NCBI RefSeq assembly: GCF_020165495.1
Contig: NZ_JAIUIE010000005.1
Location: forward strand, 186,001 to 250,000
Direction of reading: 5' to 3'
Source of the DNA: Mesorhizobium sp. BR1-1-16
GTDB lineage: Bacteria; Pseudomonadota; Alphaproteobacteria; Rhizobiales; Kaistiaceae
DNA length: 64,000 nucleotides
Position 1 is the first letter of the stretch. Every line of letters begins with the position of its first letter. A program made the translations under genes and the position numbers. A model generated the notes under the pieces. That model ran no database searches and was not told where the DNA came from. It was given only the letters and a program-made list of their open reading frames with translations. Positions 1-64,000 of this stretch are shown here, one piece after another.

Positions 1-87
1 TACGGCTTTAGCCGTTGCGGAATTTAGTCTTGGTTCCACCACACCGCCCCGTTACTGCGCCCCATCGTCGGGATCAGACAGAAGAAA

Positions 88-1686
88 ATGATGACACCAT
101 CGTATAAGCTTACGCGGCGGCGCCTGCTCGCATCGGCCGCAGCGACAGCCGCGGCGGCGGCGATTGGCACGGTCCTCCCCGGTGAGGCGCTGGCACAGGC
201 GACCAACGTCGCCGCCTCGCTCGCCACCGACGGGCCGTTCACACGCTCGACAGTCTCGGAGATTGCGCGGCGCCTGTCGCGGGTGCCTTTCGCAGCCCCC
301 GCCTCGCGGCTGCCGGAAGTCTTGCAGAACCTCACCTACGACCAGTATCGCGACATCCGCTTCAAGACTTCGGCGTCGATCTGGCAGGGCTCGGGCCTGC
401 CCTTCACGCTGCAGCTCTTCCATCCCGGCTTCTATTTCAAGGAGCCGATCGAAGTCGCGATCGTCAAGGACGGCGTCGCCAAGCATCTGCCCTATTCGAC
501 CGACCTGTTCGATTTCGGGCCGCTGGTGCCGAAGGGCATTCCCAACGCCGATATCGGCTTTGCGGGCATCCGTCTGCATGGGCCGCTGAACCGGCCGGAT
601 TATTTCGACGAGGTCGTCGTTTTCCAGGGCGCAAGCTATTTCCGCTCGCTCGGCAAGGGACAGGCCTATGGCATCTCGGCACGCGGCCTTGCCGTGAAGA
701 CCGCCGAGCCGGAAGGCGAGGAGTTCCCGATCTTCCGCGCCTTCTGGGTCGAAACGCCGGTCAAGGACGGCGACACCATCGTCCTTTATGCCCTGCTCGA
801 CAGCCCGAGCGTCACCGGCGCCTATCGCTTCACCATCCGCCCGGGCGTCACAACGACCATGGATGTCGAGGCCGACCTGTTCCCGCGCGTCGACCTCGCC
901 AAGGTCGGGCTGGCGCCTGGCACCAGCATGTTCTTCTTCGGCCCGAACGATCGGCAGGGCGTCGACGATTTCCGCCCCGAAGTGCACGATTCCGATGGCC
1001 TCCTGATGGTCAACGGGCGCGGCGAGCGGCTGTGGCGGCCGCTGTCCAATCCCGCGACGCTGCAGATCAGCGCCTTTGTCGATGCCGGGCCGCGCGGCTT
1101 CGGCCTCATTCAGCGTGACCGCAACTTCGTCACCTATGAGGATCTCGAAGCCTTCTACGAGAAGCGGCCGAGCCTCTGGGTCGAACCTGTCGGCGACTGG
1201 GGCTCGGGCGCCGTCACGCTGGTGGAGATTCCGACCAATTCGGAGATCCACGACAACATCGTGGCCTATTGGCAGCCGAAGGATCCCATGCCTGCGGGCT
1301 CCGAATATTCCTTTGCCTATCGTCTTTCATGGGGCGGCGACCCCACTTTTGTTGCCGGCGGCATGGTCGTCAACGGAACCATGGTCGGCCGGTCGACATT
1401 GGATGGCGACAGCCCGAGCCGGCGCTTCGTCGTCGACTTCGCTCCGCAGCAACTGCTCGAAGGCAAGCCAGCCGAAGAGCCGAAGGCAACGGTGACCACT
1501 TCGGCGGGCAAGATCAGCAATGTGGTGGTGATCCCCAATCCGCAGATCGGTGAAGGCCAAGGCTGGCGCGTGAACTTCGAGCTCGATCCTGACAATGCCA
1601 ATCTTATCGAACTGAGGACCGTGCTGACCTTCCCGGACGGCCGCGCCTCGGAGACCTGGGTCTATCGATGGACGGCGACGGCGTGA
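88..1686 (+). CDS. opgG: Periplasmic glucan biosynthesis protein (OpgG/OpgD family)
   Basis: Periplasmic protein of the MdoG/OpgG family, needed to make or branch osmoregulated periplasmic glucans from the backbone produced by OpgH. The 532-residue length fits the family. The N-terminus carries a twin-arginine signal (TRRRLLAS at about residues 9-16, an Ala-rich hydrophobic stretch, then a likely cut after ALAQA), so export is probably by Tat. Tat export is typical of OpgD, whereas E. coli OpgG uses Sec. Position decides the name: its last 19 bases overlap the start of opgH, the usual opgG-opgH order. The ATG at 88 follows a purine-rich stretch; a second ATG follows at once. The OpgG/OpgD distinction is inference. 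Confidence 0.88.
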   Translation: MMTPSYKLTRRRLLASAAATAAAAAIGTVLPGEALAQATNVAASLATDGPFTRSTVSEIARRLSRVPFAAPASRLPEVLQNLTYDQYRDIRFKTSASIWQGSGLPFTLQLFHPGFYFKEPIEVAIVKDGVAKHLPYSTDLFDFGPLVPKGIPNADIGFAGIRLHGPLNRPDYFDEVVVFQGASYFRSLGKGQAYGISARGLAVKTAEPEGEEFPIFRAFWVETPVKDGDTIVLYALLDSPSVTGAYRFTIRPGVTTTMDVEADLFPRVDLAKVGLAPGTSMFFFGPNDRQGVDDFRPEVHDSDGLLMVNGRGERLWRPLSNPATLQISAFVDAGPRGFGLIQRDRNFVTYEDLEAFYEKRPSLWVEPVGDWGSGAVTLVEIPTNSEIHDNIVAYWQPKDPMPAGSEYSFAYRLSWGGDPTFVAGGMVVNGTMVGRSTLDGDSPSRRFVVDFAPQQLLEGKPAEEPKATVTTSAGKISNVVVIPNPQIGEGQGWRVNFELDPDNANLIELRTVLTFPDGRASETWVYRWTATA

Positions 1687-3887
1687 CGGCAGTCCTGGCA
1701 GAACGGGGGGCCGAGGCGGACACCGTCTCGCCCTCTCTGCCTGATGCCGAAGAGACCGCCTCGCCCCCGGCGCCCGCCGCGACCCTGCATGGCATGCCGC
1801 CGGAAGTCCCCTCGGACATGCCGATCCAGTCGCTCTGGCGGTTCCGGCGGCGCAACCGCCGCCGGTTCATCGATCCGCGCCATTCCCGTTCGTCCTTCTT
1901 CCGGCGCATCTCGGTCCTTGGCGGCGCCTTCGCGCTCGCGGCGATCGCCGTCTTCGAAATGGAGCAGGTGCTCGAAGTCGGCGGGCTGACGCCGATCGAG
2001 ATCGCGGTGCTCATTCTGTTCGCGCTGAATTTCGGCTGGATCGCCATGGCGTTCATGAGCGCGATCGCCGGCTATGGTCTCGTTATTGGTCGCATCGGCC
2101 GTCCGAAGCGCACGCCGTCGGGGCCGCTCGCGGCGCGCACCGCCGTCTTGATGCCGACCTATAATGAAGACCCCTCGCGCGTCTTCGCTGGCATCGAAGC
2201 GATGGCCGAAGGGCTGCATGCGCTCGGCCAGGGGCCGGCCTTCGACTGGTTCGTGCTCGCCGACACCACCGATCCCGACGTCGCGCTCGCCGAGGAGGCG
2301 GCGGTCGTCGCGATCCGCGCACGCCTCGCCGGCAAGGCCAACATCTACTACCGCCGCCGCCGCCGCAACGTTTCGCGCAAGGCCGGGAATGTCGCCGACT
2401 TTTGCATGCGCTGGGCCGGCGCCTACGAGCAGATGCTCGTCCTCGACGCCGACAGCCTGATGGCGCCCGAGACGATCGTGGAGCTGGCGCGCCGCATGGA
2501 GGAGGACCCCGACGCCGGCCTCATCCAGACCATCCCCGCCCTCGTCAACGGGACCACGATCCTGGCGCGGCTGCAGCAATTCGCCGGCCGCGTCTACGGT
2601 CCGATCGTCGGCGCCGGCCTCTCCTTCTGGACCGGCTCGGAAGGCAATTACTGGGGCCACAACGCGATCATCCGCACCCGCGCCTTCCTCGAAGCGGCGG
2701 GACTGCCCGACCTGCCCGGCAAGCCGCCCTTCGGCGGCCATATCCTCAGCCATGATTTCGTCGAGGCAGCGCTGCTGCGCCGCGCCGGCTGGACTGTGCG
2801 GATCGCCGACGATCTCGCCGGTTCCTATGAGGAGAGCCCGCCCTCGATCGTCGATCTCGCCGTCCGCGACCGGCGCTGGTGTCAGGGCAATCTGCAGCAT
2901 CTCTTCGTGCTGCCGGCGCGCGGCCTTCACTGGGTCAGCCGCATCCACCTCCTGACCGGCATCGGGTCCTATGTCGCCTCGCCGCTCTGGCTGCTGCTGA
3001 TCCTGGCCGGCCTGGCGCTGTCGCTGCAGGCCCACTTCATCCGGCCCGAATATTTCACCGAGGACTTCCAGCTCTTTCCGACATGGCCGGTGATCGACGC
3101 CGAACGCGCCCTGCGGCTGTTCGCCCTCACAATGGCGATCCTGTTCGCCCCGAAGGTCATGGGCCTCGTCGCCTTCCTGCGCGACCGCGATGCGCGCCGC
3201 TCGGTCGGCGGCTTCCGCACCATCCTCTCCTTCCTGTTCGAGATCATCGTCTCGGCGTTGATCGCGCCCATCATGATGCTCGTCCATACCGGCGCGATCG
3301 TTTCCATCCTGGTCGGCCGCGATTCGGGCTGGACGCCGCAACGCCGCGACGATGGCGGCGTGCCGCTCCGGTCGTTGATCATCCGCCATCGCTGGCATGT
3401 GTTGATGGGCGTCGCGCTGCTGGCAGCGTCCTGGCTCGATTCGCTCGTGCTGGTCGCCTGGATGTCGCCGGCGATCATCGGGCTCATTCTCGCGGTGCCG
3501 CTCTCCCGCATCACGGGATCGAATCGCATCGGCCGCGTCATCAAGCGCATCGGCCTGCTGCGGACGCCCGAGGAAGCCGCGCCGCCACCGATCGCCGTGG
3601 CCGCGGCCGCGCTGCGCCCCGTCTATGAAGCAGCCGTGGGCGAACGACCGTCGATGGCGGATCTTGTCGCGGATCCGCGCTGGCGTGCGCTGCATCTCGC
3701 CCTTGTCGACCGCGTGCCGGAACGGCCGCGCGGCGTCGTCGACAGCATCGAGGCGCTGGCGGCGGCCAAGATCTCGGAGGCCGACACCGCCACCGAGGCA
3801 GTCGCCTTCATGACGGAAAAGGAGCGTGCCATGGTTCTGGCGACACCTTTCCTTCTCATCCGTCTTGCGGAGCTGCCGGCTGAATAG
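1668..3887 (+). CDS. opgH: Glucans biosynthesis glucosyltransferase MdoH/OpgH
   Basis: Inner-membrane family-2 glycosyltransferase that polymerises glucose from UDP-glucose into the periplasmic glucan backbone. The cytoplasmic catalytic domain shows MPTYNE (162-167), the LDADS acidic motif (259-263), SHDFVEA (361-367) and the acceptor motif DRRWCQGN (401-408). Two membrane spans lie before it (about 80-140) and several after it (about 425-620). At 739 residues it is shorter than E. coli MdoH, mainly at the N-terminus, as in many alphaproteobacteria. It overlaps the 3' end of opgG, which implies translational coupling. Family membership is clear. Confidence 0.93.
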   Translation: MDGDGVTAVLAERGAEADTVSPSLPDAEETASPPAPAATLHGMPPEVPSDMPIQSLWRFRRRNRRRFIDPRHSRSSFFRRISVLGGAFALAAIAVFEMEQVLEVGGLTPIEIAVLILFALNFGWIAMAFMSAIAGYGLVIGRIGRPKRTPSGPLAARTAVLMPTYNEDPSRVFAGIEAMAEGLHALGQGPAFDWFVLADTTDPDVALAEEAAVVAIRARLAGKANIYYRRRRRNVSRKAGNVADFCMRWAGAYEQMLVLDADSLMAPETIVELARRMEEDPDAGLIQTIPALVNGTTILARLQQFAGRVYGPIVGAGLSFWTGSEGNYWGHNAIIRTRAFLEAAGLPDLPGKPPFGGHILSHDFVEAALLRRAGWTVRIADDLAGSYEESPPSIVDLAVRDRRWCQGNLQHLFVLPARGLHWVSRIHLLTGIGSYVASPLWLLLILAGLALSLQAHFIRPEYFTEDFQLFPTWPVIDAERALRLFALTMAILFAPKVMGLVAFLRDRDARRSVGGFRTILSFLFEIIVSALIAPIMMLVHTGAIVSILVGRDSGWTPQRRDDGGVPLRSLIIRHRWHVLMGVALLAASWLDSLVLVAWMSPAIIGLILAVPLSRITGSNRIGRVIKRIGLLRTPEEAAPPPIAVAAAALRPVYEAAVGERPSMADLVADPRWRALHLALVDRVPERPRGVVDSIEALAAAKISEADTATEAVAFMTEKERAMVLATPFLLIRLAELPAE

Positions 3888-4012
3888 CGGCCGGGGGTCG
3901 CGGCACGTTACCGCGCCGCAGCGCAAATGACCGATCTTTTCGCACTCGCACAAACCGGCTAATAATGGAGCACGTCCGCCGCGCCCCGCGCGGACTGACA
4001 TCGGGGGTTCTG

Positions 4013-7000
4013 GTGGCCATCAAGAAGATTCTCGTTGCAAACCGGTCCGAAATTGCGATCCGGGTGTTCCGTGCAGCCAACGAGCTGGGACTGAAGACGG
4101 TCGCCATCTTCGCCGAGGAGGACAAGCTCGCCCTCCACCGCTTCAAGGCGGATGAAGCCTATCAGGTCGGCAAGGGTCTCGGGCCGATCGAGGCTTATCT
4201 CAACATCGCCGACATCATCCGTATCGCCCGCGAATGCAAGGCCGACGCGATCCATCCTGGCTACGGCCTGCTCTCAGAGAGCCCGGAATTCGCCGAGGCC
4301 TGCGCCGAGGCCGGGATCACCTTCATCGGTCCCTCGCCGGATACGATGCGCATGCTCGGGAACAAGGTCGCCGCCCGCAATCTGGCCATCGCGGCGGGCG
4401 TGCCGGTCATGCCGGCCACCGACCCGCTGCCCGATGATCCGGAATTCATCAAGTCCGAGGCGAAGCGCATCGGCTATCCGCTGATGTTGAAGGCCTCTTG
4501 GGGCGGCGGCGGGCGCGGCATGCGCGTCATCCGCGACGAGGAAACCCTGCTGAAGGACGCCGTGACGGCGCGGCGCGAGGCCAAGGCCGCATTCGGCAAG
4601 GACGAGATCTATCTCGAGAAGCTCGTCGAGCGGGCGCGCCATGTCGAGGTCCAGATCCTCGGCGACCGCCACGGCAACATCGTCCATCTCTTCGAGCGCG
4701 ACTGCTCCGTGCAGCGCCGCCACCAGAAGGTCGTCGAGCGCGCGCCTGCCCCATATCTTGCGGAAAGCGAGCGCAAGGAAATCACCGACTACGGCATCAA
4801 GATCGGCCACGCCTCGAATTACTACGGCGCCGGCACGGTCGAGTTCCTGATGGATGCCGACACCGGCAAGTTCTACTTCATCGAGGTCAATCCGCGCATC
4901 CAGGTCGAGCACACCGTCACCGAGCAGGTGACCGGCATCGACATTGTCAAGGCGCAGATCCACATCGCCGAGGGCGACGCGATCGGCACGCCGGCATCGG
5001 GCGTTCCTGCTCAGGCCGATATCCGCCTCAACGGTCACGCCCTGCAGTGCCGCATCACGACGGAAGATCCGGAGCAGAACTTCATCCCGGATTACGGCCG
5101 CATCACCGCCTATCGCGAGGCCTCTGGCTTCGGCATCCGCCTCGACGGCGGCACGGCCTATTCGGGCGCGGTGATCACGCGCTTCTATGATCCTCTGCTG
5201 GAGAAAATCACTGCATGGGCGCCGACGCCCGAGGAGGCGATCGCCCGCATGGACCGTGCGCTGCGCGAATTCCGCATCCGCGGCGTGGCGACGAACCTCA
5301 CTTTCGTCGCCAACATCATCAACCACCCGAAATTCCGCGACAATTCCTATACGACGCGCTTCATCGACACGACGCCGGAGCTCTTCACCTCCGTCCGCCG
5401 CCGCGATCGCGCCACCAAGCTGCTGACCTATATCGCCGACGTCACCGTCAACGGCCATCCCGAGACGCGCGGCCGCACCAAGCCAAAGGCGGATGCGCTG
5501 GCCAAGGTCATCCCGCATTTTGCGGCCGAACCGGCGCCCGGCACCAAGCAGTATCTCGAGGCGCATGGTCCCGAGGCGCTGGCGAAATGGATGCGAGCCG
5601 AGACACGCACGCTCGTTACCGACACGACGATGCGCGACGCGCACCAGTCGCTGCTGGCAACCCGCATGCGCACACATGACATCGTCGGCATCGCCGACAG
5701 TTATGCGCGCGGCCTGCCCGGCCTGTTCAGCCTTGAATGCTGGGGCGGCGCGACTTTTGACGTCGCGATGCGCTTCCTGACCGAGGACCCGTGGGAACGC
5801 CTCGCGATGATCCGCGAGCGCGCCCCGAACATCCTGCTGCAGATGCTGCTGCGCGGCGCCAACGGCGTCGGCTACACCAACTATGCCGACAATGTCGTCA
5901 AGTATTTCGTCAAGCAGGCCGCGGCCGGCGGCATTGACGTTTTCCGTGTGTTCGACTGCCTAAACTGGACGGAGAACATGCGCGTCTCGATGGACGCGGT
6001 GCGCGAGGAAGGCAAGGTCCTCGAGGCGGCGATCTGCTACACCGGCGACGTCCTCGATCCCGATCGTGCCAAATACGACCTCAAATACTATGTCGGCCTC
6101 GCCAAGGAACTGGAAAAGGCCGGCGCCCATGTCATCGGCCTCAAGGACATGGCCGGCCTTCTGAAGCCTGAGGCGGCGAAGAAGCTGATTACGACGCTGC
6201 GCTCGGAGACCGAGCTGCCGATCCACCTGCACACGCATGACACGTCTGGCATAGCGGCCGCGACGGTCCTCGCCGCCGTCGAGGCCGGCGTCGATGCCGT
6301 CGACGCAGCGATGGACGCGCTGTCCGGCCTCACCTCGCAGCCCTGTCTCGGCTCGATCGTCGAGGCACTGAAGAGCACCGAGCGTGACACGGGCCTCGAT
6401 CCCGGCGCGATCCGCAAGATCTCGTTCTATTGGGAGGCGGTGCGCGCGCAGTATGTCGCCTTCGAGAGCGATCTGCGGGCCGGCGCGTCGGAGGTTTACC
6501 TGCACGAGATGCCAGGCGGCCAGTTCACCAATCTTAAGGAGCAGTCGCGCTCCCTCGGCCTCGACACGCGCTGGCACGAGGTGGCGCAGGCCTATGCCGA
6601 CGTCAACCAGATGTTCGGCGACATCGTCAAGGTGACACCGTCCTCGAAGGTCGTCGGCGACATGGCGCTGATGATGGTCAGCCAGAACCTGACCGTCGCC
6701 GATGTCGAGGACCCGACGCGCGACATCGCCTTCCCGGATTCGGTCGTGCAGATGATGCGCGGCGATCTCGGCCAGCCGCCGGGCGGCTGGCCGGCTGCGA
6801 TCCAGAAGAAGATCCTCAAGGGCGAGACCCCGTCAACGGCGCGGCCGGGTGCGCTCATCAAGGCGGCCGATCTCGACGCCGAGCGCAAGACTGCCGCCGA
6901 GAAGACCGGCAAGAGCGAGATCGACGATTTCGCGCTCGCCTCCTACCTCATGTATCCGAAGGTCTACACCGACTTCGCCAAGGCTGAAGACACCTACGGT

Positions 7001-7453
7001 CCTACCAGCGCATTGCCGACAGCCGTCTATTTCTACGGTCTGCCGGTTGGCGAGGAGATCCTGGTCGAGCTCGAAAAGGGCAAGACCATGGTCATCCGCA
7101 TGCAGGCGATCGGTGATTCGGACGAGGAGGGCCTGATCCGCGTCTTCTTCGAGCTCAATGGCCAGCCGCGCGTCGTCAAGGTGCCGGACCGTGCCAATGC
7201 CGGCTCGATCATCGCCAAGCGCAAGGCCGAGGAAGGTAATCCCAACCACGTCGCCGCGCCGATGCCGGGCGTCGTCTCGACGCTTGCCGCCCGCGCCGGC
7301 CAGCCGGTCAAGGCTGGCGACGTGCTGCTCTCGATCGAGGCGATGAAGATGGAGACCGCGATCCACGCCGATCGCGATGGCACGATCGCCGAGGTGCTGG
7401 TTCACGCCGGCAGCCAGATCGACGCCAAGGATCTTCTGGTCGTCTTCGGCTGA
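4013..7453 (+). CDS. pyc: Pyruvate carboxylase
   Basis: Biotin-dependent anaplerotic enzyme converting pyruvate, bicarbonate and ATP to oxaloacetate. It has the full single-chain order: biotin carboxylase with ATP-grasp loop (WGGGGRGM, about residue 164), carboxyltransferase beginning near [11 protein letters not shown] (about 530), and a C-terminal biotinyl domain with the AMKMET motif whose lysine is about residue 1112. I place the start at GTG 4013, directly before the conserved [16 protein letters not shown], giving 1146 residues, close to rhizobial Pyc. An ATG at 3965 in the same frame would add 16 unconserved residues. A hairpin follows the stop. The gene appears monocistronic. Confidence 0.96.
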
Positions 7454-7481
7454 GACCAACGCGCTTTCCGATCCAGACCAT

Positions 7482-7509
7482 GGCGCCGGGGCTTTTGTCC
7501 CGGCGCTTT
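7482..7509 (+). terminator. Hairpin terminator after pyc
   Basis: An 8-bp perfect GC-rich stem (GCGCCGGG / CCCGGCGC) with an 8-base T-rich loop, followed only by TTT. It starts about 30 bases after the pyc stop and ends before the ribosome site of the next gene. The short T-run makes it a moderate candidate for intrinsic termination. Confidence 0.55.
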
Positions 7510-7568
7510 GCCATGCGATAGGAAGACGAGGCGCCGAACGCGCGCATGTCACAAGGGATGGAACGCCA

Positions 7569-8318
7569 ATGTCAGCTCACGGGAAGATCGCGCTCGTCAC
7601 GGGCGGCGGCTCGGGGATCGGCAAGGCCGTGGCTCTCGTCCTGGACGGCGCCGGCTATCAGGTGGTGATCACCGGGCGCACACAGGCTTCGCTCGACGCA
7701 GTTGTCGCGGAATCGGGCGGCGGCATGGTGGCCATTCCCGCCGACATGACGGACCCGGCCTCCGTCGCTGCGCTCTTCGCCGCTATCAAGGAGCGCTTCG
7801 GCCGCCTCGACCTTCTCTTCAACAATGCCGGCACCAGCGCCCCGGCGGTCCCGCTCGAGGAGCTGAGCTACGCGCAATGGAAGGCCGTGATCGATACCAA
7901 TGTCAGCGGCGTCTTCCTCTGCACGCAGGAAGCCTTCCGCATCATGAAGGACCAGAGCCCGCGCGGCGGCCGCATCATCAACAACGGCTCGATTTCGGCG
8001 ACGACGCCGCGGCCGAATTCCGCGCCCTATACGGCTTCCAAGCATGCGGTTCTCGGTCTCACCAAGTCGACTTCGCTCGATGGCCGCAAATATGACATTG
8101 CCTGCGGCCAGATCGACATCGGCAATACCGCGACGCCGATGGCGGCGCAGATGTCGAAGGGCGTGCTGCAACCCGATCTGTCGGTGCAGGTCGAGCCCAC
8201 TTTCGATGTCCGCCATGTCGCCGATGCCGTGCTTTACATGGCGGGACTGCCGCTCGACGCGAATGTCCTTAATTTGACCGTGATGGCAACCAAAATGCCG
8301 CTTACTGGTCGTGGCTGA
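7569..8318 (+). CDS. SDR family oxidoreductase
   Basis: Short-chain dehydrogenase/reductase of 249 residues. It shows the classical NAD(P) motif TGGGSGIG near the N-terminus, the NNAG motif, and the YTASK catalytic Tyr-Lys pair followed by a conserved hydrophobic stretch. The ATG at 7569 is chosen because an AAGGGATGG ribosome site lies just upstream and the Rossmann fold begins eight residues in; longer in-frame extensions would run back over the pyc terminator. The substrate cannot be read from the sequence, and no neighbour suggests one. It is probably transcribed alone. Confidence 0.88.
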
Positions 8319-8334
8319 GAGACCAACAATCCAA

Positions 8335-8362
8335 TTGACTCAGCCTGAGCAGGGGTTATTTA
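8335..8362 (+). promoter_or_regulatory. Possible promoter for the GGDEF gene
   Basis: TTGACT and TATTTA separated by 16 bases in an AT-richer patch between the SDR stop and the GGDEF gene. The -35 is good and the -10 is weak. If real, transcription would begin just before the hairpin at 8371. Confidence 0.3.
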
Positions 8363-8370
8363 CCTCGCGT

Positions 8371-8408
8371 TCTCGCATCGGCCAGCAAAATGGCCGAATC
8401 GTGCGAGA
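8371..8408 (+). promoter_or_regulatory. Two-tier hairpin upstream of the diguanylate cyclase gene
   Basis: An inverted repeat with an outer 7-bp stem (TCTCGCA / TGCGAGA) and an inner 7-bp stem (TCGGCCA / TGGCCGA) around a GCAAAA loop, with a small one-sided bulge. It ends about 38 bases before the GGDEF start codon. There is no T-run, so it is more likely a structured 5' leader than a terminator of the preceding SDR. Its function is unknown. Confidence 0.45.
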
Positions 8409-8446
8409 TGTGAGTCCCGTCCCGGCGTGAGATCGATGAGTTCTTG

Positions 8447-9901
8447 ATGCGGATCGACGAACATCAGATTGCGCCGATGCCAGGCGATGACGATGCAATG
8501 TTCGACCTCGCTCCGATTCCGCTCTGGCTTGAAGACTACAGCGCGCTCAAGGCGCTGTTTGATCAGTGGCGGTCGGCCGGAATTTCGGATCTCGAAACCT
8601 TCCTGCGCGCCGATCCGGCCCGGGCGCTGCTCTGCTCGAGCAATATCCGGCTGATCAAGGTCAATCGCCAGACTCTGAAGCTCTATGGCGCGGCCGATGT
8701 CGGCGAACTCGAGCGCAATCTCGACCGCGTCTTCCGCGATGAGATGCTGGACAGGCTCATCGACGAGATGGTCCAGCTCTGGAAGGGCGGCCTCGAATTC
8801 TCAAGCAATACGATCAACTACACGCTGTCGGGCGAGAGGCTGGATATCCAGCTGCGCGCCGCGCTGCTGCCGGGTTCGGAGGAGAGCTGGAGCCGCGTCC
8901 TGGTCTCGACCGAGAATGTGACGCCGCTCGAATCCGCCTATCGCTGCCTGCAGCACAGCGATGCCTATGCGCGCGGTCTCTTCGACCACTCGCCGGTTTC
9001 GCTCTGGGTCGAGGACTTCAGTGCCGTCAAGCAGCTGCTCGATGAGCTGAAGCAGCGTGGCATCGTCGATTTCCGCGTCTTCACGGACGTTCATCCCGAA
9101 TTCGTGCTGCGTTGCATCACCGAAATCCGCGTCATCGACGTGAACCGCCATACGCTTGAGCTGTTTTGCGCCCCGGACAAGGCGACGCTGCTGAACCGCC
9201 TCGGCGACGTGTTCCGCGATAATATGGAGCCGGCCTTCCGCGAGCAGCTCATCGATCTCTGGCAGGGGAAGCTGTTCCAGCAGCGCGAGGTGGTCAACTA
9301 CACGCTCGACGGCCGCGAACTGCATGTGGTGCTGCAATTCTCGGTTCTGCCCGGCCACGAGCATGACTGGTCGCTGGTCCAGGTGGCGCTGACCGACATC
9401 ACGGCCCGCAAGGCAGCCGAGGCCTATCTCGAATTCCTCGGCAAGCACGACGCGCTCACCAAGCTCTATAATCGCTCGTTCTATATCGAGGAACTCGCCC
9501 GGCTGCAGCGCAACGCCCCCTTCCCCGTGACCATCATCGTGGCCGACCTCAACGGGCTGAAGGAGACCAATGATCGCCTCGGCCATGCCGCGGGCGATGA
9601 ATTGCTGCGCCGGGCCGGCGAGGTGCTCGACAAGCTGATCGAGAGGCCGGGGCACGCCGCGCGGATTGGCGGCGACGAATTCGCGATCATCCTCCCCGGC
9701 GTCGATGAGGCCGGCGCAGAAGCGATGATCGACAACGTCCATCGCTTCGTCGAACTCAACAATCAGTTCTATTCGAGCCTGCCCTTGTCGCTGTCGATGG
9801 GCGCCGCGACGGGACGCAAGGGCGAGCGGCTCGAAGAGGTCGCCAAGCGCGCCGATGCCCTGATGTATGAGGCAAAGCGCGCGTTCTACCTGATGGCATG
9901 A
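8447..9901 (+). CDS. Diguanylate cyclase with two PAS-like sensor repeats
   Basis: Probable c-di-GMP synthase of 484 residues. Two homologous PAS-like modules come first, each opening with a P-(I/V)-(P/S)-LW-(L/V)-ED motif (about residues 20-160 and 185-325). The module pair ends in TDITARKAAE, a PAC-type exit. The GGDEF domain occupies about 325-484, with intact RIGGDEF (GGDEF about 408-412 counted from ATG 8447). The usual RxxD inhibitory site reads RPGH, so product inhibition may be lost. No membrane segment is visible, so sensing is probably cytoplasmic. TTG 8444 directly before the ATG is an alternative start. The ligand of the repeats is unknown. Confidence 0.88.
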   Translation: MRIDEHQIAPMPGDDDAMFDLAPIPLWLEDYSALKALFDQWRSAGISDLETFLRADPARALLCSSNIRLIKVNRQTLKLYGAADVGELERNLDRVFRDEMLDRLIDEMVQLWKGGLEFSSNTINYTLSGERLDIQLRAALLPGSEESWSRVLVSTENVTPLESAYRCLQHSDAYARGLFDHSPVSLWVEDFSAVKQLLDELKQRGIVDFRVFTDVHPEFVLRCITEIRVIDVNRHTLELFCAPDKATLLNRLGDVFRDNMEPAFREQLIDLWQGKLFQQREVVNYTLDGRELHVVLQFSVLPGHEHDWSLVQVALTDITARKAAEAYLEFLGKHDALTKLYNRSFYIEELARLQRNAPFPVTIIVADLNGLKETNDRLGHAAGDELLRRAGEVLDKLIERPGHAARIGGDEFAIILPGVDEAGAEAMIDNVHRFVELNNQFYSSLPLSLSMGAATGRKGERLEEVAKRADALMYEAKRAFYLMA

Positions 9902-9905
9902 GGCT

Positions 9906-10274
9906 TCAGCCGCGCGGGCGCGGCGAAGGCTCGGGTGGTTCTGGCGGACGCGTCACTGCAGGCGGCGAGGCGGCCGCCGGCGCGGGCGCTGCCTCTGCCT
10001 TGCGGCACACGCTCCCGAACAGATAGTCCGGAAACGGCATCCCGCGAATGCCGACGAGATCGACCAGCCGCGGCAGCCAGAACACGACCGCCTTGCCGAA
10101 CCGCCACGCATAGTCGCGGTCGCTTCCGAGCCGGGCGAGATCGACCGGCGGCCCGAAGGAAGGACCACCATCATCCAGCACGACGGGCGCGCTGCAAGGC
10201 GTGTTGTTCAGTTGCACGAAGAGGATGCCGACCCCGAAGAGGCAATAGAGGAAGACAAGCCGGACGAGGGACAT
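9906..10274 (-). CDS. Small membrane-anchored protein of unknown function
   Basis: Hypothetical protein of 122 residues. It has one N-terminal membrane segment (LVRLVFLYCLFGVGILFVQL, about residues 3-22), a middle section rich in Trp, Phe and Arg, and a Pro/Ala-rich tail, suggesting an anchored periplasmic or cytoplasmic tail. ATG 10274 is chosen because a GGAG sits nine bases upstream; an upstream TTG would add eight residues. It lies downstream of and in line with the exoD-like gene and may share its transcript. It ends four bases from the convergent GGDEF gene. I recognise no family. Confidence 0.6.
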   Translation of the reverse strand: MSLVRLVFLYCLFGVGILFVQLNNTPCSAPVVLDDGGPSFGPPVDLARLGSDRDYAWRFGKAVVFWLPRLVDLVGIRGMPFPDYLFGSVCRKAEAAPAPAAASPPAVTRPPEPPEPSPRPRG

Positions 10275-10352
10275 CAGGGCGCGCTCCGCGGCCGCCAACG
10301 GGAAAAGGCACGAACCGGCCTCACTCGAAGCGAACCGGCATCGTCCTCACTA

Positions 10353-11090
10353 TCAGAAGAGGCCGGTCGCATGCGACGCCCAGCGATAGACGATCATTCC
10401 GAGCTCCGCCCCGAAGAACACGATGGCGGTGTTCCAGACCAGCGCAATCACTGAAAGCACTGCGCCGACCAGGATGGCGATCCCGTCGCGCTCGATGAGC
10501 CCGAAGGCAAAGGCGATGACCGCCAGGGCCGGAAGCTGGTTGCCGAGCGGGATCGGCAGCAGGATCATGACCGCATGCACGAAGATCGGCAGCGCCAGCA
10601 CGAACTGCGCGGTGCGACCCGAAAGGCCGTGCAGCCGCGGGCGCAGCATCCACTCGACCTTTCGAAACCACGGCGCAATCCAGGCTCCGCCCTTGACGAC
10701 CGGATCGCGCGGCAGGCTGAACTTTCGGATCCAGCCCGGCAGGAGCAACTGGTCGGCACCGATCATCACCTGCAATGAGAGGATCGCGAGCGCCGCGCCG
10801 AAGACGACGCCGGTCGGCAGGCCGGGGATCGGGACGAAGGAAGGCAGCGCCAGCATCAGGATGGTCAGGCCGAGGCCTGATTTGCCCAGCGCGTCGAAGA
10901 AGGCACCGACCGAAATGCGCTCGCCTTCGAGCACCGCGCCGAGATTGGCGAGCAGCGTGGAGGCCGAGCGTTCGCGCGCGAAAGCCGCAGCCGCCGGCGA
11001 TGACATGTCTTCGATCGTCAAGCCCTGCTCCAACCTTTGCCGCGGCCGTGTCGTCAGCGCCATATAGGGCGGGAGGACCGGAGCCGCCAT
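10353..11090 (-). CDS. Exopolysaccharide synthesis ExoD-family membrane protein
   Basis: Integral membrane protein of 245 residues in the ExoD family, named for an exopolysaccharide gene of rhizobia whose biochemical role is still unclear. A cytoplasmic N-terminus (about 1-60, with the family-like LxxLGAVLEGERISVGAF) is followed by several hydrophobic segments, including LTILMLALPSFVPIPGLPTG and a repeated helical pair toward the C-terminus. The ATG at 11090 gives the longest frame; ATG 11063 is possible and neither has a strong ribosome site. The small membrane protein at 9906-10274 follows on the same strand. Confidence 0.82.
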   Translation of the reverse strand: MAAPVLPPYMALTTRPRQRLEQGLTIEDMSSPAAAAFARERSASTLLANLGAVLEGERISVGAFFDALGKSGLGLTILMLALPSFVPIPGLPTGVVFGAALAILSLQVMIGADQLLLPGWIRKFSLPRDPVVKGGAWIAPWFRKVEWMLRPRLHGLSGRTAQFVLALPIFVHAVMILLPIPLGNQLPALAVIAFAFGLIERDGIAILVGAVLSVIALVWNTAIVFFGAELGMIVYRWASHATGLF

Positions 11091-11170
11091 ATCGGCGCAC
11101 CGTCTCGATCTCCATGGGAACCTACTTGCAATCCGCGCGTCCCTAATGTCGTCATCATTGGCCGCGAGGA

Positions 11171-13582
11171 GTGGTGTCGGCCGGCGAGGCGGGAGTGCGT
11201 GAATTGCTGCGAGGATCGGGCCTGGCGAAGGGGTTGCGGCGAGGCGTGCTGGCGCTGGCGCTGCTGGCAGCGGCGCTGGTGTCGCTGGACCTCGAGGCCG
11301 CCCCCGCGATCGCCCAGAGCGACGTTACGGCAGACACTGACGACGCGCAGACACGGCTCGACCGCTGGAACAGCGACCTGACGCGGATCGACATGGCGCT
11401 CGACCGTGTCAATGTATCGGACTTCGACCTCCGCGGGCTTCGCGATGAAACGCTCGCCATCGTCAATTCGGCGACCACCTATGCCGAGACGCTCGGGCCG
11501 AAGGTCGATGCGGCGATGGCGCAGGTCAAGGAGCTGTCGCCGATCGAGGGCGCCGACGCCACGGTCTCCGATGCCATCAAGGACAATCTCACCGCCGCCC
11601 AGAAGCTGCTCGGTGATCTCTCGGGCAGTCAGAAGCAGGCGCAGGCCATCGCCGCGCATGGCGCCTACACGACGACCCAGATCAATGATCGGCGGCGGCG
11701 GCTCTTCACCGGCCGCCTGCTGGAGCGCAATGCCAGCCTGATCGACCCGACCCTCTGGAGCGATGCGGCGAAGGAATTCCCGAACGTCGTCAATCGCGGC
11801 AGCGACATCATCACCGGCTGGTTCAACATCCTCCAGGACCGCAATGATCGCGCCGCCGTGGCGGTCGTCCTCGGCGTGCTCGCCGCCATGCTGGCGCTCA
11901 TCGTTCCCGGTCGGCGTTTCGTCATCCGCCATCTGAGGCTCAGACCCGCGCGGCCAGACGAACGGAGCGGCCGCGAACCCAAGGTGATCGCGGCGGCGAC
12001 CGTGGTGGCGCTCAACACGCTGGTGCCGGTCGGCGTGCTCATTGGCGGCCACGCCATCCTCAATGCGCTCGACCTCTCGCCAAGCCGCATCGATCAGCTC
12101 TTCTGGGGCGTCACCTCCGCCGTCGCGCTGTTCTCGCTCGGCTTTGGCGTCTCGCGCGCGCTGCTTGCGCCGGGCCGGCCGGATCTGCGGCTCGTCGAGA
12201 TCGAAGAGGCCGCGGCGACGCGGATCTTCAATTTCACGGTCGTGATCGCCGCGATGCAGGGCATGGCGGTCTTCATCGAACGCTTCTCGACCATCGCCTA
12301 TACCGGCCTGCCGGTGATCATCGCCGCCGACGGCCTGATCTCGACCATATCGGCCATCCTGATCATCCTCACGGTCCGCACCATCAATCATCGCGACCCG
12401 GCCGAGGAAGACGATGACGACCCCGCGACCGAGGGACCGATCTTCCGCCGTCTGGCGCTGATCGGCGCCAGCATCATGGCTGCGGTCTCAATCGTCGCCG
12501 ACCTGATCGGCTATGTCTCGCTCGGCCGGTTCATCACCACGCAGATCGTGTGGATTTCGATCGTCATCGCCCTCCTGGTGCTCCTGATGATGCTGGTCGA
12601 CCAGCTGACCGCGGCGTGGTTCCGCCGCGAAGGCGTTGTCGGCAGCCGCCTGATCGCCTCGGTCGGCTTCGCCCCGCGTTCGCTGACGCAGGTCGGCGTG
12701 TTGTTCAACGGGCTCATACGCGCACTGATGGTCGGCATGGCAATCCTGCTGATCATCGCGCCCTGGGGCGTCGATTCGACGTCGGTGTTCGAGAGCATCC
12801 GCCAGCTCTTCTTCGGCTTCCGCATCGGATCGATCTCGATCTCGATCTCGACGATCTTCGCCGGCATCGCGGTCTTCGTCGTCGGCGTCGTCGTGACGCG
12901 CGCGCTGCAGGGCTGGCTCGATACCCGCTTCCTGCCGACGACGCGGCTCGATTCGGGTCTCCGGAACTCGATCCGCACCAGCGTCGGCTATATCGGCATG
13001 ATCACGGCGGCGACGATCGCCTTCGGCTATGCCGGACTCGATCTCTCCAATATCGCCATCGTCGCCGGCGCACTTTCGGTCGGCATCGGCCTCGGCCTGC
13101 AGGCGATCGTCAACAACTTCGTCTCCGGCCTCATCTTGCTCGCCGAACGGCCGATCCGCGCCGGCGACTGGATCGCGGTCGGCGCCGAGGAGGGCATCGT
13201 CAAGAGGATCAATGTCCGCGCCACCGAGATCGAGACCTTCGACCGCGCAACGTTGATCGTGCCGAATTCGAGCCTCATCACCGGCACGGTCAAGAACATG
13301 GTGCTGCGCGACCGCTCGGGACGGATCATCATCCCGGTGACCGTCGCGAAATCCTCGGACCCGGAAAAGGTCCGAAGCGTCCTGATCGCCGCGGCGAAGG
13401 CCCATCGGCTCGTGCTCGCCTATCCCGAGCCAAGCGTCCTGTTCAATGCGTTCTCGGCCGCCTCGCTCGACTTCGAGCTGCGCTGCTACCTGTCGGATAT
13501 CAGCCAGGGCGCACAGGTCCGCTCCGATCTTCGCTTCGAATTCCTCGCCCGCTTCCCGGCCGAGGACATCGCGTTGCCGTGA
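11171..13582 (+). CDS. MscS-family mechanosensitive channel with DUF3772 periplasmic domain
   Basis: Large MscS-superfamily channel of about 800 residues, likely a pressure valve at the inner membrane. Order: signal or anchor (about 15-40); an acidic periplasmic coiled region of the DUF3772 type starting near DDAQTRLDRWNSDL (about 57-215); roughly ten membrane spans; then the pore helix and beta domain, with GIGLGLQAIVNNFVSGLILL near residue 640 and LAERPIRAGDWI after it. An acidic loop (DPAEEDDDDP) lies between spans. The start is uncertain: tandem GTGs at 11171/11174 and another GTG at 11195 all fit. Confidence 0.9.
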   Translation: MVSAGEAGVRELLRGSGLAKGLRRGVLALALLAAALVSLDLEAAPAIAQSDVTADTDDAQTRLDRWNSDLTRIDMALDRVNVSDFDLRGLRDETLAIVNSATTYAETLGPKVDAAMAQVKELSPIEGADATVSDAIKDNLTAAQKLLGDLSGSQKQAQAIAAHGAYTTTQINDRRRRLFTGRLLERNASLIDPTLWSDAAKEFPNVVNRGSDIITGWFNILQDRNDRAAVAVVLGVLAAMLALIVPGRRFVIRHLRLRPARPDERSGREPKVIAAATVVALNTLVPVGVLIGGHAILNALDLSPSRIDQLFWGVTSAVALFSLGFGVSRALLAPGRPDLRLVEIEEAAATRIFNFTVVIAAMQGMAVFIERFSTIAYTGLPVIIAADGLISTISAILIILTVRTINHRDPAEEDDDDPATEGPIFRRLALIGASIMAAVSIVADLIGYVSLGRFITTQIVWISIVIALLVLLMMLVDQLTAAWFRREGVVGSRLIASVGFAPRSLTQVGVLFNGLIRALMVGMAILLIIAPWGVDSTSVFESIRQLFFGFRIGSISISISTIFAGIAVFVVGVVVTRALQGWLDTRFLPTTRLDSGLRNSIRTSVGYIGMITAATIAFGYAGLDLSNIAIVAGALSVGIGLGLQAIVNNFVSGLILLAERPIRAGDWIAVGAEEGIVKRINVRATEIETFDRATLIVPNSSLITGTVKNMVLRDRSGRIIIPVTVAKSSDPEKVRSVLIAAAKAHRLVLAYPEPSVLFNAFSAASLDFELRCYLSDISQGAQVRSDLRFEFLARFPAEDIALP

Positions 13583-13655
13583 CGACATTGCCGCGCGGCC
13601 GCAAATCAGCCAACACTGCCGGCAGAACGGCCCCATCCGCCAAGAAGGTGTTTCG

Positions 13656-14267
13656 ATGAACAGTTTGATCCGGCGCATGGCGCCGATCGCCACGGCCGTG
13701 TCGCTGGCGTTTGTGCTCGCCGGTTGCACCAAGACCACGGTGGAAGCGCCGCGCTCGCCGGTCTTCTACGACCGGCTCGATGCCGCAGGGGCAGCAGTCA
13801 GTCCTGAAGCCGCCGCCAGCATGATCTCCGGCTATCGCGCCGGCCACGGCCTCGGCCCGGTCGCCGTCGACCCGCTCCTCAACAAGATGGCCGCGGACCA
13901 GGCGCGCGCCATGGCCGCTGTCGATCAGGTCGGTCACGACGTCAAGGGCGGCGGCAGCTTCGCGCGGCGCCTGACGGCGTCTGGCTTCGATGCCGGCCTT
14001 GCAGTCGAGAATGTCGGCGCCGGCTACCGCACGCTGGCAGAGGCTTTTTCCGGCTGGCGGGATTCGAAGCCCCACAACGCCAATATGCTGAAGCCCGGTG
14101 TCACCCGGCTCGGCATCGGCACCGCCTATGCGCCGTCGAGCAAATACAAGGTCTACTGGTCGCTGATCCTCGCCAAGCCGTATGAGCCGCCGCCAGTGTC
14201 GAGCGTTCCCTTGCCGGCTGACGGAAGCACCGTGGTTTCGATCGGCGGCTCGGTCGTCGCTAGGTAG
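13656..14267 (+). CDS. CAP-domain lipoprotein
   Basis: Lipoprotein of 203 residues. The N-terminus is a type II signal with lipobox LAGC (Cys about residue 24), and the rest is a CAP/SCP domain, shown by AVENVGAG and the HNANML motif followed by GVTRLGIG. CAP proteins are secreted or envelope-bound and usually lack a known enzyme activity. ATG 13656 is chosen because AAGAAGGTG precedes it and the lipobox falls at the right distance; a longer reading would run into the MscS gene. It lies 73 bases after the channel gene and may be co-transcribed. Role unknown. Confidence 0.85.
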   Translation: MNSLIRRMAPIATAVSLAFVLAGCTKTTVEAPRSPVFYDRLDAAGAAVSPEAAASMISGYRAGHGLGPVAVDPLLNKMAADQARAMAAVDQVGHDVKGGGSFARRLTASGFDAGLAVENVGAGYRTLAEAFSGWRDSKPHNANMLKPGVTRLGIGTAYAPSSKYKVYWSLILAKPYEPPPVSSVPLPADGSTVVSIGGSVVAR

Positions 14268-14296
14268 CCTCGCGCGCCGTCTCGCCGCAGCGAGGC
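14267..14296 (+). terminator. Hairpin at the end of the CAP lipoprotein gene
   Basis: A 7-bp stem (GCCTCGC / GCGAGGC) beginning at the stop codon, with a 16-base loop that can pair further. No T-run follows, so a terminator role is uncertain. Confidence 0.35.
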
Positions 14297-14570
14297 ATAT
14301 CGTCATACCAATGGGTTGACTGCACTCTCCTTGCCTCCGCTATGCGGGAGCGGGCTGCCTTCTGCAACGTGAAGCAATTCGTCATTGACGGAACGGCCGG
14401 ACCGCCGCTAGCTAGCAACTCCCGACGCGCGAGCGAACCTTTGCCGCCGATGGAGCCACAGCCTCATCAGCACGCTTGAAATACGATCGGGAGTCGAATT
14501 AAAAGAGCCGTGCGACTTGCCCGAGGAACGCCCGGGCTCCAAAGGTCGTACCATTCGGGAGAGAGATATC
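14297..14570 (+). promoter_or_regulatory. Upstream control region of the chvE-ggu locus
   Basis: This non-coding stretch separates the lipoprotein gene from the first chvE. The best promoter-like pair is TTGAAA (14476-14481) and TTAAAA (14499-14504) with a 17-base spacer, which would give a leader of about 60 bases ending in GGGAGAGAGA, the ribosome site of chvE. A second -35-like TTGACT at 14316 has no good partner. No regulator gene lies next to it, and I see no clear operator. Confidence 0.35.
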
Positions 14571-15641
14571 GTGAAGCTTTATAAAACCGCGATCGCCGCG
14601 CTTGCGCTCGGCGTTGTCGCCCTGTCGCCGTCGGCTCATGCCGAGGACAAGGGTCTCGTCGGCGTCCTCATGCCGACCAAGACCTCGCAGCGTTGGATCA
14701 ATGACGGCGACGCCGTCAAGTCGCAGCTCGAGGCCAAGGGCTACACCGTCGACCTGCAATATGCGCAGGACGATATTCCGAACCAGCTCAGCCAGCTCGA
14801 GAACGAGATCACCAAGGGCCCGAAGGCCCTGATCATCGCCTCGATCGACGGCACGACGCTGTCGGACGCCCTGCAGAAGGCTGCTGACGCCGGCGTGGTC
14901 GTGGTGGCCTATGACCGCCTGATCAAGAAGACGCCGAATGTCGACTACTACACGACCTTCGACAATTTCGGCGTCGGCGTCATCCAGGCCAACTCGCTCG
15001 TCAAGGGCCTGAAGGAGCGCTTCCCCGATACGAAGCCCTGGAACGTCGAGCTCTTCGGCGGTTCGCCGGACGACAACAACGCCTTCTTCTTCTACAACGG
15101 CGCCATGTCGGTCCTGCAGCCGCTGATCGATGACGGCTCGATCAAGATCGTGTCCGGCCAGACCGGTATGGACAAGGTCGGCACGCTGCGCTGGCTCGCC
15201 GCCACCGCCCAGGCCCGCATGGACAACCTCCTGTCGGCCAACTATTCGGATGGCAAGCGCGTCGACGGCGTGCTTTCGCCCTATGACGGCCTGTCGCGCG
15301 GCATCATCGCCTCGCTCCGCGGCGTCGGCTACGGCACCGCCGACCAGCCCTGGCCGATCATCACCGGCCAGGACGCCGAGACCGCTTCGGTCAAGGCGAT
15401 CATCGCTGGCGAGCAGTATTCGACCGTGTTCAAGGACACGCGCGACCTGGCCAAGTCGACCGTCGAGCTCACCGACACCGTCCTTTCGGGCGGCAAGCCG
15501 GCCAATCTCGACACGACCACCTATAACAATGACGTCAAGGTCGTTCCCTCGATCCTGCTGACGCCCCATGAGGTGGACAAGTCGAACTACCAGGCGCTCG
15601 TCGTCGACTCGGGCTACATCAAGGCCGACGAACTCAAGTAA
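14571..15641 (+). CDS. chvE: Periplasmic multiple-sugar-binding protein, ChvE type (copy 1)
   Basis: Substrate-binding subunit of a sugar ABC importer; ChvE of Agrobacterium binds glucose, galactose, arabinose and related sugars. This 356-residue protein has a Sec signal cut after AHA at about residue 24, then a type I periplasmic fold ([42 protein letters not shown]). The start is GTG 14571, with GGGAGAGAGA just upstream; the signal peptide begins exactly there. A near-identical copy follows, and the ABC and permease genes gguA and gguB lie downstream, so this is the importer's receptor. A strong hairpin follows the stop codon. Confidence 0.93.
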
Positions 15642-15655
15642 TATTCGAACGATAA

Positions 15656-15685
15656 GGAGAGGCTCCGCCAAGGCGGAGCCTCTTC
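15656..15685 (+). terminator. Perfect hairpin after chvE copy 1
   Basis: A 14-bp inverted repeat (GAGGCTCCGCC / GGCGGAGCCTC core) with only AA at its centre, so the real loop must open by one or two pairs. It starts 15 bases after the stop codon and is followed by TTCGC, not a T-run. It may protect the 3' end of the binding-protein mRNA or reduce read-through, as is known for intergenic hairpins behind other binding-protein genes. Confidence 0.65.
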
Positions 15686-15899
15686 GCTACCTGCCGTTGT
15701 TTCAGCCAAATCCCTTCGAATTCGTCTTGCCGGTGCGCCGCGCCGGTCGCTCGCCAGCGATGGCCGTTGCCGGAACCCGTTCCAGCGAGGGAACAGGCGA
15801 CGCGGGCATGCGCGGGCAACGGATGAAGGTCGAATGAGCGTTGATATCGTGGAAGCGCCGCCTGCCGGCGCAAATGTCCTGTAACCCGGAGAGAGAATC

Positions 15900-16970
15900 T
15901 TGGGTCTGTCAAAGATGATGCTCGGCGCACTGGCGCTCAGCGTAGCTGCCCTGTCGACGGCCGCTCATGCGGAAGACAAGGGAACGATCGGCGTCCTGAT
16001 GCCGAGCAAGACGATCCAGCGCTGGATCAATGACGGCGACTTCGTCAAGTCGCAGCTCGAGGCGAAGGGCTACACCGTCGACCTCCAGTATGCGCAGGAT
16101 AACATTCCGAACCAGCTCAGCCAGCTCGAGAACGAGATCACCAAGGGCCCGAAGGGCCTGATCATCGCCTCGATCGACGGCACCACGATGACCGACGCGC
16201 TGCAGAAGGCTGCTGACGCCGGTGTGGTCGTCGTGGCCTATGATCGCCTGATCAAGGGCACGCCGAATGTCGATTACTACACGACGTTCGACAATTTCGG
16301 CGTCGGCGTCATCCAGGCCAACTCGCTCATCAAGGGCCTGAAGGAACGTTTCCCCGACACGAAGCCCTGGAATGTCGAGCTGTTCGGCGGTTCGCCCGAC
16401 GATAACAACGCCTTCTTCTTCTACAATGGCGCCATGTCGGTCCTGCAGCCGCTGATCGACAACGGCACCATCAAGATCAAGTCTGGCCAGACCGGCATGG
16501 ACAAGGTCGGCACGCTGACCTGGCTCGCCGCAACGGCCCAGGCCCGCATGGACAACCTGCTTTCCGCCAATTATTCGGACGGCTCGCGGGTCGACGGCGT
16601 TCTTGCGCCGAATGACGGCCTTGCGCGCGGCATCATCGCCTCGCTCCGCGGCGTCGGTTACGGCTCTGCCGACCAGCCCTGGCCGATCATCACCGGCCAG
16701 GACGCCGAGACCGCCTCGATCAAGGCGATCATCGCCGGCGAGCAGTATTCGACCGTGTTCAAGGACACGCGCGATCTCGCCAAGTCGACCGTCGACCTGC
16801 TGGATACCGTCCTTTCGGGCGGCAAGCCGACCGGCCTCGACACGACCACCTACAACAACGACGTCAAGGTCGTCCCGTCGATCCTGCTGACCCCGGTCGA
16901 GGTCGACAAGGCCAACTATGAGAAGCTCGTCGTCGACTCGGGCTACATCAAGCCGGCCGATCTGAAGTAA
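15900..16970 (+). CDS. chvE: Periplasmic multiple-sugar-binding protein, ChvE type (copy 2)
   Basis: Second sugar-binding protein, 356 residues, the same length as copy 1 and roughly 90 percent identical by eye. Signal peptide cut after AHA at about residue 24; same type I periplasmic-binding fold. The start is probably TTG 15900, since GGAGAGAG lies five bases upstream; ATG 15915 would shorten the signal. Substitutions cluster partly in regions that could alter sugar preference (SKTIQ for [13 protein letters not shown] for LSPYDGLS). It is nearer to gguA than copy 1, and is followed by the same hairpin. Both copies look intact. Confidence 0.92.
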
Positions 16971-16985
16971 TACTAGAGTGACACG

Positions 16986-17015
16986 GGAGAGGCCCCGCCA
17001 AGGCGGAGCCTCTCC
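16986..17015 (+). terminator. Hairpin after chvE copy 2
   Basis: A 14-pair inverted repeat with one C-A mismatch and an AA centre, nearly the same sequence as the hairpin after copy 1. It stands 15 bases past the stop and 62 bases before gguA. No strong T-run follows. Probably an mRNA-stabilising or attenuating element setting the ratio of binding protein to transporter. Confidence 0.62.
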
Positions 17016-17077
17016 TCATTCAGCGGGCGAAGGGCACAGCTCGTCGCATTCGCAAGCCTGAGCGGGAGCGGCCGTCC

Positions 17078-18613
17078 ATGCCGTCATACATTCTTGAGAT
17101 GCAGGACATCACCAAGACCTTTCCAGGGGTCAAGGCGCTGTCCAACGTCAATCTTAAGGTCGAGGAAGGCGAGATCCACGCCATCTGCGGCGAGAACGGC
17201 GCCGGCAAGTCGACCCTCATGAAGGTGCTCTCGGGCGTCTATCCGAGCGGCGACTATGAAGGCAAGATCATCTATCGCGGCGAGGAATGCCACTTCAAGG
17301 GCATCCACGACAGCGAGGAAAAAGGCATCGTCATCATTCACCAGGAATTGGCCCTGGTCCCGATGCTGTCGATCGCCGAGAATATCTTCCTCGGCAACGA
17401 ACACGCGCATTGGGGTGTCATCAACTGGCACGCCAACGAAACGCGCACACGTCAGCTTCTCGCGAAGGTGGGCCTCAGCGAGGACCCGCAGACGCTGATC
17501 ACCAATATCGGCACTGGCAAGCAGCAATTGGTGGAAATCGCCAAGGCGCTCAGCAAGGACGTCGAACTCCTGATCCTCGACGAGCCGACGGCGAGCCTGT
17601 CGGAGAAGGATAGCCAGGCGCTGCTCGATCTGCTGCTCGAGTTCAAGCGACAGGGCATCACGTCGATCATCATTTCGCACAAGCTGAACGAGATCAATCG
17701 CGTCGCCGACCACGTCACCGTCATTCGCGACGGGCGGACGATCGAGACGCTGGATCGATCGCAGATCAGCGAAGACCGGATCATCACCTCGATGGTCGGC
17801 CGCTCGCTGGAGGATCGCTATCCGCCGCGCGATCCGAAGATCGGCGAGCCGATCTTCGAAGTGAAGAACTGGTCGGTCTACCATCCGCAGCATCCCGAGC
17901 GGCAGGTGATCAAGAATATCGACATCACCGTTCGCAAGGGCGAGGTCGTCGGCATCGCCGGGTTGATGGGCGCAGGCCGCACCGAATTCGCGATGAGCCT
18001 GTTCGGCCGCAGCTATGGCCGCAAGATCACCGGCGAGGTCTTCCTGCATGGCAAGGCAATCGACGTTTCGACGGTCGGCAAGGCTGTCGATCGCGGCCTT
18101 GCCTATGTCACGGAGGACCGCAAGGTCTTCGGGCTCAACCTGATCGATACGATCAAGAACAACATCACGATCGCCAATCTGCCGGGCGTTTCAAACGTCG
18201 GCGTCATCGACGAGTTGAAGGAACTCGACGTTGCCAACGATTACCGGCAAAAGACGAATATCCGTTCGCCAAGCGTGTTCCAGAAGACCGGCAATCTCTC
18301 CGGCGGCAACCAGCAGAAGGTCGTGCTGTCGAAGTGGCTGTTCTCCAGCCCGGAAGTGCTCATCCTCGACGAGCCGACGCGCGGCATCGATGTCGGCGCC
18401 AAATATGAAATCTACACGATCATCGCGCGCCTCGCAGCCGAGGGCCGCGCGATCATCGTCATCTCGTCCGAAATGCCCGAACTCCTTGGAATCTCCGACC
18501 GGATCTACGTGATGAACGAAGGCCGCATGGTTGGAGAAATGGCCGCGAGCGACGCCAGCCAGGAGAAGATCATGCGCGCCATCGTGCGCGGAGAAGGAAA
18601 AGCTGCATCATGA
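17078..18613 (+). CDS. gguA: Sugar ABC transporter ATP-binding protein GguA (MmsA-type)
   Basis: Cytoplasmic ATPase of the ChvE-GguAB importer, 511 residues, with two fused ABC modules as in all carbohydrate importers of this class. The first module has Walker [10 protein letters not shown] (38-46) and Walker [12 protein letters not shown]. The second has a degenerate Walker A (GLMGAGRTE), signature LSGGNQQK and Walker [14 protein letters not shown]. The ATG at 17078 follows GAGCGGGAGCGG. The last four bases overlap the start of gguB (ATGA), indicating tight coupling. Confidence 0.95.
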
Positions 18614-19899
18614 CCGATACCGCTCCAACACCGCAGACCGGCGTTGCGCAGGATGTGTCCGGCGGGCCGCGGGTCCCCGTCTCGTCGCTGGCGTCCAACC
18701 TGCGCGAATACGGGCTCGTGCTGGCGCTGATCGCCATCATGGTGTTCTTCCAGCTGACGACCGGCACCCTGTTCAAGCCGGTCAATCTCAGCAATCTCGT
18801 GCAGCAGAACAGCTTCATCATCGTGATGGCGCTCGGCATGCTGCTCGTCATCGTCTCGGGCCATATCGACCTTTCGGTCGGATCGGTCGCCGGTTTCATC
18901 GGCGCGCTGGCGGCGATGATGATGGTGATCTGGCCACTCGGCGGATTCCTCGGCAACCCGCTCGTCGTCTCGATCATCTGCCTCGCCATCGGCGGCGCGA
19001 TCGGTGCGGCGCAGGGCTACTGGATCGCCTACCACCGGATACCGAGCTTCATCGTGACGCTGGCCGGCATGCTCGTCTTCCGCGGCATGTGCCAGGGTCT
19101 TCTCGGTGGCGGCTCGTCGGTCGGCCCGCTTCCGGACAGCTTCAAGGCGCTGAGCTCCGGCTTCCTGCCTGAACTTCTCGGCACCTGGACGCTGATTCCC
19201 CCGACGGTGAACGCGGCCGGCAAGACGATTTTCGGCAGTGGCGTCACGCTCAACATGACCACGGTCGTGCTCGGGGTCATCGCGGTCCTTGCCTATGCGA
19301 TCTCTGGTGTCGGCGCCCGCCGGACGCGCGAAAAGCATGGCTACGCGGCCGAGCCCTTCGCGCTCTTCCTCGTCAAGACCGTCGTCATCTCCGCTCTGGC
19401 GCTGTTCTTCGTGTACCAGTTCGCCGTCTATCGCGGCTTCCCGATCGTCCTCGTGGTGATGGGAATCCTGGTCGCGATCTTCGTCTTCATCACGCGACAC
19501 ACGACCATTGGCCGCCGTGTCTATGCGATGGGCGGAAACATCAAGGCGGCACAGCTTTCCGGCATCAAGACGGAGCGGCTGACGCTGTATGTGTTCGTCA
19601 ATATGGGCGTGCTCTCCGCGCTTGGCGGGCTGATCATCGCCGCCCGCCTCGGCCAGGCGGTCCCAGCTGCCGGCCTCGGCAGCGAGCTCGACGTCATCGC
19701 GGCAGTGTTCATTGGCGGCGCGTCCGCGATGGGCGGCGTCGGCCAGGTGATCAGCACGGTCGTCGGCGGCTTCATCATGGGCGTCATGAACAACGGCATG
19801 TCGATCATGGGCGTCAATGTCGACTGGCAGCAGGTCGTCAAGGGCCTGGTGCTGCTCGGCGCCGTCATCTTCGACGTCTACAACAAGAACAAGGGCTGA
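18610..19899 (+). CDS. gguB: Sugar ABC transporter permease GguB (MmsB-type)
   Basis: Membrane permease of the same importer, 429 residues. About eleven to twelve hydrophobic segments are visible, with family sequences such as [14 protein letters not shown] and [12 protein letters not shown]. The length exceeds the usual 320-340 residues of ribose-type permeases, as expected for the MmsB/GguB/XylH subgroup. It starts at the ATGA overlap with gguA and ends before a strong bidirectional hairpin, so gguB closes the operon. Confidence 0.94.
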
Positions 19900-19907
19900 G
19901 GCCCCTC

Positions 19908-19931
19908 GCTGAGCCGCGATGGCGGCTCAGC
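19908..19931. terminator. Bidirectional hairpin between gguB and the cupin gene
   Basis: A perfect 10-bp stem (GCTGAGCCGC / GCGGCTCAGC) with a GATG loop in the 43-base gap between two convergent genes. No T-run is present on either side, but position and stability fit a shared terminator. Confidence 0.65.
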
Positions 19932-19942
19932 CTCCCTCGGGA

Positions 19943-20926
19943 TCAGGTCTTGCCGGCCTTGCCGTAGTAATAGTTCGCGGCGCGGCCAAACAGGGCCGCG
20001 CGCAGCATCCGCCGCATGGCCTCGCCGCGGCGGAGCGGCTCCAGCGGCAGCCGCGCGACGTCGTAGAGTGCCACCTTGGCGCTATCCAGCCAGCGGCTTC
20101 GGCCAGGGGCGGGCTGCGGCAGACCGAGCCGGCGCAACACAGCATTCGCGAAATAGAGTTTGTTGAGCCTGAGACCCTCTGGCGTCTTCCAGGTGATGGC
20201 CATCGAGATCGACCAGTCGGCGCCGGTCTCGACCCAGTGCGGCCAGGTGTAGGGCAGGAACATGCCGTCGCCCGCCTCGAAGGCGAACACCCGTTCGCGA
20301 CTCGCGAAGCTGTCCTCAAAGCGATGGTTGCGGTGCTTGCCGGGGAAGGTCTCGAGCTCCTCCTCGTCGAGGATCGACCGGTCGCGGTTGTCGAACACAT
20401 GCATCGCCTTGTCGCCATGCAGATGCATGAACAGATTGTCTTCATAGTCGAGGTGAAACGGCGTCACGGAATGGGCCGAAGACACGAAGATGAAGCCCAT
20501 CGGCTCCGTCATCCCGGCGCTCTTGCGATCCCTATGCCCTGACGCACAGGCGGCCTCATCGAGAACCGCCTCGACCAGGCGTCCATATTCGGGAATCGTC
20601 TCGACATTTTTCAGGACCATCCAGGCCCCGGCCGTCTCAATCTGGCGCACGATCTCGGCCGGCTCCAGATCGACCGCGGGCGTCTCCTCCGGCTTCTGGT
20701 CGACCTTCAGGCGCCCCGAATTATATTCGAGCCGGTCGCGTGGCATCCGCGCGGCGAGCGCTGCCAGCGCATCCAGCTGCAGCAGCGGATGCGCAGCGAG
20801 AAAATGGCGGTAGGCAAAGGGTTCGGCAGGAAAGCCATGCGCCATCTTAGCCGGATCGAGCGCGATCAGGCCGGCATCGCATGCCCCCCCCAAAGCCGCG
20901 TCGCACGCGGCGGTCGCTGCCGTCAT
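19943..20926 (-). CDS. JmjC/cupin-8-like protein, putative 2-oxoglutarate oxygenase
   Basis: Protein of 327 residues resembling cupin-8/JmjC-type Fe(II) oxygenases. An HxD pair in PFHLDYEDN (His158, Asp160) and a distal His in WPHWVE (His230) form a plausible iron triad, separated by a double-stranded beta-helix-like region including MHVFDNRDRSIL and AGDGMFLPYTWPH. The substrate is unknown. The start is ATG 20926. It follows the GNAT-like gene by 28 bases on the same strand and so belongs to a three-gene set with a flippase, which may point to modification of a surface polymer. Activity is inferred, not shown. Confidence 0.7.
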   Translation of the reverse strand: MTAATAACDAALGGACDAGLIALDPAKMAHGFPAEPFAYRHFLAAHPLLQLDALAALAARMPRDRLEYNSGRLKVDQKPEETPAVDLEPAEIVRQIETAGAWMVLKNVETIPEYGRLVEAVLDEAACASGHRDRKSAGMTEPMGFIFVSSAHSVTPFHLDYEDNLFMHLHGDKAMHVFDNRDRSILDEEELETFPGKHRNHRFEDSFASRERVFAFEAGDGMFLPYTWPHWVETGADWSISMAITWKTPEGLRLNKLYFANAVLRRLGLPQPAPGRSRWLDSAKVALYDVARLPLEPLRRGEAMRRMLRAALFGRAANYYYGKAGKT

Positions 20927-20954
20927 GACATGTCTTTCCTTGCCTTCGCGATCG

Positions 20955-22094
20955 TCACGACCGCCGGATCAAGGCACGCAGTTCACTACGCGCCCTCAGC
21001 TCCGTTTCCGCAAGAAGGACGCCAAGCGCGAAGGCAGCCCCACCGCCACGTGGTCCTATGGTTAAAGTGCCGATCGCCTGACGGTCCGGCCACAGCCGAT
21101 CGATCATCGGATGATCGGCGCTCGCCAGCGAATCGACGAGCCGCAGCGACGGATCGGCAGCGAACGCCCCCGAGGCCTCGAGCATGACCTGCACGCCGGG
21201 CGAGAAGCGCCCGAGGCTTTCGTCATGCGCGATCTTCCACGTCACCAGCGTGCCACCGCTGCGAAAAGACGCCAGCATCGCCGCCGGCCGATCTCCAACA
21301 GCAAGCGAATCGATCCGCATCTCGCCGGGTTCCGCCGCCGAGGCAACCGCCCGCACAAAGGCGAGCGCCTCGCTCTTCATCGCCAGAGCCGTGCCGCGCG
21401 CACCCTTCCAGCCGCTCTGCTCCAGCGCCAGGAAAGCCTCGAGCATCGGCTGCAGGTCCGGCCCGCCCGTCGTCGCGGAAAAGGCCAGCGGTCCGAGATC
21501 GCCGAGCCGCCGCAGCTGGCGGCCGAGTTCCTTGCGTGTCTTTGCCGACAACGCCGCGCGGACGCCACCAGCGAGCAAAGCGGGGCGGAGGACCGCCCGA
21601 TGATGAGTGCCGAAGACGCGCACGGGCCGGCCAGAGCTTTCGGCATGCCGGCGGAGCGCCTGCGCGGCGACACCATCGAGTGGCAGGTCGGGGAATATCA
21701 GGATGCGCCGGCCGGGCCGGTCGCCATCCATTGCGGCAATGAGGTGTACGATCGCCGCATCAGGATCGGCCGGATCGATTAGCGGCGTTCCAAGCGGACC
21801 ATAAAGATGGGTCCAGACGGAACGGGCCGGGATGAGACGACCGAACCGAATTGGCACCACCGGCGCCAGCGCAATGAGGCGGCCAGCGTCAGTTCTTGGC
21901 GCAACCAGGGTCACCGAAGCCGGAGCCAGAGTATGGAGCGCGGACTGAAGGACGGTCGGCGCGAAGAAGGGATTGGCGTCAGGCGACGTATTCGCAAGCG
22001 AGCGCCAGGCGGCCAGCAACTCGGCCGGAAGCGCTACCCGAACCGATCTCGCTGAGGGCGATACCCCGGCATTTGCCGCGCCGCGCGGGCTCAC
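20955..22094 (-). CDS. GNAT/CelD-like acetyltransferase-fold protein
   Basis: Protein of 379 residues that looks like the CelD/BioF2-type GNAT family often found in polysaccharide loci. Supporting stretches are the N-terminal AWRSLANTSPDANPFFAP, the middle SAKTRKELGRQLRRL, LALEQSGWKG, and the late VTWKIAHDESLGRFSPGVQVMLE typical of the C-terminal GNAT half. Start is GTG 22094, overlapping the flippase stop by three bases (GTGA), so it is translationally coupled. A role in acylating a lipid-linked sugar is possible but unproven. Confidence 0.72.
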   Translation of the reverse strand: MSPRGAANAGVSPSARSVRVALPAELLAAWRSLANTSPDANPFFAPTVLQSALHTLAPASVTLVAPRTDAGRLIALAPVVPIRFGRLIPARSVWTHLYGPLGTPLIDPADPDAAIVHLIAAMDGDRPGRRILIFPDLPLDGVAAQALRRHAESSGRPVRVFGTHHRAVLRPALLAGGVRAALSAKTRKELGRQLRRLGDLGPLAFSATTGGPDLQPMLEAFLALEQSGWKGARGTALAMKSEALAFVRAVASAAEPGEMRIDSLAVGDRPAAMLASFRSGGTLVTWKIAHDESLGRFSPGVQVMLEASGAFAADPSLRLVDSLASADHPMIDRLWPDRQAIGTLTIGPRGGGAAFALGVLLAETELRARSELRALIRRS

Positions 22095-23524
22095 CGCGAT
22101 TCTCCGTCTCGCACGGCGATCGACGATCCCGGCACCAGCACATGCAGGATCGAACAGCGCAGCCGCATCCTCCAGCGCACGGCCGCATAGACGGCGATCG
22201 ATTCGACCGTCAGCGCCGTCGTCGTCGCGACCGCCGCGCCCTCAAGGCCAAAATGCGGAATCAGCGAATAGTTGAGTCCGAGATTGACGACGAAGGTCGC
22301 CGCATAGACCGCGGCGCAGATGCGTTGCTCACCCGCCATCGTGAGAATGCTCTCGGCGGGACCAATCGAGGCGCGGAACAGGAGGCCGATCGAAAAGATG
22401 AACAGGAGCCCGTAGCCGGCTGTAAAGCTCGGCCCGAAGAAGGACAGCAGCAATCGTCCTGCGACCAGCAGCACGATCACCGCGCCGACCGAGGGCCAGA
22501 AGGTCCAGTGCAGCGAATCCTTCACCACCGCTTCGAAGCGCACGCGGTCTCCCGCGGCATAGTATTGCGAGAAGCGGGGCATCAGCGCTGCGCGGACTGC
22601 AAAATAGACAAAATGCACCAGCGCGAGCGTCTTTACCGCCGCGAAATAGACGGCGACCTCTTCGGGAGGGCGCAGCTGGCCAACGATCAGAATGTCGACA
22701 TTGGTCAAGAGGTTAAAGAAGCCTTCGACCAGGAAGATCGGCAGGGCGATGGTGATCCAGGTCAGCGATCGATACCGCCGGGCCCCGCCAGGTACCACGC
22801 GCGCGGTCCGACGTCGGATCGCCAGCATCTGCCAGAGGGCGGTCGCATAGGTCGCGACGATGGCAGTGGCTATCGCCGTCGTGGCGTCCGGTGCCGCGCC
22901 GAGCCAAATCGCCCCTCCTGTGAAGGCGATGATCAGGATCGGCCGAACAATGAATGTCGGCCAGAGCGCGAGATCCGGCCAGTTGAAGCCACGGGCGAGT
23001 CCATCCTGGATTTCGCCGATCGCTAGCATCGGAATGCAGATCGCAGCGAGATAGAGCGGAACCACGTAATAGCTCTCGACGCGATCGCCGAGCAGCCAGA
23101 GACCGAGGATGCCGAGGCCGGCGATAGCCGTGGAACTGGCCATGCCCTGCACGCGGCTGCCGACGATGATGCCCCGTAGCAGTTCGAGCTCGCGCTGTTC
23201 GCCATATTCGGGGATGAAGCGGACGATCGCTGTCTGGATGCCGAAGCAGGCGAGGCCGCCGATGATCACCGCGCCGACCCAGACGACGACATAGACGCCA
23301 TAGTCGAAATCGCCCATCCAGCGGGCGAGCAGGACCTGACTGAGATAGGCAATGAAGGCGCTGACGATGCGCACGAGAAAGGTCGTGACGGCGATGCGCT
23401 GCGTGACCGCGCGCTCGTCCTTGCCGGCGATAAGCGCATCGATGCCGGTGGCCAGTTGCCGGAGCGGCTTTTTCACAGTGGACGGCGCCCAGCGCTCGAC
23501 CAGGCCAGTGAAGGAAAGGCGCAA
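22091..23524 (-). CDS. Polysaccharide flippase (MATE/Wzx-like, oligosaccharide exporter)
   Basis: Integral membrane protein of about 477 residues with around twelve to fourteen hydrophobic segments and the typical start of this family (RIAVTTFLVRIVSAFIAYLS, LLARWMGDFDYGVYV). It probably moves a lipid-linked glycan across the inner membrane. The open frame extends back over the divergent TusA gene, but I place the start at TTG 23524, which has GAGGAG about ten bases upstream; GTG 23476 is the alternative. It heads a minus-strand set with the GNAT-like and cupin-like genes. No glycosyltransferase is nearby. Confidence 0.82.
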   Translation of the reverse strand: MRLSFTGLVERWAPSTVKKPLRQLATGIDALIAGKDERAVTQRIAVTTFLVRIVSAFIAYLSQVLLARWMGDFDYGVYVVVWVGAVIIGGLACFGIQTAIVRFIPEYGEQRELELLRGIIVGSRVQGMASSTAIAGLGILGLWLLGDRVESYYVVPLYLAAICIPMLAIGEIQDGLARGFNWPDLALWPTFIVRPILIIAFTGGAIWLGAAPDATTAIATAIVATYATALWQMLAIRRRTARVVPGGARRYRSLTWITIALPIFLVEGFFNLLTNVDILIVGQLRPPEEVAVYFAAVKTLALVHFVYFAVRAALMPRFSQYYAAGDRVRFEAVVKDSLHWTFWPSVGAVIVLLVAGRLLLSFFGPSFTAGYGLLFIFSIGLLFRASIGPAESILTMAGEQRICAAVYAATFVVNLGLNYSLIPHFGLEGAAVATTTALTVESIAVYAAVRWRMRLRCSILHVLVPGSSIAVRDGESR

Positions 23525-23675
23525 AGGGAACCGGCTCCTCGTCAACCATGGCCCACCCGCTCGGGATCGGCAGGCGCTGAAATCTCTACAATTTTCTGCT
23601 TTAAGAAAGCGTTGGCCGGCCGCTTTGCTGCGGGAGCGACGGGCAACGTCGCTAAGATAGCGTAAAGGAGAGGCT

Positions 23676-23933
23676 GTGCCAGACGAGATACCGCAGCTCG
23701 ATGCGATCGGCCTTGCCTGTCCATTGCCGGTCCTCAGAGCGCGCAAGCGGCTTGCGGCGATGCGGCCGGGGGAGCGGCTCGCCGTGCTCGCCAGCGATCC
23801 CATGGCGGCGATCGACATCCCGCATCTTTGTCATCAGGACGGTCACGTCCTCCTGGAACGCAGCGATAGCGAGGTGAACGGTCTGCGCATCCTCCGTTTC
23901 GTCGTGGAGCGCGGCCCGAACCGCGTCGCCTGA
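23676..23933 (+). CDS. TusA/SirA-family sulfurtransferase-like protein
   Basis: Small cytoplasmic protein of 85 residues of the TusA fold, a sulfur carrier family used in tRNA thiolation, molybdopterin sulfuration and related steps. The hallmark CPLPVLRARKRL is at residues 15-26, with the sulfur-carrying Cys at 15. The start is GTG 23676 with AAGGAG at 23665-23670. It is divergent from the flippase gene and is followed after 99 bases by the sugar dehydrogenase. Which sulfur pathway it serves cannot be told here. Confidence 0.85.
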   Translation: MPDEIPQLDAIGLACPLPVLRARKRLAAMRPGERLAVLASDPMAAIDIPHLCHQDGHVLLERSDSEVNGLRILRFVVERGPNRVA

Positions 23934-24032
23934 TCTCGACCCCCGAAGCTATTGCGCCTAGGTTCGGGCGGAAGCCGGCGCGGCCGGTCAGGACCAGGAC
24001 AAGCGGACCGTCGCCGACGGTGCGGAGGGGAT

Positions 24033-24971
24033 ATGACAAGACGAAAGATCGCCATCATCGGGCTCGGGAAGATCGCGCAGGACCAGCACCTGCCGGTAGT
24101 CGACAAGAACCCGGCCTTTGAGCTGGTGGCGGTGACAAGCCAGCGCGGCATCACCCATCGCGGTTTGCCGACCTTCAAGACGCCAGCCGAGATGTACAAG
24201 GCGATTCCGGATATCGAGGCGGTCGCGATCTGCACACCGCCGGATGTGCGCCATGCCATCGCCATCGAGGCGCTCGACGCCGGCAAGGATGTGCTTCTCG
24301 AAAAGCCGACCGCCGCGACCCTTGCGGAAGCCGCCGATATCGAGGCGCATGCGCGAAAGCGGGGCCGCGTCATCTTCGCCACCTGGCATTCGCAGTATAA
24401 TCCGGCGGTCGAAGAGGCGAAGTCGATCCTCGCCGGTGCGGGCGTCAAATCGCTCAAGATTTCCTGGCGCGAGGACGTCCGCAAATGGCATCCAGGCCAG
24501 GATTGGGTCTGGGAGCCCGGTGGCTTCGGCGTCTTCGATCCCGGCATCAATGCGCTGTCGATCTTCGTCAGGATCCTGCCCGTAACGCCCTTCATCAAAA
24601 GCGCCGAACTGACCTATCCGGCCAACCGGCAGACCCCGATCGGCGTCCAGATCGTCTTTTCAAGCACCGATCCGGATGCCCCGGCCCTTGCCGCCGATTT
24701 TGACTGGCGCGAGCAGGGCGACGAGAAGTGGCATATCGAGATCGAGTCCAAGGGCGGCCACAAGCTGCGGCTGTTCCGCGGCGGCGCTTCGCTCAGCGTC
24801 GACGGCCATGTCACCGTCGAGCAGCCGAGCGAGGAATATGAGCGGATCTATGAGCGCTTCGCCGAGCTGCTGCAGAGCAGGCAAAGCGACTTCGACATCA
24901 CGCCCCTTCGCCTTGTCGGCGATGCGATGATGATCGGCAAGCGGCTGACCACCGAAGCGTTCGACTGGTAA
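24033..24971 (+). CDS. L-arabinose/D-galactose 1-dehydrogenase (Gfo/Idh/MocA family)
   Basis: NAD(P)-dependent aldose dehydrogenase of 312 residues, oxidising arabinose or galactose to the lactone. The N-terminal Rossmann motif is IGLGKIAQDQHLP, followed by the family EKP motif (LLEKPTAATL). The long stretch ATWHSQYNPAVE, WREDVRKWHPGQDW and GVFDPGINALSI closely matches, from memory, the Azospirillum arabinose 1-dehydrogenase. ATG 24033 follows GGAGGGG. The function fits the ChvE-GguAB importer encoded 4 kb upstream, whose sugars include arabinose and galactose. Downstream lactonase and dehydratase genes are not here. Confidence 0.82.
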   Translation: MTRRKIAIIGLGKIAQDQHLPVVDKNPAFELVAVTSQRGITHRGLPTFKTPAEMYKAIPDIEAVAICTPPDVRHAIAIEALDAGKDVLLEKPTAATLAEAADIEAHARKRGRVIFATWHSQYNPAVEEAKSILAGAGVKSLKISWREDVRKWHPGQDWVWEPGGFGVFDPGINALSIFVRILPVTPFIKSAELTYPANRQTPIGVQIVFSSTDPDAPALAADFDWREQGDEKWHIEIESKGGHKLRLFRGGASLSVDGHVTVEQPSEEYERIYERFAELLQSRQSDFDITPLRLVGDAMMIGKRLTTEAFDW

Positions 24972-25032
24972 CAAGGCAACCGACACCGTCCTGCGCCGTT
25001 GGAGCTTGGCGAGCGGCGCAGGAGGATGGCCA

Positions 25033-26286
25033 TTGCAGTGGAAAACAGGCGCGCAGGCCGCTGCGGCATCGGCGATGATGATGCTGTCCATATCCGCTTT
25101 CGCGCCGTTGCCCGCCATCGCGCTGACGCCGGGTGAATTGCTGCAAAAGATCATCCCGCGCAGCGACCAGCCGCAGCCGCACAAGCGCTCGCGCATGAAG
25201 GCGGCGCCAAAGCAGGCGCCTGCACCTGCAAAGCCGCCTCTGCCGGCGGCGAAGCCTGACACTGGCACAGCGAGCCCTCAGGCCGAGACGCCGGAGAAAG
25301 AGACGAAGCCGACGGCGCCGACGGTCCCACCGATTCCCGAGCCCTCTCCCGTGCCCGAGCCGGCGACAGCCTCTCCGCCGGCTGCCCACGATCAGAAACC
25401 GAGCTTTGAGCCGGAGGCGGCGTCGTCGCCGGAGCCAAGCCCGCCGAAGGCTAGGCCCGCCGCGCCGGCCGCCGAGCCGCCGGCATCGGCCGTCATGACT
25501 GTCGAGCCCACAATTGCGCCGACCCCGCCCTTGGGCGAGCCCATGCCGCCCGCGGGCACCGTCATTGCTCCCGCCGATGCGCTCGGCACGGTCATCCCAC
25601 CCGTCCAGCCATCGATTCTGCCGCCGGCCGCGCCCTTGCCGGTAGCTCCCCCGGCAACAGAGCCCGCTGCGCCGCTGCCCGAGGAGAAGCCCGAGGCAGC
25701 TAACCAGGGTCCGCCGCGCCCGGAGCCGAACGTCGAAGAACTGGCCGCCTGCCGTGCCAGCCTCGCAAGCCTTGCCGTCGCGGCCGAAGCAGAGCCGCCT
25801 TTGGTCGAGGGCGAATGTGGCGCGCCCGATCCGTTCAAGGTGACAGGATTTCAGGCGAATGCGGTGACGCTCGCGCCGGCCGCGACGATCGACTGCGCCG
25901 CAACGACGGCCCTGACCCACTGGGTTCTTGAGGATGTTCAACCGGCGGCCAAGGCCGCCTTTGGCGCGCCGGTCACGAAGATCGCGGTTGCCGGGTCATA
26001 CGGCTGTCGCGGCCGCAACAATGTTCCAGGCGCCCGCCTCTCCGAGCACGCCTTCATGAACGCGATCGACATCAGCGGCTTCACCATCGCCGGCCGTCTG
26101 ATCACGGTCACGGAAACGGACGGTCAATCGGCCGAAGATGGCGCCTTCATTGCAACGGTCCGCAAAGCCGCCTGCGCACGCTTTACCACCGTGCTCGGCC
26201 CCGGTTCAGACCCCGAGCATGCGACGCATCTTCATCTCGATGTGCTGAAGCGTGGCCGGAACGGCGACTATCGGATCTGCGAGTGA
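25033..26286 (+). CDS. Extensin-like protein with long proline-rich linker
   Basis: Secreted or periplasmic protein of 417 residues. A signal peptide (to about residue 33, ending near PAIA) leads into a low-complexity Pro/Ala/Glu-rich segment of about 190 residues. The C-terminal domain (about 237-417) is of the extensin-like family, with GSYGCRGRN, LSEHAFMNAIDI and a late HATHLHLDV, a histidine pattern reminiscent of metal-dependent peptidoglycan peptidases. TTG 25033 is preferred because AGGAGGA sits six bases before it and the signal starts there. A cell-wall role is inferred from the fold. Confidence 0.82.
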   Translation: MQWKTGAQAAAASAMMMLSISAFAPLPAIALTPGELLQKIIPRSDQPQPHKRSRMKAAPKQAPAPAKPPLPAAKPDTGTASPQAETPEKETKPTAPTVPPIPEPSPVPEPATASPPAAHDQKPSFEPEAASSPEPSPPKARPAAPAAEPPASAVMTVEPTIAPTPPLGEPMPPAGTVIAPADALGTVIPPVQPSILPPAAPLPVAPPATEPAAPLPEEKPEAANQGPPRPEPNVEELAACRASLASLAVAAEAEPPLVEGECGAPDPFKVTGFQANAVTLAPAATIDCAATTALTHWVLEDVQPAAKAAFGAPVTKIAVAGSYGCRGRNNVPGARLSEHAFMNAIDISGFTIAGRLITVTETDGQSAEDGAFIATVRKAACARFTTVLGPGSDPEHATHLHLDVLKRGRNGDYRICE

Positions 26287-26333
26287 TGATGGGCGGCTTG
26301 GCGGCGATATCGCCGATCTTGTAACGTCCCGCA

Positions 26334-27179
26334 ATGTCCGACGCCCGCCCTCGCCAACGTTCGATCCTCATCACCGGCGCCTCTTCCGGCATCGGCGAGC
26401 ATGCCGCGATGACGCTGCAGGCGCGTGGCTGGCGCGTCTTCGGGACCGCCCGCAAGGATGACGATCTCGACCGGCTCCGTGTCGCCGGCATCGAGGCACA
26501 TTTCCTCGACTATGCCGACGAGCCCTCGATCGAGCGCACTGCGGCGGCGGTCCTCGCGGCGACCGGCGGCCAACTCGATGCCCTGTTCAACAACGGCGCC
26601 TATGGCCAGGTCGGTGCGGTCGAAGACCTTACCACCGCAGTGCTCCGGCGGCAGTTCGAAGTGAACGTCTTCGGCTGGCATACTCTGACGCGGCTGGTGC
26701 TCCCGGCGATGCGGCGGGCCGGCTCTGGGCGGATCGTGCATTGCTCGTCCGTGCTTGGCATCGTCGCCGGCAAGTATCGCGGCGCCTATGTCGGCTCGAA
26801 ATTCGCGCTGGAGGGACTCGCCGATTCGATGCGGATCGAGCTTGCCGACACCGGCATCCACGTCGTTCTGATCGAACCGGGACCGATCGCCACGCGCTTC
26901 ACGCAGAATGCGCTCGCCAACTTTCATGCGACCGTCGACATCGCATCCTCCGTCCACCGCGCCGGCTATGAAGGCCAGCTCGCGCGGCTGACAGGTGGAC
27001 GGAAGCCATCGCGCTTCAAGCTCGGACCGGAAGCCGTGACCGCGGCGCTGATCCATGCGCTTGAAAGCCCCCGACCACGCATCCGCTATCGCGTGACCAC
27101 GCTGACCAAACTGGCAGCCCTCATGAAACGCCTCCTGCCGGCGCGTTGGCTTGATGCGCTCATCGGACGCAACTCCTGA
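26334..27179 (+). CDS. SDR family NAD(P)-dependent oxidoreductase
   Basis: Short-chain dehydrogenase of 281 residues: TGASSGIGEHAA cofactor motif near residue 15, NNGAYG in the NNAG position, a serine in HCSSVLG, and YVGSKFALEG carrying the catalytic Tyr and Lys. The C-terminal extension after residue 230 (YRVTTLTKLAALMKRLLPA) resembles that of several rhizobial SDRs annotated as general oxidoreductases. Start ATG 26334; no strong ribosome site is seen. The substrate is unknown and the neighbours give no hint. Confidence 0.86.
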   Translation: MSDARPRQRSILITGASSGIGEHAAMTLQARGWRVFGTARKDDDLDRLRVAGIEAHFLDYADEPSIERTAAAVLAATGGQLDALFNNGAYGQVGAVEDLTTAVLRRQFEVNVFGWHTLTRLVLPAMRRAGSGRIVHCSSVLGIVAGKYRGAYVGSKFALEGLADSMRIELADTGIHVVLIEPGPIATRFTQNALANFHATVDIASSVHRAGYEGQLARLTGGRKPSRFKLGPEAVTAALIHALESPRPRIRYRVTTLTKLAALMKRLLPARWLDALIGRNS

Positions 27180-27237
27180 GAGGAACGAACGCCGCAAACC
27201 GGCGTTCAGGTTGCTGGTTCTCTCAATTGGTGTCTTG

Positions 27238-27753
27238 ATGACAACGAGCTTCCCCGGCGCGAGTCCGCCCAAATTGCGCGCGAGTCGATTTCCAATCATC
27301 AGTTTGATCGTCTGCCTGCTCGTCTGCTTCGCGGTGGCGGCGATCGGCTCGGCTGCGACGCTGCCGTCGATCCCTGGCTGGTATGAGGGGCTTGCCAAAC
27401 CCGACTTCAATCCGCCCAACTGGCTGTTCGCTCCGGTCTGGACGATCCTCTATGCGATGATGGCTGTCGCGCTCTGGCGCGTGATCAACAGCGCCGATGG
27501 CAGCGCCCGCCGGCGGGCTGTCGGGATTTTTGCCGTTCAGCTCATTCTCAACGCCGCCTGGTCGGTGATCTTCTTCGGGCTGCAATCGATCACGGGCGGG
27601 CTCGTCATCATCGTGCTGCTCGACATCGCGATCTTCGCGACGATCGCACAGTTCGGCCGGATCGACCGGCTGGCCGGCTGGCTGCTGGTGCCCTATGTCA
27701 TCTGGGTCAGCTTCGCCGCTCTGCTCAATCTCGCGATCTTCATCCTGAACTGA
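27238..27753 (+). CDS. tspO: TspO/MBR family membrane protein
   Basis: Five-helix membrane protein of 171 residues of the TspO/peripheral benzodiazepine receptor family, implicated in tetrapyrrole handling and stress response. Family sequences WYEGLAKPDFNPPNWLFAPVWTILYAMMAVALW and LNAAWSVIFFG are present in two parts (about residues 46-80 and 102-112). ATG 27238 is chosen because an upstream reading would overlap the SDR gene; its ribosome site is weak. It lies near a cobalamin adenosyltransferase, a loose tetrapyrrole link. Confidence 0.92.
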   Translation: MTTSFPGASPPKLRASRFPIISLIVCLLVCFAVAAIGSAATLPSIPGWYEGLAKPDFNPPNWLFAPVWTILYAMMAVALWRVINSADGSARRRAVGIFAVQLILNAAWSVIFFGLQSITGGLVIIVLLDIAIFATIAQFGRIDRLAGWLLVPYVIWVSFAALLNLAIFILN

Positions 27754-27823
27754 CCGATTGGTAAGTCCGCGGCGGCGCAGCTAGAGTGGCGCGCGTTGCG
27801 CAGGCTGCAATTGGTCGGAGCTT

Positions 27824-28015
27824 ATGAGCACCCTCTTCCACTTCCTTATTCCGATCGCCCTCGCAGCGGTCGTGATCGTGCTGTTGCTCGGTCTCTTCAA
27901 CATGCTGCGTGGCGGATCACCCAATCGGTCGCAGCAATTGATGCGGCTGCGGGTTCTTCTGCAATTTGTGGCGCTCTGCATCATGATGCTCGCCCTTTAT
28001 TTCTCCTCACGCTGA
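27824..28015 (+). CDS. Twin transmembrane helix small protein (HIG1-like)
   Basis: A 63-residue protein with two hydrophobic helices (about residues 5-28 and 43-60) joined by a polar turn rich in Arg, Gln and Ser (GGSPNRSQQLMRLRV), the layout of the HIG1-domain small proteins common in alphaproteobacteria. In Hyphomicrobiales such a gene is regularly found just before the PduO-type adenosyltransferase, as here (7-base gap), which supports it being real. HIG1 proteins of mitochondria act on respiratory complexes; whether this one does is inference. Confidence 0.85.
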   Translation: MSTLFHFLIPIALAAVVIVLLLGLFNMLRGGSPNRSQQLMRLRVLLQFVALCIMMLALYFSSR

Positions 28016-28022
28016 GGTCGCC

Positions 28023-28595
28023 ATGGTCGCGCTCAACCGCATCTACACCCGCACCGGCGATGACGGCACCAGCGGCCTCGTCACCGGCGAGCGGAGACCG
28101 AAATCGGACCTGCTGTTCGAGTGCATCGGAACGGTGGACGAGGTGAATGCCGCCATCGGCGTCGTGCGCACAGAACTCGAGGCAGAGCCCACCGTCGATG
28201 CGATGCTCTCACGCATCCAGAACGACCTGTTCGATCTCGGCGCCGACCTCGCGACACCCGAGGAGAGCCTGAAGCCCGGACGTCCGGCCCTTCGCGTCAG
28301 TGACCGCGAAGTCGAGCGCCTCGAAGGGGAAATCGACGAACTGAACGAGGTGCTGGAGCCGCTGCGCTCCTTCGTCCTCCCCGGCGGATCGCGCGCCGCC
28401 GCAGCGCTGCATGTCGCGCGGACGGTCGCGCGGCGAGCCGAGCGGCTGGCCGTGGCTCTGGCGGCGAGGGAGCGCGTCAATCCGTCCGCACTGCGATACA
28501 TTAACCGCCTGTCGGATTTTCTTTTCGTCGCGGCCCGATTCGTGAATGATCGGGGTACAGGCGATGTTCTCTGGGTGCCTGGCAAGAATCGCTGA
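28023..28595 (+). CDS. pduO: Cob(I)alamin adenosyltransferase, PduO type
   Basis: Enzyme of 190 residues transferring the adenosyl group of ATP to reduced cobalamin to make coenzyme B12. The N-terminal ATP-binding motif RIYTRTGDDGTSGLVTGER is clear, and a four- to five-helix bundle follows with the conserved FVLPGGSRAAAALHVARTVARRAER and the late RYINRLSDFLFVAARF. Starts at ATG 28023, seven bases after the twin-helix gene, and is followed by a rhomboid gene 22 bases later; these may form one unit. No cobalamin riboswitch is evident. Confidence 0.95.
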   Translation: MVALNRIYTRTGDDGTSGLVTGERRPKSDLLFECIGTVDEVNAAIGVVRTELEAEPTVDAMLSRIQNDLFDLGADLATPEESLKPGRPALRVSDREVERLEGEIDELNEVLEPLRSFVLPGGSRAAAALHVARTVARRAERLAVALAARERVNPSALRYINRLSDFLFVAARFVNDRGTGDVLWVPGKNR

Positions 28596-28617
28596 GCTCT
28601 ATCGCTGAAGGCGCCCG

Positions 28618-29337
28618 ATGTTCGTTCCGCTGCACGACCAGAATCCGCTGCGCTACATCAAGTTTCCCTGGGCGACGCGCGGCATCGTCGTGCTCAACGT
28701 GCTGGTGTTCATGTTCTACCAGCGCGGTGGCAATGCCGACGCCGAAGCCGCGTCGGTCATGGCCTTCGGCCTCATTCCGTCGACGCTGATGGGCATCCAT
28801 GTCCGCACGCCCGGCATCTTCCACGCGCCGGAATGGATGACCTTCATCACATCCAGCTTCCTGCACGGCGACATCTGGCATCTGGCCGGTAACATGCTGT
28901 TCCTCTGGGTCTTCGGCGACAATGTCGAGGACGCGATGGGGCACTGGCGCTTCATCCTGTTCTATTTCCTCTGCGCGATCGGCGGCGGCCTTGCCCATGT
29001 CGCCGTCGCACCCGGCTCCGACATGGCGCTGATCGGAGCCTCGGGCTCGGTGGCCGGCGTCATCGCCGCCTATTTCCTGCTGCATCCGCGCGTGAAGATC
29101 TGGATCCTGCTGCTGTTCCGTATTCCACTGCGGCTCCGGACCGTCTGGGTGCTCGGCTTCTGGATCCTGCTGCAGCTCTACAATTTCCTGTTCGGCCCGC
29201 CCGGCGAAATCTCTTGGGCAGCCCATCTCGGCGGCCTGACCACCGGCGCGGTGCTGATCCTGATGATGCGGCGCCATGGCGTGCCGCTGCTGGCGCGCGA
29301 AGAGCCCGAACTCATCACCGCCGAGCCCGTCGTCTGA
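28618..29337 (+). CDS. Rhomboid family intramembrane serine protease
   Basis: Membrane protease of 239 residues with six or seven hydrophobic segments. The catalytic GASG motif is at 140-143 (Ser142) and the partner His203 lies in [10 protein letters not shown]; the oxyanion-type [15 protein letters not shown] stretch is at about 83-97. All key residues are present, so it should be active. Start ATG 28618, 22 bases after pduO. Its substrates cannot be predicted. Confidence 0.92.
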
Positions 29338-29434
29338 CGGCTGCCGCTGCGTTGACTCGCCGTTTTGCCGCCGATACCGTCCGCGGCCGTTGATAAGGGC
29401 AGCCTCGCCCCCCGAACGAGAGCGACATCCGACA

Positions 29435-30184
29435 ATGAAGATTCTGGTGCCCGTCAAGCGGGTCGTCGACCGCAATGTAAAGGTTCGCGTCAAGGCGGAT
29501 GGCAGCGGCATCGACCTCGCCAACGTCAAGATGGCGATGAACCCCTTCTGCGAAATCGCGGTTGAAGCGGCGCTACGCCTCAAGGAGGCCGGACAGGCGA
29601 ACGAGGTCGTCGTCGTTTCCGTGGGCAGCGAGAAATCGGCCGAGACGCTGCGCACCGGCCTCGCAATGGGCGCGGATCGCGGCATCCTGATCAAGACCGA
29701 CGCCGAACGTGTCGAACCGCTCGCTGTCGCCAAGCTGATCAAGGCGCTGATCGCGAGCGAGACGCCCGGCCTCGTCATTCTCGGCAAGCAGGCGATCGAC
29801 GACGACAGCAACCAGACCGGCCAGATGCTAGCTGCGCTGCTTGGCTGGCCACAGGCGACCTTTGCCTCGAAGATCGAGCTTGGCAGTGACACGATCGAGG
29901 TGAGCCGCGAGGTCGATGGCGGCGCCGAGACGCTGAGTCTCGCCATGCCGGCCGTGGTCACCACGGATCTTCGCCTCAACGAACCCCGCTACGCCTCGCT
30001 GCCCAACATCATGAAGGCGAAGAAGAAGCCGCTCGACGAGACGACGCCGGAAGCGCTCGGCGTCGATATCGCCCCGCGCCTCGCCGTGCTGAAGACGGTC
30101 GAGCCGCCGCGCCGCGCCGGCGGTATCAGGGTCGCCTCGGCCGCCGAGCTCGTGGCTCGGCTCAAGGAAACGGGAGTGCTCTGA
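29435..30184 (+). CDS. etfB: Electron transfer flavoprotein beta subunit
   Basis: Beta subunit (249 residues) of the ETF heterodimer that takes electrons from acyl-CoA and other dehydrogenases and passes them to ETF-ubiquinone oxidoreductase. The start [17 protein letters not shown] is characteristic, as is the signature-like region [31 protein letters not shown] in the second half. ATG 29435 is the first residue of the conserved fold; longer frames overlap the rhomboid gene. etfA follows after one base. Confidence 0.96.
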
Positions 30185-30185
30185 G

Positions 30186-31124
30186 ATGACGACGCTGCTG
30201 ATAGCCGAACATGACGGACAGAGCCTCAACCAGGCAACCGCCAAGGCGTTGACCGCCGCCCGCGCCCTCGGCGCGCCGGTCGATATTCTCGTGGCCGGCT
30301 CTGCCGTGCGTCCGATCGCCGAGGAAGCTGCGAAGCTTGAGGGCGTCGCCCGCGTACGCCTCGCCGATGATGCAACGCTCGCGCATGCGCTGGCCGAGCC
30401 GCTGTCGGAACTGGTCCTGTCACTCGCCGCGGATTATGACGCGATCGTCGCGCCTGCGACCGCAAATGGCAAGAATCTCCTGCCACGCGTCGCCGCGCTG
30501 CTCGACGTCATGCAGGTGTCCGAGGTCACGGCCGTCCTGGCGCCGGATACGTTCGAGCGTCCGATCTACGCCGGCAACGCGATCGAGACCGTTCAGTCGC
30601 GCGATCCGGTCCGCGTCCTCACCATCCGCACCGCCGCTTTCCCTCCGACCGAAACAGGCAGCGCCGCGGCACCGATCGAGACCGTCGGCGCCGCCCCGAC
30701 CCCGCCGCGTTCCCATTTTGTCAGCGAGGCGCTGACGACATCGGAGCGTCCCGAGCTTGCCGGGGCGCGCGTCGTCGTCTCGGGCGGCCGGGCGCTTGGC
30801 TCAGCCGAGACCTTCGAGGCCGTCATCGCCCCGCTGGCCGACAGGCTGAAGGCCGCAATCGGTGCCTCGCGCGCTGCGGTCGATGCGGGTTATGCGGGAA
30901 ATGACCTGCAGGTCGGCCAGACCGGCAAGGTCGTGGCGCCTGACCTTTACATCGCCGTCGGCATTTCCGGCGCGATCCAGCATCTGGCCGGCATGAAGGA
31001 TTCGAAGGTCATCGTCGCCATCAACAAGGATGGCGAGGCACCGATCTTCCAGGTTGCCGATTATGGGCTGGTCGAGGATCTCTTCACGGCGGTTCCGGCC
31101 CTCGTCGCGGCGCTCGGCGACTGA
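30186..31124 (+). CDS. etfA: Electron transfer flavoprotein alpha subunit
   Basis: FAD-binding alpha subunit (312 residues). The C-terminal half has the family signature region: [36 protein letters not shown] and [16 protein letters not shown], ending with [24 protein letters not shown]. It begins one base after etfB and is followed by a 3-hydroxyacyl-CoA dehydrogenase, tying the pair to fatty-acid or butyrate metabolism. The electron acceptor gene is not in the window. Confidence 0.96.
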
Positions 31125-31218
31125 GGCGATGCTGCGGTTTGGCTTAGACGGGGCGGATGCTTTGCTCTAAGCTTTCCGCGAGCCCAGAACTGCCGAAAAA
31201 GAGGCGTCCGCCAGGACC

Positions 31219-32100
31219 ATGAACAACGCGATTTCGACCATCGGCGTCATCGGCGCCGGCCAGATGGGCAACGGCATCGCCCATGTCAGCGCGCTTGCCG
31301 GCTTCGAGGTCTATGTCCACGACATCGCGGAGGATCGGGTCCGCAAGGGCCTCGCCACGATCGACGGCAACCTCTCGCGCCAGGTCCATTCCGGCCGGAT
31401 CAGCGAGGAAGACCGCAAGAGCGCGCTGGCCCGTGTCAAGCCGGCGGTGACGGTCGACGCGCTGGCCAGTTGCGACCTCGTCATCGAGGCAGCGACCGAA
31501 GACGAGGCGATCAAGAGGAAGATCTTCTCCGGCATCTGCCCGGCGCTTCGGCCCGACGCGATGCTGGCGACCAACACGTCCTCGATTTCGATCACCCGCC
31601 TCGCCTCGGCCACGGATCGGCCCGAGCGCTTCATCGGCATTCACTTCATGAATCCGGTGCCGGTGATGCAGCTCGTCGAGCTCATCCGTGGCATCGCAAC
31701 GGAAGACGAGACCTTTACGGCCGCCAAGACCTTCGTCGCCAAGCTCGGCAAGACGGTGACCGTTTCCGAGGACTTTCCGGGCTTCATCGTCAACCGCATC
31801 CTGCTGCCGATGATCAACGAGGCAATCTACGTGCTCTATGAGGGCGTTGGCTCGGTCGAGGCTATCGACGCCGCGATGCGGCTCGGCGCCAACCATCCGA
31901 TGGGGCCGCTGCAGCTCGCCGATTTCATAGGCCTCGATACCTGCCTGTCGATCATGCAGGTGCTCTATGAGGGCCTCGCCGATTCGAAATACCGGCCCTG
32001 CCCGCTGCTGGTAAAATATGTAGAGGCCGGCTGGCTCGGCCGCAAGACCAATCGCGGCTTCTACGACTATCGCGGCGAGCACCCCGTCCCGACGCGGTGA
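31219..32100 (+). CDS. 3-hydroxybutyryl-CoA dehydrogenase
   Basis: NAD(P)-dependent enzyme of 293 residues interconverting 3-hydroxybutyryl-CoA and acetoacetyl-CoA. N-terminal Rossmann motif [11 protein letters not shown] (about 10-20); catalytic region [15 protein letters not shown]; then [19 protein letters not shown] and the C-terminal helical domain with [16 protein letters not shown]. Length and sequence match the Hbd/PaaH-type enzymes. AGGA precedes ATG 31219. It follows etfBA in the same direction, a common arrangement in Hyphomicrobiales. Confidence 0.95.
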
Positions 32101-32134
32101 GGGCGCGTCGCCCCCGCGAGGGTGTCCTCGCCGC

Positions 32135-32794
32135 TCACACGCCTTTTCGTGCCGCCGTAATCAGAGCCTTGGCATCATCCGAGTCCCATTCGGCCGGGCC
32201 GGACATCACACCGAGCGCGCAGCCCTTGCCATCGACCAGCACGGTCGTCGGCAGGCCGACCGCCATCGCCTCGCTTTTGAGGCCGGAGAAGATCCGCGTC
32301 GTCGGATCGGCATAGAGCGGCAGTGCCTTGACGCCGATCTGTTCGAGAAAGGCCTTCGGCTTGCTGGGGTCCTGCGTGTCGATCGAAACGGGGACGACGG
32401 CGAAGTCGGGTCCGACTTCGCTCGCCGCGAGGCGGTCGAGGGCCGGCATTTCCTTGCGGCAGGGCACGCACCATGTCGCCCAGAGATTGAGGAGCACCGT
32501 CTTGCCACCAAAATCGGCAAGGCTCGCAGCAGTTCCGTCGCCCTTCTGGAAGGCGAGATGACTGAGCGAGACCGGACGATCGGCGACCTGGAAGCCCGCG
32601 ACTTCGCCTTTTGCGAGCGGCTTCAGCAGCCCCGCGGCCTTGACGGCCGGCGAACAGTCGCCGCTTGCCAGCGCGCCAACATTGCCATCAGCGCCTCCCC
32701 TCACGTATACGACCGCCAATCCCGCAGCGATGCCAGCCACCGCCGCGAGCCCGATCACCAGGGGAAGGCGCATCCTGCCGCCTCTATCAGCCAT
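32135..32794 (-). CDS. tlpA: TlpA-type membrane-anchored thioredoxin
   Basis: Periplasmic thiol:disulfide oxidoreductase of 219 residues. A single N-terminal helix (about 10-31) anchors it; the thioredoxin domain carries WCVPC at 108-112 and the cis-Pro motif GLPTT. In rhizobia TlpA delivers reducing power for cytochrome oxidase copper-site assembly. Extra cysteines at the N-terminal end (GDC) and near the C-terminus (GKGC) are typical of the family. It is divergent from argH with a 26-base gap, the usual tlpA-argH arrangement. ATG 32773 is an alternative start. Confidence 0.9.
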
Positions 32795-32820
32795 TCCGGT
32801 TCTTTCCTGAGAGAGCGTTC

Positions 32821-34221
32821 ATGAGCAATTCGATGTGGGGCGGCCGCTTCTCGCAGGGACCTTCCGCGATCATGGAAGAGATCAACGCGTCGATCGATTT
32901 CGACAAGAAGCTCTACCGCCAGGACATCGCCGGCTCGAAGGCCCATGCGATGATGCTCGCACGCCAGGGAATTATCGGCGCGGACGATGCCGAAAAGATC
33001 GTCGCCGGTCTAGACACGATCCTGCGAGAGATCGAGGACGGCAGCTTCACCTTTTCGCGGGCGCTCGAGGACATCCACCTCAATATCGAGTCGCGGCTGA
33101 AGGAACTGATCGGCGAGCCCGCCGGCCGGCTGCACACCGCCCGTTCGCGCAACGACCAGGTGGCGACCGACTTCAAGCTGTATGTCCGCGACTGGCTGGA
33201 CGGCGTCGACGCGGCCCTCGCCGGCCTGCAATCGGCGCTCGCCGACAAGGCCTTTGCTCATGCCGGCCTCGCCATGCCGGGCTTTACGCATCTGCAGAGC
33301 GCACAGCCGGTGACTTTCGGCCATCATCTGCTCGCCTATGTCGAAATGCTGGCGCGCGATCGCGGCCGCTTCCGCGATGCCCGCGCGCGGCTGAATGAGA
33401 GCCCGCTTGGCGCTGCGGCGCTGGCTGGAACCTCGTTCCCGATCGACCGATTCGATACCGCCGCAGCGCTCGGCTTCGATCGCCCCACTGCCAATTCGCT
33501 CGATAGCGTCTCCGACCGCGACTTCGCCATCGAGGCGCTTTCGGTGGCGAGCCTCTGCGCGCTGCATCTCTCGCGCTTCGCCGAGGAGATCGTCATCTGG
33601 TCGTCAGCGCAGTTCCGCTTCATCCGCCTTTCGGATCGGTTCACAACCGGCTCCTCGATCATGCCGCAGAAGCGCAATCCCGATGCCGCCGAACTCGTGC
33701 GCGCCAAGACGGGCCGCATCATCGGCGCGCAGACGGCGCTGATGATCGTCATGAAGGGCCTGCCGCTCGCCTATCAGAAGGACATGCAGGAAGACAAGGA
33801 ACAGGCCTTCGACGCTTTTGAAAGCCTGGAGCTTGCGATCGCCGCGACCGACGGGATGGTGCGCGACATGGAACCGGAAGCCGCGACGCTGAAGAAGGCA
33901 GCCGGATCCGGCTTTTCGACCGCGACCGACCTTGCCGACTGGCTGGTACGGGCGCTCGGCTTGCCTTTCCGCGAAGCTCACCACGTCACCGGACGCATTG
34001 TCGGCCTCGCCGCCAACCAGGGCGTCGAACTCGCCCGCCTGCCGCTCTCGGCCATGCAGGCGGTTCACTCCGCCATCGACGACCGCGTCTATTCCGTGCT
34101 CTCCGTCGACAAATCGGTCCGCAGCCGCACCAGCTATGGCGGCACCTCGCCAAAGAATGTCCGCGCGCAGGCGAAGCGCTGGCAGCGGGCGCTGGAGCGC
34201 GAGCAGCGCACGAAAAGTTAG
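32821..34221 (+). CDS. argH: Argininosuccinate lyase
   Basis: Last enzyme of arginine synthesis, splitting argininosuccinate into arginine and fumarate. Protein of 466 residues with [11 protein letters not shown] at the start, [32 protein letters not shown] and the fumarase-superfamily loop [11 protein letters not shown] (about 277-287). ATG 32821 is the conserved beginning; longer frames overlap tlpA. It leads an argH-lptM-lysA run. Confidence 0.97.
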
Positions 34222-34317
34222 GGGTGACGGCCGGCCGCGATCGTCTAAGATCGCCGCGCCCACCTGTCGGCACTCCCCGCCGATCGCGTTAGTTCGACAC
34301 CGACCTGGAGCTGCCCC

Positions 34318-34515
34318 TTGGCCGCGCTGACCCGCCTGATCCTCATCGCCTCCGCGCTGGCGCTCGCCGGCTGCGGCGTCAAGGGCGCGCTCGAGCCGCC
34401 GCCGGGCGGTCTTCAGGCCAAACAGGCCGAGGAAGCGTCAAAAGCCGGGCAAAAGGTCGATACCTCCGTCCCGCTCGTGCCGGATCGCAAGCTCTGGATC
34501 GATCACCTGCTCTGA
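34318..34515 (+). CDS. lptM: Small lipoprotein LptM (YifL-like)
   Basis: A 65-residue lipoprotein. The signal ends in lipobox LAGCGVKG (Cys20), and the tail is Pro-, Lys- and Gln-rich, then VPDRKLWIDHLL. LptM helps mature the LptD outer-membrane lipopolysaccharide translocon in E. coli. Its place between argH and lysA is a conserved feature of Hyphomicrobiales, which supports this tiny gene. Start TTG 34318. The LptM function here is by family only. Confidence 0.85.
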   Translation: MAALTRLILIASALALAGCGVKGALEPPPGGLQAKQAEEASKAGQKVDTSVPLVPDRKLWIDHLL

Positions 34516-34556
34516 CGCCGCGGTCGCGGCCCGAAGGCCCTTCGGGGTAGACATCC

Positions 34557-35825
34557 ATGAACCATTTCGAATATCGCGACGGCGTCCTCTTCGCGGAGGA
34601 CGTTCCGGTCGAGGCCATTGCGGCCGCAGTCGGCACGCCTTTCTATTGCTATTCGACGGCGACGCTGGTGCGCCACTATCGCGTCTTCCGCGATGCGCTC
34701 GCGGGGCTCGATACGCTGATCTGTTACGCCATGAAGGCGAACTCGAACCAGGCGGTGCTGAAGACGCTGATCCGTGAAGGCGCGGGCATGGATGTCGTCT
34801 CGGAAGGCGAACTGCGCCGGGCGCTGGCGGCCGGCTGCGAGCCGGCGAAGATCGTCTTTTCAGGCGTCGCCAAGACGGAACGCGAGATCGCCCTGGCGCT
34901 CGATGCCGGCATCCACGGCTTCAATGTCGAGAGCGAGCCCGAACTCGCCCGTATTTCTGAGATCGCAGTCGCCAAGGGCGCCACGGCACGCATCTCGATC
35001 CGCATCAACCCCGATGTGGACGCCAAGACGCATGCCAAGATCACGACCGGCAAGGCAGAGAACAAGTTCGGCATTCCCTGGCAGCGCGCCCGCGCCGTCT
35101 ATGCCGAGGCGGCGCGCCTGCCCGGGCTCAAGGTCTCCGGCGTCGACATGCATATCGGCAGCCAGATCACCGACATGGCGCCCTTCGACGAGGCCTATGG
35201 CCTGCTCGCCGAACTGGTGATCCAGCTTCGCGAGGACGGCCACGCGATCGATCATGTCGACGGCGGTGGCGGCCTCGGCATTCCTTACAAGCTCGGCGAT
35301 CCGCCGCCACCCGATCCCGCGGCTTTCGCGGCGATCGTCAAGAAGAGGCTCGGCAATCTCGGCGCGAAGATCCTGTTCGAACCTGGCCGCATGATCGTCG
35401 GCAATGCCGGCATCCTTGTCGCGAGCGTCGTCTATATCAAGGAAGGCTCGTCCAAGACCTTCGTCATCGTCGACGCCGGCATGAACGACCTCATCCGCCC
35501 GACCCTCTATGAGGCGCATCACGACATCCAGCCGGTGCGCCTGCCTGCTGCCGGCACGCCGGAGATCATCGCCGATGTCGTCGGCGGCGTCTGCGAGACC
35601 GGCGACTATCTGGCGCTCGACCGCACCATGGCGGCGCTCGCGCCGGGCGACCGGATCGCCGTCATGACGGCCGGTGCCTATGGCGCCGTGCAGGGCTCGA
35701 CCTACAACACCCGCCCGCTCGCCGCCGAAGTGCTCGTCGATGGCGACCAGTTTGCCGTCATCCGGCCGCGCCAGAGCTATGACGCACTGATCGGCATGGA
35801 TGTAGTCCCGGATTGGCTCGCCTGA
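34557..35825 (+). CDS. lysA: Diaminopimelate decarboxylase
   Basis: PLP enzyme of 422 residues converting meso-diaminopimelate to lysine. The PLP lysine is Lys60 in CYAMKANSNQ; further family motifs are VDMHIGSQITD, VDGGGGLGIPY, EPGRMIVGNAG and GGVCETGDYL, with the active-site Cys in the last. AYGAVQGSTYNTRP near the end completes the barrel-plus-beta fold. The start is ATG 34557, 41 bases after lptM. Confidence 0.97.
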   Translation: MNHFEYRDGVLFAEDVPVEAIAAAVGTPFYCYSTATLVRHYRVFRDALAGLDTLICYAMKANSNQAVLKTLIREGAGMDVVSEGELRRALAAGCEPAKIVFSGVAKTEREIALALDAGIHGFNVESEPELARISEIAVAKGATARISIRINPDVDAKTHAKITTGKAENKFGIPWQRARAVYAEAARLPGLKVSGVDMHIGSQITDMAPFDEAYGLLAELVIQLREDGHAIDHVDGGGGLGIPYKLGDPPPPDPAAFAAIVKKRLGNLGAKILFEPGRMIVGNAGILVASVVYIKEGSSKTFVIVDAGMNDLIRPTLYEAHHDIQPVRLPAAGTPEIIADVVGGVCETGDYLALDRTMAALAPGDRIAVMTAGAYGAVQGSTYNTRPLAAEVLVDGDQFAVIRPRQSYDALIGMDVVPDWLA

Positions 35826-35947
35826 GCCGGGCGGCTCGCTTCGGAAAAAAGTGCGGCGCCCTGTCGCGCGCGTAAGCTTCCATTCGTCTAGAGTATGGCG
35901 GCCATCGAGCCGCCGCCTCGGCGAAGCGGATCTCGGGAGCGGGCGCC

Positions 35948-37147
35948 ATGACAGTTTCCTATCGTTGGACCATCGTTGGCCTCGGCGCGCTGATGGGATG
36001 CGTTGCCATCGGCGCCATGTTCTCGCTGGCGGTGTTCCTCGAGCCAATGGCCGTCGATACCGGCTGGTCGCGGGCCGGCATATCGAGCGCCATGACGCTC
36101 AATTTCCTCGTGATGGGCGTCGCGGGCTTTGGCTGGGGCGCCGCGAGCGATCGCTTCGGTCCGCGCATCGTCGTTCTTGCCGGCGCAGTCCTGCTCGGAC
36201 TTGCCTTGGTGCTGGCAAGCCGAATGCATTCGCTCCTCGCCTTCCAGCTCACCTTCGGCGTCCTGGTCGGTATCTCGGCGAGCGCCTTCTTCGCGCCGAT
36301 GATCTCGGCGGTCACCGGCTGGTTCGACACCAATCGCAGCCTCGCCGTCTCGCTGGTTTCGGCTGGCATGGGCATGGCGCCGATGACGATCTCGCCCTTC
36401 GCCCGCTGGCTGATCACCGATTATGACTGGCGCTTCGCCATGCTGGTCATCGGTATCGGCGCCTGGGTCCTGCTGCTGCCGGCGGCGCTCCTTGTTCGCC
36501 GGCCGCCAGCCGTTCCGATGCCGCAGAGCGGAGCCGGCCCGATGGCTGAGCCCGAGATGTCGGCGCGATCAGCGCTTCGCTCGCCGCAGTTCCTGGTGCT
36601 CGGGCTCACCTTCTTCGCCTGCTGCGCCGCGCACTCGGGACCGATCTTCCACATGGTCAGCTATGCCATCGTCTGCGGCGTAACGCCGATGGCAGCCGTG
36701 AGCATTTACAGCGTCGAGGGCCTGGCCGGGCTCGGCGGCCGCCTGCTGCTCGGCGTCCTCGCCGACCGCATCGGGGTCAAGCCCATCCTGATCGGCGGTC
36801 TGGCCGTCCAGGCGCTGGCGATCGCCGCCTATAGCGCCATCGGCGAACTTGGCCAGTTCTATGCGCTGGCGATCATTTTCGGCGCCGCCTATGGCGGGGT
36901 GATGCCGCTCTATGCCGTGCTGGCGCGCGACTATTTCGGCCAGCAGAATCTGGGCGCCGTGCTTGGCGCTGCCGGGCTGCTGTCCTCAATCGGCATGGCC
37001 CTCGGACCCGTGCTCGGCGGCTGGATCTACGACACGTTCGACGGCTATGCGTGGCTGTTCATCGGCTCCGCGATCGTCGGCCTCGGCGCGGTCGCCATCG
37101 CGCTTGCCTTCCCGCCCGTCGGGCAGAAGGCCCTCCAGCCTGCATAG
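35948..37147 (+). CDS. MFS transporter
   Basis: Major facilitator of 399 residues with twelve predicted membrane segments and the inter-helix motif GWGAASDRFGPR after helix 2 plus GRLLLGVLADRIG in the second half. The layout resembles the oxalate/formate or monocarboxylate subgroup, but the substrate cannot be fixed. GGGAG precedes ATG 35948. A glyoxalase-like gene follows after 27 bases. Confidence 0.9.
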   Translation: MTVSYRWTIVGLGALMGCVAIGAMFSLAVFLEPMAVDTGWSRAGISSAMTLNFLVMGVAGFGWGAASDRFGPRIVVLAGAVLLGLALVLASRMHSLLAFQLTFGVLVGISASAFFAPMISAVTGWFDTNRSLAVSLVSAGMGMAPMTISPFARWLITDYDWRFAMLVIGIGAWVLLLPAALLVRRPPAVPMPQSGAGPMAEPEMSARSALRSPQFLVLGLTFFACCAAHSGPIFHMVSYAIVCGVTPMAAVSIYSVEGLAGLGGRLLLGVLADRIGVKPILIGGLAVQALAIAAYSAIGELGQFYALAIIFGAAYGGVMPLYAVLARDYFGQQNLGAVLGAAGLLSSIGMALGPVLGGWIYDTFDGYAWLFIGSAIVGLGAVAIALAFPPVGQKALQPA

Positions 37148-37174
37148 GCTCGGCAATCGACAGGAGACGCAATA

Positions 37175-37558
37175 ATGATCCCCAATGCGATCGAGGTAGT
37201 GACGCTGTTCGTCGACGACATCGCGGCCGCCAAACAGTTTTATTGTGATGTGTTCACGACGGAAATCCTCATGGAGGACGACCAGTCAGCGCTGCTCTCG
37301 TTCTCCGGCGCAATCGTCAATCTGCTGGCGGCCAGCAACGCGTCGACCCTCGTCGAGCCTCTGCCGGTCGCGCCTGCCAAGGCCGGAACCCGCGCGATGT
37401 TCACCGTCCGCGTGGACGATGTCCGGCAGACCTGCGCGAGGCTGACCGAGAAGGGCGTGACGATCCTGAACGGCCCGATCGACCGTCCCTGGGGTCGCCG
37501 CACTGCCGCCTTTGCCGATCCTTCAGGCCATGTCTGGGAAGTGGCCGAGGAGATTTGA
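37175..37558 (+). CDS. VOC/glyoxalase-fold protein
   Basis: Single-domain VOC protein of 127 residues (AIEVVTLFVDDIAAAKQFYCDVF at the start, paired beta units, and FADPSGHVWEVAEEI at the end). Members include glyoxalases, antibiotic-binding proteins and dioxygenase fragments; the substrate is unknown. CAGGAG precedes ATG 37175 by nine bases. It may share a transcript with the MFS carrier. Confidence 0.86.
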   Translation: MIPNAIEVVTLFVDDIAAAKQFYCDVFTTEILMEDDQSALLSFSGAIVNLLAASNASTLVEPLPVAPAKAGTRAMFTVRVDDVRQTCARLTEKGVTILNGPIDRPWGRRTAAFADPSGHVWEVAEEI

Positions 37559-37649
37559 ACGGCGCGCGCCCTTCCCTTCGCCCTCGCATCGCCCCATCTC
37601 GCCTGCTAGACTTCCCTTCGGGCGGGCTTTGAGGACGAGTGGAGCGGCC

Positions 37650-40208
37650 ATGACCGAGCCTGCCGGCGACAGGCCCATCATCGACGTCGACGCGGCCAAC
37701 CAGCAGGGGATTGCCGAGGCAGCGGCGCGGCAGCGCATCGCCGACGCCACGCGGCGCGCCCGCTATGCGCTTGCCTTCGAAACGATCTGGCCAAAGATCG
37801 TTCCGCTGCTGACGCTCGCCGGGGTTTTTCTCGTCGCCTCCTGGCTCGGCCTCTGGTCCCTGCTGCCCGATATCGTACGCTTCGGGCTTCTCGGGCTGTT
37901 CGCAACTGTCGCGCTGTTCCTGCTCGTCCCGCTCTTGCGGGTCCGCTGGCCGAGCCGCGATGCGGCGATGAACCGTGTCGTGCGGGAGAGCGGCACGCCG
38001 CACAGGCCCGCCGCGGCCTTTGCCGACGAACTCGCGCTGCCGACCGAGGATCCGCTGACGCTGGCGCTCTGGCGCGCCCATCGAACGCGCCTGCTTCAGG
38101 GTCTCGGACGCCTCAAAGCGGGCTGGCCGTCGCCCGGTATGAATGCGCGCGATCCCTATGCGCTGCGCTATATCGTGCCGCTTTTGCTCGTCGTCGCGTT
38201 CATGGCAGCCGGCGCCGACAGGGAGACGCTGATCGCCGATGCGCTACGAGCGGGCGTCACCGCGCCGGCCGAGGCCGCGCCGCGGATCGACGCCTGGGTG
38301 ACACCGCCGGCCTATACCGCGCGGCCGCCGATCTTCCTGACCGGGGAAGCGGCCCGCCTTGCTGCGATCGACGGGCCGATCACCGTTCCCGAGGGCTCGA
38401 TCGTCACGATCCGCATGCCTGAAGACGGCACCATGGCCGTCAATGCCGCCACCCTGGACGGCAAGCCCGTGCCGCTGGAGCTGACGCGCACCGAGAGACC
38501 GGCATCCACGACGACGGCAGCGCCCGGCCAGACGGTTCAGGGCGAGCGGCGCTTTGCCCTTTCCGAGCCCGGAACCGTCGAGATCGTGCGGAGCGGCACC
38601 GCGCTGGCGCGCTGGCAGTTCGCCGTCACGCCGGACAAGCCGCCGACCATCAAGCTGACGCGCGAACCCGGCGCCACAGCCAGCGGCGCGCTCTCGCTCG
38701 CCTATGAAGTGTCGGACGATTACGGTGTCGCCTCGGCCAAGGCCGAGATCACCAGCGCCGAGCCGCCGCCAGCAGGCGACGCAGCGCGGCCCCTCGTGGC
38801 AGCCCCCGAAGTTCCCCTCGGCCTGCCGCGCCTCAGGATGCGCGAGGGCGCCGGCGAAACGATCCGCGACCTGTCTTCGCATCCCTGGGCCGGCGCCAAG
38901 GTGCGCATGGCGCTCGTCGCCACCGACGAAATCGGCCAGACCGGACGCAGCGCGCCGGTCACCTTCGTTCTGCCGGCCCGCAATTTCTCGAATCCGCTGG
39001 CGCGCGCCGTGGTCGAGCAGCGGCGGATCCTGGCACTCGACGCCGGCAAGGCAGGCTATGTCGCCAGCGCGCTCGACGCGATCACGCTCGACCCGACCAA
39101 GTTCAAGGATGATGGTGTCTATCTCTCGCTGCGCGCGGCCTATCACCGGCTGACCGGCGCGCGCGACGACGAGGACCTCGTCTCGGTCGTCGATTTCCTG
39201 TGGCAGATCGCACTCGGTATCGAGGATGGAGACCTCTCGCTGGCGGCGCAGGATCTGCGCGCCGCACAGGAGCGGCTGAAGAACGCCATCGAGAACAACG
39301 CCAGCGATCCCGAGATCGACAAGGCGATGCAGGACCTGCGCGAGGCGATGAACCGCTATCTGGAGGCGCTTGCCCGCAACGCCCAGCAGAACCCCCAGAA
39401 CGGCCGCCAGCAGCCGAACCAGAATGCGCAGACGCTGACGCCTCAGGATCTCAAGAAGCTGATGGACAAGATCGAGAATCTCGCGAAATCAGGTTCGCGC
39501 GAGGCGGCGCAGCAGATGCTGTCCGAACTGCAGCAGATGATGGAGAATCTCGAGGCCGGCCGCTCGCAGCAGGCCGGCAAGAGCGGCCCGATGGATCAGG
39601 CGCTCGACAAGCTCGGCGACATGATCCGCCGTCAGCAGGAGCTGATGGACAAGACCTTCAAGCTCGATCCGGATACCGATGGCAGCGGCGCAGAACAGCA
39701 GCCGATGACGCCCGAGGAGCGCCAGCAGGCGCTCGACGCCCTGCGCCAGGGTCAGCAGGATCTCGCCAAGGCGCTCGAGCAGCTGCAGAAGGACATGCAG
39801 GGACAGGGCATGCAGGGCGACGGCAAGCTCGGCCAGGCAGGCCGCGCGATGGACGGCGCAGCGCAGCAGCTGGGCGAAGGCCAGCCGGGCGCGGCGGTCG
39901 GCCGCCAGGGCCAGGCCCTGCAGGCGCTGCGCGACGGCGCGCGCGGCCTTGCCGAGCAGATGGCGCGCCAGAACGGGACCGGCACGCGCCAGGGCGCCAA
40001 TGGTAACCCGTCCGGGCAGGATCCGCTTGGCCGCGAGCGCGAGCGGCAGGGCCGCAACACCGATCTCGGCTCGTCCGTGAAGGTTCCCGACGCGATCGAT
40101 ACCCAGCGAGCTCGCGAGATCCTCGACACGATCCGCAAGCGCCTCGGGGACGCTGCCCGGCCGCTGTTCGAGCGCGACTATCTCGAACGGCTGCTACAGC
40201 GCTACTGA
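37650..40208 (+). CDS. TIGR02302/DUF4175-family large membrane protein
   Basis: Protein of 852 residues with three N-terminal membrane helices (about 45-65, 70-90, 170-190), a large presumably periplasmic region with Ig-like segments (PPAYTARPPIFL, VSDDYGVASAKAEI), and a C-terminal Gln-rich coiled region (about 545-810) with many GQ and QQ steps. This layout is that of the TIGR02302/DUF4175 family, found in Hyphomicrobiales and of unknown function. ATG 37650 is taken as the start, as the upstream frame overlaps the VOC gene. The convergent cpdR gene ends nine bases after it. Confidence 0.88.
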   Translation: MTEPAGDRPIIDVDAANQQGIAEAAARQRIADATRRARYALAFETIWPKIVPLLTLAGVFLVASWLGLWSLLPDIVRFGLLGLFATVALFLLVPLLRVRWPSRDAAMNRVVRESGTPHRPAAAFADELALPTEDPLTLALWRAHRTRLLQGLGRLKAGWPSPGMNARDPYALRYIVPLLLVVAFMAAGADRETLIADALRAGVTAPAEAAPRIDAWVTPPAYTARPPIFLTGEAARLAAIDGPITVPEGSIVTIRMPEDGTMAVNAATLDGKPVPLELTRTERPASTTTAAPGQTVQGERRFALSEPGTVEIVRSGTALARWQFAVTPDKPPTIKLTREPGATASGALSLAYEVSDDYGVASAKAEITSAEPPPAGDAARPLVAAPEVPLGLPRLRMREGAGETIRDLSSHPWAGAKVRMALVATDEIGQTGRSAPVTFVLPARNFSNPLARAVVEQRRILALDAGKAGYVASALDAITLDPTKFKDDGVYLSLRAAYHRLTGARDDEDLVSVVDFLWQIALGIEDGDLSLAAQDLRAAQERLKNAIENNASDPEIDKAMQDLREAMNRYLEALARNAQQNPQNGRQQPNQNAQTLTPQDLKKLMDKIENLAKSGSREAAQQMLSELQQMMENLEAGRSQQAGKSGPMDQALDKLGDMIRRQQELMDKTFKLDPDTDGSGAEQQPMTPEERQQALDALRQGQQDLAKALEQLQKDMQGQGMQGDGKLGQAGRAMDGAAQQLGEGQPGAAVGRQGQALQALRDGARGLAEQMARQNGTGTRQGANGNPSGQDPLGRERERQGRNTDLGSSVKVPDAIDTQRAREILDTIRKRLGDAARPLFERDYLERLLQRY

Positions 40209-40217
40209 GCGGGAATT

Positions 40218-40610
40218 CTACGCAGCCTCAGTCGTGCGATTGCGGCCCGCGGCGAGCGCGCCGCCGACAGCGGTGCGGATCTCGGCCAGTGAGAACGGCT
40301 TCGGCACGACGTCGTGAACGATGAGGTCGAGGCCATCAGCGCGCTCGCGCTGATCGGCGAAGCCCGTCATCAGCAGGATGGTCAATTCCGGAAACTGCGG
40401 CGCGACCTCCATAGCGAGCGCGATGCCGTCCATCATCGGCATGCGGATGTCGCTGAGCAGGAGATCGAACGCGCCCGCCTCGGCCTGCAGCCGATCGAGC
40501 GCATCGGCACCGTCCTCGGCCGTCGCGATCTGATGACCATCGAGTGAGAGGGCCCGCGCGACGAAAGCGCGGACCGAATCATCGTCTTCCGTGACCAGGA
40601 TGCGTGCCAT
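40218..40610 (-). CDS. cpdR: Single-domain response regulator CpdR
   Basis: Stand-alone receiver domain of 130 residues with acidic pocket EDDD (8-11), phospho-acceptor Asp54 in LLSDIRMPMMDG, TGFADQRERAD and the lysine in VVPKPFSL. No output domain. CpdR controls ClpXP-dependent proteolysis of CtrA and other cell-cycle proteins. The sequence and position next to hpt match rhizobial CpdR; I assign it with fair confidence rather than certainty, since many single receivers look alike. It follows hpt by 18 bases. Confidence 0.82.
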   Translation of the reverse strand: MARILVTEDDDSVRAFVARALSLDGHQIATAEDGADALDRLQAEAGAFDLLLSDIRMPMMDGIALAMEVAPQFPELTILLMTGFADQRERADGLDLIVHDVVPKPFSLAEIRTAVGGALAAGRNRTTEAA

Positions 40611-40628
40611 GCCGCTTCCCCGCTCCTC

Positions 40629-41168
40629 TCAATCCTCGACCACACCGACAAAAGGCAATTCGCGGAAGGCATGCGCGGCGTCCATGCCATAGCCGACCAC
40701 GAAGAGGTCGGGACAGACGAAGCCGACATGATCGGCCTCGAAGGAGACCACGCGCTTGCCGGGCTTTTCGAGCAGCACCGCGACACCGACCCGTGCCGCG
40801 CCGCGCTCCTGCATCAACGCGCGGGCGAAGGACAGCGTGCGGCCGGATTCGAGAATGTCGTCGATGAGCAGCACATCGCGGCCGGCGACATCGCTCTCGA
40901 TATCCTTGACGACGCGCACCTTGCCGCTCGATTCCGTTCCCGCGCCATAGCTCGACAGCGAGATGAACTCGACTTCCGGCGCAAGGCCCGAGGCGTGCAG
41001 CGCGCGGATGAGATCGGCGGCGAAAACGAAGCTGCCCTTGAGGATCGAGATGACGAGCAGATTGTCATAGCCGCTCGCCGCGATCTCGGCCGCCAGCTCG
41101 CGATTACGCCGGTCGATCGTCTCGATGTCATAGAGAATGCGGATCGAGCGGTCGCGCACGATTGGCAT
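40629..41168 (-). CDS. hpt: Hypoxanthine phosphoribosyltransferase
   Basis: Purine salvage enzyme of 179 residues, joining hypoxanthine or guanine to PRPP. The PRPP-binding loop is VLLIDDILESGRTL (about 98-111), and VISILKGSFVFAADL and the flexible loop region SLSSYGAGTESSG are typical. The C-terminal KRVVSFEADHVGFVCPDLFVVGYGMD binds the base. Start ATG 41168, four bases from the upstream hypothetical gene, so these minus-strand genes probably form one unit with cpdR. Confidence 0.95.
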   Translation of the reverse strand: MPIVRDRSIRILYDIETIDRRNRELAAEIAASGYDNLLVISILKGSFVFAADLIRALHASGLAPEVEFISLSSYGAGTESSGKVRVVKDIESDVAGRDVLLIDDILESGRTLSFARALMQERGAARVGVAVLLEKPGKRVVSFEADHVGFVCPDLFVVGYGMDAAHAFRELPFVGVVED

Positions 41169-41172
41169 GAGG

Positions 41173-41649
41173 TTATCCCTTCGTCTCGGGCAGCGCGAAG
41201 CTCACCGAGACCTTTCTGGCTGGATCGGGCGGCGTTGCAAGCCGCGTACGGAATTTCTGCGAGGCGCCGGCGTCGAGCCGCCGCTGGTCGGGCTCGGCCT
41301 GCCAGCCGCCGACGCGCTCCCCCGCGCCATCGATGAGCACGAGCCGCAGCGGCGGAACATCGACGGCAGCATCGGTCACATTGCGGATCGCGCCTTCGAC
41401 CACGAGCCCCGCGGCGCCATCGGCGACATCGCGCAGCGTATGGACATCGTCGAAGGCGAGCCCCGTGCGGTTCACGTCGAGACCGATACGTCGGTAGAGA
41501 CCGGCAAGGCCAGGCGCAGCGGCAACGAGCGGCTTGCGGAGCAACACCGCGCCCCCCGCGACCGCGACCAGCAGAGCAAGCGCGACCAGCGTCCGACCGT
41601 CAAAGGCCCGCCACCGTCCCGCCGCTTCAACCTCGATCCGGTTGGCCAC
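41173..41649 (-). CDS. Membrane-anchored protein resembling the DUF3426 part of zinc-ribbon proteins
   Basis: Protein of 158 residues with one membrane helix (about 20-37) and an external beta-rich domain (GAIRNVTDAAVDVPPLRLVLIDGAGE). This is like the C-terminal half of the MJ0042-type zinc-ribbon proteins often encoded divergently from ftsE in Hyphomicrobiales. Here the Cys-rich ribbon is absent: an in-frame stop sits 18 bases before GTG 41649, and no CxxC pair appears upstream. It may be a natural short form or a truncated gene. Function unknown. Confidence 0.68.
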   Translation of the reverse strand: MANRIEVEAAGRWRAFDGRTLVALALLVAVAGGAVLLRKPLVAAAPGLAGLYRRIGLDVNRTGLAFDDVHTLRDVADGAAGLVVEGAIRNVTDAAVDVPPLRLVLIDGAGERVGGWQAEPDQRRLDAGASQKFRTRLATPPDPARKVSVSFALPETKG

Positions 41650-41907
41650 GTCCTTGAAGTCCGCTCATAGGGCGCGCTGACTGGCGCCGAGATCAGTTTG
41701 AACCCGATTCGCCGGGGCTGCATAGGAGGGCATCGCCCCCTCCGCCGCCCCGTCTTTGCCTTGATCGGATGCCATTTCATCGTCATGAACCACCGGGCGT
41801 TCGTAAATCGTTAACGCTGATGTCGGCAAGGTCGCAGCAGAGACAGACGGCGGCGGCAAGGCCCGCCGATCTTCCATCGGCTATCAGGCGGAAACGGGAA
41901 AACTGCG

Positions 41908-42567
41908 GTGATCCGCTTTGAAAATGTCGGCCTGCGCTACGGAATGGGGGCCGAGGTCCTGCGCGATCTCTCCTTCCAGATCGCTCCGCGTTCGTTTCAA
42001 TTCCTGACCGGCCCGTCCGGGGCCGGCAAATCGACATTGCTGCGCCTCCTGTTCCTGTCGCTCCGGCCGACGCGTGGCCTGATCTCGATCTTCGATCGCG
42101 ATGTTGCGACACTGCCGAAATCAGATCTGCCGGCCCTGCGCAGGCGCATCGGCGTCGTGTTCCAGGATTTCCGCCTGCTTGATCACCTGACGACGTTCGA
42201 GAATGTGGCGCTGCCGCTGCGGGTTCTCGGCCGCGAGGAGGCGACCTACCGCGCCGACGTGATCGAGCTTTTGAAATGGGTCGGCCTCGGCGACCGCGTG
42301 CAGGCGCTGCCTCCGATTCTTTCAGGCGGCGAAAAGCAGCGCGCTGCCATTGCGCGGGCGCTGATCGGCCAGCCCGAGATCCTGCTCGCCGATGAGCCGA
42401 CCGGCAATGTCGACCCGCCGCTCGCCAAGCGGCTGCTGCGCCTCTTCGTCGAACTGAACCGGCTCGGGACATCCGTGGTGATCGCCACCCATGACATCGG
42501 GTTGATGAACCAGTTCGACGCCCGCCGCCTCGTCCTCCATGAAGGGCGCCTCTCCGTCTATGAGTGA
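41908..42567 (+). CDS. ftsE: Cell division ATP-binding protein FtsE
   Basis: ABC ATPase of 219 residues that, with FtsX, links the divisome to peptidoglycan hydrolase activation. Walker A GPSGAGKST (35-43), Q-loop VFQDFRLLDHLTTFENV, signature LSGGEKQR, Walker B ILLADEPTGNVD, H-loop ATHD. GTG 41908 begins the conserved IRFENVGLRYG. The ftsX start lies inside its last codons, so the two are coupled. Confidence 0.96.
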   Translation: MIRFENVGLRYGMGAEVLRDLSFQIAPRSFQFLTGPSGAGKSTLLRLLFLSLRPTRGLISIFDRDVATLPKSDLPALRRRIGVVFQDFRLLDHLTTFENVALPLRVLGREEATYRADVIELLKWVGLGDRVQALPPILSGGEKQRAAIARALIGQPEILLADEPTGNVDPPLAKRLLRLFVELNRLGTSVVIATHDIGLMNQFDARRLVLHEGRLSVYE

Positions 42568-43522
42568 GACACACCCTCAACGAGAGCTCGCGGCCACCCC
42601 GGCCCGCCGGCAGGGCCCGCGCGCCACGCCGCCCGGCCCGATCGTTCCGGCTGGATCGATCGCCGGCCGCTCGCTGACCATCGTTGTGGCGATCATGAGC
42701 TTTCTTGCCTGCCTGACGCTCGGCGCGGTGACCCTCGTCCGCGACGCCTCGCTCGACTGGCAGTCGGACATCGTGCGCGAGATCACGATCCAGGTTCGAC
42801 CGGTCGACGGGATCGACACCGATGCCGAAGCGCAGAAGGCGACCGATCTCGCCACGCGGACACCGGGCGTCGCCAGCGCGCGCCCGCTCTCGGCCTGGGA
42901 GAACGCCCAGTTGCTCGAGCCGTGGCTGGGAAGCGGGCTCGACATGAGCGATCTGCCGATCCCGCGGCTCATCGTCGTCGAACTCGCCAATCCCGATGCC
43001 GTCGATCTCACCGCGCTCTCGGCCCGCCTGACGAAGGAAATCAAAGGTGCCAGCCTCGACGATCACCGGACCTGGACCGACCGGTTGAAGGCGATGGCCA
43101 ATGCCACGGTGATCATCGGCTTCTCGATCCTCGCGCTCGTCTTCGTCGCCACCGTGCTCTCCGTCGTATTCGCGACGCGGGGCGCCATGTCCTCGAACCG
43201 GGATATCGTCTCTGTGCTGCACTATGTCGGCGCCGAAGCGGGCTTTATCGCGCACGAATTTCAGCGCCATTTCCTCATTCTCGGCCTCAAGGGTGGCCTC
43301 TGGGGAGCGGCCGGGGCGACTTTGATGTTTCTGGTGCTGTCGTTCCTGTTCGGACGCTCGATCGCGACGCCGGAGGGCGACCAGGTGTCGGCCCTCTTCG
43401 GACGGTTCGCGATCGGCCCGACGGGCTATGTCGGCGCGCTTGGCATCGCGATCCTGATCGCCCTGATGACCGCCATCACCTCGCGGCTCACCGTCTTCCG
43501 TCATCTGGCTTCGATCGAATGA
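42560..43522 (+). CDS. ftsX: Cell division permease FtsX
   Basis: Membrane partner of FtsE, about 320 residues. A cytoplasmic Pro/Arg-rich N-terminus precedes four membrane helices, the first at about 38-60, then an extracellular loop (ITIQVRPVDGIDTDAEAQ), and three more toward the C-terminus (about 178-200, 235-255, 290-310). The ATG at 42560 overlaps the ftsE stop by eight bases; a further in-frame start lies upstream within ftsE. The external loop is the part that would contact a hydrolase activator. Confidence 0.93.
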   Translation: MSETHPQRELAATPARRQGPRATPPGPIVPAGSIAGRSLTIVVAIMSFLACLTLGAVTLVRDASLDWQSDIVREITIQVRPVDGIDTDAEAQKATDLATRTPGVASARPLSAWENAQLLEPWLGSGLDMSDLPIPRLIVVELANPDAVDLTALSARLTKEIKGASLDDHRTWTDRLKAMANATVIIGFSILALVFVATVLSVVFATRGAMSSNRDIVSVLHYVGAEAGFIAHEFQRHFLILGLKGGLWGAAGATLMFLVLSFLFGRSIATPEGDQVSALFGRFAIGPTGYVGALGIAILIALMTAITSRLTVFRHLASIE

Positions 43523-43601
43523 GAACCGGACGCGGTTCCAAAACGTTGAGTGAATGCTTGTTGCCAAGATCCGGCTCGATTCTGCTAGCATCATGGAAAG
43601 C

Positions 43602-44333
43602 ATGACCGACGCGGCCCGATCTGAAATTGCCGTTACCGGCCGCTCCTCCCCTCGGGGACGGGCGACATATCGCGCGCCTGCGCCTCAAGGCCATCATCGC
43701 CTGCTGTCGCCTCGCTTCTTCATTTTTGCCATCCTGTTCCTGCTTGGCCTCATTGCCTTTGATTTCGTTCGCTTTTCCGATGGCGTCGCGCGCCTGGCGG
43801 CGCCTTCGGGCATCAAGGCGGAGGGGATCGTGGCGCTGACCGGCGGCACGGCGCGCATCAATGGCGCGCTGGCGCTGCTCGCCGACGGCCGTGGCGAGCG
43901 GCTGCTGATATCGGGCGTGAACCCCTCCGTGGGCAGGCGGGAGATCGCCCGCGCCGTCGATGGCGAATCACGCGAAGCCTTCGACCAGAGCGTCGATCTT
44001 GGCCATGCAGCCCGCGATACGATCGGCAATGCCGATGAGGCGAAGGCCTGGGCGCGAAAAAACGGCTTCCGCTCGCTGATCGTCGTGACCAGCGACTATC
44101 ACATGCCCCGCAGCATGATCGAACTCACTGGCGCGATGCCGGATGTGGCACTGATCCCCTATCCGGTCTCGAACCCCAATCTCGACATGGCCCGCTGGTG
44201 GCACCACGCCGCTGCCGTCAAGCTTCTCTTGGCCGAATACCTGAAGTATACGCTGGCGCGGGCGCGGCTCGCCGTCGAGTCGCCGTGGGGGACGACGGCC
44301 GCCACGGTCGATACGGCGGACGGATCGCGCTGA
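43602..44333 (+). CDS. YdcF/DUF218-family membrane protein
   Basis: Protein of about 243 residues with one N-terminal membrane helix (ILFLLGLIAFDFVRF) and a DUF218 domain: GIVALTGGTARINGALALL, GERLLISGVNP, the TIGNADEAKAWARKNG helix, and VVTSDYHMPRSMIEL. Related proteins act in envelope processes (ElyC, SanA-type), with unknown chemistry. The start is unsettled: in-frame ATGs at 43554, 43593 and 43602 all lack a good ribosome site. It lies between ftsX and an acyltransferase and may share their transcript. Confidence 0.85.
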   Translation: MTDAARSEIAVTGRSSPRGRATYRAPAPQGHHRLLSPRFFIFAILFLLGLIAFDFVRFSDGVARLAAPSGIKAEGIVALTGGTARINGALALLADGRGERLLISGVNPSVGRREIARAVDGESREAFDQSVDLGHAARDTIGNADEAKAWARKNGFRSLIVVTSDYHMPRSMIELTGAMPDVALIPYPVSNPNLDMARWWHHAAAVKLLLAEYLKYTLARARLAVESPWGTTAATVDTADGSR

Positions 44334-44367
44334 TACGCACCCCCGGCGCCGAAGCAGGATCGTCCGA

Positions 44368-45144
44368 ATGCTGATCGTCCGTTCGTTCCTGTTCCAGATC
44401 GTCTTCTACGCGCTCATGGCCGTCATCATCCTGGTGACGCTGCCCTTCTATTTCTTCCTGCCGCACCGCGCCGCCATCTTCGTCGTCAAGACCTGGACCG
44501 CCGCGACGATGTGGGCGCTCCGCGTCGTCGCCGGCGTGAACATCGAGATTCGCGGCCGCGAGAGGCTGCCGAAGGGCGCCGCGCTCATTGCGCCGAAGCA
44601 CCAGTCCGCCTTCGAGACCATGGCTTTGTTTCCGCTGCTGAAGGACCCGGCCTTCGTGATGAAGCGGCAGCTCATGATGATCCCGCTGTTCGGCTGGTAC
44701 ACCTGGAAGGCTGGCATGATCGCCGTCGACCGCGCGGGCGGTTCCAAGGCGCTGCGCAAGCTGGCCGCCGACAGCAAGGCGGCGGCGGCAGAGGGCAGGC
44801 AGATCATTCTCTTTCCCGAAGGCACGCGGCGGCCGGTCGGCGCACCGCCCGACTACAAGTTCGGCATCATCCATCTCTATCGCGAGCTCAAGGTGCCGGT
44901 GATCCCGATCGCGCTCAATGCCGGGCTCTATTGGCCGCGCCGCAGCTTCATGCGCTATCCCGGCACCATCATCATCGAAGTGCTGGAGCCTATTCCGCCG
45001 GGACTCGATTCGAAGACCTTCCTCGCCCGCCTGATCGCAACCATCGAGCCGGCGACGGATCGCCTCGTGGCGGAGGCTGCTTCTGGCGCCCATCCGCCGC
45101 CGATCCCCGTTGCCGCAGCGCCGACCGCAGCCGCCAAGGCCTGA
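44368..45144 (+). CDS. plsC: 1-acyl-sn-glycerol-3-phosphate acyltransferase
   Basis: Membrane acyltransferase of 258 residues making phosphatidic acid from lysophosphatidate. An N-terminal hydrophobic stretch (about 5-35) is followed by the catalytic motif HQSAFE (HX4E, an E variant of the usual D), FEGT-like FPEGTRR, and VPVIPIALN. The HX4E form occurs in alphaproteobacterial homologues. ATG 44368 has AGGA upstream. Some members of this family act in ornithine-lipid synthesis, so the exact acceptor is not certain. Confidence 0.9.
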   Translation: MLIVRSFLFQIVFYALMAVIILVTLPFYFFLPHRAAIFVVKTWTAATMWALRVVAGVNIEIRGRERLPKGAALIAPKHQSAFETMALFPLLKDPAFVMKRQLMMIPLFGWYTWKAGMIAVDRAGGSKALRKLAADSKAAAAEGRQIILFPEGTRRPVGAPPDYKFGIIHLYRELKVPVIPIALNAGLYWPRRSFMRYPGTIIIEVLEPIPPGLDSKTFLARLIATIEPATDRLVAEAASGAHPPPIPVAAAPTAAAKA

Positions 45145-45158
45145 CGACGGCGATGGCG

Positions 45159-45695
45159 TCAGACGCTGCGACCGCTCTCGCCTCCGAGCATGCCGGCAAG
45201 CCAGATCATCAGTCGATCCTCGATTCCGACCGCCGCGAGATGCTCGGCCGTCGCCAGCACATAGTCGCGGTTGTGCCCGGAAACGCCCGCGCTGTTGCGG
45301 ACAAGTTCAAGCACCTCCTCGCGGCGGAGCTTGCCCGCATATTGCCGGTGGCTTCGGTCGACGACATAGGTTGTCGCCGCGACCACCGTGCCATCGGCCA
45401 GCCGCACCGGCCTGATCACCTCGCGATAGACATTGGTGACGAGTTCACGCTCGCGCAGATAGGTGAGCACGTCGTCGCGATCGGGCTCGGATATGCGAAA
45501 GGCAACGCCCCGGCACGAGCCGCCTTTATCGAGCCCCAATACCAGTCCAGGTTTCGCCTCCGTGCCGCGATGGACGAAGGACAGGATGCAGAGCGCCCGA
45601 TGCTCGCCATGGAGCCGCGCCGGGACGCTTTCGGCATAAGCAAAGCCGGGCCGCCACATCAGCGAGCCATAGCCAAATACCCAGAGATCGGCCAT
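45159..45695 (-). CDS. Gamma-glutamylcyclotransferase (ChaC-like)
   Basis: Enzyme of about 178 residues of the ChaC family, which cleaves glutathione to 5-oxoproline and Cys-Gly. The N-terminal VFGYGSLMWRPGF is diagnostic, and the family's catalytic Glu is probably in YLRERE. ATG 45695 is chosen since AGGA lies nine bases before it; ATG 45701 and a longer frame are possible. Convergent with plsC, 14 bases apart. Confidence 0.9.
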   Translation of the reverse strand: MADLWVFGYGSLMWRPGFAYAESVPARLHGEHRALCILSFVHRGTEAKPGLVLGLDKGGSCRGVAFRISEPDRDDVLTYLRERELVTNVYREVIRPVRLADGTVVAATTYVVDRSHRQYAGKLRREEVLELVRNSAGVSGHNRDYVLATAEHLAAVGIEDRLMIWLAGMLGGESGRSV

Positions 45696-45766
45696 CACCA
45701 TCGTTCCTGTCCGGAGCTCTTCCGGCCTAGCAGCGGGCGAAGCGAACTTCAACGGAGAGACCTGCC

Positions 45767-47068
45767 GTGAGCAGCGCTACCGACACGGGGCCAGCGCCCG
45801 CGACGCCCGGCAAAGGCCGCCGCCGCTTCCAGATTCTCATTGTCGCCGTCCTTGCCATCGCTGTCCTGTGGACGGGGGGCTGGTTCGGCCTCCGCCACTA
45901 TGTCGGCGGCAAGCTCGATGTGCTTGAAGCGCGCGCAAGCGCCGAGGGGGCCGTGCTGACCTGCGGCGACCGTTCGATCGGCGGCTTCCCGTTCCGCTTC
46001 GACGTGACCTGCATGCCGCTCGCCGCCGCCTGCCCGGCCGAAGCCGTCTCGCTCGCTCTCGCCGGCATCGAGGCCATCGGCATGGCTTATAATCCGAACC
46101 GTGCGCTCTTTGCCGCGAAGGGACCGCTTGCGCTGCAGGCTCCCGGCGGCGCGCGGCTCGATGCCAACTGGACCTCGCTGCAATCCAGCATCCGCATGGG
46201 ACTTGGCGGACTGAAACTTGGCGGATCGGGATTTGGCGGTTTGAGCCGCTATTCGCTGGTCGCCGACGGGTTCGATGCGACGCTGGCGGATCCTTCGCGG
46301 CTCGCCGCTCCGATCCCGCTGCGCGCCCACCATGGCGAGTTCCATGTCCTGCCCGATCAGGCCGGGGCCGACATGGTCGACCTGTTCCTGTCGCTCGACC
46401 AGTTCACGGCACTGATCCCCGGTCGCCCCGCATTGCCGCCCGTCGATACCGATATCGCCGTCGCCGTTCCGGCCATGCTCGTCACGGCGCATGGTGATCG
46501 TGCCGCCGCCTGGGTCGCCTCGGGCAAGCCGGTCCGTATCGACCAGCTCGACACGACGATCGGTGGCGTCGCCTCCTCGATCACCGGCGAGCTTACGCCC
46601 GCCGCCGACGGCCTTCTGAACGGCCGCCTGACAGTGCGGCTCGACCAGCTCGATCATCTGCCCGACCTCGTCGAGACGCTGAAGCCCGGCAGCGGCGCCA
46701 GGGCACGGCAGATGATCGGGCTCGTCTCGGCGTTGCTGCGCCCCGTCACTGTCGACGGCAAGACCTGGCGCGAGGCGACGGTGACCGTGGCATCGGGCCG
46801 CGCGATGCTCGGCTTCATTCCGCTCGGCACGCTGCCGCGCATCGGCCCGGAACCTCTGGTCCAGCCGCCGGCCTCGACGTTCCCCGCGCCGCTGCCCGAT
46901 ACGTCCGAAGCGCCAAAACCTGTGGCGCCCGCGCCAACCCCGCCGGTCGCGTCGGCCGATCCTTCGGCAGTCATCGCCCCTGGCGGCGAGAGTGCCGGCA
47001 AACCGCTCAATCCGCAGCCGGGCGTCATGACCACCGCGCCGGTCAAGCGCTGCGCCATCACGTCCTGA
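45767..47068 (+). CDS. DUF2125 domain-containing protein
   Basis: Protein of 433 residues, one N-terminal membrane helix (about 19-40) and a long periplasmic domain of the DUF2125 type (FDVTCMPLAA, PLALQAPGGARLDANW, LDQFTALIPGRPALPPVDT), ending in a Pro/Ala-rich tail of about 70 residues. Function unknown. GTG 45767 follows ACGGAGAGA. In Hyphomicrobiales this gene normally borders the prephenate dehydrogenase gene; here the two are parted by the 3.8-kb phage-like cassette. Confidence 0.88.
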   Translation: MSSATDTGPAPATPGKGRRRFQILIVAVLAIAVLWTGGWFGLRHYVGGKLDVLEARASAEGAVLTCGDRSIGGFPFRFDVTCMPLAAACPAEAVSLALAGIEAIGMAYNPNRALFAAKGPLALQAPGGARLDANWTSLQSSIRMGLGGLKLGGSGFGGLSRYSLVADGFDATLADPSRLAAPIPLRAHHGEFHVLPDQAGADMVDLFLSLDQFTALIPGRPALPPVDTDIAVAVPAMLVTAHGDRAAAWVASGKPVRIDQLDTTIGGVASSITGELTPAADGLLNGRLTVRLDQLDHLPDLVETLKPGSGARARQMIGLVSALLRPVTVDGKTWREATVTVASGRAMLGFIPLGTLPRIGPEPLVQPPASTFPAPLPDTSEAPKPVAPAPTPPVASADPSAVIAPGGESAGKPLNPQPGVMTTAPVKRCAITS

Positions 47069-47409
47069 CGACAAGTCCCAAGAAGCGCCCTCGCCCCTGA
47101 GAGACCGCGGCAGGCACCATCCGCTTCACGCCCTTCGCCCCTGACGGACGCCTCTCCGGCGACCCTCGACCCCCGATCGGACTGACGCTTCGGCCCGCCG
47201 CGACCGCGCCGAGCACGGCACTTTATTCGTGACTTTTGCAACTTATAGTTGTATATCGGATAGCAGATGACGGCTGCAGCGCAGGCCCGCTCAGACACCC
47301 CTGCCAGGCAGCCGGTCATCGACTGAAACCCAATGCGCATACCGACGCCAGCCGCAATCACCGCGGTGGTTGTCGCTCGCCCGAATTTTCAAACGCAACC
47401 GGGGGTCTT
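47069..47409 (+). promoter_or_regulatory. AT-rich upstream region of the phage-like cassette with a palindrome
   Basis: This 341-base stretch has no convincing gene. Its middle (47220-47265) is the most AT-rich spot nearby and contains the palindrome CAACTTATAGTTG (47239-47251), several -10-like words (TATAGT at 47244, GATAGC at 47259) and a -35-like TTGCAA (47236). It may hold a promoter and an operator for the cassette, which begins 160 bases later. The rest shows nothing notable. Confidence 0.4.
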
Positions 47410-47817
47410 ATGCCTCTTCGAGTCGACCTTTCGATCTGGCGGGGCAACAACGGCCCTGCCCTCATCTGGACCCTGCCCGACGAGGTACCGCTCGCGGACT
47501 CAGCCTTCTTCCTGACCGTCGCGGCGGCGGGCACCCTGCTGCTCGCCAGGGACACGACGAGCGGAACGCTCGTCCTCGACGCGGAGGCGCGCCAGCTCCG
47601 CCTCGATTATACGACCGCCGAATCCCGGCTGATACCACCCGGCCAGATCGCCGAATATGAGATCGAGCGCCGCAATGCCGGCCTCGAGATCACCGAGCTC
47701 TACGGCTTCCTCGCCGGTCTCGGCGGCCTCAACGCCGACGAAGATGCGAGCAACGGCGTTCAGCTCGACTTCTCCAACCCCGACAATTCGAACCTGCAAC
47801 TCCTGGGATGGATCTGA
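47410..47817 (+). CDS. Phage tail/baseplate-like beta-sandwich protein
   Basis: Protein of 135 residues beginning MPLRVDLSIWRGNNGPALIW and continuing with a strand-rich pattern (FLTVAAAGTLLLARDT, TLVLDAEARQLRLDYTT, AEYEIERRN) like the small immunoglobulin-like proteins encoded just before tail fibres in many phages, resembling BppU-type N-terminal domains. A Gly-rich GGLNADEDASNG region follows. No signal peptide or membrane helix. Start ATG 47410 with a G-rich stretch upstream. It is the first gene of the cassette; the next begins one base after its stop. The assignment rests on pattern and context, not on a clear family match. Confidence 0.6.
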   Translation: MPLRVDLSIWRGNNGPALIWTLPDEVPLADSAFFLTVAAAGTLLLARDTTSGTLVLDAEARQLRLDYTTAESRLIPPGQIAEYEIERRNAGLEITELYGFLAGLGGLNADEDASNGVQLDFSNPDNSNLQLLGWI

Positions 47818-47818
47818 C

Positions 47819-48598
47819 ATGACCGCTTCCGTGACGACCAAGCAGATCAAGGACGCCGCCGGTAACATTTTCCTTCAGCGCGTGCTCGACGCGAGCGGCA
47901 CCGGCGAGGGCCCCTTCCTGCCGCTGACCGGCCTTATCAATCCCGAGGGTGACGGCCCGGTCGACATCGCTGCTCTCGCTGACGCGATCATCGCTGCGAT
48001 CGGCGCTGACGCTACCTTGCCGGCTGGCGCGTCGACCGAAGCAACCCTGGCCGACCTCAACGCCGCCATTGGCGGCACATCCGCCTCTGCAGCCGGCGAT
48101 ACAGGCGCTTCGACCAGCAATGGCTTCCTGCGCTATCTCCGCGACAAGCTTGCCGCTGGCATCACGCTGGGCACGAGCGCCGCGACCATCGGCAAGGTCG
48201 GAGCACAGGTTGCCGGCGCCGACGTGTCGGCAACCAATCCGCTGCCCGTCGGCTCGGCACAGATCGCGAGCGTGACGGCCACCATTGCCAACGGCGCCAG
48301 CCTGTCCAGCGCGGCCGACCTCGGCACGGGCCGGCTCGTCGGCCTGATCATGCCGGCTGCCTGGACGACGGCCTCGATCAGCTTCCAGGCATCTGCTGAC
48401 GGCACGACCTTCTTCAACCTCCATGACGTCGGCGCGGAACGGACGATCGCGTCGAGCGACGCTGTTGCATCGCATTTCATTGCGCTGTGCCTTGCCGACT
48501 GGCTCGGCGTGCGCGCGATCAAGATCCGATCCGGCAGTGCCGATTCTGTCGTCAACCAGTCGGCCGATCGTGTCATCACTCTCGTGACGGCGCGCTGA
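47819..48598 (+). CDS. Phage-like neck/tail structural protein
   Basis: Protein of 259 residues, rich in Ala, Ser, Thr and Gly with almost no Cys. The segment GADVSATNPLPVGSAQI is a phrase typical of phage structural proteins that attach to neck or tail, and the C-terminal part (ASISFQASADGTTFFNLHDVGAERTI, IKIRSGSADSV) looks like a beta-sandwich domain. A low-complexity helical part (about 30-110) could trimerise. ATG 47819 follows the previous stop by one base and the next gene begins three bases later, so the three are tightly coupled. Confidence 0.6.
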   Translation: MTASVTTKQIKDAAGNIFLQRVLDASGTGEGPFLPLTGLINPEGDGPVDIAALADAIIAAIGADATLPAGASTEATLADLNAAIGGTSASAAGDTGASTSNGFLRYLRDKLAAGITLGTSAATIGKVGAQVAGADVSATNPLPVGSAQIASVTATIANGASLSSAADLGTGRLVGLIMPAAWTTASISFQASADGTTFFNLHDVGAERTIASSDAVASHFIALCLADWLGVRAIKIRSGSADSVVNQSADRVITLVTAR

Positions 48599-48601
48599 TC
48601 C

Positions 48602-50845
48602 ATGTCGACCCTGATGGCAAGAAAGCTGGCGCCGCGGCCGTTCTGGCTGCCGCGCGGCGCGACCGAGCACGCCGATTTCACAAATGGGCTCTACTTCGCC
48701 GTCCGGCGCCAGCGGTCAACCTTGGCCGCGTGGCTGGCTGCCAGCGGCCACACCTTCGCCCGCGCATCCGAAGCCAGCTTCGTCGGCGCTGACGGCTTCA
48801 TCGCCTGGGCGTCCGCCAACGCACCACGCGTCGATTACGATCCGGTCGCCTTGACGCCGTTTGGCCTGTTCCTCGAGGGCTCACGGACAAACCTGCAGCT
48901 GCGTTCGTCCGAGATGGATAACGGGTGGAGCGTCTCGGGCATCGCTGTCGTAGCCGATGCGGCGACGGCGCCAGACGGCACGACGACGGCCGATAAGGTC
49001 GCCGAGACAGCGGTAACCAACACGCACGCCTGTTACCGAGGCGTATCGATGACAAGTGGCGTCCCCTACGTCCGATCCTGCTTTGCAAAGCAGGCCGAGC
49101 GGATCTGGTGCTCGCTCAACTATGACTCGATCTACAAGTGGTTTCGCCTCTCCGATGGCACCATCGGGGCCTCAGGCTCTGGCGTTGCCGCGATCCAGCC
49201 AGCGCCGAACGGCTTCTTCAGATGTTCGGTTGTTGTGAGCCCCGGCTCTACGGCCTCTCACCAGATCGGCATTCGAACCTCTACAGGCGATAATGCCGGG
49301 TCTTTCCTCGGAATTGCCGGCTCCGGCATCTATGCGTGGGGCTATCAGCTCGAACAGGCAAGTTTCCCGAGTTCGCCGATCCGCACCGCCGGATCGACCG
49401 CGACGCGTGCCGCAGACATCTTGTCTCGGACCATTGCGCAGCCGGCCAGTCTCACCCGCGTGTTCAAAGTGCGAACGGCGCCAGGCGTTTCCGGCAATCA
49501 GGTCATCTGGTCGATCGGGGATGCCACGAACGGCGCCTTGCTCCGGCGCGCCAGCACCGGCCATATCCTGCTCACCGTCTTCGCCGCCGGCGTCTCCGTC
49601 GTCGACCTCGATGCGGGCGGCGTCGGCAGCCTCGGCGTCCATACGGTCGCCATCGCCCTCGACGGCACCAACGCCAGGCTCTGCCTCAATGGCGGCGATA
49701 TCCTCTCGGCCGCTGCTGCCATGCCCACGCTGACGACGATGATCGAACGGATCGGATCGTCAGCGGCCGGCGAGGAATGGTTCGGCCATATCCAGACGGT
49801 CACGGCCTTTGCCGCACTTGGCGACGCGGAGATGATCGCGCGGACAGCGCCGCCGCAATACATCAATGCCCTGATCGGCATCGACAGCTTGAGCGATCCC
49901 CGCTCGACGGGCGCGGGTCGCTGGCTCGCCGATATCATGAAGGCCCGCATCGGTACCGCGTCAGCGGGCTGGGTTCCTCTGATCTTCACCTCAGATGCCC
50001 GCGTCAACGGCCTCAATTATACCGGTGGGGCGGAGATTTCCCATTCAACCGGTAACGCCGGCGACCCATTCACGCTGGACTTCCAGGGGCACTACTGGTC
50101 GGCGCCGAACAGCACGAGTTCTGGCGGATTTTTCACGCCAAAGGAACCTTACGACCAGTGCGACATGATCTATGTCAGCAATCCCGGTGACGGGTCATTC
50201 CGCTTCCAGTCGACCGGCAATGGAAGCGCGACGGTCGATGGTGACGCCGCGCCGGCGGCACGGAAACTCAGCGTCGAGTGTTTCACGGCTCCGAATGCAG
50301 CAGTGCGATGGGACCAGTTCGAAGACGGTAATCCGAACACGATCGTCGGCGTGAATTTCTCGCGGGCCGGCGCCGGCGGCTTCACTTACAACCCGATGGG
50401 CAATGGGGGTTGGAAAGTCCAATGGTTGGCCGAGATCGACGATGCCGCCATGCGGACGATCATCGGCACGATCCGGCCGACGCACTTCCTGTTCAACGGC
50501 GGCATGAACGATCGTGTCGACAGGACCGCCGTGCAGTTCGACGCCGATTGCCGCAAGGTCCTCGACAACGTCCGGGCTGCCGCGCCGCGTTGCAAGATCG
50601 TCATCATCCAGTCGCTCAATCCAGGCCCGACCGACACGAGCTATTTCGCGTCCTATGTGCCGGTCAAGCAGCAGCTCGCGATCGACTACGCAGCGCAGTA
50701 TCTCGACGAGCGGACGATCAACGCCAACACGGCCACCTATGCGCTCGCCAGCGCCGCCGGCTACATGCAGGACGGTGTCCACCCGACGCTGGCGTTCAAC
50801 CGCGACGTGATCGCACCGTGGCTGGCCGACAACGTCGCCTGGTAG
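48602..50845 (+). CDS. Tail-spike-like protein with C-terminal SGNH hydrolase domain
   Basis: Protein of 747 residues in three parts. Residues 1-270 match tail-fibre attachment regions (FTNGLYFAVRR, RVDYDPVALTPFGLFLEGSRTNL, then a carbohydrate-module-like domain). Residues 280-415 look like a LamG-type lectin fold. Residues 420-747 are an SGNH/GDSL-type hydrolase with GIDS (Ser429), GGMND (Asn636) and DGVHP (Asp724, His727). The block I motif is IDS instead of GDS, but Ser, Asn and the Asp-His pair are kept, so activity against an acylated surface glycan is plausible. No signal peptide. GC content looks lower than in flanking genes. Confidence 0.72.
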   Translation: MSTLMARKLAPRPFWLPRGATEHADFTNGLYFAVRRQRSTLAAWLAASGHTFARASEASFVGADGFIAWASANAPRVDYDPVALTPFGLFLEGSRTNLQLRSSEMDNGWSVSGIAVVADAATAPDGTTTADKVAETAVTNTHACYRGVSMTSGVPYVRSCFAKQAERIWCSLNYDSIYKWFRLSDGTIGASGSGVAAIQPAPNGFFRCSVVVSPGSTASHQIGIRTSTGDNAGSFLGIAGSGIYAWGYQLEQASFPSSPIRTAGSTATRAADILSRTIAQPASLTRVFKVRTAPGVSGNQVIWSIGDATNGALLRRASTGHILLTVFAAGVSVVDLDAGGVGSLGVHTVAIALDGTNARLCLNGGDILSAAAAMPTLTTMIERIGSSAAGEEWFGHIQTVTAFAALGDAEMIARTAPPQYINALIGIDSLSDPRSTGAGRWLADIMKARIGTASAGWVPLIFTSDARVNGLNYTGGAEISHSTGNAGDPFTLDFQGHYWSAPNSTSSGGFFTPKEPYDQCDMIYVSNPGDGSFRFQSTGNGSATVDGDAAPAARKLSVECFTAPNAAVRWDQFEDGNPNTIVGVNFSRAGAGGFTYNPMGNGGWKVQWLAEIDDAAMRTIIGTIRPTHFLFNGGMNDRVDRTAVQFDADCRKVLDNVRAAAPRCKIVIIQSLNPGPTDTSYFASYVPVKQQLAIDYAAQYLDERTINANTATYALASAAGYMQDGVHPTLAFNRDVIAPWLADNVAW

Positions 50846-50862
50846 ACCTCAATCGCCAGATC

Positions 50863-50887
50863 GCGCGGCCGCATCATGCGGCCGCGC
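50863..50887. terminator. Strong bidirectional hairpin at the cassette's downstream edge
   Basis: An 11-bp perfect stem (GCGCGGCCGCA / TGCGGCCGCGC) with a TCA loop, between the convergent spike gene and tyrC. No T-run follows, but the stem is very stable and the place is right for a shared terminator. Confidence 0.65.
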
Positions 50888-50896
50888 AACCGGCTC

Positions 50897-51823
50897 TCAC
50901 GGCTTCGCGTGATCGCGACGGCCGAAATCGGCTTCGGCCGTATCCTGGCCGATCGCGACGATCGAGCGGCGGATCGCGCGCGTCCGGGTGAAGAGATCGA
51001 ACAGCGTCTCGCCATCGCCATTGCGGATTGCCCGCGTCAACGTCGCGAGATCCTCATTGAAGCGCCCGAGCATCTCCAACACGGCATCCTTGTTGTTCAT
51101 GAAGATGTCGCGCCACATCACGGGGTCCGACGCCGCAATGCGCGTGAAATCACGGAAACCAGACGCCGAGAATTTCAGGACTTCCGAGCGGATGCCAGCT
51201 TCGAGATCGGACGCCGTACCGACGATATTGTAGGCGATGAGATGCGGCAGATGGCTGGTGATCGCGAGCACGAGATCATGGTGCTCGGCCGACATCGTCT
51301 CGACATTGGCGCCGAGCGCTCGCCAGAACGCCATCATGCGGGCGACCGCAGCGGGATCGACTTCAGGTGCCGGCGTCAGCACGCACCAGCGGTTGTCGAA
51401 GAGTGCCGCGAAGCCGGCATCAGGGCCCGAATATTCCGTGCCGGCAATCGGATGGCCCGGCACGAACGAGACCGTCGGCGGCAGATGCGGCTGCATCGCG
51501 CGGACAACCGAGGCCTTGACCGAACCGACATCGGAAACGATCGAGCCAGCCTTGAGATGCGGCCCGATCTCGGCGGCGACCGCGCCGCAGGCGCCAACCG
51601 GAACCGAGACGATCACGCAATCGGCCCCCGCGACGGCCTCGGCGGCGGTCGCGAAATAGCGGTCGCCAAGGCGCAGCTCCTCGGCCCGCTTCAAGGTCTC
51701 GGGCCGGCGCGTCGACACGACGATCTCGCCGACGACACCGGCGCGGCGAGCGGCCAGCGCAATGGAAGCCCCGATGAGCCCGATACCGACCAGAGTCAGG
51801 CGGGGAAAGATGATCTCGGCCAT
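50897..51823 (-). CDS. tyrC: Prephenate/arogenate dehydrogenase
   Basis: Tyrosine-pathway enzyme of 308 residues oxidising prephenate (or arogenate). N-terminal Rossmann motif VGIGLIGASIALAARRAG; the catalytic region SFVPGHPIAGTEYSGP contains the conserved His of HPIAG, and the helical dimer domain follows (AITSHLPHLIAYNI, DFTRIAASDPVMWRDIF). Its ATG overlaps the hisC stop by one base (TGATG type), so hisC and tyrC are coupled. Whether prephenate or arogenate is preferred is not visible. Confidence 0.92.
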   Translation of the reverse strand: MAEIIFPRLTLVGIGLIGASIALAARRAGVVGEIVVSTRRPETLKRAEELRLGDRYFATAAEAVAGADCVIVSVPVGACGAVAAEIGPHLKAGSIVSDVGSVKASVVRAMQPHLPPTVSFVPGHPIAGTEYSGPDAGFAALFDNRWCVLTPAPEVDPAAVARMMAFWRALGANVETMSAEHHDLVLAITSHLPHLIAYNIVGTASDLEAGIRSEVLKFSASGFRDFTRIAASDPVMWRDIFMNNKDAVLEMLGRFNEDLATLTRAIRNGDGETLFDLFTRTRAIRRSIVAIGQDTAEADFGRRDHAKP

Positions 51824-52941
51824 CAGGCGCCACCGATCATGAAAGCCTTGAGAGCGGCGATTGCCGCCTCATTGGCCTCAGCCGAGCCGATGGTCATGCG
51901 GAGACTGTCGCCGAGCCCATAGCCGGCGATCCCGCGCAGCACGATCCCATGCTCGAGCAGGAACGGCTCGGCCCTGGCCGCTGTATGGCTCCCCGACTTC
52001 GGGAAATGGATCAGCACGAAATTGCCGACGCTCGGCGTCACCTCGAGGCCGATCGCCTCGATGCCCTTGGTGACACGCGGAAGCCATTCCTCGTTATGCG
52101 CAACCGAAGCTTCGACATGCGCGTGGTCGTCGAGGGCCGCGATGCCGGCATTGATCGCGGCGGTCGAGACATTGAACGGGCCGCGAATACGGTTGAGCGC
52201 GTCGACGACATGCGCCGGGCCATACAGCCAGCCGATGCGGAGCGAGGCCAGGCCGTGGATCTTCGAGAAGGTCCTGGTCATCACGACATTCTGCGTCTGC
52301 CCGACCAATTCGATGCCGCTCTCATAATCATTGCGGCGGACATATTCGGCGTAAGCCGCATCGAGCACGAGCAGGACACGCGGCGGCAGTCCGGCATGCA
52401 GGCGGCGGATTTCGCTGAACGGCAGATAGGTGCCGGTCGGGTTGTTCGGATTGGCGAGATAGACGATCCGCGTCTTCGCGCTGATGCGATCGAGGATCGC
52501 GTCGACATAGGCGGTATAGTTCTTCTCCGGCGCGACGACCGGCACGCCGCCGGCGGCGCGGATGGCGATCGCATAAACGAGAAAGCCATATTCGCTGTGA
52601 ACCGCTTCGTCGCCAGGCGAGAGATAGGTATGGGCAATGAGGTTCAGCAACTCATCCGAGCCGGCACCGCACACGATGCGCGACGGCAAAATGCCATGCG
52701 CCGCGCCGATCGCGTCGCGAAGCTGCGGGGCCGAAGAATCCGGATAGATCTCGAGCCCTTGAGCGCTCACCTTGAACGCGGCAATCGCGGCCGGGCTGGC
52801 GCCGAGCGGCGACTCGTTCGCGGCAAGCTTGTAGAAGCGGCCGCCACCGGTCGCCGTGGTGCGGCCAGGATCATAGGCGGCGATGTCGAGAATGCCGGGG
52901 CGCGGCTGCGGCCGGTCTGCTCCGGTCTTCGAAGAAGTCAT
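51823..52941 (-). CDS. hisC: Histidinol-phosphate aminotransferase
   Basis: PLP aminotransferase of 372 residues used in histidine synthesis and, in this gene order, probably also for aromatic amino acids. Motifs: [54 protein letters not shown] and the PLP lysine in [20 protein letters not shown] 52941 is the conserved start and lies four bases after the chorismate mutase stop; longer frames overlap that gene. Part of a chorismate mutase-hisC-tyrC unit. Confidence 0.93.
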
Positions 52942-52945
52942 GGCC

Positions 52946-53845
52946 TTAGGCTCCGGCAACGCTCTGGTAGAGGACGGGATCGACAGCGATGTCGCCGATA
53001 GCGATGCCGCGCGAAAGTGCGCCGACCCGCGCGACATCGTCGAAACCGGCATGCGCAGAAAGATTGGCGACAGACGCCGTCGCTGGCAGCGCCACCAGCA
53101 GTTCACGGCCCGCCTCGGCCATCACGGTGCCGCTGGCGGCGCGAATGGCTCGGGCCGCCTCCGGGGCAATCGCCGTCACGGCGAACAGCGCAAGATCGGG
53201 CGGAGTCGGATCGGCAAGCTCAGGTGCGATGACGACGACCGGCATCTCGGCGGGACGGCCGGCCACGGCAATGAACGGCGCGAGTGCCATGATGCGCGGA
53301 CCGGCGGGCCGGCCGAGAGCGCGCCACCAGGCGCCCGCGGCGGCGGGCTGCGCCAGCGAGATGAGGCCGAGATCGGTGCCGCTCTCGCGGATATGATTGA
53401 TGGTGTCGAGCGCGCCTTGCTGGCGATGCAGCGCCACCGTGAAGCCGAACAGGAAGCGTGCGACATCCCGCATCGCATCGCCATGGGCGATCGCAGCTGG
53501 ACCGCTGGCGCCCGGCGCGCCAGCGTCATAGGCGACATCGAACGGCGCCTGCATGCGCGTGAAGGTCGTGATGATCTCGCGCCAGATATGCTCGACTGTC
53601 CAGAGCGGCAGGGCGCCCTCGTGGCGCGCGACGAGGCGGCGCATCATGTCGGCCTCACGGCCGGGCCGGAACGCTGCACCGGGACGGCTGGTGCCCTTGA
53701 CACGGATGAGCGTGCCGATCGCAGCGCCGCGTTCGATCAGACGCTCATGCATTTCGGCATCGAGCCGATCGATCGTCGCCCGGATCGCGGCAAGCTGGGC
53801 CGCGTCCTTCTCGCTCACGGAGGTCGTCGTCTCTGTCGTGGTCAT
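52946..53845 (-). CDS. Chorismate mutase (AroQ-type) with long C-terminal domain
   Basis: Protein of 299 residues. The N-terminal 100 residues are an AroQ-like all-helical chorismate mutase ([57 protein letters not shown]). The rest is a larger alpha/beta domain ([31 protein letters not shown]) as in other Hyphomicrobiales chorismate mutases, with unknown role, perhaps regulatory. Start ATG 53845, without a clear ribosome site. First gene of the minus-strand aromatic operon; divergent from metX. Confidence 0.87.
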
Positions 53846-53945
53846 TATCAAGGGAGGGTTCGAGCTGCAGGAAAAGGGCAGCGCTGCGCGCAGCCCGGCA
53901 GGGGCCGATTCATAGGCAAGCCCTCCCGCGAAAGCAAAGAAAACA

Positions 53946-53974
53946 TTGACAGGCGAAAGGGTGCGACCCTAGCT
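53946..53974 (+). promoter_or_regulatory. Promoter of metX
   Basis: TTGACA (53946-53951) and CTAGCT (53969-53974) with a 17-base spacer, close to the alphaproteobacterial consensus. Transcription would start about 25 bases before the metX ATG, too short a leader for a SAM-II riboswitch. Confidence 0.5.
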
Positions 53975-54006
53975 AGACGCCCATTCCTAGCGGTCGCGAA
54001 CCGAAC

Positions 54007-55191
54007 ATGGCCTCTTACAGGCAGTCCATTCCCGTCGACGGCGCCAGCCAGGCGCGCAGCGAAGCCGACACACCTTCCAGCCGCGTCATGCGCTTCGGGC
54101 TCGACCAGCCGCTCCGGCTCGATTCGGGACAGTTCATCGCGCCGCTGCAGATCGGGTACCAGACCTACGGAACGCTGAATGCCGACCGGTCAAACGCCAT
54201 TCTCGTCTGCCACGCGCTGACCGGCGACCAGCATGTCGCGAGCGACAATCCCGTCACCGGCAAGCCCGGCTGGTGGGAAACAGTCGTCGGACCCGGCAAG
54301 CCGATCGACACCGACCGTTTCTTCGTCATCTGTTCCAATGTCGTCGGCGGCTGCATGGGCTCGACCGGCCCGGCGTCGACAAACCCCGAGACTGGCGAGC
54401 CCTATGGCCTCGACCTGCCGCTCATCACGATCCCCGACATGGTGCGAGCGCAGGCGATGCTGGTCGATGCGCTCGGCATCGATCAACTCTTCTGCGTCGC
54501 TGGCGGCTCGATGGGCGGTATGCAGGTGCTGCAATGGGCGGTCGCCTATCCGGAACGCGTGTTCACCGCGCTGCCGATCGCCACGGGTCCGCGTCATTCA
54601 TCGCAGAACATCGCCTTCCACGAGGTTGGCCGGCAGGCGATCATGGCTGATCCGGACTGGCGCGGCGGCCGCTATCTCGCCGAAGGCACCAGCCCGCGCA
54701 AGGGTCTCGCGGTCGCGCGGATGGCGGCGCACATCACCTATATGTCCGACGAGGGCCTGCACCGGAAATTCGGCCGCAACCTGCAGGATCGCGACCGCGT
54801 CGCCTTCGGCTTCGACGCCGATTTCCAGATCGAATCCTATCTGCGCCACCAGGGCCTCTCCTTCGTCGAGCGTTTCGACGCCAATTCCTATCTCTACGTC
54901 ACCCGCGCGATGGATTATTTCGACATCGCCGCCGACTATGGCGGACGCCTCGCCAATGCCTTCATGGGCTCGAAGACTCGCTTCTGCATCGTCTCGTTCA
55001 CCTCGGACTGGCTGTTCCCGACCGTCGAAAGCAAGACCGTGGTCCGCGCGCTGAACGCAAGCGGCGCCAGCGTCTCCTTCGTCGAGATCGAGACCGATCG
55101 CGGCCACGACGCCTTCCTGCTCGATGAGCCCGTACTGTTCGCCTCGATCCGCGGCTTTCTCTCGTCGGCTGCCGCCGCGCGCTGGAAATAG
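54007..55191 (+). CDS. metX: Homoserine O-acetyltransferase
   Basis: First committed enzyme of methionine synthesis, acetylating homoserine with acetyl-CoA. Alpha/beta hydrolase of 394 residues with the nucleophile motif GGSMGG (Ser168), [10 protein letters not shown] and [21 protein letters not shown] typical of MetX, the Asp in TSDWLFP and the His in [13 protein letters not shown] 54007. metW follows after nine bases, a standard proteobacterial pair. Some MetX members use succinyl-CoA; this cannot be told here. Confidence 0.95.
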
Positions 55192-55200
55192 GGATCGAGC

Positions 55201-55860
55201 ATGCAGCCCCTTGCCGCCCCCGTTCATGGCGAACTCTCCAAGCGCCTCGATCTTCTCGTCATCTCCGAGCTCGTCGAGCCCGGCAGCCGCGTGCTCGATG
55301 TCGGCTGCGGCGACGGCGAGTTGCTGGCGCTGCTCGCTGAAAAGCGCGGCGTTGAAGGCCGCGGCATCGAATTGTCGCAGAGCGGGGTCAACCAGTGCCT
55401 CGCGCGCGGCCTCTCGGTGATCCAAGGCAATGCCGACACCGATCTCGTCGATTATCCCGACGACAGCTTCGATTACGTGGTCCTGTCGCAGACGATCCAG
55501 GCGACCGTGCATCCAAGGCGCGTGCTCACCGAGATGCTCCGCATCGGCCGCCGAGTCATCGTCTCATTCCCGAATTTTGGCCACTGGACCGTGCGCATGT
55601 CGCTCGGCTTCCGCGGCCGCATGCCCGTGACCGAGAACCTGCCCTATAGCTGGTACGATACGCCCAATATCCACTTCTGCACCATCCGCGATTTCGTCCA
55701 GCTCTGCCGTGACGTCGAAGCCGACATCGAGCGTGCGGTCGCGCTGGACGTCGGGGGGACCCGGATGACGCTGAATGCACCATGGTGGTTCTGGAATCTG
55801 TTCGGTCAGCAGGCCGTGTTCCTGCTCTCGCATCCCGATCGGCCGAAACCCAGCGGCTAG
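55201..55860 (+). CDS. metW: Methionine biosynthesis protein MetW
   Basis: SAM-methyltransferase-fold protein of 219 residues, partner of MetX in methionine synthesis. Motif I is VLDVGCGDGELLALL, followed by GIELSQSGVNQCLARGLSVIQGNAD and FDYVVLSQTIQATVHP, all typical of MetW, then FPNFGHWTVRM and NLPYSWYDTPNIHFC. Translation probably starts at ATG 55201. Coupled to metX by position. Confidence 0.95.
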   Translation: MQPLAAPVHGELSKRLDLLVISELVEPGSRVLDVGCGDGELLALLAEKRGVEGRGIELSQSGVNQCLARGLSVIQGNADTDLVDYPDDSFDYVVLSQTIQATVHPRRVLTEMLRIGRRVIVSFPNFGHWTVRMSLGFRGRMPVTENLPYSWYDTPNIHFCTIRDFVQLCRDVEADIERAVALDVGGTRMTLNAPWWFWNLFGQQAVFLLSHPDRPKPSG

Positions 55861-55880
55861 CCCGCTTCGCCGCAGAGGCG

Positions 55881-56660
55881 TCAGGCGCCACCCTCGCCGG
55901 GCCCCATCGCCTGTCGGCGACTGCCGGCCGGGATCAGCGCAGGTGCGAGCACAGACACACGGCGGCTCGAGCGCCGCGCCGGCACGCCCTGATACATGAG
56001 CTTCGTCACCTCGACGATCAGGACGCCTGGAAACGCCGGCCACATCACGCGGCCGATCCTGTCCCAGCCCTTGCCGCTTCTGAGGAACAGCCGGCTCGAC
56101 GAAGGCGGCGCGAACAGCGCGCCCGACCAGCCGATCTCGCTGAACTGCGTCTCGCGCAGCAGCGTCGCGATCTGTCCGCGCGAAAAAGGTCGGCCATAGC
56201 CGAAGGGCGTCCGCTCGACGCGTGCCCAGATGCCGCGCCGGTTGGGCACGGCGATGATCAGCCGCCCGCCCGGCACCAGCACGCGCCACAATTCACGCAG
56301 GAGATCGCGGACATTGGCGGTCGTTTCCAGACAGTGGATGGCGAGAATGCGGTCGATCGAGGCATCGGTCAGCGGCAGCATGTCTTCATGCACCAGCGTT
56401 GCGACATTGCCCCCGTCAGCCGACCAGTTCATCACCCCCTGCGCCGCCGGCATGAAGGCCAGCACCCGCTCGGCGCCCAGTGAGAGTTCCTGGAGATAAG
56501 GCGTCGCATAACCGATGCCGAGCACGCGGTCGCCGGTCGCACTCGGCCAATGCGCATGGATGCGCGCCGCGATCAGCCCGCGCGCGACAACGCCGAGCCG
56601 CTCAGCGTAAAAGCTGCGCAGATCGACGATATCGGGCGAAATGGTCTGGCCTTCTTCCAA
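55881..56660 (-). CDS. Class I SAM-dependent methyltransferase
   Basis: Protein of 259 residues with a Rossmann-like methyltransferase core: GDRVLGIGYATPYL (motif I, degenerate), MLPLTDASIDRILAIHCLET, ELWRVLVPGGRLIIAVPNRRGIW (post-motif). The C-terminal 60 residues are basic. TTG 56660 is chosen since GGAGGAG lies about eight bases before it. Target unknown. Conserved near metW and gloB in related genomes, from memory. Convergent with metW. Confidence 0.82.
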   Translation of the reverse strand: MEEGQTISPDIVDLRSFYAERLGVVARGLIAARIHAHWPSATGDRVLGIGYATPYLQELSLGAERVLAFMPAAQGVMNWSADGGNVATLVHEDMLPLTDASIDRILAIHCLETTANVRDLLRELWRVLVPGGRLIIAVPNRRGIWARVERTPFGYGRPFSRGQIATLLRETQFSEIGWSGALFAPPSSSRLFLRSGKGWDRIGRVMWPAFPGVLIVEVTKLMYQGVPARRSSRRVSVLAPALIPAGSRRQAMGPGEGGA

Positions 56661-56764
56661 GGCGCCGCGCTCCTCCAGATCGGGACAGCGAGTTTAGGAA
56701 GGCTTTCCGCTTGGCGCCAGCCCACCGCAGTTGATAGGGTCCGCCCTCCCCGATGGAGATCGCC

Positions 56765-57538
56765 ATGACCCTCGAAATCGTTCAGTTCCCCTGTCTCAGC
56801 GACAATTACGGCGTGCTGCTGCACGACACCGCGTCGGGCCGCACCGCCTCGATCGACGTACCCGAGGCGGCGCCGGTTCTGGCCGCCCTTGCCGAGAAGG
56901 GCTGGACGCTCACCGACATCTTCACGACGCATCATCATGTCGATCACGTCCAGGGCAATCTGGAGGTGAAGGCGGCAACCGGCTGCACCATCACCGGCCC
57001 GGCCGACGAGGCCGACCGCATTCCTGGCATCGACATCACGGTCAAGGACGGCGACAGCTTCGATTTCGCCGGCCAGACGGTGCGCGTGATCACGACGCCC
57101 GGCCATACGCTCGGCCACATCATCTATCATCTGCCCGATGCGAAGCTGGCCTTTGTCGGCGACACGCTGTTCGCGCTCGGATGCGGCCGCGTTCTAGAAG
57201 GAACGCTTGAGCAGATGTTCGAATCTGTCGAGAAGGTCGGCGCCCTGCCCTCCGACACGGTCCTCTACTGCGGTCACGAATATACCGAAGCCAATCTCCG
57301 CTTCGCGCTGTCGATCGAGCCGGACAATGCCGCGCTTGTGACGCGCGGCGAGGAAATCCGCCGCCTCCGCGCCGCCGGCCAGCCGACATTGCCGACGACG
57401 GTAGCCGCCGAGCGCTCGACCAACCCGTTCCTGCGCTCGGATGCCCCATCGGTGCGGGCGGCTGCCGGCCTGCCGGACGGCGAGCCAGCCGAGGTTTTCG
57501 CCGCCACCCGCCGCGCCAAGGACGTCTTCAAGGGATGA
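56765..57538 (+). CDS. gloB: Hydroxyacylglutathione hydrolase (glyoxalase II)
   Basis: Metallo-beta-lactamase-fold enzyme of 257 residues releasing lactate from S-lactoylglutathione in methylglyoxal detoxification. The metal motif is THHHVDH (55-61), then TPGHTLGHI, VGDTLFALGCGR and YCGHEYTEANLRF, all diagnostic for GloB. ATG 56765 follows ATGGAGAT. Its last bases overlap the start of the DUF985 gene (ATGA), so the two are coupled. Confidence 0.95.
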   Translation: MTLEIVQFPCLSDNYGVLLHDTASGRTASIDVPEAAPVLAALAEKGWTLTDIFTTHHHVDHVQGNLEVKAATGCTITGPADEADRIPGIDITVKDGDSFDFAGQTVRVITTPGHTLGHIIYHLPDAKLAFVGDTLFALGCGRVLEGTLEQMFESVEKVGALPSDTVLYCGHEYTEANLRFALSIEPDNAALVTRGEEIRRLRAAGQPTLPTTVAAERSTNPFLRSDAPSVRAAAGLPDGEPAEVFAATRRAKDVFKG

Positions 57539-57975
57539 CGACGCTCGCCGGGCTCTCCGCCGATGCGGTGATCGCGCTGCTCGACCTCGCGCCGCATCCG
57601 GAAGGCGGGTTCTACCGCCAGACCTTCAAGGACAGCGCGACCTATGATGGCCGACCGGCCTCGACAGCGATCTATTTCCTGCTGAAGGGTGGTGCGCCGT
57701 CGCATTGGCATCGCGTCGACGCGATCGAGACCTGGCATTACTACGCGGGCGCGCCGCTGGAGCTCGGCCTCTCCGAAACGGGCGAGACGAGCGAAACGCT
57801 GCGCCTCGGCATCGACCTTGCAGCCGGCGAACGGCCGCAGGGCATCGTGCCGAAGGGCTGGTGGCAGGCAGCCGCGAGCCTCGGAGACTGGACGCTGGTC
57901 GGCTGCACGGTCGCGCCGGGCTTCCGCTTCGAAGGCTTCGAGCTTGCGCCGCCCGGCTGGGCTCCGAAGGGGTGA
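57535..57975 (+). CDS. DUF985 cupin-domain protein
   Basis: Small cupin of 146 residues (LAPHPEGGFYRQTFKD, FLLKGGAPSHWHRVDAIETWHYYAGAPLEL, PKGWWQAAASLGDWTLVGCTVAPGF). The His/Glu/His cupin residues are visible in SHWHRVDAIETWH. The biochemical role is not known. It starts at the ATGA overlap with gloB, suggesting a common function in stress or detoxification, which is inference. Confidence 0.88.
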   Translation: MTTLAGLSADAVIALLDLAPHPEGGFYRQTFKDSATYDGRPASTAIYFLLKGGAPSHWHRVDAIETWHYYAGAPLELGLSETGETSETLRLGIDLAAGERPQGIVPKGWWQAAASLGDWTLVGCTVAPGFRFEGFELAPPGWAPKG

Positions 57976-58001
57976 AAATGGCGCCTTTCTTGCGGTTTGG
58001 T

Positions 58002-58030
58002 CTGGACTTTCCATCCCGCATCGGCTAGAT
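58002..58030 (+). promoter_or_regulatory. Promoter of rplS
   Basis: CTGGAC (58002-58007) and CTAGAT (58025-58030), 17 bases apart, each matching five of six bases of the alphaproteobacterial CTTGAC / CTATAT consensus. The leader would be about 95 bases long. Confidence 0.5.
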
Positions 58031-58131
58031 GCGCGCAACCGTCGCGGCAGCAAGACCGCCGGTGAACCAACTGAAAACAGCGCACCGAAACGCTCGCGCT
58101 TCCTGAAAGCGCATCGGCAGGAGTTGAACCC

Positions 58132-58518
58132 ATGACCAATATCATCGACGAGCTCGACAAGGAGCAGATCGAAAAGATCACCGCGCTTCGCGCCGTTCCG
58201 GCTTTCGCCCCCGGCGATACCGTGAAGGTCAATGTTAAGGTGGTCGAAGGCACGCGTTCGCGCGTGCAGGCCTATGAAGGCGTCGTGATCGCCCGTTCCG
58301 GTGGCGGCCTCAACGAGAACTTCACGGTCCGCAAGATTTCCTATGGCGAGGGTGTCGAGCGCGTCTTCCCGGTCTATTCGCCGCTGATCGACTCGATCGA
58401 CGTCATCCGTCGCGGCAAGGTCCGCCGCGCGAAGCTCTATTATCTGCGCGATCGCCGCGGCAAGTCTGCCCGCATCGTCGAGAAGACCGAGCCCCGCAAG
58501 GAGAAGGCGAAGGTCTGA
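58132..58518 (+). CDS. rplS: 50S ribosomal protein L19
   Basis: Large-subunit ribosomal protein at the 30S-50S interface, 128 residues. Clear family sequence: [33 protein letters not shown] in two parts, [26 protein letters not shown] and [24 protein letters not shown]-like end. AGGAG precedes ATG 58132 by about nine bases. Unlike in many proteobacteria, rpsP-rimM-trmD are not next to it. A strong terminator follows. Confidence 0.98.
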
Positions 58519-58554
58519 GACCTTCCGCCCTCCGCATCTGCGGCAGGTTTTTCG

Positions 58555-58587
58555 AAGGGGCGGTCCCATGGGATCCGCCCCTTTTTT
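58555..58587 (+). terminator. Rho-independent terminator of rplS
   Basis: Stem GGGGCGG / CCGCCCC extended by an inner TCCC / GGGA pair with one bulged T, flanked by AA and followed by six T residues. A classic intrinsic terminator 36 bases after the rplS stop. Confidence 0.9.
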
Positions 58588-58604
58588 ATTGCCGGAGCAT
58601 CGTC

Positions 58605-59420
58605 GTGGATCCGTTCAAGCGCAGCAATCGCCAGAATTGGGACGAGCGGGCTGATATTCACGCCCTCGACCGCACGGGCTTCTACGCCGTCGATGCCTTC
58701 CTCGCCGGCGCCGACACGCTCTATCCGATCGAAAAGGCCGAGATCGTTGAGGTCGCAGGCCTGAAGCTTGCTCATTTCCAGTGCCATATCGGTATCGATA
58801 CGTTGTGCCTGGCGCGACGCGGCGCGGTAGCGACCGGCATCGACTTCTCGCCGCGGGCGATCGCCCAGGCGCGCGCCCTGGCCGGCCGCGCCGGCCTTAC
58901 TGCCGATTTCGTCGAGGGTGAGGTCTATGACGCACCGGCGCTGATCGGCGACGATTTCGATATCGTCTTCACCTCCTGGGGCACGATCACCTGGCTCGAC
59001 GACATGACCGCCTGGGCCGAGGCGATCGCCGGCGTATTGAAGCCCGGCGGCCGGCTTTATTTCGCCGATACGCATCCGACCGCCATGCAGCATGAAGAGA
59101 TCGGTGGCGCCCTTCGCGTCCATTACGACTGGCGTTCGGCCAAGGAACGGCCGGAGCGCTTCGCTGCGCCAACCACCTATACCGGCGACGAGACACCGCT
59201 CGTCGCCTTCAACACGTTCGAGTGGATGCGCGGCATTTCCGATGTGATCGGTGCTCTGTTGAAGGCCGGGCTCAGCCTCGATTGGCTCCATGAGCACGAG
59301 GAACTGCCCTATAGGCTCTTTCCGATGATGATCCCGGCCGGCGGCCGCATGTTCAAGTTACCACCGGGCGTTCCGCGGATGCCGCTCGCCTTCTCGCTCC
59401 AGGCGACTCGCACCCGTTGA
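58605..59420 (+). CDS. Class I SAM-dependent methyltransferase
   Basis: Protein of 271 residues, probably cytoplasmic. N-terminal NRQNWDERADIHALD is typical of a common family of small-molecule methyltransferases, with a degenerate motif I (LKLAHFQCHIGIDTLCLARRG), GIDFSPRAI, FDIVFTSWGTITWLDDM and GVLKPGGRLYFADTHPT. GTG 58605 has CCGGAG just upstream. The substrate is not known. It lies between the rplS terminator and the leuC promoter and is likely a single-gene unit. Confidence 0.87.
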   Translation: MDPFKRSNRQNWDERADIHALDRTGFYAVDAFLAGADTLYPIEKAEIVEVAGLKLAHFQCHIGIDTLCLARRGAVATGIDFSPRAIAQARALAGRAGLTADFVEGEVYDAPALIGDDFDIVFTSWGTITWLDDMTAWAEAIAGVLKPGGRLYFADTHPTAMQHEEIGGALRVHYDWRSAKERPERFAAPTTYTGDETPLVAFNTFEWMRGISDVIGALLKAGLSLDWLHEHEELPYRLFPMMIPAGGRMFKLPPGVPRMPLAFSLQATRTR

Positions 59421-59443
59421 AGCCCGGCGGATCGCGCGGAAGG

Positions 59444-59472
59444 ATTGTCCTTCGTGCCGGCCGCTGCTATCT
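59444..59472 (+). promoter_or_regulatory. Probable promoter upstream of leuC
   Basis: ATTGTC (59444-59449) and CTATCT (59467-59472) with a 17-base spacer; the -10 matches the alphaproteobacterial CTATAT at five of six positions. The expected start site is near 59479, about 220 bases before leuC and about three bases before a 42-codon open frame. Confidence 0.45.
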
Positions 59473-59481
59473 AGAACCGTT

Positions 59482-59610
59482 ATGAACGACGCTTGCGCCT
59501 CCATGCACTGTCCGACGACCGCGAATTTCGCGTCGATGGACGATCATGCGCGCTTGCCGTGGCGGTTCTTCTCGCGTCTCCAGGCGACCGAGGACCGCGG
59601 CCGACTTTGA
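59482..59610 (+). CDS. Possible near-leaderless 42-residue upstream peptide of leuC
   Basis: A short open frame of 42 codons that starts about three bases after the predicted transcription start of the leuC unit, so it could be translated as a leaderless mRNA. It has three Leu codons, two adjacent Phe codons, and no run of Leu codons, so a classic leucine attenuator is not obvious. A GGGCC / GGCCC inverted repeat follows soon after its stop. It may equally be chance in a GC-rich leader. Confidence 0.25.
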   Translation: MNDACASMHCPTTANFASMDDHARLPWRFFSRLQATEDRGRL

Positions 59611-59700
59611 CGGGGCCGCGCGCTGGCCCGAGTCCGGCGCCGATTGCCCCCGATCCAACGCTGCCTCCTTCTTCATCTTCGCTTTGCCAGGAACGACGTC

Positions 59701-61119
59701 ATGACCGCGTCCGATCAGAAACCCCGCACCCTCTATGACAAGATCTGGGATGACCACGTCGTCGAGGAGACCCCCGACGGCACCGCCATCCTCTATATCG
59801 ACCGTCATCTCGTGCATGAGGTGACGAGCCCGCAGGCCTTCGAAGGCTTGCGCATTGCCGGCCGCAAGGTGCATCAGCCGACGCGCACGCTCGCCGTCGT
59901 CGATCACAATGTGCCGACCACCGATCGCTCGAACGGCATCGCCAATCCGGAATCGGCGCTGCAGGTCGCGACGCTGGCCGAAAACGCCGCCGATTTCGGC
60001 GTCGAATACTATTCCGAGCGCGACCATCGCCAGGGCATCGTCCATATCGTCGGCCCCGAGCAGGGCTTCACGCTGCCTGGCATGACGATCGTCTGCGGCG
60101 ACAGCCACACCTCGACCCACGGCGCCTTCGGCGCCCTCGCCCATGGCATCGGCACCTCGGAGGTCGAGCATGTGCTCGCCACGCAGACGCTGCTGCAGCA
60201 GAAGGCGAAGAACATGCGCATCACCGTCGACGGGAAGGCTCCCGCCGGCGTGACCGCCAAGGACATCATCCTCGCCATCATCGGCGAGATCGGCACCGCC
60301 GGCGGCACCGGCCATGTCATGGAATATGCCGGCGAGGCGATCCGCGACCTCTCGATGGAAGGCCGCATGACCGTCTGCAACATGTCGATCGAGGGCGGCG
60401 CACGCGCCGGCCTGATCGCGCCGGACGAGAAGACCTTCGCCTATATCAAGGGCCGGCCGAAATCGCCGTCGGGCGCGGTTCTCGAGCGCGCCTTGCGCTA
60501 TTGGGAGACGCTCGTTTCCGACGAGGGCGCACATTTCGACAAGGAAATCCGCCTCGACGCTGCCAGCCTGCCGCCGATCGTCACATGGGGCTCCTCGCCC
60601 GAGGACGTCGTCTCGATCACCGGCGTCGTGCCCAATCCCGATGACATCGCCGATGAGAACAAGCGCACCTCGAAGTGGCGCGCCCTCGATTATATGGGCC
60701 TGAAGCCAGGTACCCGCATGGTCGACATCCCTGTCGAGCGCGTGTTCATCGGCTCTTGCACCAATGGCCGGATCGAGGACCTGCGCGCCGCTGCTGGAAT
60801 GATCGGCGGCAAGACCGTGCGCGAGGGCGTCAACGCCATGGTCGTGCCGGGGTCAGGCCTCGTAAAGGAACAGGCGGAGGCCGAGGGCCTCGACCTGATC
60901 TTCAAGGCAGCCGGCTTCGAATGGCGCGAGCCGGGCTGCTCGATGTGCCTTGCGATGAACGAAGACCGCCTGAAGCCGGGTGAACGCTGCGCCTCGACCT
61001 CGAACCGCAATTTCGAGGGCCGGCAGGGCTTCAAGGGCCGGACGCATCTCGTCTCGCCGCAGATGGCGGCAGCGGCGGCCATTGCTGGCCACTTCGTTGA
61101 CATCCGCGACTGGCATTAA
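59701..61119 (+). CDS. leuC: 3-isopropylmalate dehydratase large subunit
   Basis: Aconitase-family [4Fe-4S] subunit of leucine synthesis, 472 residues, working with LeuD. Iron-sulfur cysteines are Cys353 (GSCTNGR), Cys413 and Cys416 (GCSMC). Other family sequences: [60 protein letters not shown] 59701 is the conserved start. leuD lies 1.0 kb downstream with two small genes between, the usual loosely linked order in Hyphomicrobiales. Confidence 0.97.
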
Positions 61120-61161
61120 TTGGAAGCCGGGACTGGCGCGATGCCGGTCCCGGCACTCCCA

Positions 61162-61449
61162 TTACCAGCCGCGACGAACGACGTGGCAGCGCTCGCCGAC
61201 CTTGACCTTCGTGACGTGCCACCCGTGATGACCGTGAACCCTCACGGTCCTGAATACCGGGCTGCACACACGGCGCGCGCTATGGTGACGCTGCCAGCCG
61301 GGACCGCGCCAGCCGTGATCATAGTGATTGCCGGGGCCGGCGACCTGGATGACGGGCGCGTTGCCGACGGGGGCTGCGGAAGCGGCACCGGCGGTGAGGG
61401 CGAGCGAACCGACAGCAAGGGAAACGGCAACGAGAGCGGATTTCAGCAT
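61162..61449 (-). CDS. Small secreted His-rich protein
   Basis: Secreted protein of 95 residues with a Sec signal (about 1-25, ending in GAASA) and a mature part rich in His, Trp, Gly and Arg (GNHYDHGWRGPGWQRHHSARR, in two pieces, and HGHHGWHV). Two cysteines remain (ARRVCSP and ERCHVV) and could form a disulfide. AAGGAGA precedes ATG 61449, a strong ribosome site, so it is probably real. The composition suggests metal binding, but no function is known. Confidence 0.8.
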   Translation of the reverse strand: MLKSALVAVSLAVGSLALTAGAASAAPVGNAPVIQVAGPGNHYDHGWRGPGWQRHHSARRVCSPVFRTVRVHGHHGWHVTKVKVGERCHVVRRGW

Positions 61450-61610
61450 GGTTGGATCTCCTTCGACTCGACGGGATCGGATCGTCCCGCTCGAGAGCCA
61501 TCAAAGCCGATGGCGGCTGAACCGGACCTGAGGGGACCGTTCAGAAGGCGTTCATATTCATGAGACGCTTCGGATAATCCAACCCGTTGACGGGACAAAG
61601 GTTTCATAGA

Positions 61611-62024
61611 ATGGCCTCCTTATCTTTGGAGACGTGGAAAGCGCCCTCGCTCGATGATTTCGAGGTGCTTGGCCGTGCTGCGCTCGCCGGGCTACCACGT
61701 GAATTCCTGAGTCTGGCCGGCGACGTCGAGATCCGGGTCGACGATTTTCCCACCGCCGAGGTGCTGGCCGATCTCGAGATCGAATCCGAGTTCGACCTGC
61801 TCGGCCTGTTCGTCGGCGTCGGCCTCGCCCATGCCGGCGCCACCACGGTCACCGGCATGATGCCGAACCGCGTCTGGCTCTATCGCCGGCCGATCCTTGA
61901 TTATTGGGCGGAGCATGACGAGACGCTCGGCGCCATCGTCACGCATGTGCTGATCCATGAGATCGGCCACCATTTTGGCCTCTCCGATGACGACATGGAG
62001 GCGATCGAGGAGGCCGCAGACTGA
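61611..62024 (+). CDS. Zincin-type metallopeptidase family protein
   Basis: Protein of 137 residues of the small metallopeptidase (Zincin_1) family. The metal site is HEIGHHFGLSD (His116, Glu117, His120, Asp126), an HExxHxxGxxD pattern. Upstream sequence SLDDFEVLGRAALAGLPREF and VWLYRRPILDYW are family-typical. ATG 61611 is taken as the start; ATG 61587 in frame is possible. No signal peptide, so cytoplasmic. Substrate unknown. It lies between leuC and leuD. Confidence 0.92.
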   Translation: MASLSLETWKAPSLDDFEVLGRAALAGLPREFLSLAGDVEIRVDDFPTAEVLADLEIESEFDLLGLFVGVGLAHAGATTVTGMMPNRVWLYRRPILDYWAEHDETLGAIVTHVLIHEIGHHFGLSDDDMEAIEEAAD

Positions 62025-62118
62025 CGACGGCCCTCCAAGGGCTGCTGCTTGACCGATGCGCCTTCGCGGCGCATCACCTAACAACCCCGTCTTTCAGGAC
62101 GATCCGAGGACGACCGCC

Positions 62119-62724
62119 ATGGACAAGTTCACAACGCTGACCGGTGTCGCAGCTCCGCTGCACTTCATCAATATCGACACCGACATGATCATCCCGAAGG
62201 ACTACCTCAAGACGATCAAGCGCACCGGTCTCGGCAAAGGCCTGTTTGCGGAAATGCGCTATCTCGACGACGGCAGCGAGAACCCGGACTTCGTGCTGAA
62301 CAAGCCGGCCTATCGCCACGCCTCGATCCTGGTGGCCGGCGACAATTTCGGCTGCGGCTCCTCGCGTGAGCATGCGCCCTGGGCGCTGCTCGACTACGGC
62401 ATCCGCTGCGTGATCTCGACGTCTTTCGCCGACATCTTCTACAATAACTGCTTCAACAACGGGATCCTGCCGATCCGCGTCGACAAGGAAGACCTCGACA
62501 AGCTGTTCGACGATGCCGAGCGCGGCGAGAATTCACGTATCACCATCGATCTCGCGGCGCAGGAAATCCATGGCCCGGACGGCGGCGTCGTCCATTTCGA
62601 TATCGACGCCGAACGCAAGGAGAAGCTCCTGAACGGTCTTGACGATATCGGCCTCACCATGGTGAAGCAGCCGGAGATCGCGACCTTCGAGGCGGCCGTT
62701 GCCGAGGAGCGGCCCTGGGCCTGA
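62119..62724 (+). CDS. leuD: 3-isopropylmalate dehydratase small subunit
   Basis: Small subunit of the isopropylmalate isomerase, 201 residues, completing LeuCD. Key motif [22 protein letters not shown] (about 75-95), plus [16 protein letters not shown] near the start and [20 protein letters not shown] 62119 marks the conserved start. A strong bidirectional terminator follows. Confidence 0.97.
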
Positions 62725-62747
62725 ACCTTCGGCCACCAGACAAACAG

Positions 62748-62782
62748 AAACGGCGTCCGGTCTCGCGACCGGGCGCCGTTTT
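62748..62782. terminator. Bidirectional terminator between leuD and the DUF1344 genes
   Basis: A 14-pair stem (AAACGGCGTCCGGT / ACCGGGCGCCGTTT, one G-T pair) with a CTCGCG loop. A T-run follows on the plus strand and the mirror-image A-run gives a T-run on the minus strand, so it can end both leuD and the convergent DUF1344 transcript. Confidence 0.85.
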
Positions 62783-62810
62783 GGTATTCCAACCGAAATA
62801 CGACTTGGAC

Positions 62811-63086
62811 TTAGTTGATGTCCATGCCGTCCTGCGTGGCCGGATGGGGATCGAACGCGCCGATACCCTGCTGGCCATTGGCGGTCACGCCGACTTCCTG
62901 GCCCGGGAGCAGGCCGTAAAGCACGGTGCCGTTGGCGAACTGGAACGACTGGCCGGACTTCAGGGTCAGCGTGCCGGTGGCGGGATTGACCGACTCGACG
63001 GTGCCGTTGATCTGCTCGGCGGCGAACGCAGCGGCGCCCGAAGCGAGGAAAGCGAGCGAGGCGGCGGCGATTGCGAACTTGCGCAT
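62811..63086 (-). CDS. Small secreted DUF1344-type protein (copy 1 of 3)
   Basis: Secreted protein of 91 residues. Signal peptide to about residue 22 (SGAAAFA), then a compact beta-type domain (INGTVESVNPATGTLTLKSG, QSFQFANGTVLYGLLPGQEV), as in DUF1344 proteins. The C-terminus ends in PHPATQDGMDIN and departs from the other two copies. AGGAGT precedes ATG 63086. It is the last gene of a tandem triplet read on the minus strand. Function unknown; the beta domain resembles small periplasmic OB-like folds. Confidence 0.85.
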   Translation of the reverse strand: MRKFAIAAASLAFLASGAAAFAAEQINGTVESVNPATGTLTLKSGQSFQFANGTVLYGLLPGQEVGVTANGQQGIGAFDPHPATQDGMDIN

Positions 63087-63151
63087 GATGATACTCCTAG
63101 AGATAGAATGTTCTGCGCCCTGGGGCGCTGATGGTTGGGCGGTGTCAGGTC

Positions 63152-63424
63152 TTAGTTGACGTCGCCATCACGATTGGCCGGATGGGGATCGAACGCGCCG
63201 ATGCCCTGCTGGCCATTGGCAGTCACGCCGACTTCCTGGCCCGGGAGCAGGCCGTAAAGCACGGTGCCATTCACGAACTGGAACGACTGGCCGGACTTGA
63301 GAGTCAGCGTGCCGGCGGCCGGGTTGACCGTCTCGACGGTGCCCTGGAACTGCTCGGCGGCGAAAGCCGTGGCGCCCGAAGCGAGGAAAGCGAGCGAGGC
63401 GGCAGCGATTGCGAACTTGCGCAT
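63152..63424 (-). CDS. Small secreted DUF1344-type protein (copy 2 of 3)
   Basis: Protein of 90 residues, differing from copy 3 at only a handful of positions (for example QFQGT for QINGT, and TAFA for AAFA in the signal). Signal cut near AFA, mature part EQFQGTVETVNPAAGTLTLK and so on. AGGAGT precedes ATG 63424. Its 3' end reads NRDGDVN, the same as copy 3. Middle gene of the tandem triplet. Confidence 0.87.
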   Translation of the reverse strand: MRKFAIAAASLAFLASGATAFAAEQFQGTVETVNPAAGTLTLKSGQSFQFVNGTVLYGLLPGQEVGVTANGQQGIGAFDPHPANRDGDVN

Positions 63425-63492
63425 GATAATACTCCTAAGGATTGAATGTTTCTGCGCCCTGGGGCGCTGAATGATTGGGGCGGTGTCAGGTC

Positions 63493-63765
63493 TTAGTTGA
63501 CGTCGCCGTCACGATTGGCCGGATGCGGATCGAAGGCACCGATGCCCTGCGAACCGTTGGCCGCCACACCGACTTCCTGGCCCGGGAGCAGGCCGTAAAG
63601 CACGGTGCCGTTGACGAACTGGAACGACTGGCCGGACTTGAGGGTCAGCGTGCCGGCGGCCGGGTTGACGGTCTCGACGGTGCCGTTGATCTGTTCGGCG
63701 GCGAAGGCCGCGGCGCCCGAAGCGAGGAAGGCGAGCGAGGCGGCGGCGATTGCAAACTTGCGCAT
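63493..63765 (-). CDS. Small secreted DUF1344-type protein (copy 3 of 3, promoter-proximal)
   Basis: Protein of 90 residues and first gene of the triplet on the minus strand. Signal peptide about 1-22; mature domain starts AEQINGTVETVNPAAG. ATG 63765 starts the signal peptide shared by all copies, with GGGAT upstream; a longer frame would add 36 unconserved residues. It differs from copy 2 at few sites (VAANGSQG for VTANGQQG). The promoter is likely just upstream. Confidence 0.87.
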   Translation of the reverse strand: MRKFAIAAASLAFLASGAAAFAAEQINGTVETVNPAAGTLTLKSGQSFQFVNGTVLYGLLPGQEVGVAANGSQGIGAFDPHPANRDGDVN

Positions 63766-63846
63766 AATGATATCCCGTAGTGATTGTTCTGCCGTGACGA
63801 CGACCGGGGAGCTTCTTACTGCCACCGTTCGTTGCCGGTGAGCCTG

Positions 63847-63875
63847 ATATGGGATTCCCCTCCGGAAGAGCAATT
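63847..63875 (-). promoter_or_regulatory. Possible promoter of the DUF1344 triplet
   Basis: On the minus strand, AATTGC and CCATAT stand 17 bases apart, fitting the alphaproteobacterial pattern moderately. It would give a leader of about 75 bases before copy 3. The remaining 125 bases to the window end are AT-richer and I see no gene there. Confidence 0.3.
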
Positions 63876-64000
63876 CACGCGATTGTCATTCGAATACCCC
63901 TTGAACCCCTCCCCCGCACGTTTGATCGCCGAAGTAGCAATATTACGGAACAATTATCCGATAGAACGGGCATTTTAGGAATGACCGTCCGGTTCGAACC

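Follow-up and report, generated by a model that had tools for sequence, protein, structure and literature searches.

Gene transfer agents (GTAs) move host DNA between cells and, to our knowledge, the choice of their recipients is known mainly from Rhodobacter. In phages, tail-fibre modules have a conserved N-terminal adaptor and exchangeable distal recognition parts, and carry esterase and lectin-like domains. We take the RcGTA tail fibre discussed in PMC10883770 and the one discussed in PMC7296036 to be the product of the same gene, Rcc00171. According to passages of PMC6209664, the head spikes and tail fibres of RcGTA are encoded away from the main cluster. The same holds for the RcGTA tailspike TspA (Rcc02623, Rhodobacter capsulatus) in passages of a 2026 preprint, where its gene adjoins the housekeeping gene lysS and the protein is proposed to aid passage through surface polysaccharide (PMC13420450). 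For Alphaproteobacteria that do not belong to Rhodobacterales, these passages report a GTA megatron but no TspA, a protein reportedly absent outside Rhodobacterales and, a short cap region excepted, from phages (PMC13420450).

Here we describe, in the genus Kaistia, a cassette of three genes (A, B and C) which is probably the receptor-binding, tailspike-type module of the resident RcGTA-type GTA, encoded off its main cluster. Like TspA, it would be an off-cluster tailspike-type enzyme next to a housekeeping gene, aiding passage through surface polysaccharide; unlike TspA, which the preprint passages describe as a single beta-helix protein, the Kaistia module is multi-gene, with an adaptor, an SGNH match and exchange with prophages, the two being compared by description (PMC13420450). 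With the RcGTA head spikes Rcc01079/Rcc01080 (PDB 6tb9) it shares an unlinked locus and, in residues 52-293 of C, homology to the fibre Rcc01080; it differs from them in that A and B gave no sequence or profile match to the jellyroll base protein Rcc01079, C has added LamG-like and SGNH parts, and the prophage relative stands in a baseplate context. It also resembles Rcc00171, of the DUF2793 family, an off-cluster receptor-binding fibre which attaches to the megatron according to passages of PMC10883770 and PMC7296036, but in Kaistia the DUF2793 gene remains part of the cluster, and the module near tyrC lacks a DUF2793 match. Unlike phage tail-fibre modules, finally, the cassette has stayed next to a single housekeeping gene while species diverged, and is separate from the particle proposed for it. 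Among open-licence papers, we found none joining Kaistia with gene transfer agents and none joining tail fibre, gene transfer agent and SGNH.

An intact cassette in a non-phage neighbourhood

The window, that is the whole stretch of 64,000 nucleotides that was analysed, comes from a Kaistia genome (G000), and its features are collected in Table 1. The gap between A and B is one base and that between B and C three bases. Per-codon coding scores of A, B and C are 0.35, 0.27 and 0.21, within the 0.20-0.43 spanned by nine other genes in the 43-56 kb region, and their GC contents are 0.65, 0.67 and 0.64 (mean over the genes of the window, 0.654). Together with the selection on A reported below, these values bear out the first-pass annotation, which had described an intact, tightly coupled three-gene cassette.

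Table 1. Features of the cassette and its flanks (positions in the window)
Feature	Position	Strand	Description
DUF2125 gene	45767..47068	+	left neighbour outside the module; PF09898, E 2.4e-42
Promoter-like element	47226..47260	+	conserved; GTGACTT and TATATC boxes (named by eye) around imperfect dyad TRCAAY-N5-RTTGTA
Gene A	47410..47817	+	135 aa, open frame; Ig-like beta-sandwich, conserved C-terminal tail; proposed adaptor
Gene B	47819..48598	+	259 aa, open frame; kept N-terminus (~66 aa, locus-bound) and exchangeable C-terminal part
Gene C	48602..50845	+	747 aa, open frame; spike-like
tyrC-like gene	50897..51823	-	right neighbour, convergent with the cassette; name as in the first-pass annotation, used by position

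The same annotation had seen no phage genes nearby. Indeed, a Pfam search of ten neighbouring genes placed nine in non-phage families and left one without a match; none of the ten is phage-like, and no capsid, terminase, portal or integrase was found among them. The window contains no tRNA. A mobile element with attachment repeats was considered and rejected, since, of 25 families of direct repeats in 46900-51100, the 20 listed are short and imperfect, and none of these convincingly brackets the cassette.

Domains of the three proteins

In the PDB, most fold matches of A are generic Ig-like domains, antibodies among them, while the first-ranked row and a few more are phage baseplate proteins; by its predicted fold A is weakly baseplate-like. 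Its best sequence or profile match to a solved structure is a designed propeller protein (E 0.00094 over 35 residues). For B, the best such match of the profile is a tautomerase (E 0.38), the sequence itself gives none, and no family rises above the cut-off in Pfam or PHROG searches.

Gene C was more informative: it matches phrog_5939, a "tail protein" (E 6.5e-51), and the part homologous to Rcc01080 aligns with residues 45-295 of 325 (E 1.4e-27). Residues 291-403 are weakly LamG-like, under the cut-off, and residues 584-731 give an SGNH/GDSL match (PF13472, 33.1 bits, the cut-off being 32.9). By motif, the candidate catalytic residues are S429, N636 and H727, with GMND and DGVH blocks present, and the candidate Ser block falls outside the profile match. 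The AlphaFold model of C (mean pLDDT 40.5) is too poor for a judgement of its fold. Of the structural labels first given to these proteins, that of C holds (tail protein, SGNH match) and that of A holds weakly, by fold only, whereas "neck/tail" for B found no database support.

An SGNH match is present in C and also in a separate fourth gene carried by G002, as might be expected of a secreted or surface-displayed device which modifies polysaccharides and needs no particle. We regard such a device as hardly credible, because every match of C that bears a name is to a phage tail protein or to the RcGTA head spike (the remainder being hypothetical or of unknown function) and A is, weakly, baseplate-like by fold. 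It is also very unlikely that the cassette encodes GTA head spikes like rcc01079/rcc01080 and not tail spikes. The match of C to Rcc01080, likewise encoded off cluster in RcGTA, speaks for this, but A and B match no RcGTA chain by sequence or profile, and C has no N-terminal Ile-Ala-Leu-Gly repeat, which docks Rcc01080 according to passages of PMC7296036. In addition, the Rcc01080-like domain is annotated as tail fibre in RcapMu, and A-B-C lie 3' of baseplate genes in a prophage of G006.

Distribution and conservation beside tyrC

We compared the locus, as the first-pass annotation had proposed, across 14 Kaistia genomes, including the source genome, and 14 other genomes of the family. A and B adjoin tyrC in six Kaistia genomes (G000, G002, G006, G008, G010 and G012); the cassette is absent from the other Kaistia genomes and from all 14 others of the family, so it is present at one site and is not a gene set shared by every relative. 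A tyrC-like gene is present in 14/14 Kaistia genomes and is the nearest conserved neighbour where the cassette exists, the placement in G012 being deduced across contig ends. DUF2125 lies close on the other side in G000 and G010 only. In eight Kaistia genomes tyrC and DUF2125 are close together without an intervening cassette, which agrees with the first-pass annotation, where these genes were described as neighbours in relatives.

Beyond the genus, an order-wide sample of 397 genomes gave weak A-like matches in four genomes; in three of these, one or more of the matches is interrupted by a stop codon. A search of named genome contigs with A returned two loci, in Kaistia soli and on the G012 contig. 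No homologue of A was found in phage or plasmid records or in viral contigs, and none of B in phage records; against viral contigs, B gave two weak loci with uninformative gene context. When the A protein of prophages was used as query, one viral contig was recovered, whose sequence identifies it as the G006 prophage, and two such queries found no match in phage records.

By aligning the upstream regions of the six cassette genomes, we found a promoter-like element located 150-184 bases upstream of A in G000, at similar spacing in G010, G006 and G012, and closer to A in G002 and G008 (about 50-80 bases). With at most two mismatches, there is one site in each cassette genome (6/6) and none in the eight other Kaistia genomes, the reversed control giving 0. 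The dyad core alone leads to the same six sites, and the reversed core to 7 scattered matches across the 14 genomes. A search of the GTA clusters did not recover the motif, the best score there being 12.7 against 56-61 bits; co-regulation of the cassette with the GTA is therefore unsupported.

The dN/dS values of A in three species pairs (0.23, 0.19 and 0.43) indicate purifying selection, and A is therefore a real gene. For B and C, exchange mostly precludes this comparison; between G002 and G008 the values are 0.18 for B and 0.38 for C. As the site beside tyrC, the promoter-like motif and purifying selection are conserved over six species, a simple prophage remnant is disfavoured. Of the two interpretations initially offered, it is the domesticated cell-targeting device that gains support.

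The resident GTA and its missing pair

The source genome contains an RcGTA-type GTA structural cluster (G000:C1, about 335-351 kb) with 19 open frames, from the small terminase to DUF2793. Its capsid was identified by PF05065 and is the sole PF05065 capsid of the genome, the megatron by PF13547 and by its match to the RcGTA chain (residues 1-1288, E 1.6e-294), and the DUF2793 gene by Pfam; the other labels are presumptive and follow gene order.

A short DUF2793 gene (112-114 aa) stands at the GTA cluster in all 14 Kaistia genomes. On its 3' side, we observed a two-gene tail-fibre/spike pair in seven of the eight cassette-free genomes; in G009, the remaining genome, the cluster runs into a contig break. 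The one pair examined, that of G011, matches phrog_12296 (tail fibre) and phrog_16653 (hydrolase) / phrog_32409 (tail fibre). In the cassette genomes the pair is absent from the GTA cluster (6/6), and its spike protein was found nowhere in the genome (6/6). A lysozyme-like gene near the cluster end is also missing in five of these six, which could mean erosion of the GTA instead of relocation. The 6-versus-7 pattern of presence and absence splits along a single branch (support 75) and therefore possibly reflects one evolutionary event.

The cassette had been called an orphan, a term understood to fail if phage structural genes able to use its proteins lay elsewhere in the genome. In that sense it is wrong, because the genome has a GTA structural cluster, and the genomes with the cassette lack the fibre/spike pair usual for this cluster.

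Exchange of modules with prophages

In G006, the tyrC copy and the genome's own prophage copy are 83% identical in DNA over a 3026-bp block, which starts at codon 66 of B and ends 54 bases short of the stop of C; no long DNA match was found in A or at the start of B. In G012, the tyrC copy matches the C4 prophage of the same genome (88.7% over 1089 bp, to the contig end). Between these two sister species, the first 40 aa of B are 95% identical and the following part 13-32%. Judged from these alignments, C and the part of B that follows codon 66 or so are exchangeable, and A with the start of B would be locus-bound.

The A proteins of the tyrC locus form one group, apart from the prophage copies (support 88). 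In the A tree, G010 joins G006/G012 (support 81), although a tree of nine other proteins makes it the sister of G000; this sister placement is not rejected for A (AU p 0.15), and A itself may have been exchanged among genomes.

A-like genes adjoin genes that look tail-like by eye in prophages of G006, G012, G010, G000 and G002, and therefore another carrier is possible. The cassette would then be a tail-fibre module left by an old prophage or by recombination and kept for co-resident prophages, and not for the GTA, as a store of alleles or a spare part, and the clear DNA-level exchange in G006 and G012 is consistent with this. We nevertheless consider it unlikely, since the tyrC site and the promoter-like element are the same in six species, A is under purifying selection, the ten neighbours include no phage family, and G008, which has the cassette, gave no further A match elsewhere in the genome. 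The G006 prophage has GTA-type baseplate genes, then a DUF2793-like gene and then A, B and C, which thus occupy the slot of the two-gene pair at other GTA clusters.

Proposed role in Kaistia

We therefore return to the unlinked receptor-binding module of the GTA as the preferred reading. Computation supports it by the presence of the GTA cluster, by the complementary distribution and the baseplate context in the prophage, by the lineage of A and the selection on it, and by the modular exchange and the domain homologies; we infer incorporation into GTA particles, the attachment site, the enzyme activity and the timing of expression. Against it speaks that tail fibres of ordinary phages also contain domains like that of Rcc01080. 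The products of A-B-C would be expressed under a promoter of their own and attach to the GTA baseplate, at the megatron or the short DUF2793 protein. The adaptor fixing the module to the particle would consist of the Ig-like A and the N-terminal ~66 residues of B, and C and the remainder of B would be the exchangeable recognition modules. The recognition part of C would be the domain that it has in common with the capsule-binding head-spike fibre of RcGTA, and its SGNH esterase probably trims acyl groups off the surface polysaccharide of the recipient. The particle would thereby recognise recipient cells and pass their coat.

A further proposal, to which we give slightly less than an even chance, is that the locus is a chromosomal docking cassette, with a fixed adaptor and recognition modules repeatedly swapped with prophage tail fibres, so that prophages renew the recipient range of the GTA, or the reverse. 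We found no literature on such swapping among open-licence papers. Kaistia has two alternative candidate recognition loci, one beside the GTA cluster and one relocated, and may offer a testable case of a domesticated particle that swaps recognition modules with prophages. An isolated cassette of tail genes is not necessarily the ruin of a phage.

Genomic setting and distribution of the cassette

In the window, which lies in contig C25 of the 5.2-Mb Kaistia genome G000, genes A, B and C are closely packed and flanked by DUF2125 and tyrC. Their composition and codon usage match those of the host. None of the ten cassette neighbours run against Pfam belongs to a phage family, and no tRNA was found in the window.

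Coordinates of the cassette genes in the window
Gene	Position	Strand	Reading frame
A	47410-47817	+	intact
B	47819-48598	+	intact
C	48602-50845	+	intact

We observed that A adjoins tyrC in G000 and in four other cassette genomes (G010, G006, G008 and G002). In the sixth, G012, tyrC is at an end of contig C17, and A, B and the beginning of C are at an end of contig C27; we infer a single locus. The conserved neighbour of the cassette is tyrC. On the other side, DUF2125 is close in G000, and likewise in G010 with one extra gene intervening; in G006 the distance is about 22 kb, and no DUF2125 turned up within the stretches examined of G008, G002 and G012. In the eight Kaistia genomes without the cassette, tyrC is near DUF2125, and none of the 14 further genomes in the family has A. 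The stretch between DUF2125 and tyrC is a site of insertions: it holds a 292-aa gene in G010 (L018:8735-9613), a gene of ~225-235 aa in six of the genomes carrying the cis pair described below (L058:4858-5562), and about 22 kb including sugar-transport-like genes in G006 (G006:C1 3015404-3037717).

One element (47226-47260 in the window) is common to the regions upstream of A when these are aligned; it has promoter-like boxes around a dyad and is placed 150-185 bases before A in G000, G010, G006 and G012 and about 50-80 in G002 and G008. Allowing up to two mismatches, exactly one site was detected in each of the six cassette genomes and none in the eight others (reversed control, 0). Searched alone, the dyad core was located at the same six sites; reversed as a control, it gave seven scattered matches. 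The element was not found in the GTA regions examined. RcGTA spike, fibre and lysis loci carry putative CtrA half-sites (PMC9638019). In Caulobacter, the repeat used by GafZ is inverted and lies between the -35 and -10 of the GTA promoter (PMC11150451); that layout is similar to ours but the sequence is different, and we draw no conclusion from it.

The resident GTA cluster and the cis pair

A GTA_TIM (megatron, gp15) gene is present in all 14 Kaistia genomes examined; only G006 has a second one, in a prophage. The G000 cluster comprises 19 open frames, including the only PF05065 capsid of this genome, gp15 and a 114-aa DUF2793 gene, together with what we take, from gene order, to be TerS, TerL, portal, protease and gp6-gp14. 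The match of G000 gp15 to the RcGTA megatron spans residues 1-1288 of 1290. In G001 the gene call divides the megatron frame (L076, L087), which has one internal TAG, so this GTA may be broken or inactive. Between portal and protease of the G000 cluster are two small opposite-strand genes resembling by eye a VapBC-type toxin-antitoxin pair (G000:C1 about 338.3-339.0 kb, L080:5345-6028); an antitoxin-like gene occupies a similar position in G012 (L083:19674-19913). An opposite-strand gene, acetyltransferase-like by eye, lies within the cluster of three species (L080:9888-10409, L084:14909-15421, L085:1140-1655). A lysozyme-like gene follows the cluster in the seven cis-pair genomes and G002; it was not found at the cluster ends of G000, G006, G008, G010 and G012, which keep a 125-aa gene downstream of its place.

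Seven of the eight genomes without the cassette have, after DUF2793, a cis pair of 85-111 aa and 434-455 aa genes. The pair tested, from G011, matches phrog_12296 (tail fibre) and phrog_16653 (hydrolase) / phrog_32409 (tail fibre). In the eighth, G009, the contig stops 133 bases past DUF2793. A spike profile matched in the seven cis-pair genomes; it had no match in G009, in the six cassette genomes or in the 14 further family genomes. The naive count for 0/6 against 7/7 is 1 in 1716, kinship ignored; since the two groups separate along one branch (support 75), it is no test of repeated association, and the complementarity may reflect one event.

Prophage copies and the history of each gene

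In the G006 prophage the order is GTA-type baseplate genes (gp15 by GTA_TIM, gp12-gp14 by eye), a DUF2793-like gene, A, B, C and, by eye, lysis-like genes. The gene before A hits the same PHROGs as the DUF2793 gene of the GTA, and A-B-C occupies the same slot as the cis pair at the GTA cluster. Prophages of G012, G010, G000 and G002 also carry copies of A, next to genes that look tail-like by eye; the adaptor family is thus not restricted to GTA-type baseplates. A cassette that is a module serving prophages is the main rival to an unlinked GTA tailspike locus. The prophage in G000:C9 has its own A-like gene (L054:10881-11222), with a shorter C-terminus, next to an 881-aa tail-like gene.

In the tree of A, tyrC-locus proteins separate from prophage proteins (support 88). 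Among the former, G010 clusters with G006/G012 (support 81; 82-83% identity) and not with G000 (70% identity), its sister in a tree built from nine further proteins (tyrC, hisC, a response regulator and six GTA proteins). A tree constrained to G000+G010 was not rejected (AU p 0.15), which allows descent of A in place; exchange of A itself may also have occurred. The dN/dS values of A in three species pairs (0.23, 0.19 and 0.43) are above those of tyrC (0.07, 0.07, 0.16) and below one.

B and C point to exchange with prophages. Between the sister species G006 and G012, the first 40 residues of B are 95% identical, the remainder 13-32% and C 25%. When the tyrC copy was compared with the prophage copy of the same genome, B rose from 48-50% at its start to 82-100% in both, and C was 81% identical in G006 and 88% in G012 (244 residues to the contig end). 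At the DNA level the G006 copies share a single 3026-bp block (83%), from B codon 66 to 54 bases short of the C stop; with dS about 0.5-0.6, this exchange is old. In G012, 470/480 bases closest to the contig ends are identical.

For C, the SGNH match is barely over the cut-off in G000 and under it in G002 and G008, as it is in the C-terminal piece from G012. In G010, C shows SGNH-like motifs and gave no hit in Pfam; for the G006 C there was no supported match. A separate fourth gene of G002 is clearly over the cut-off (56.3 bits), with a counterpart in G008 recognised by sequence and motif only.

Proposed function

RcGTA head spikes and tail fibres are encoded outside the main cluster (PMC6209664), as is the detachable tailspike TspA (PMC13420450). 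A-B-C fits this pattern of off-cluster spike and fibre genes; that it is a head spike is the lesser rival. For the tailspike reading, A and the N-terminus of B would most likely bind the GTA baseplate, and the distal part of B and C would bind and de-acylate the surface polysaccharide of the recipient.
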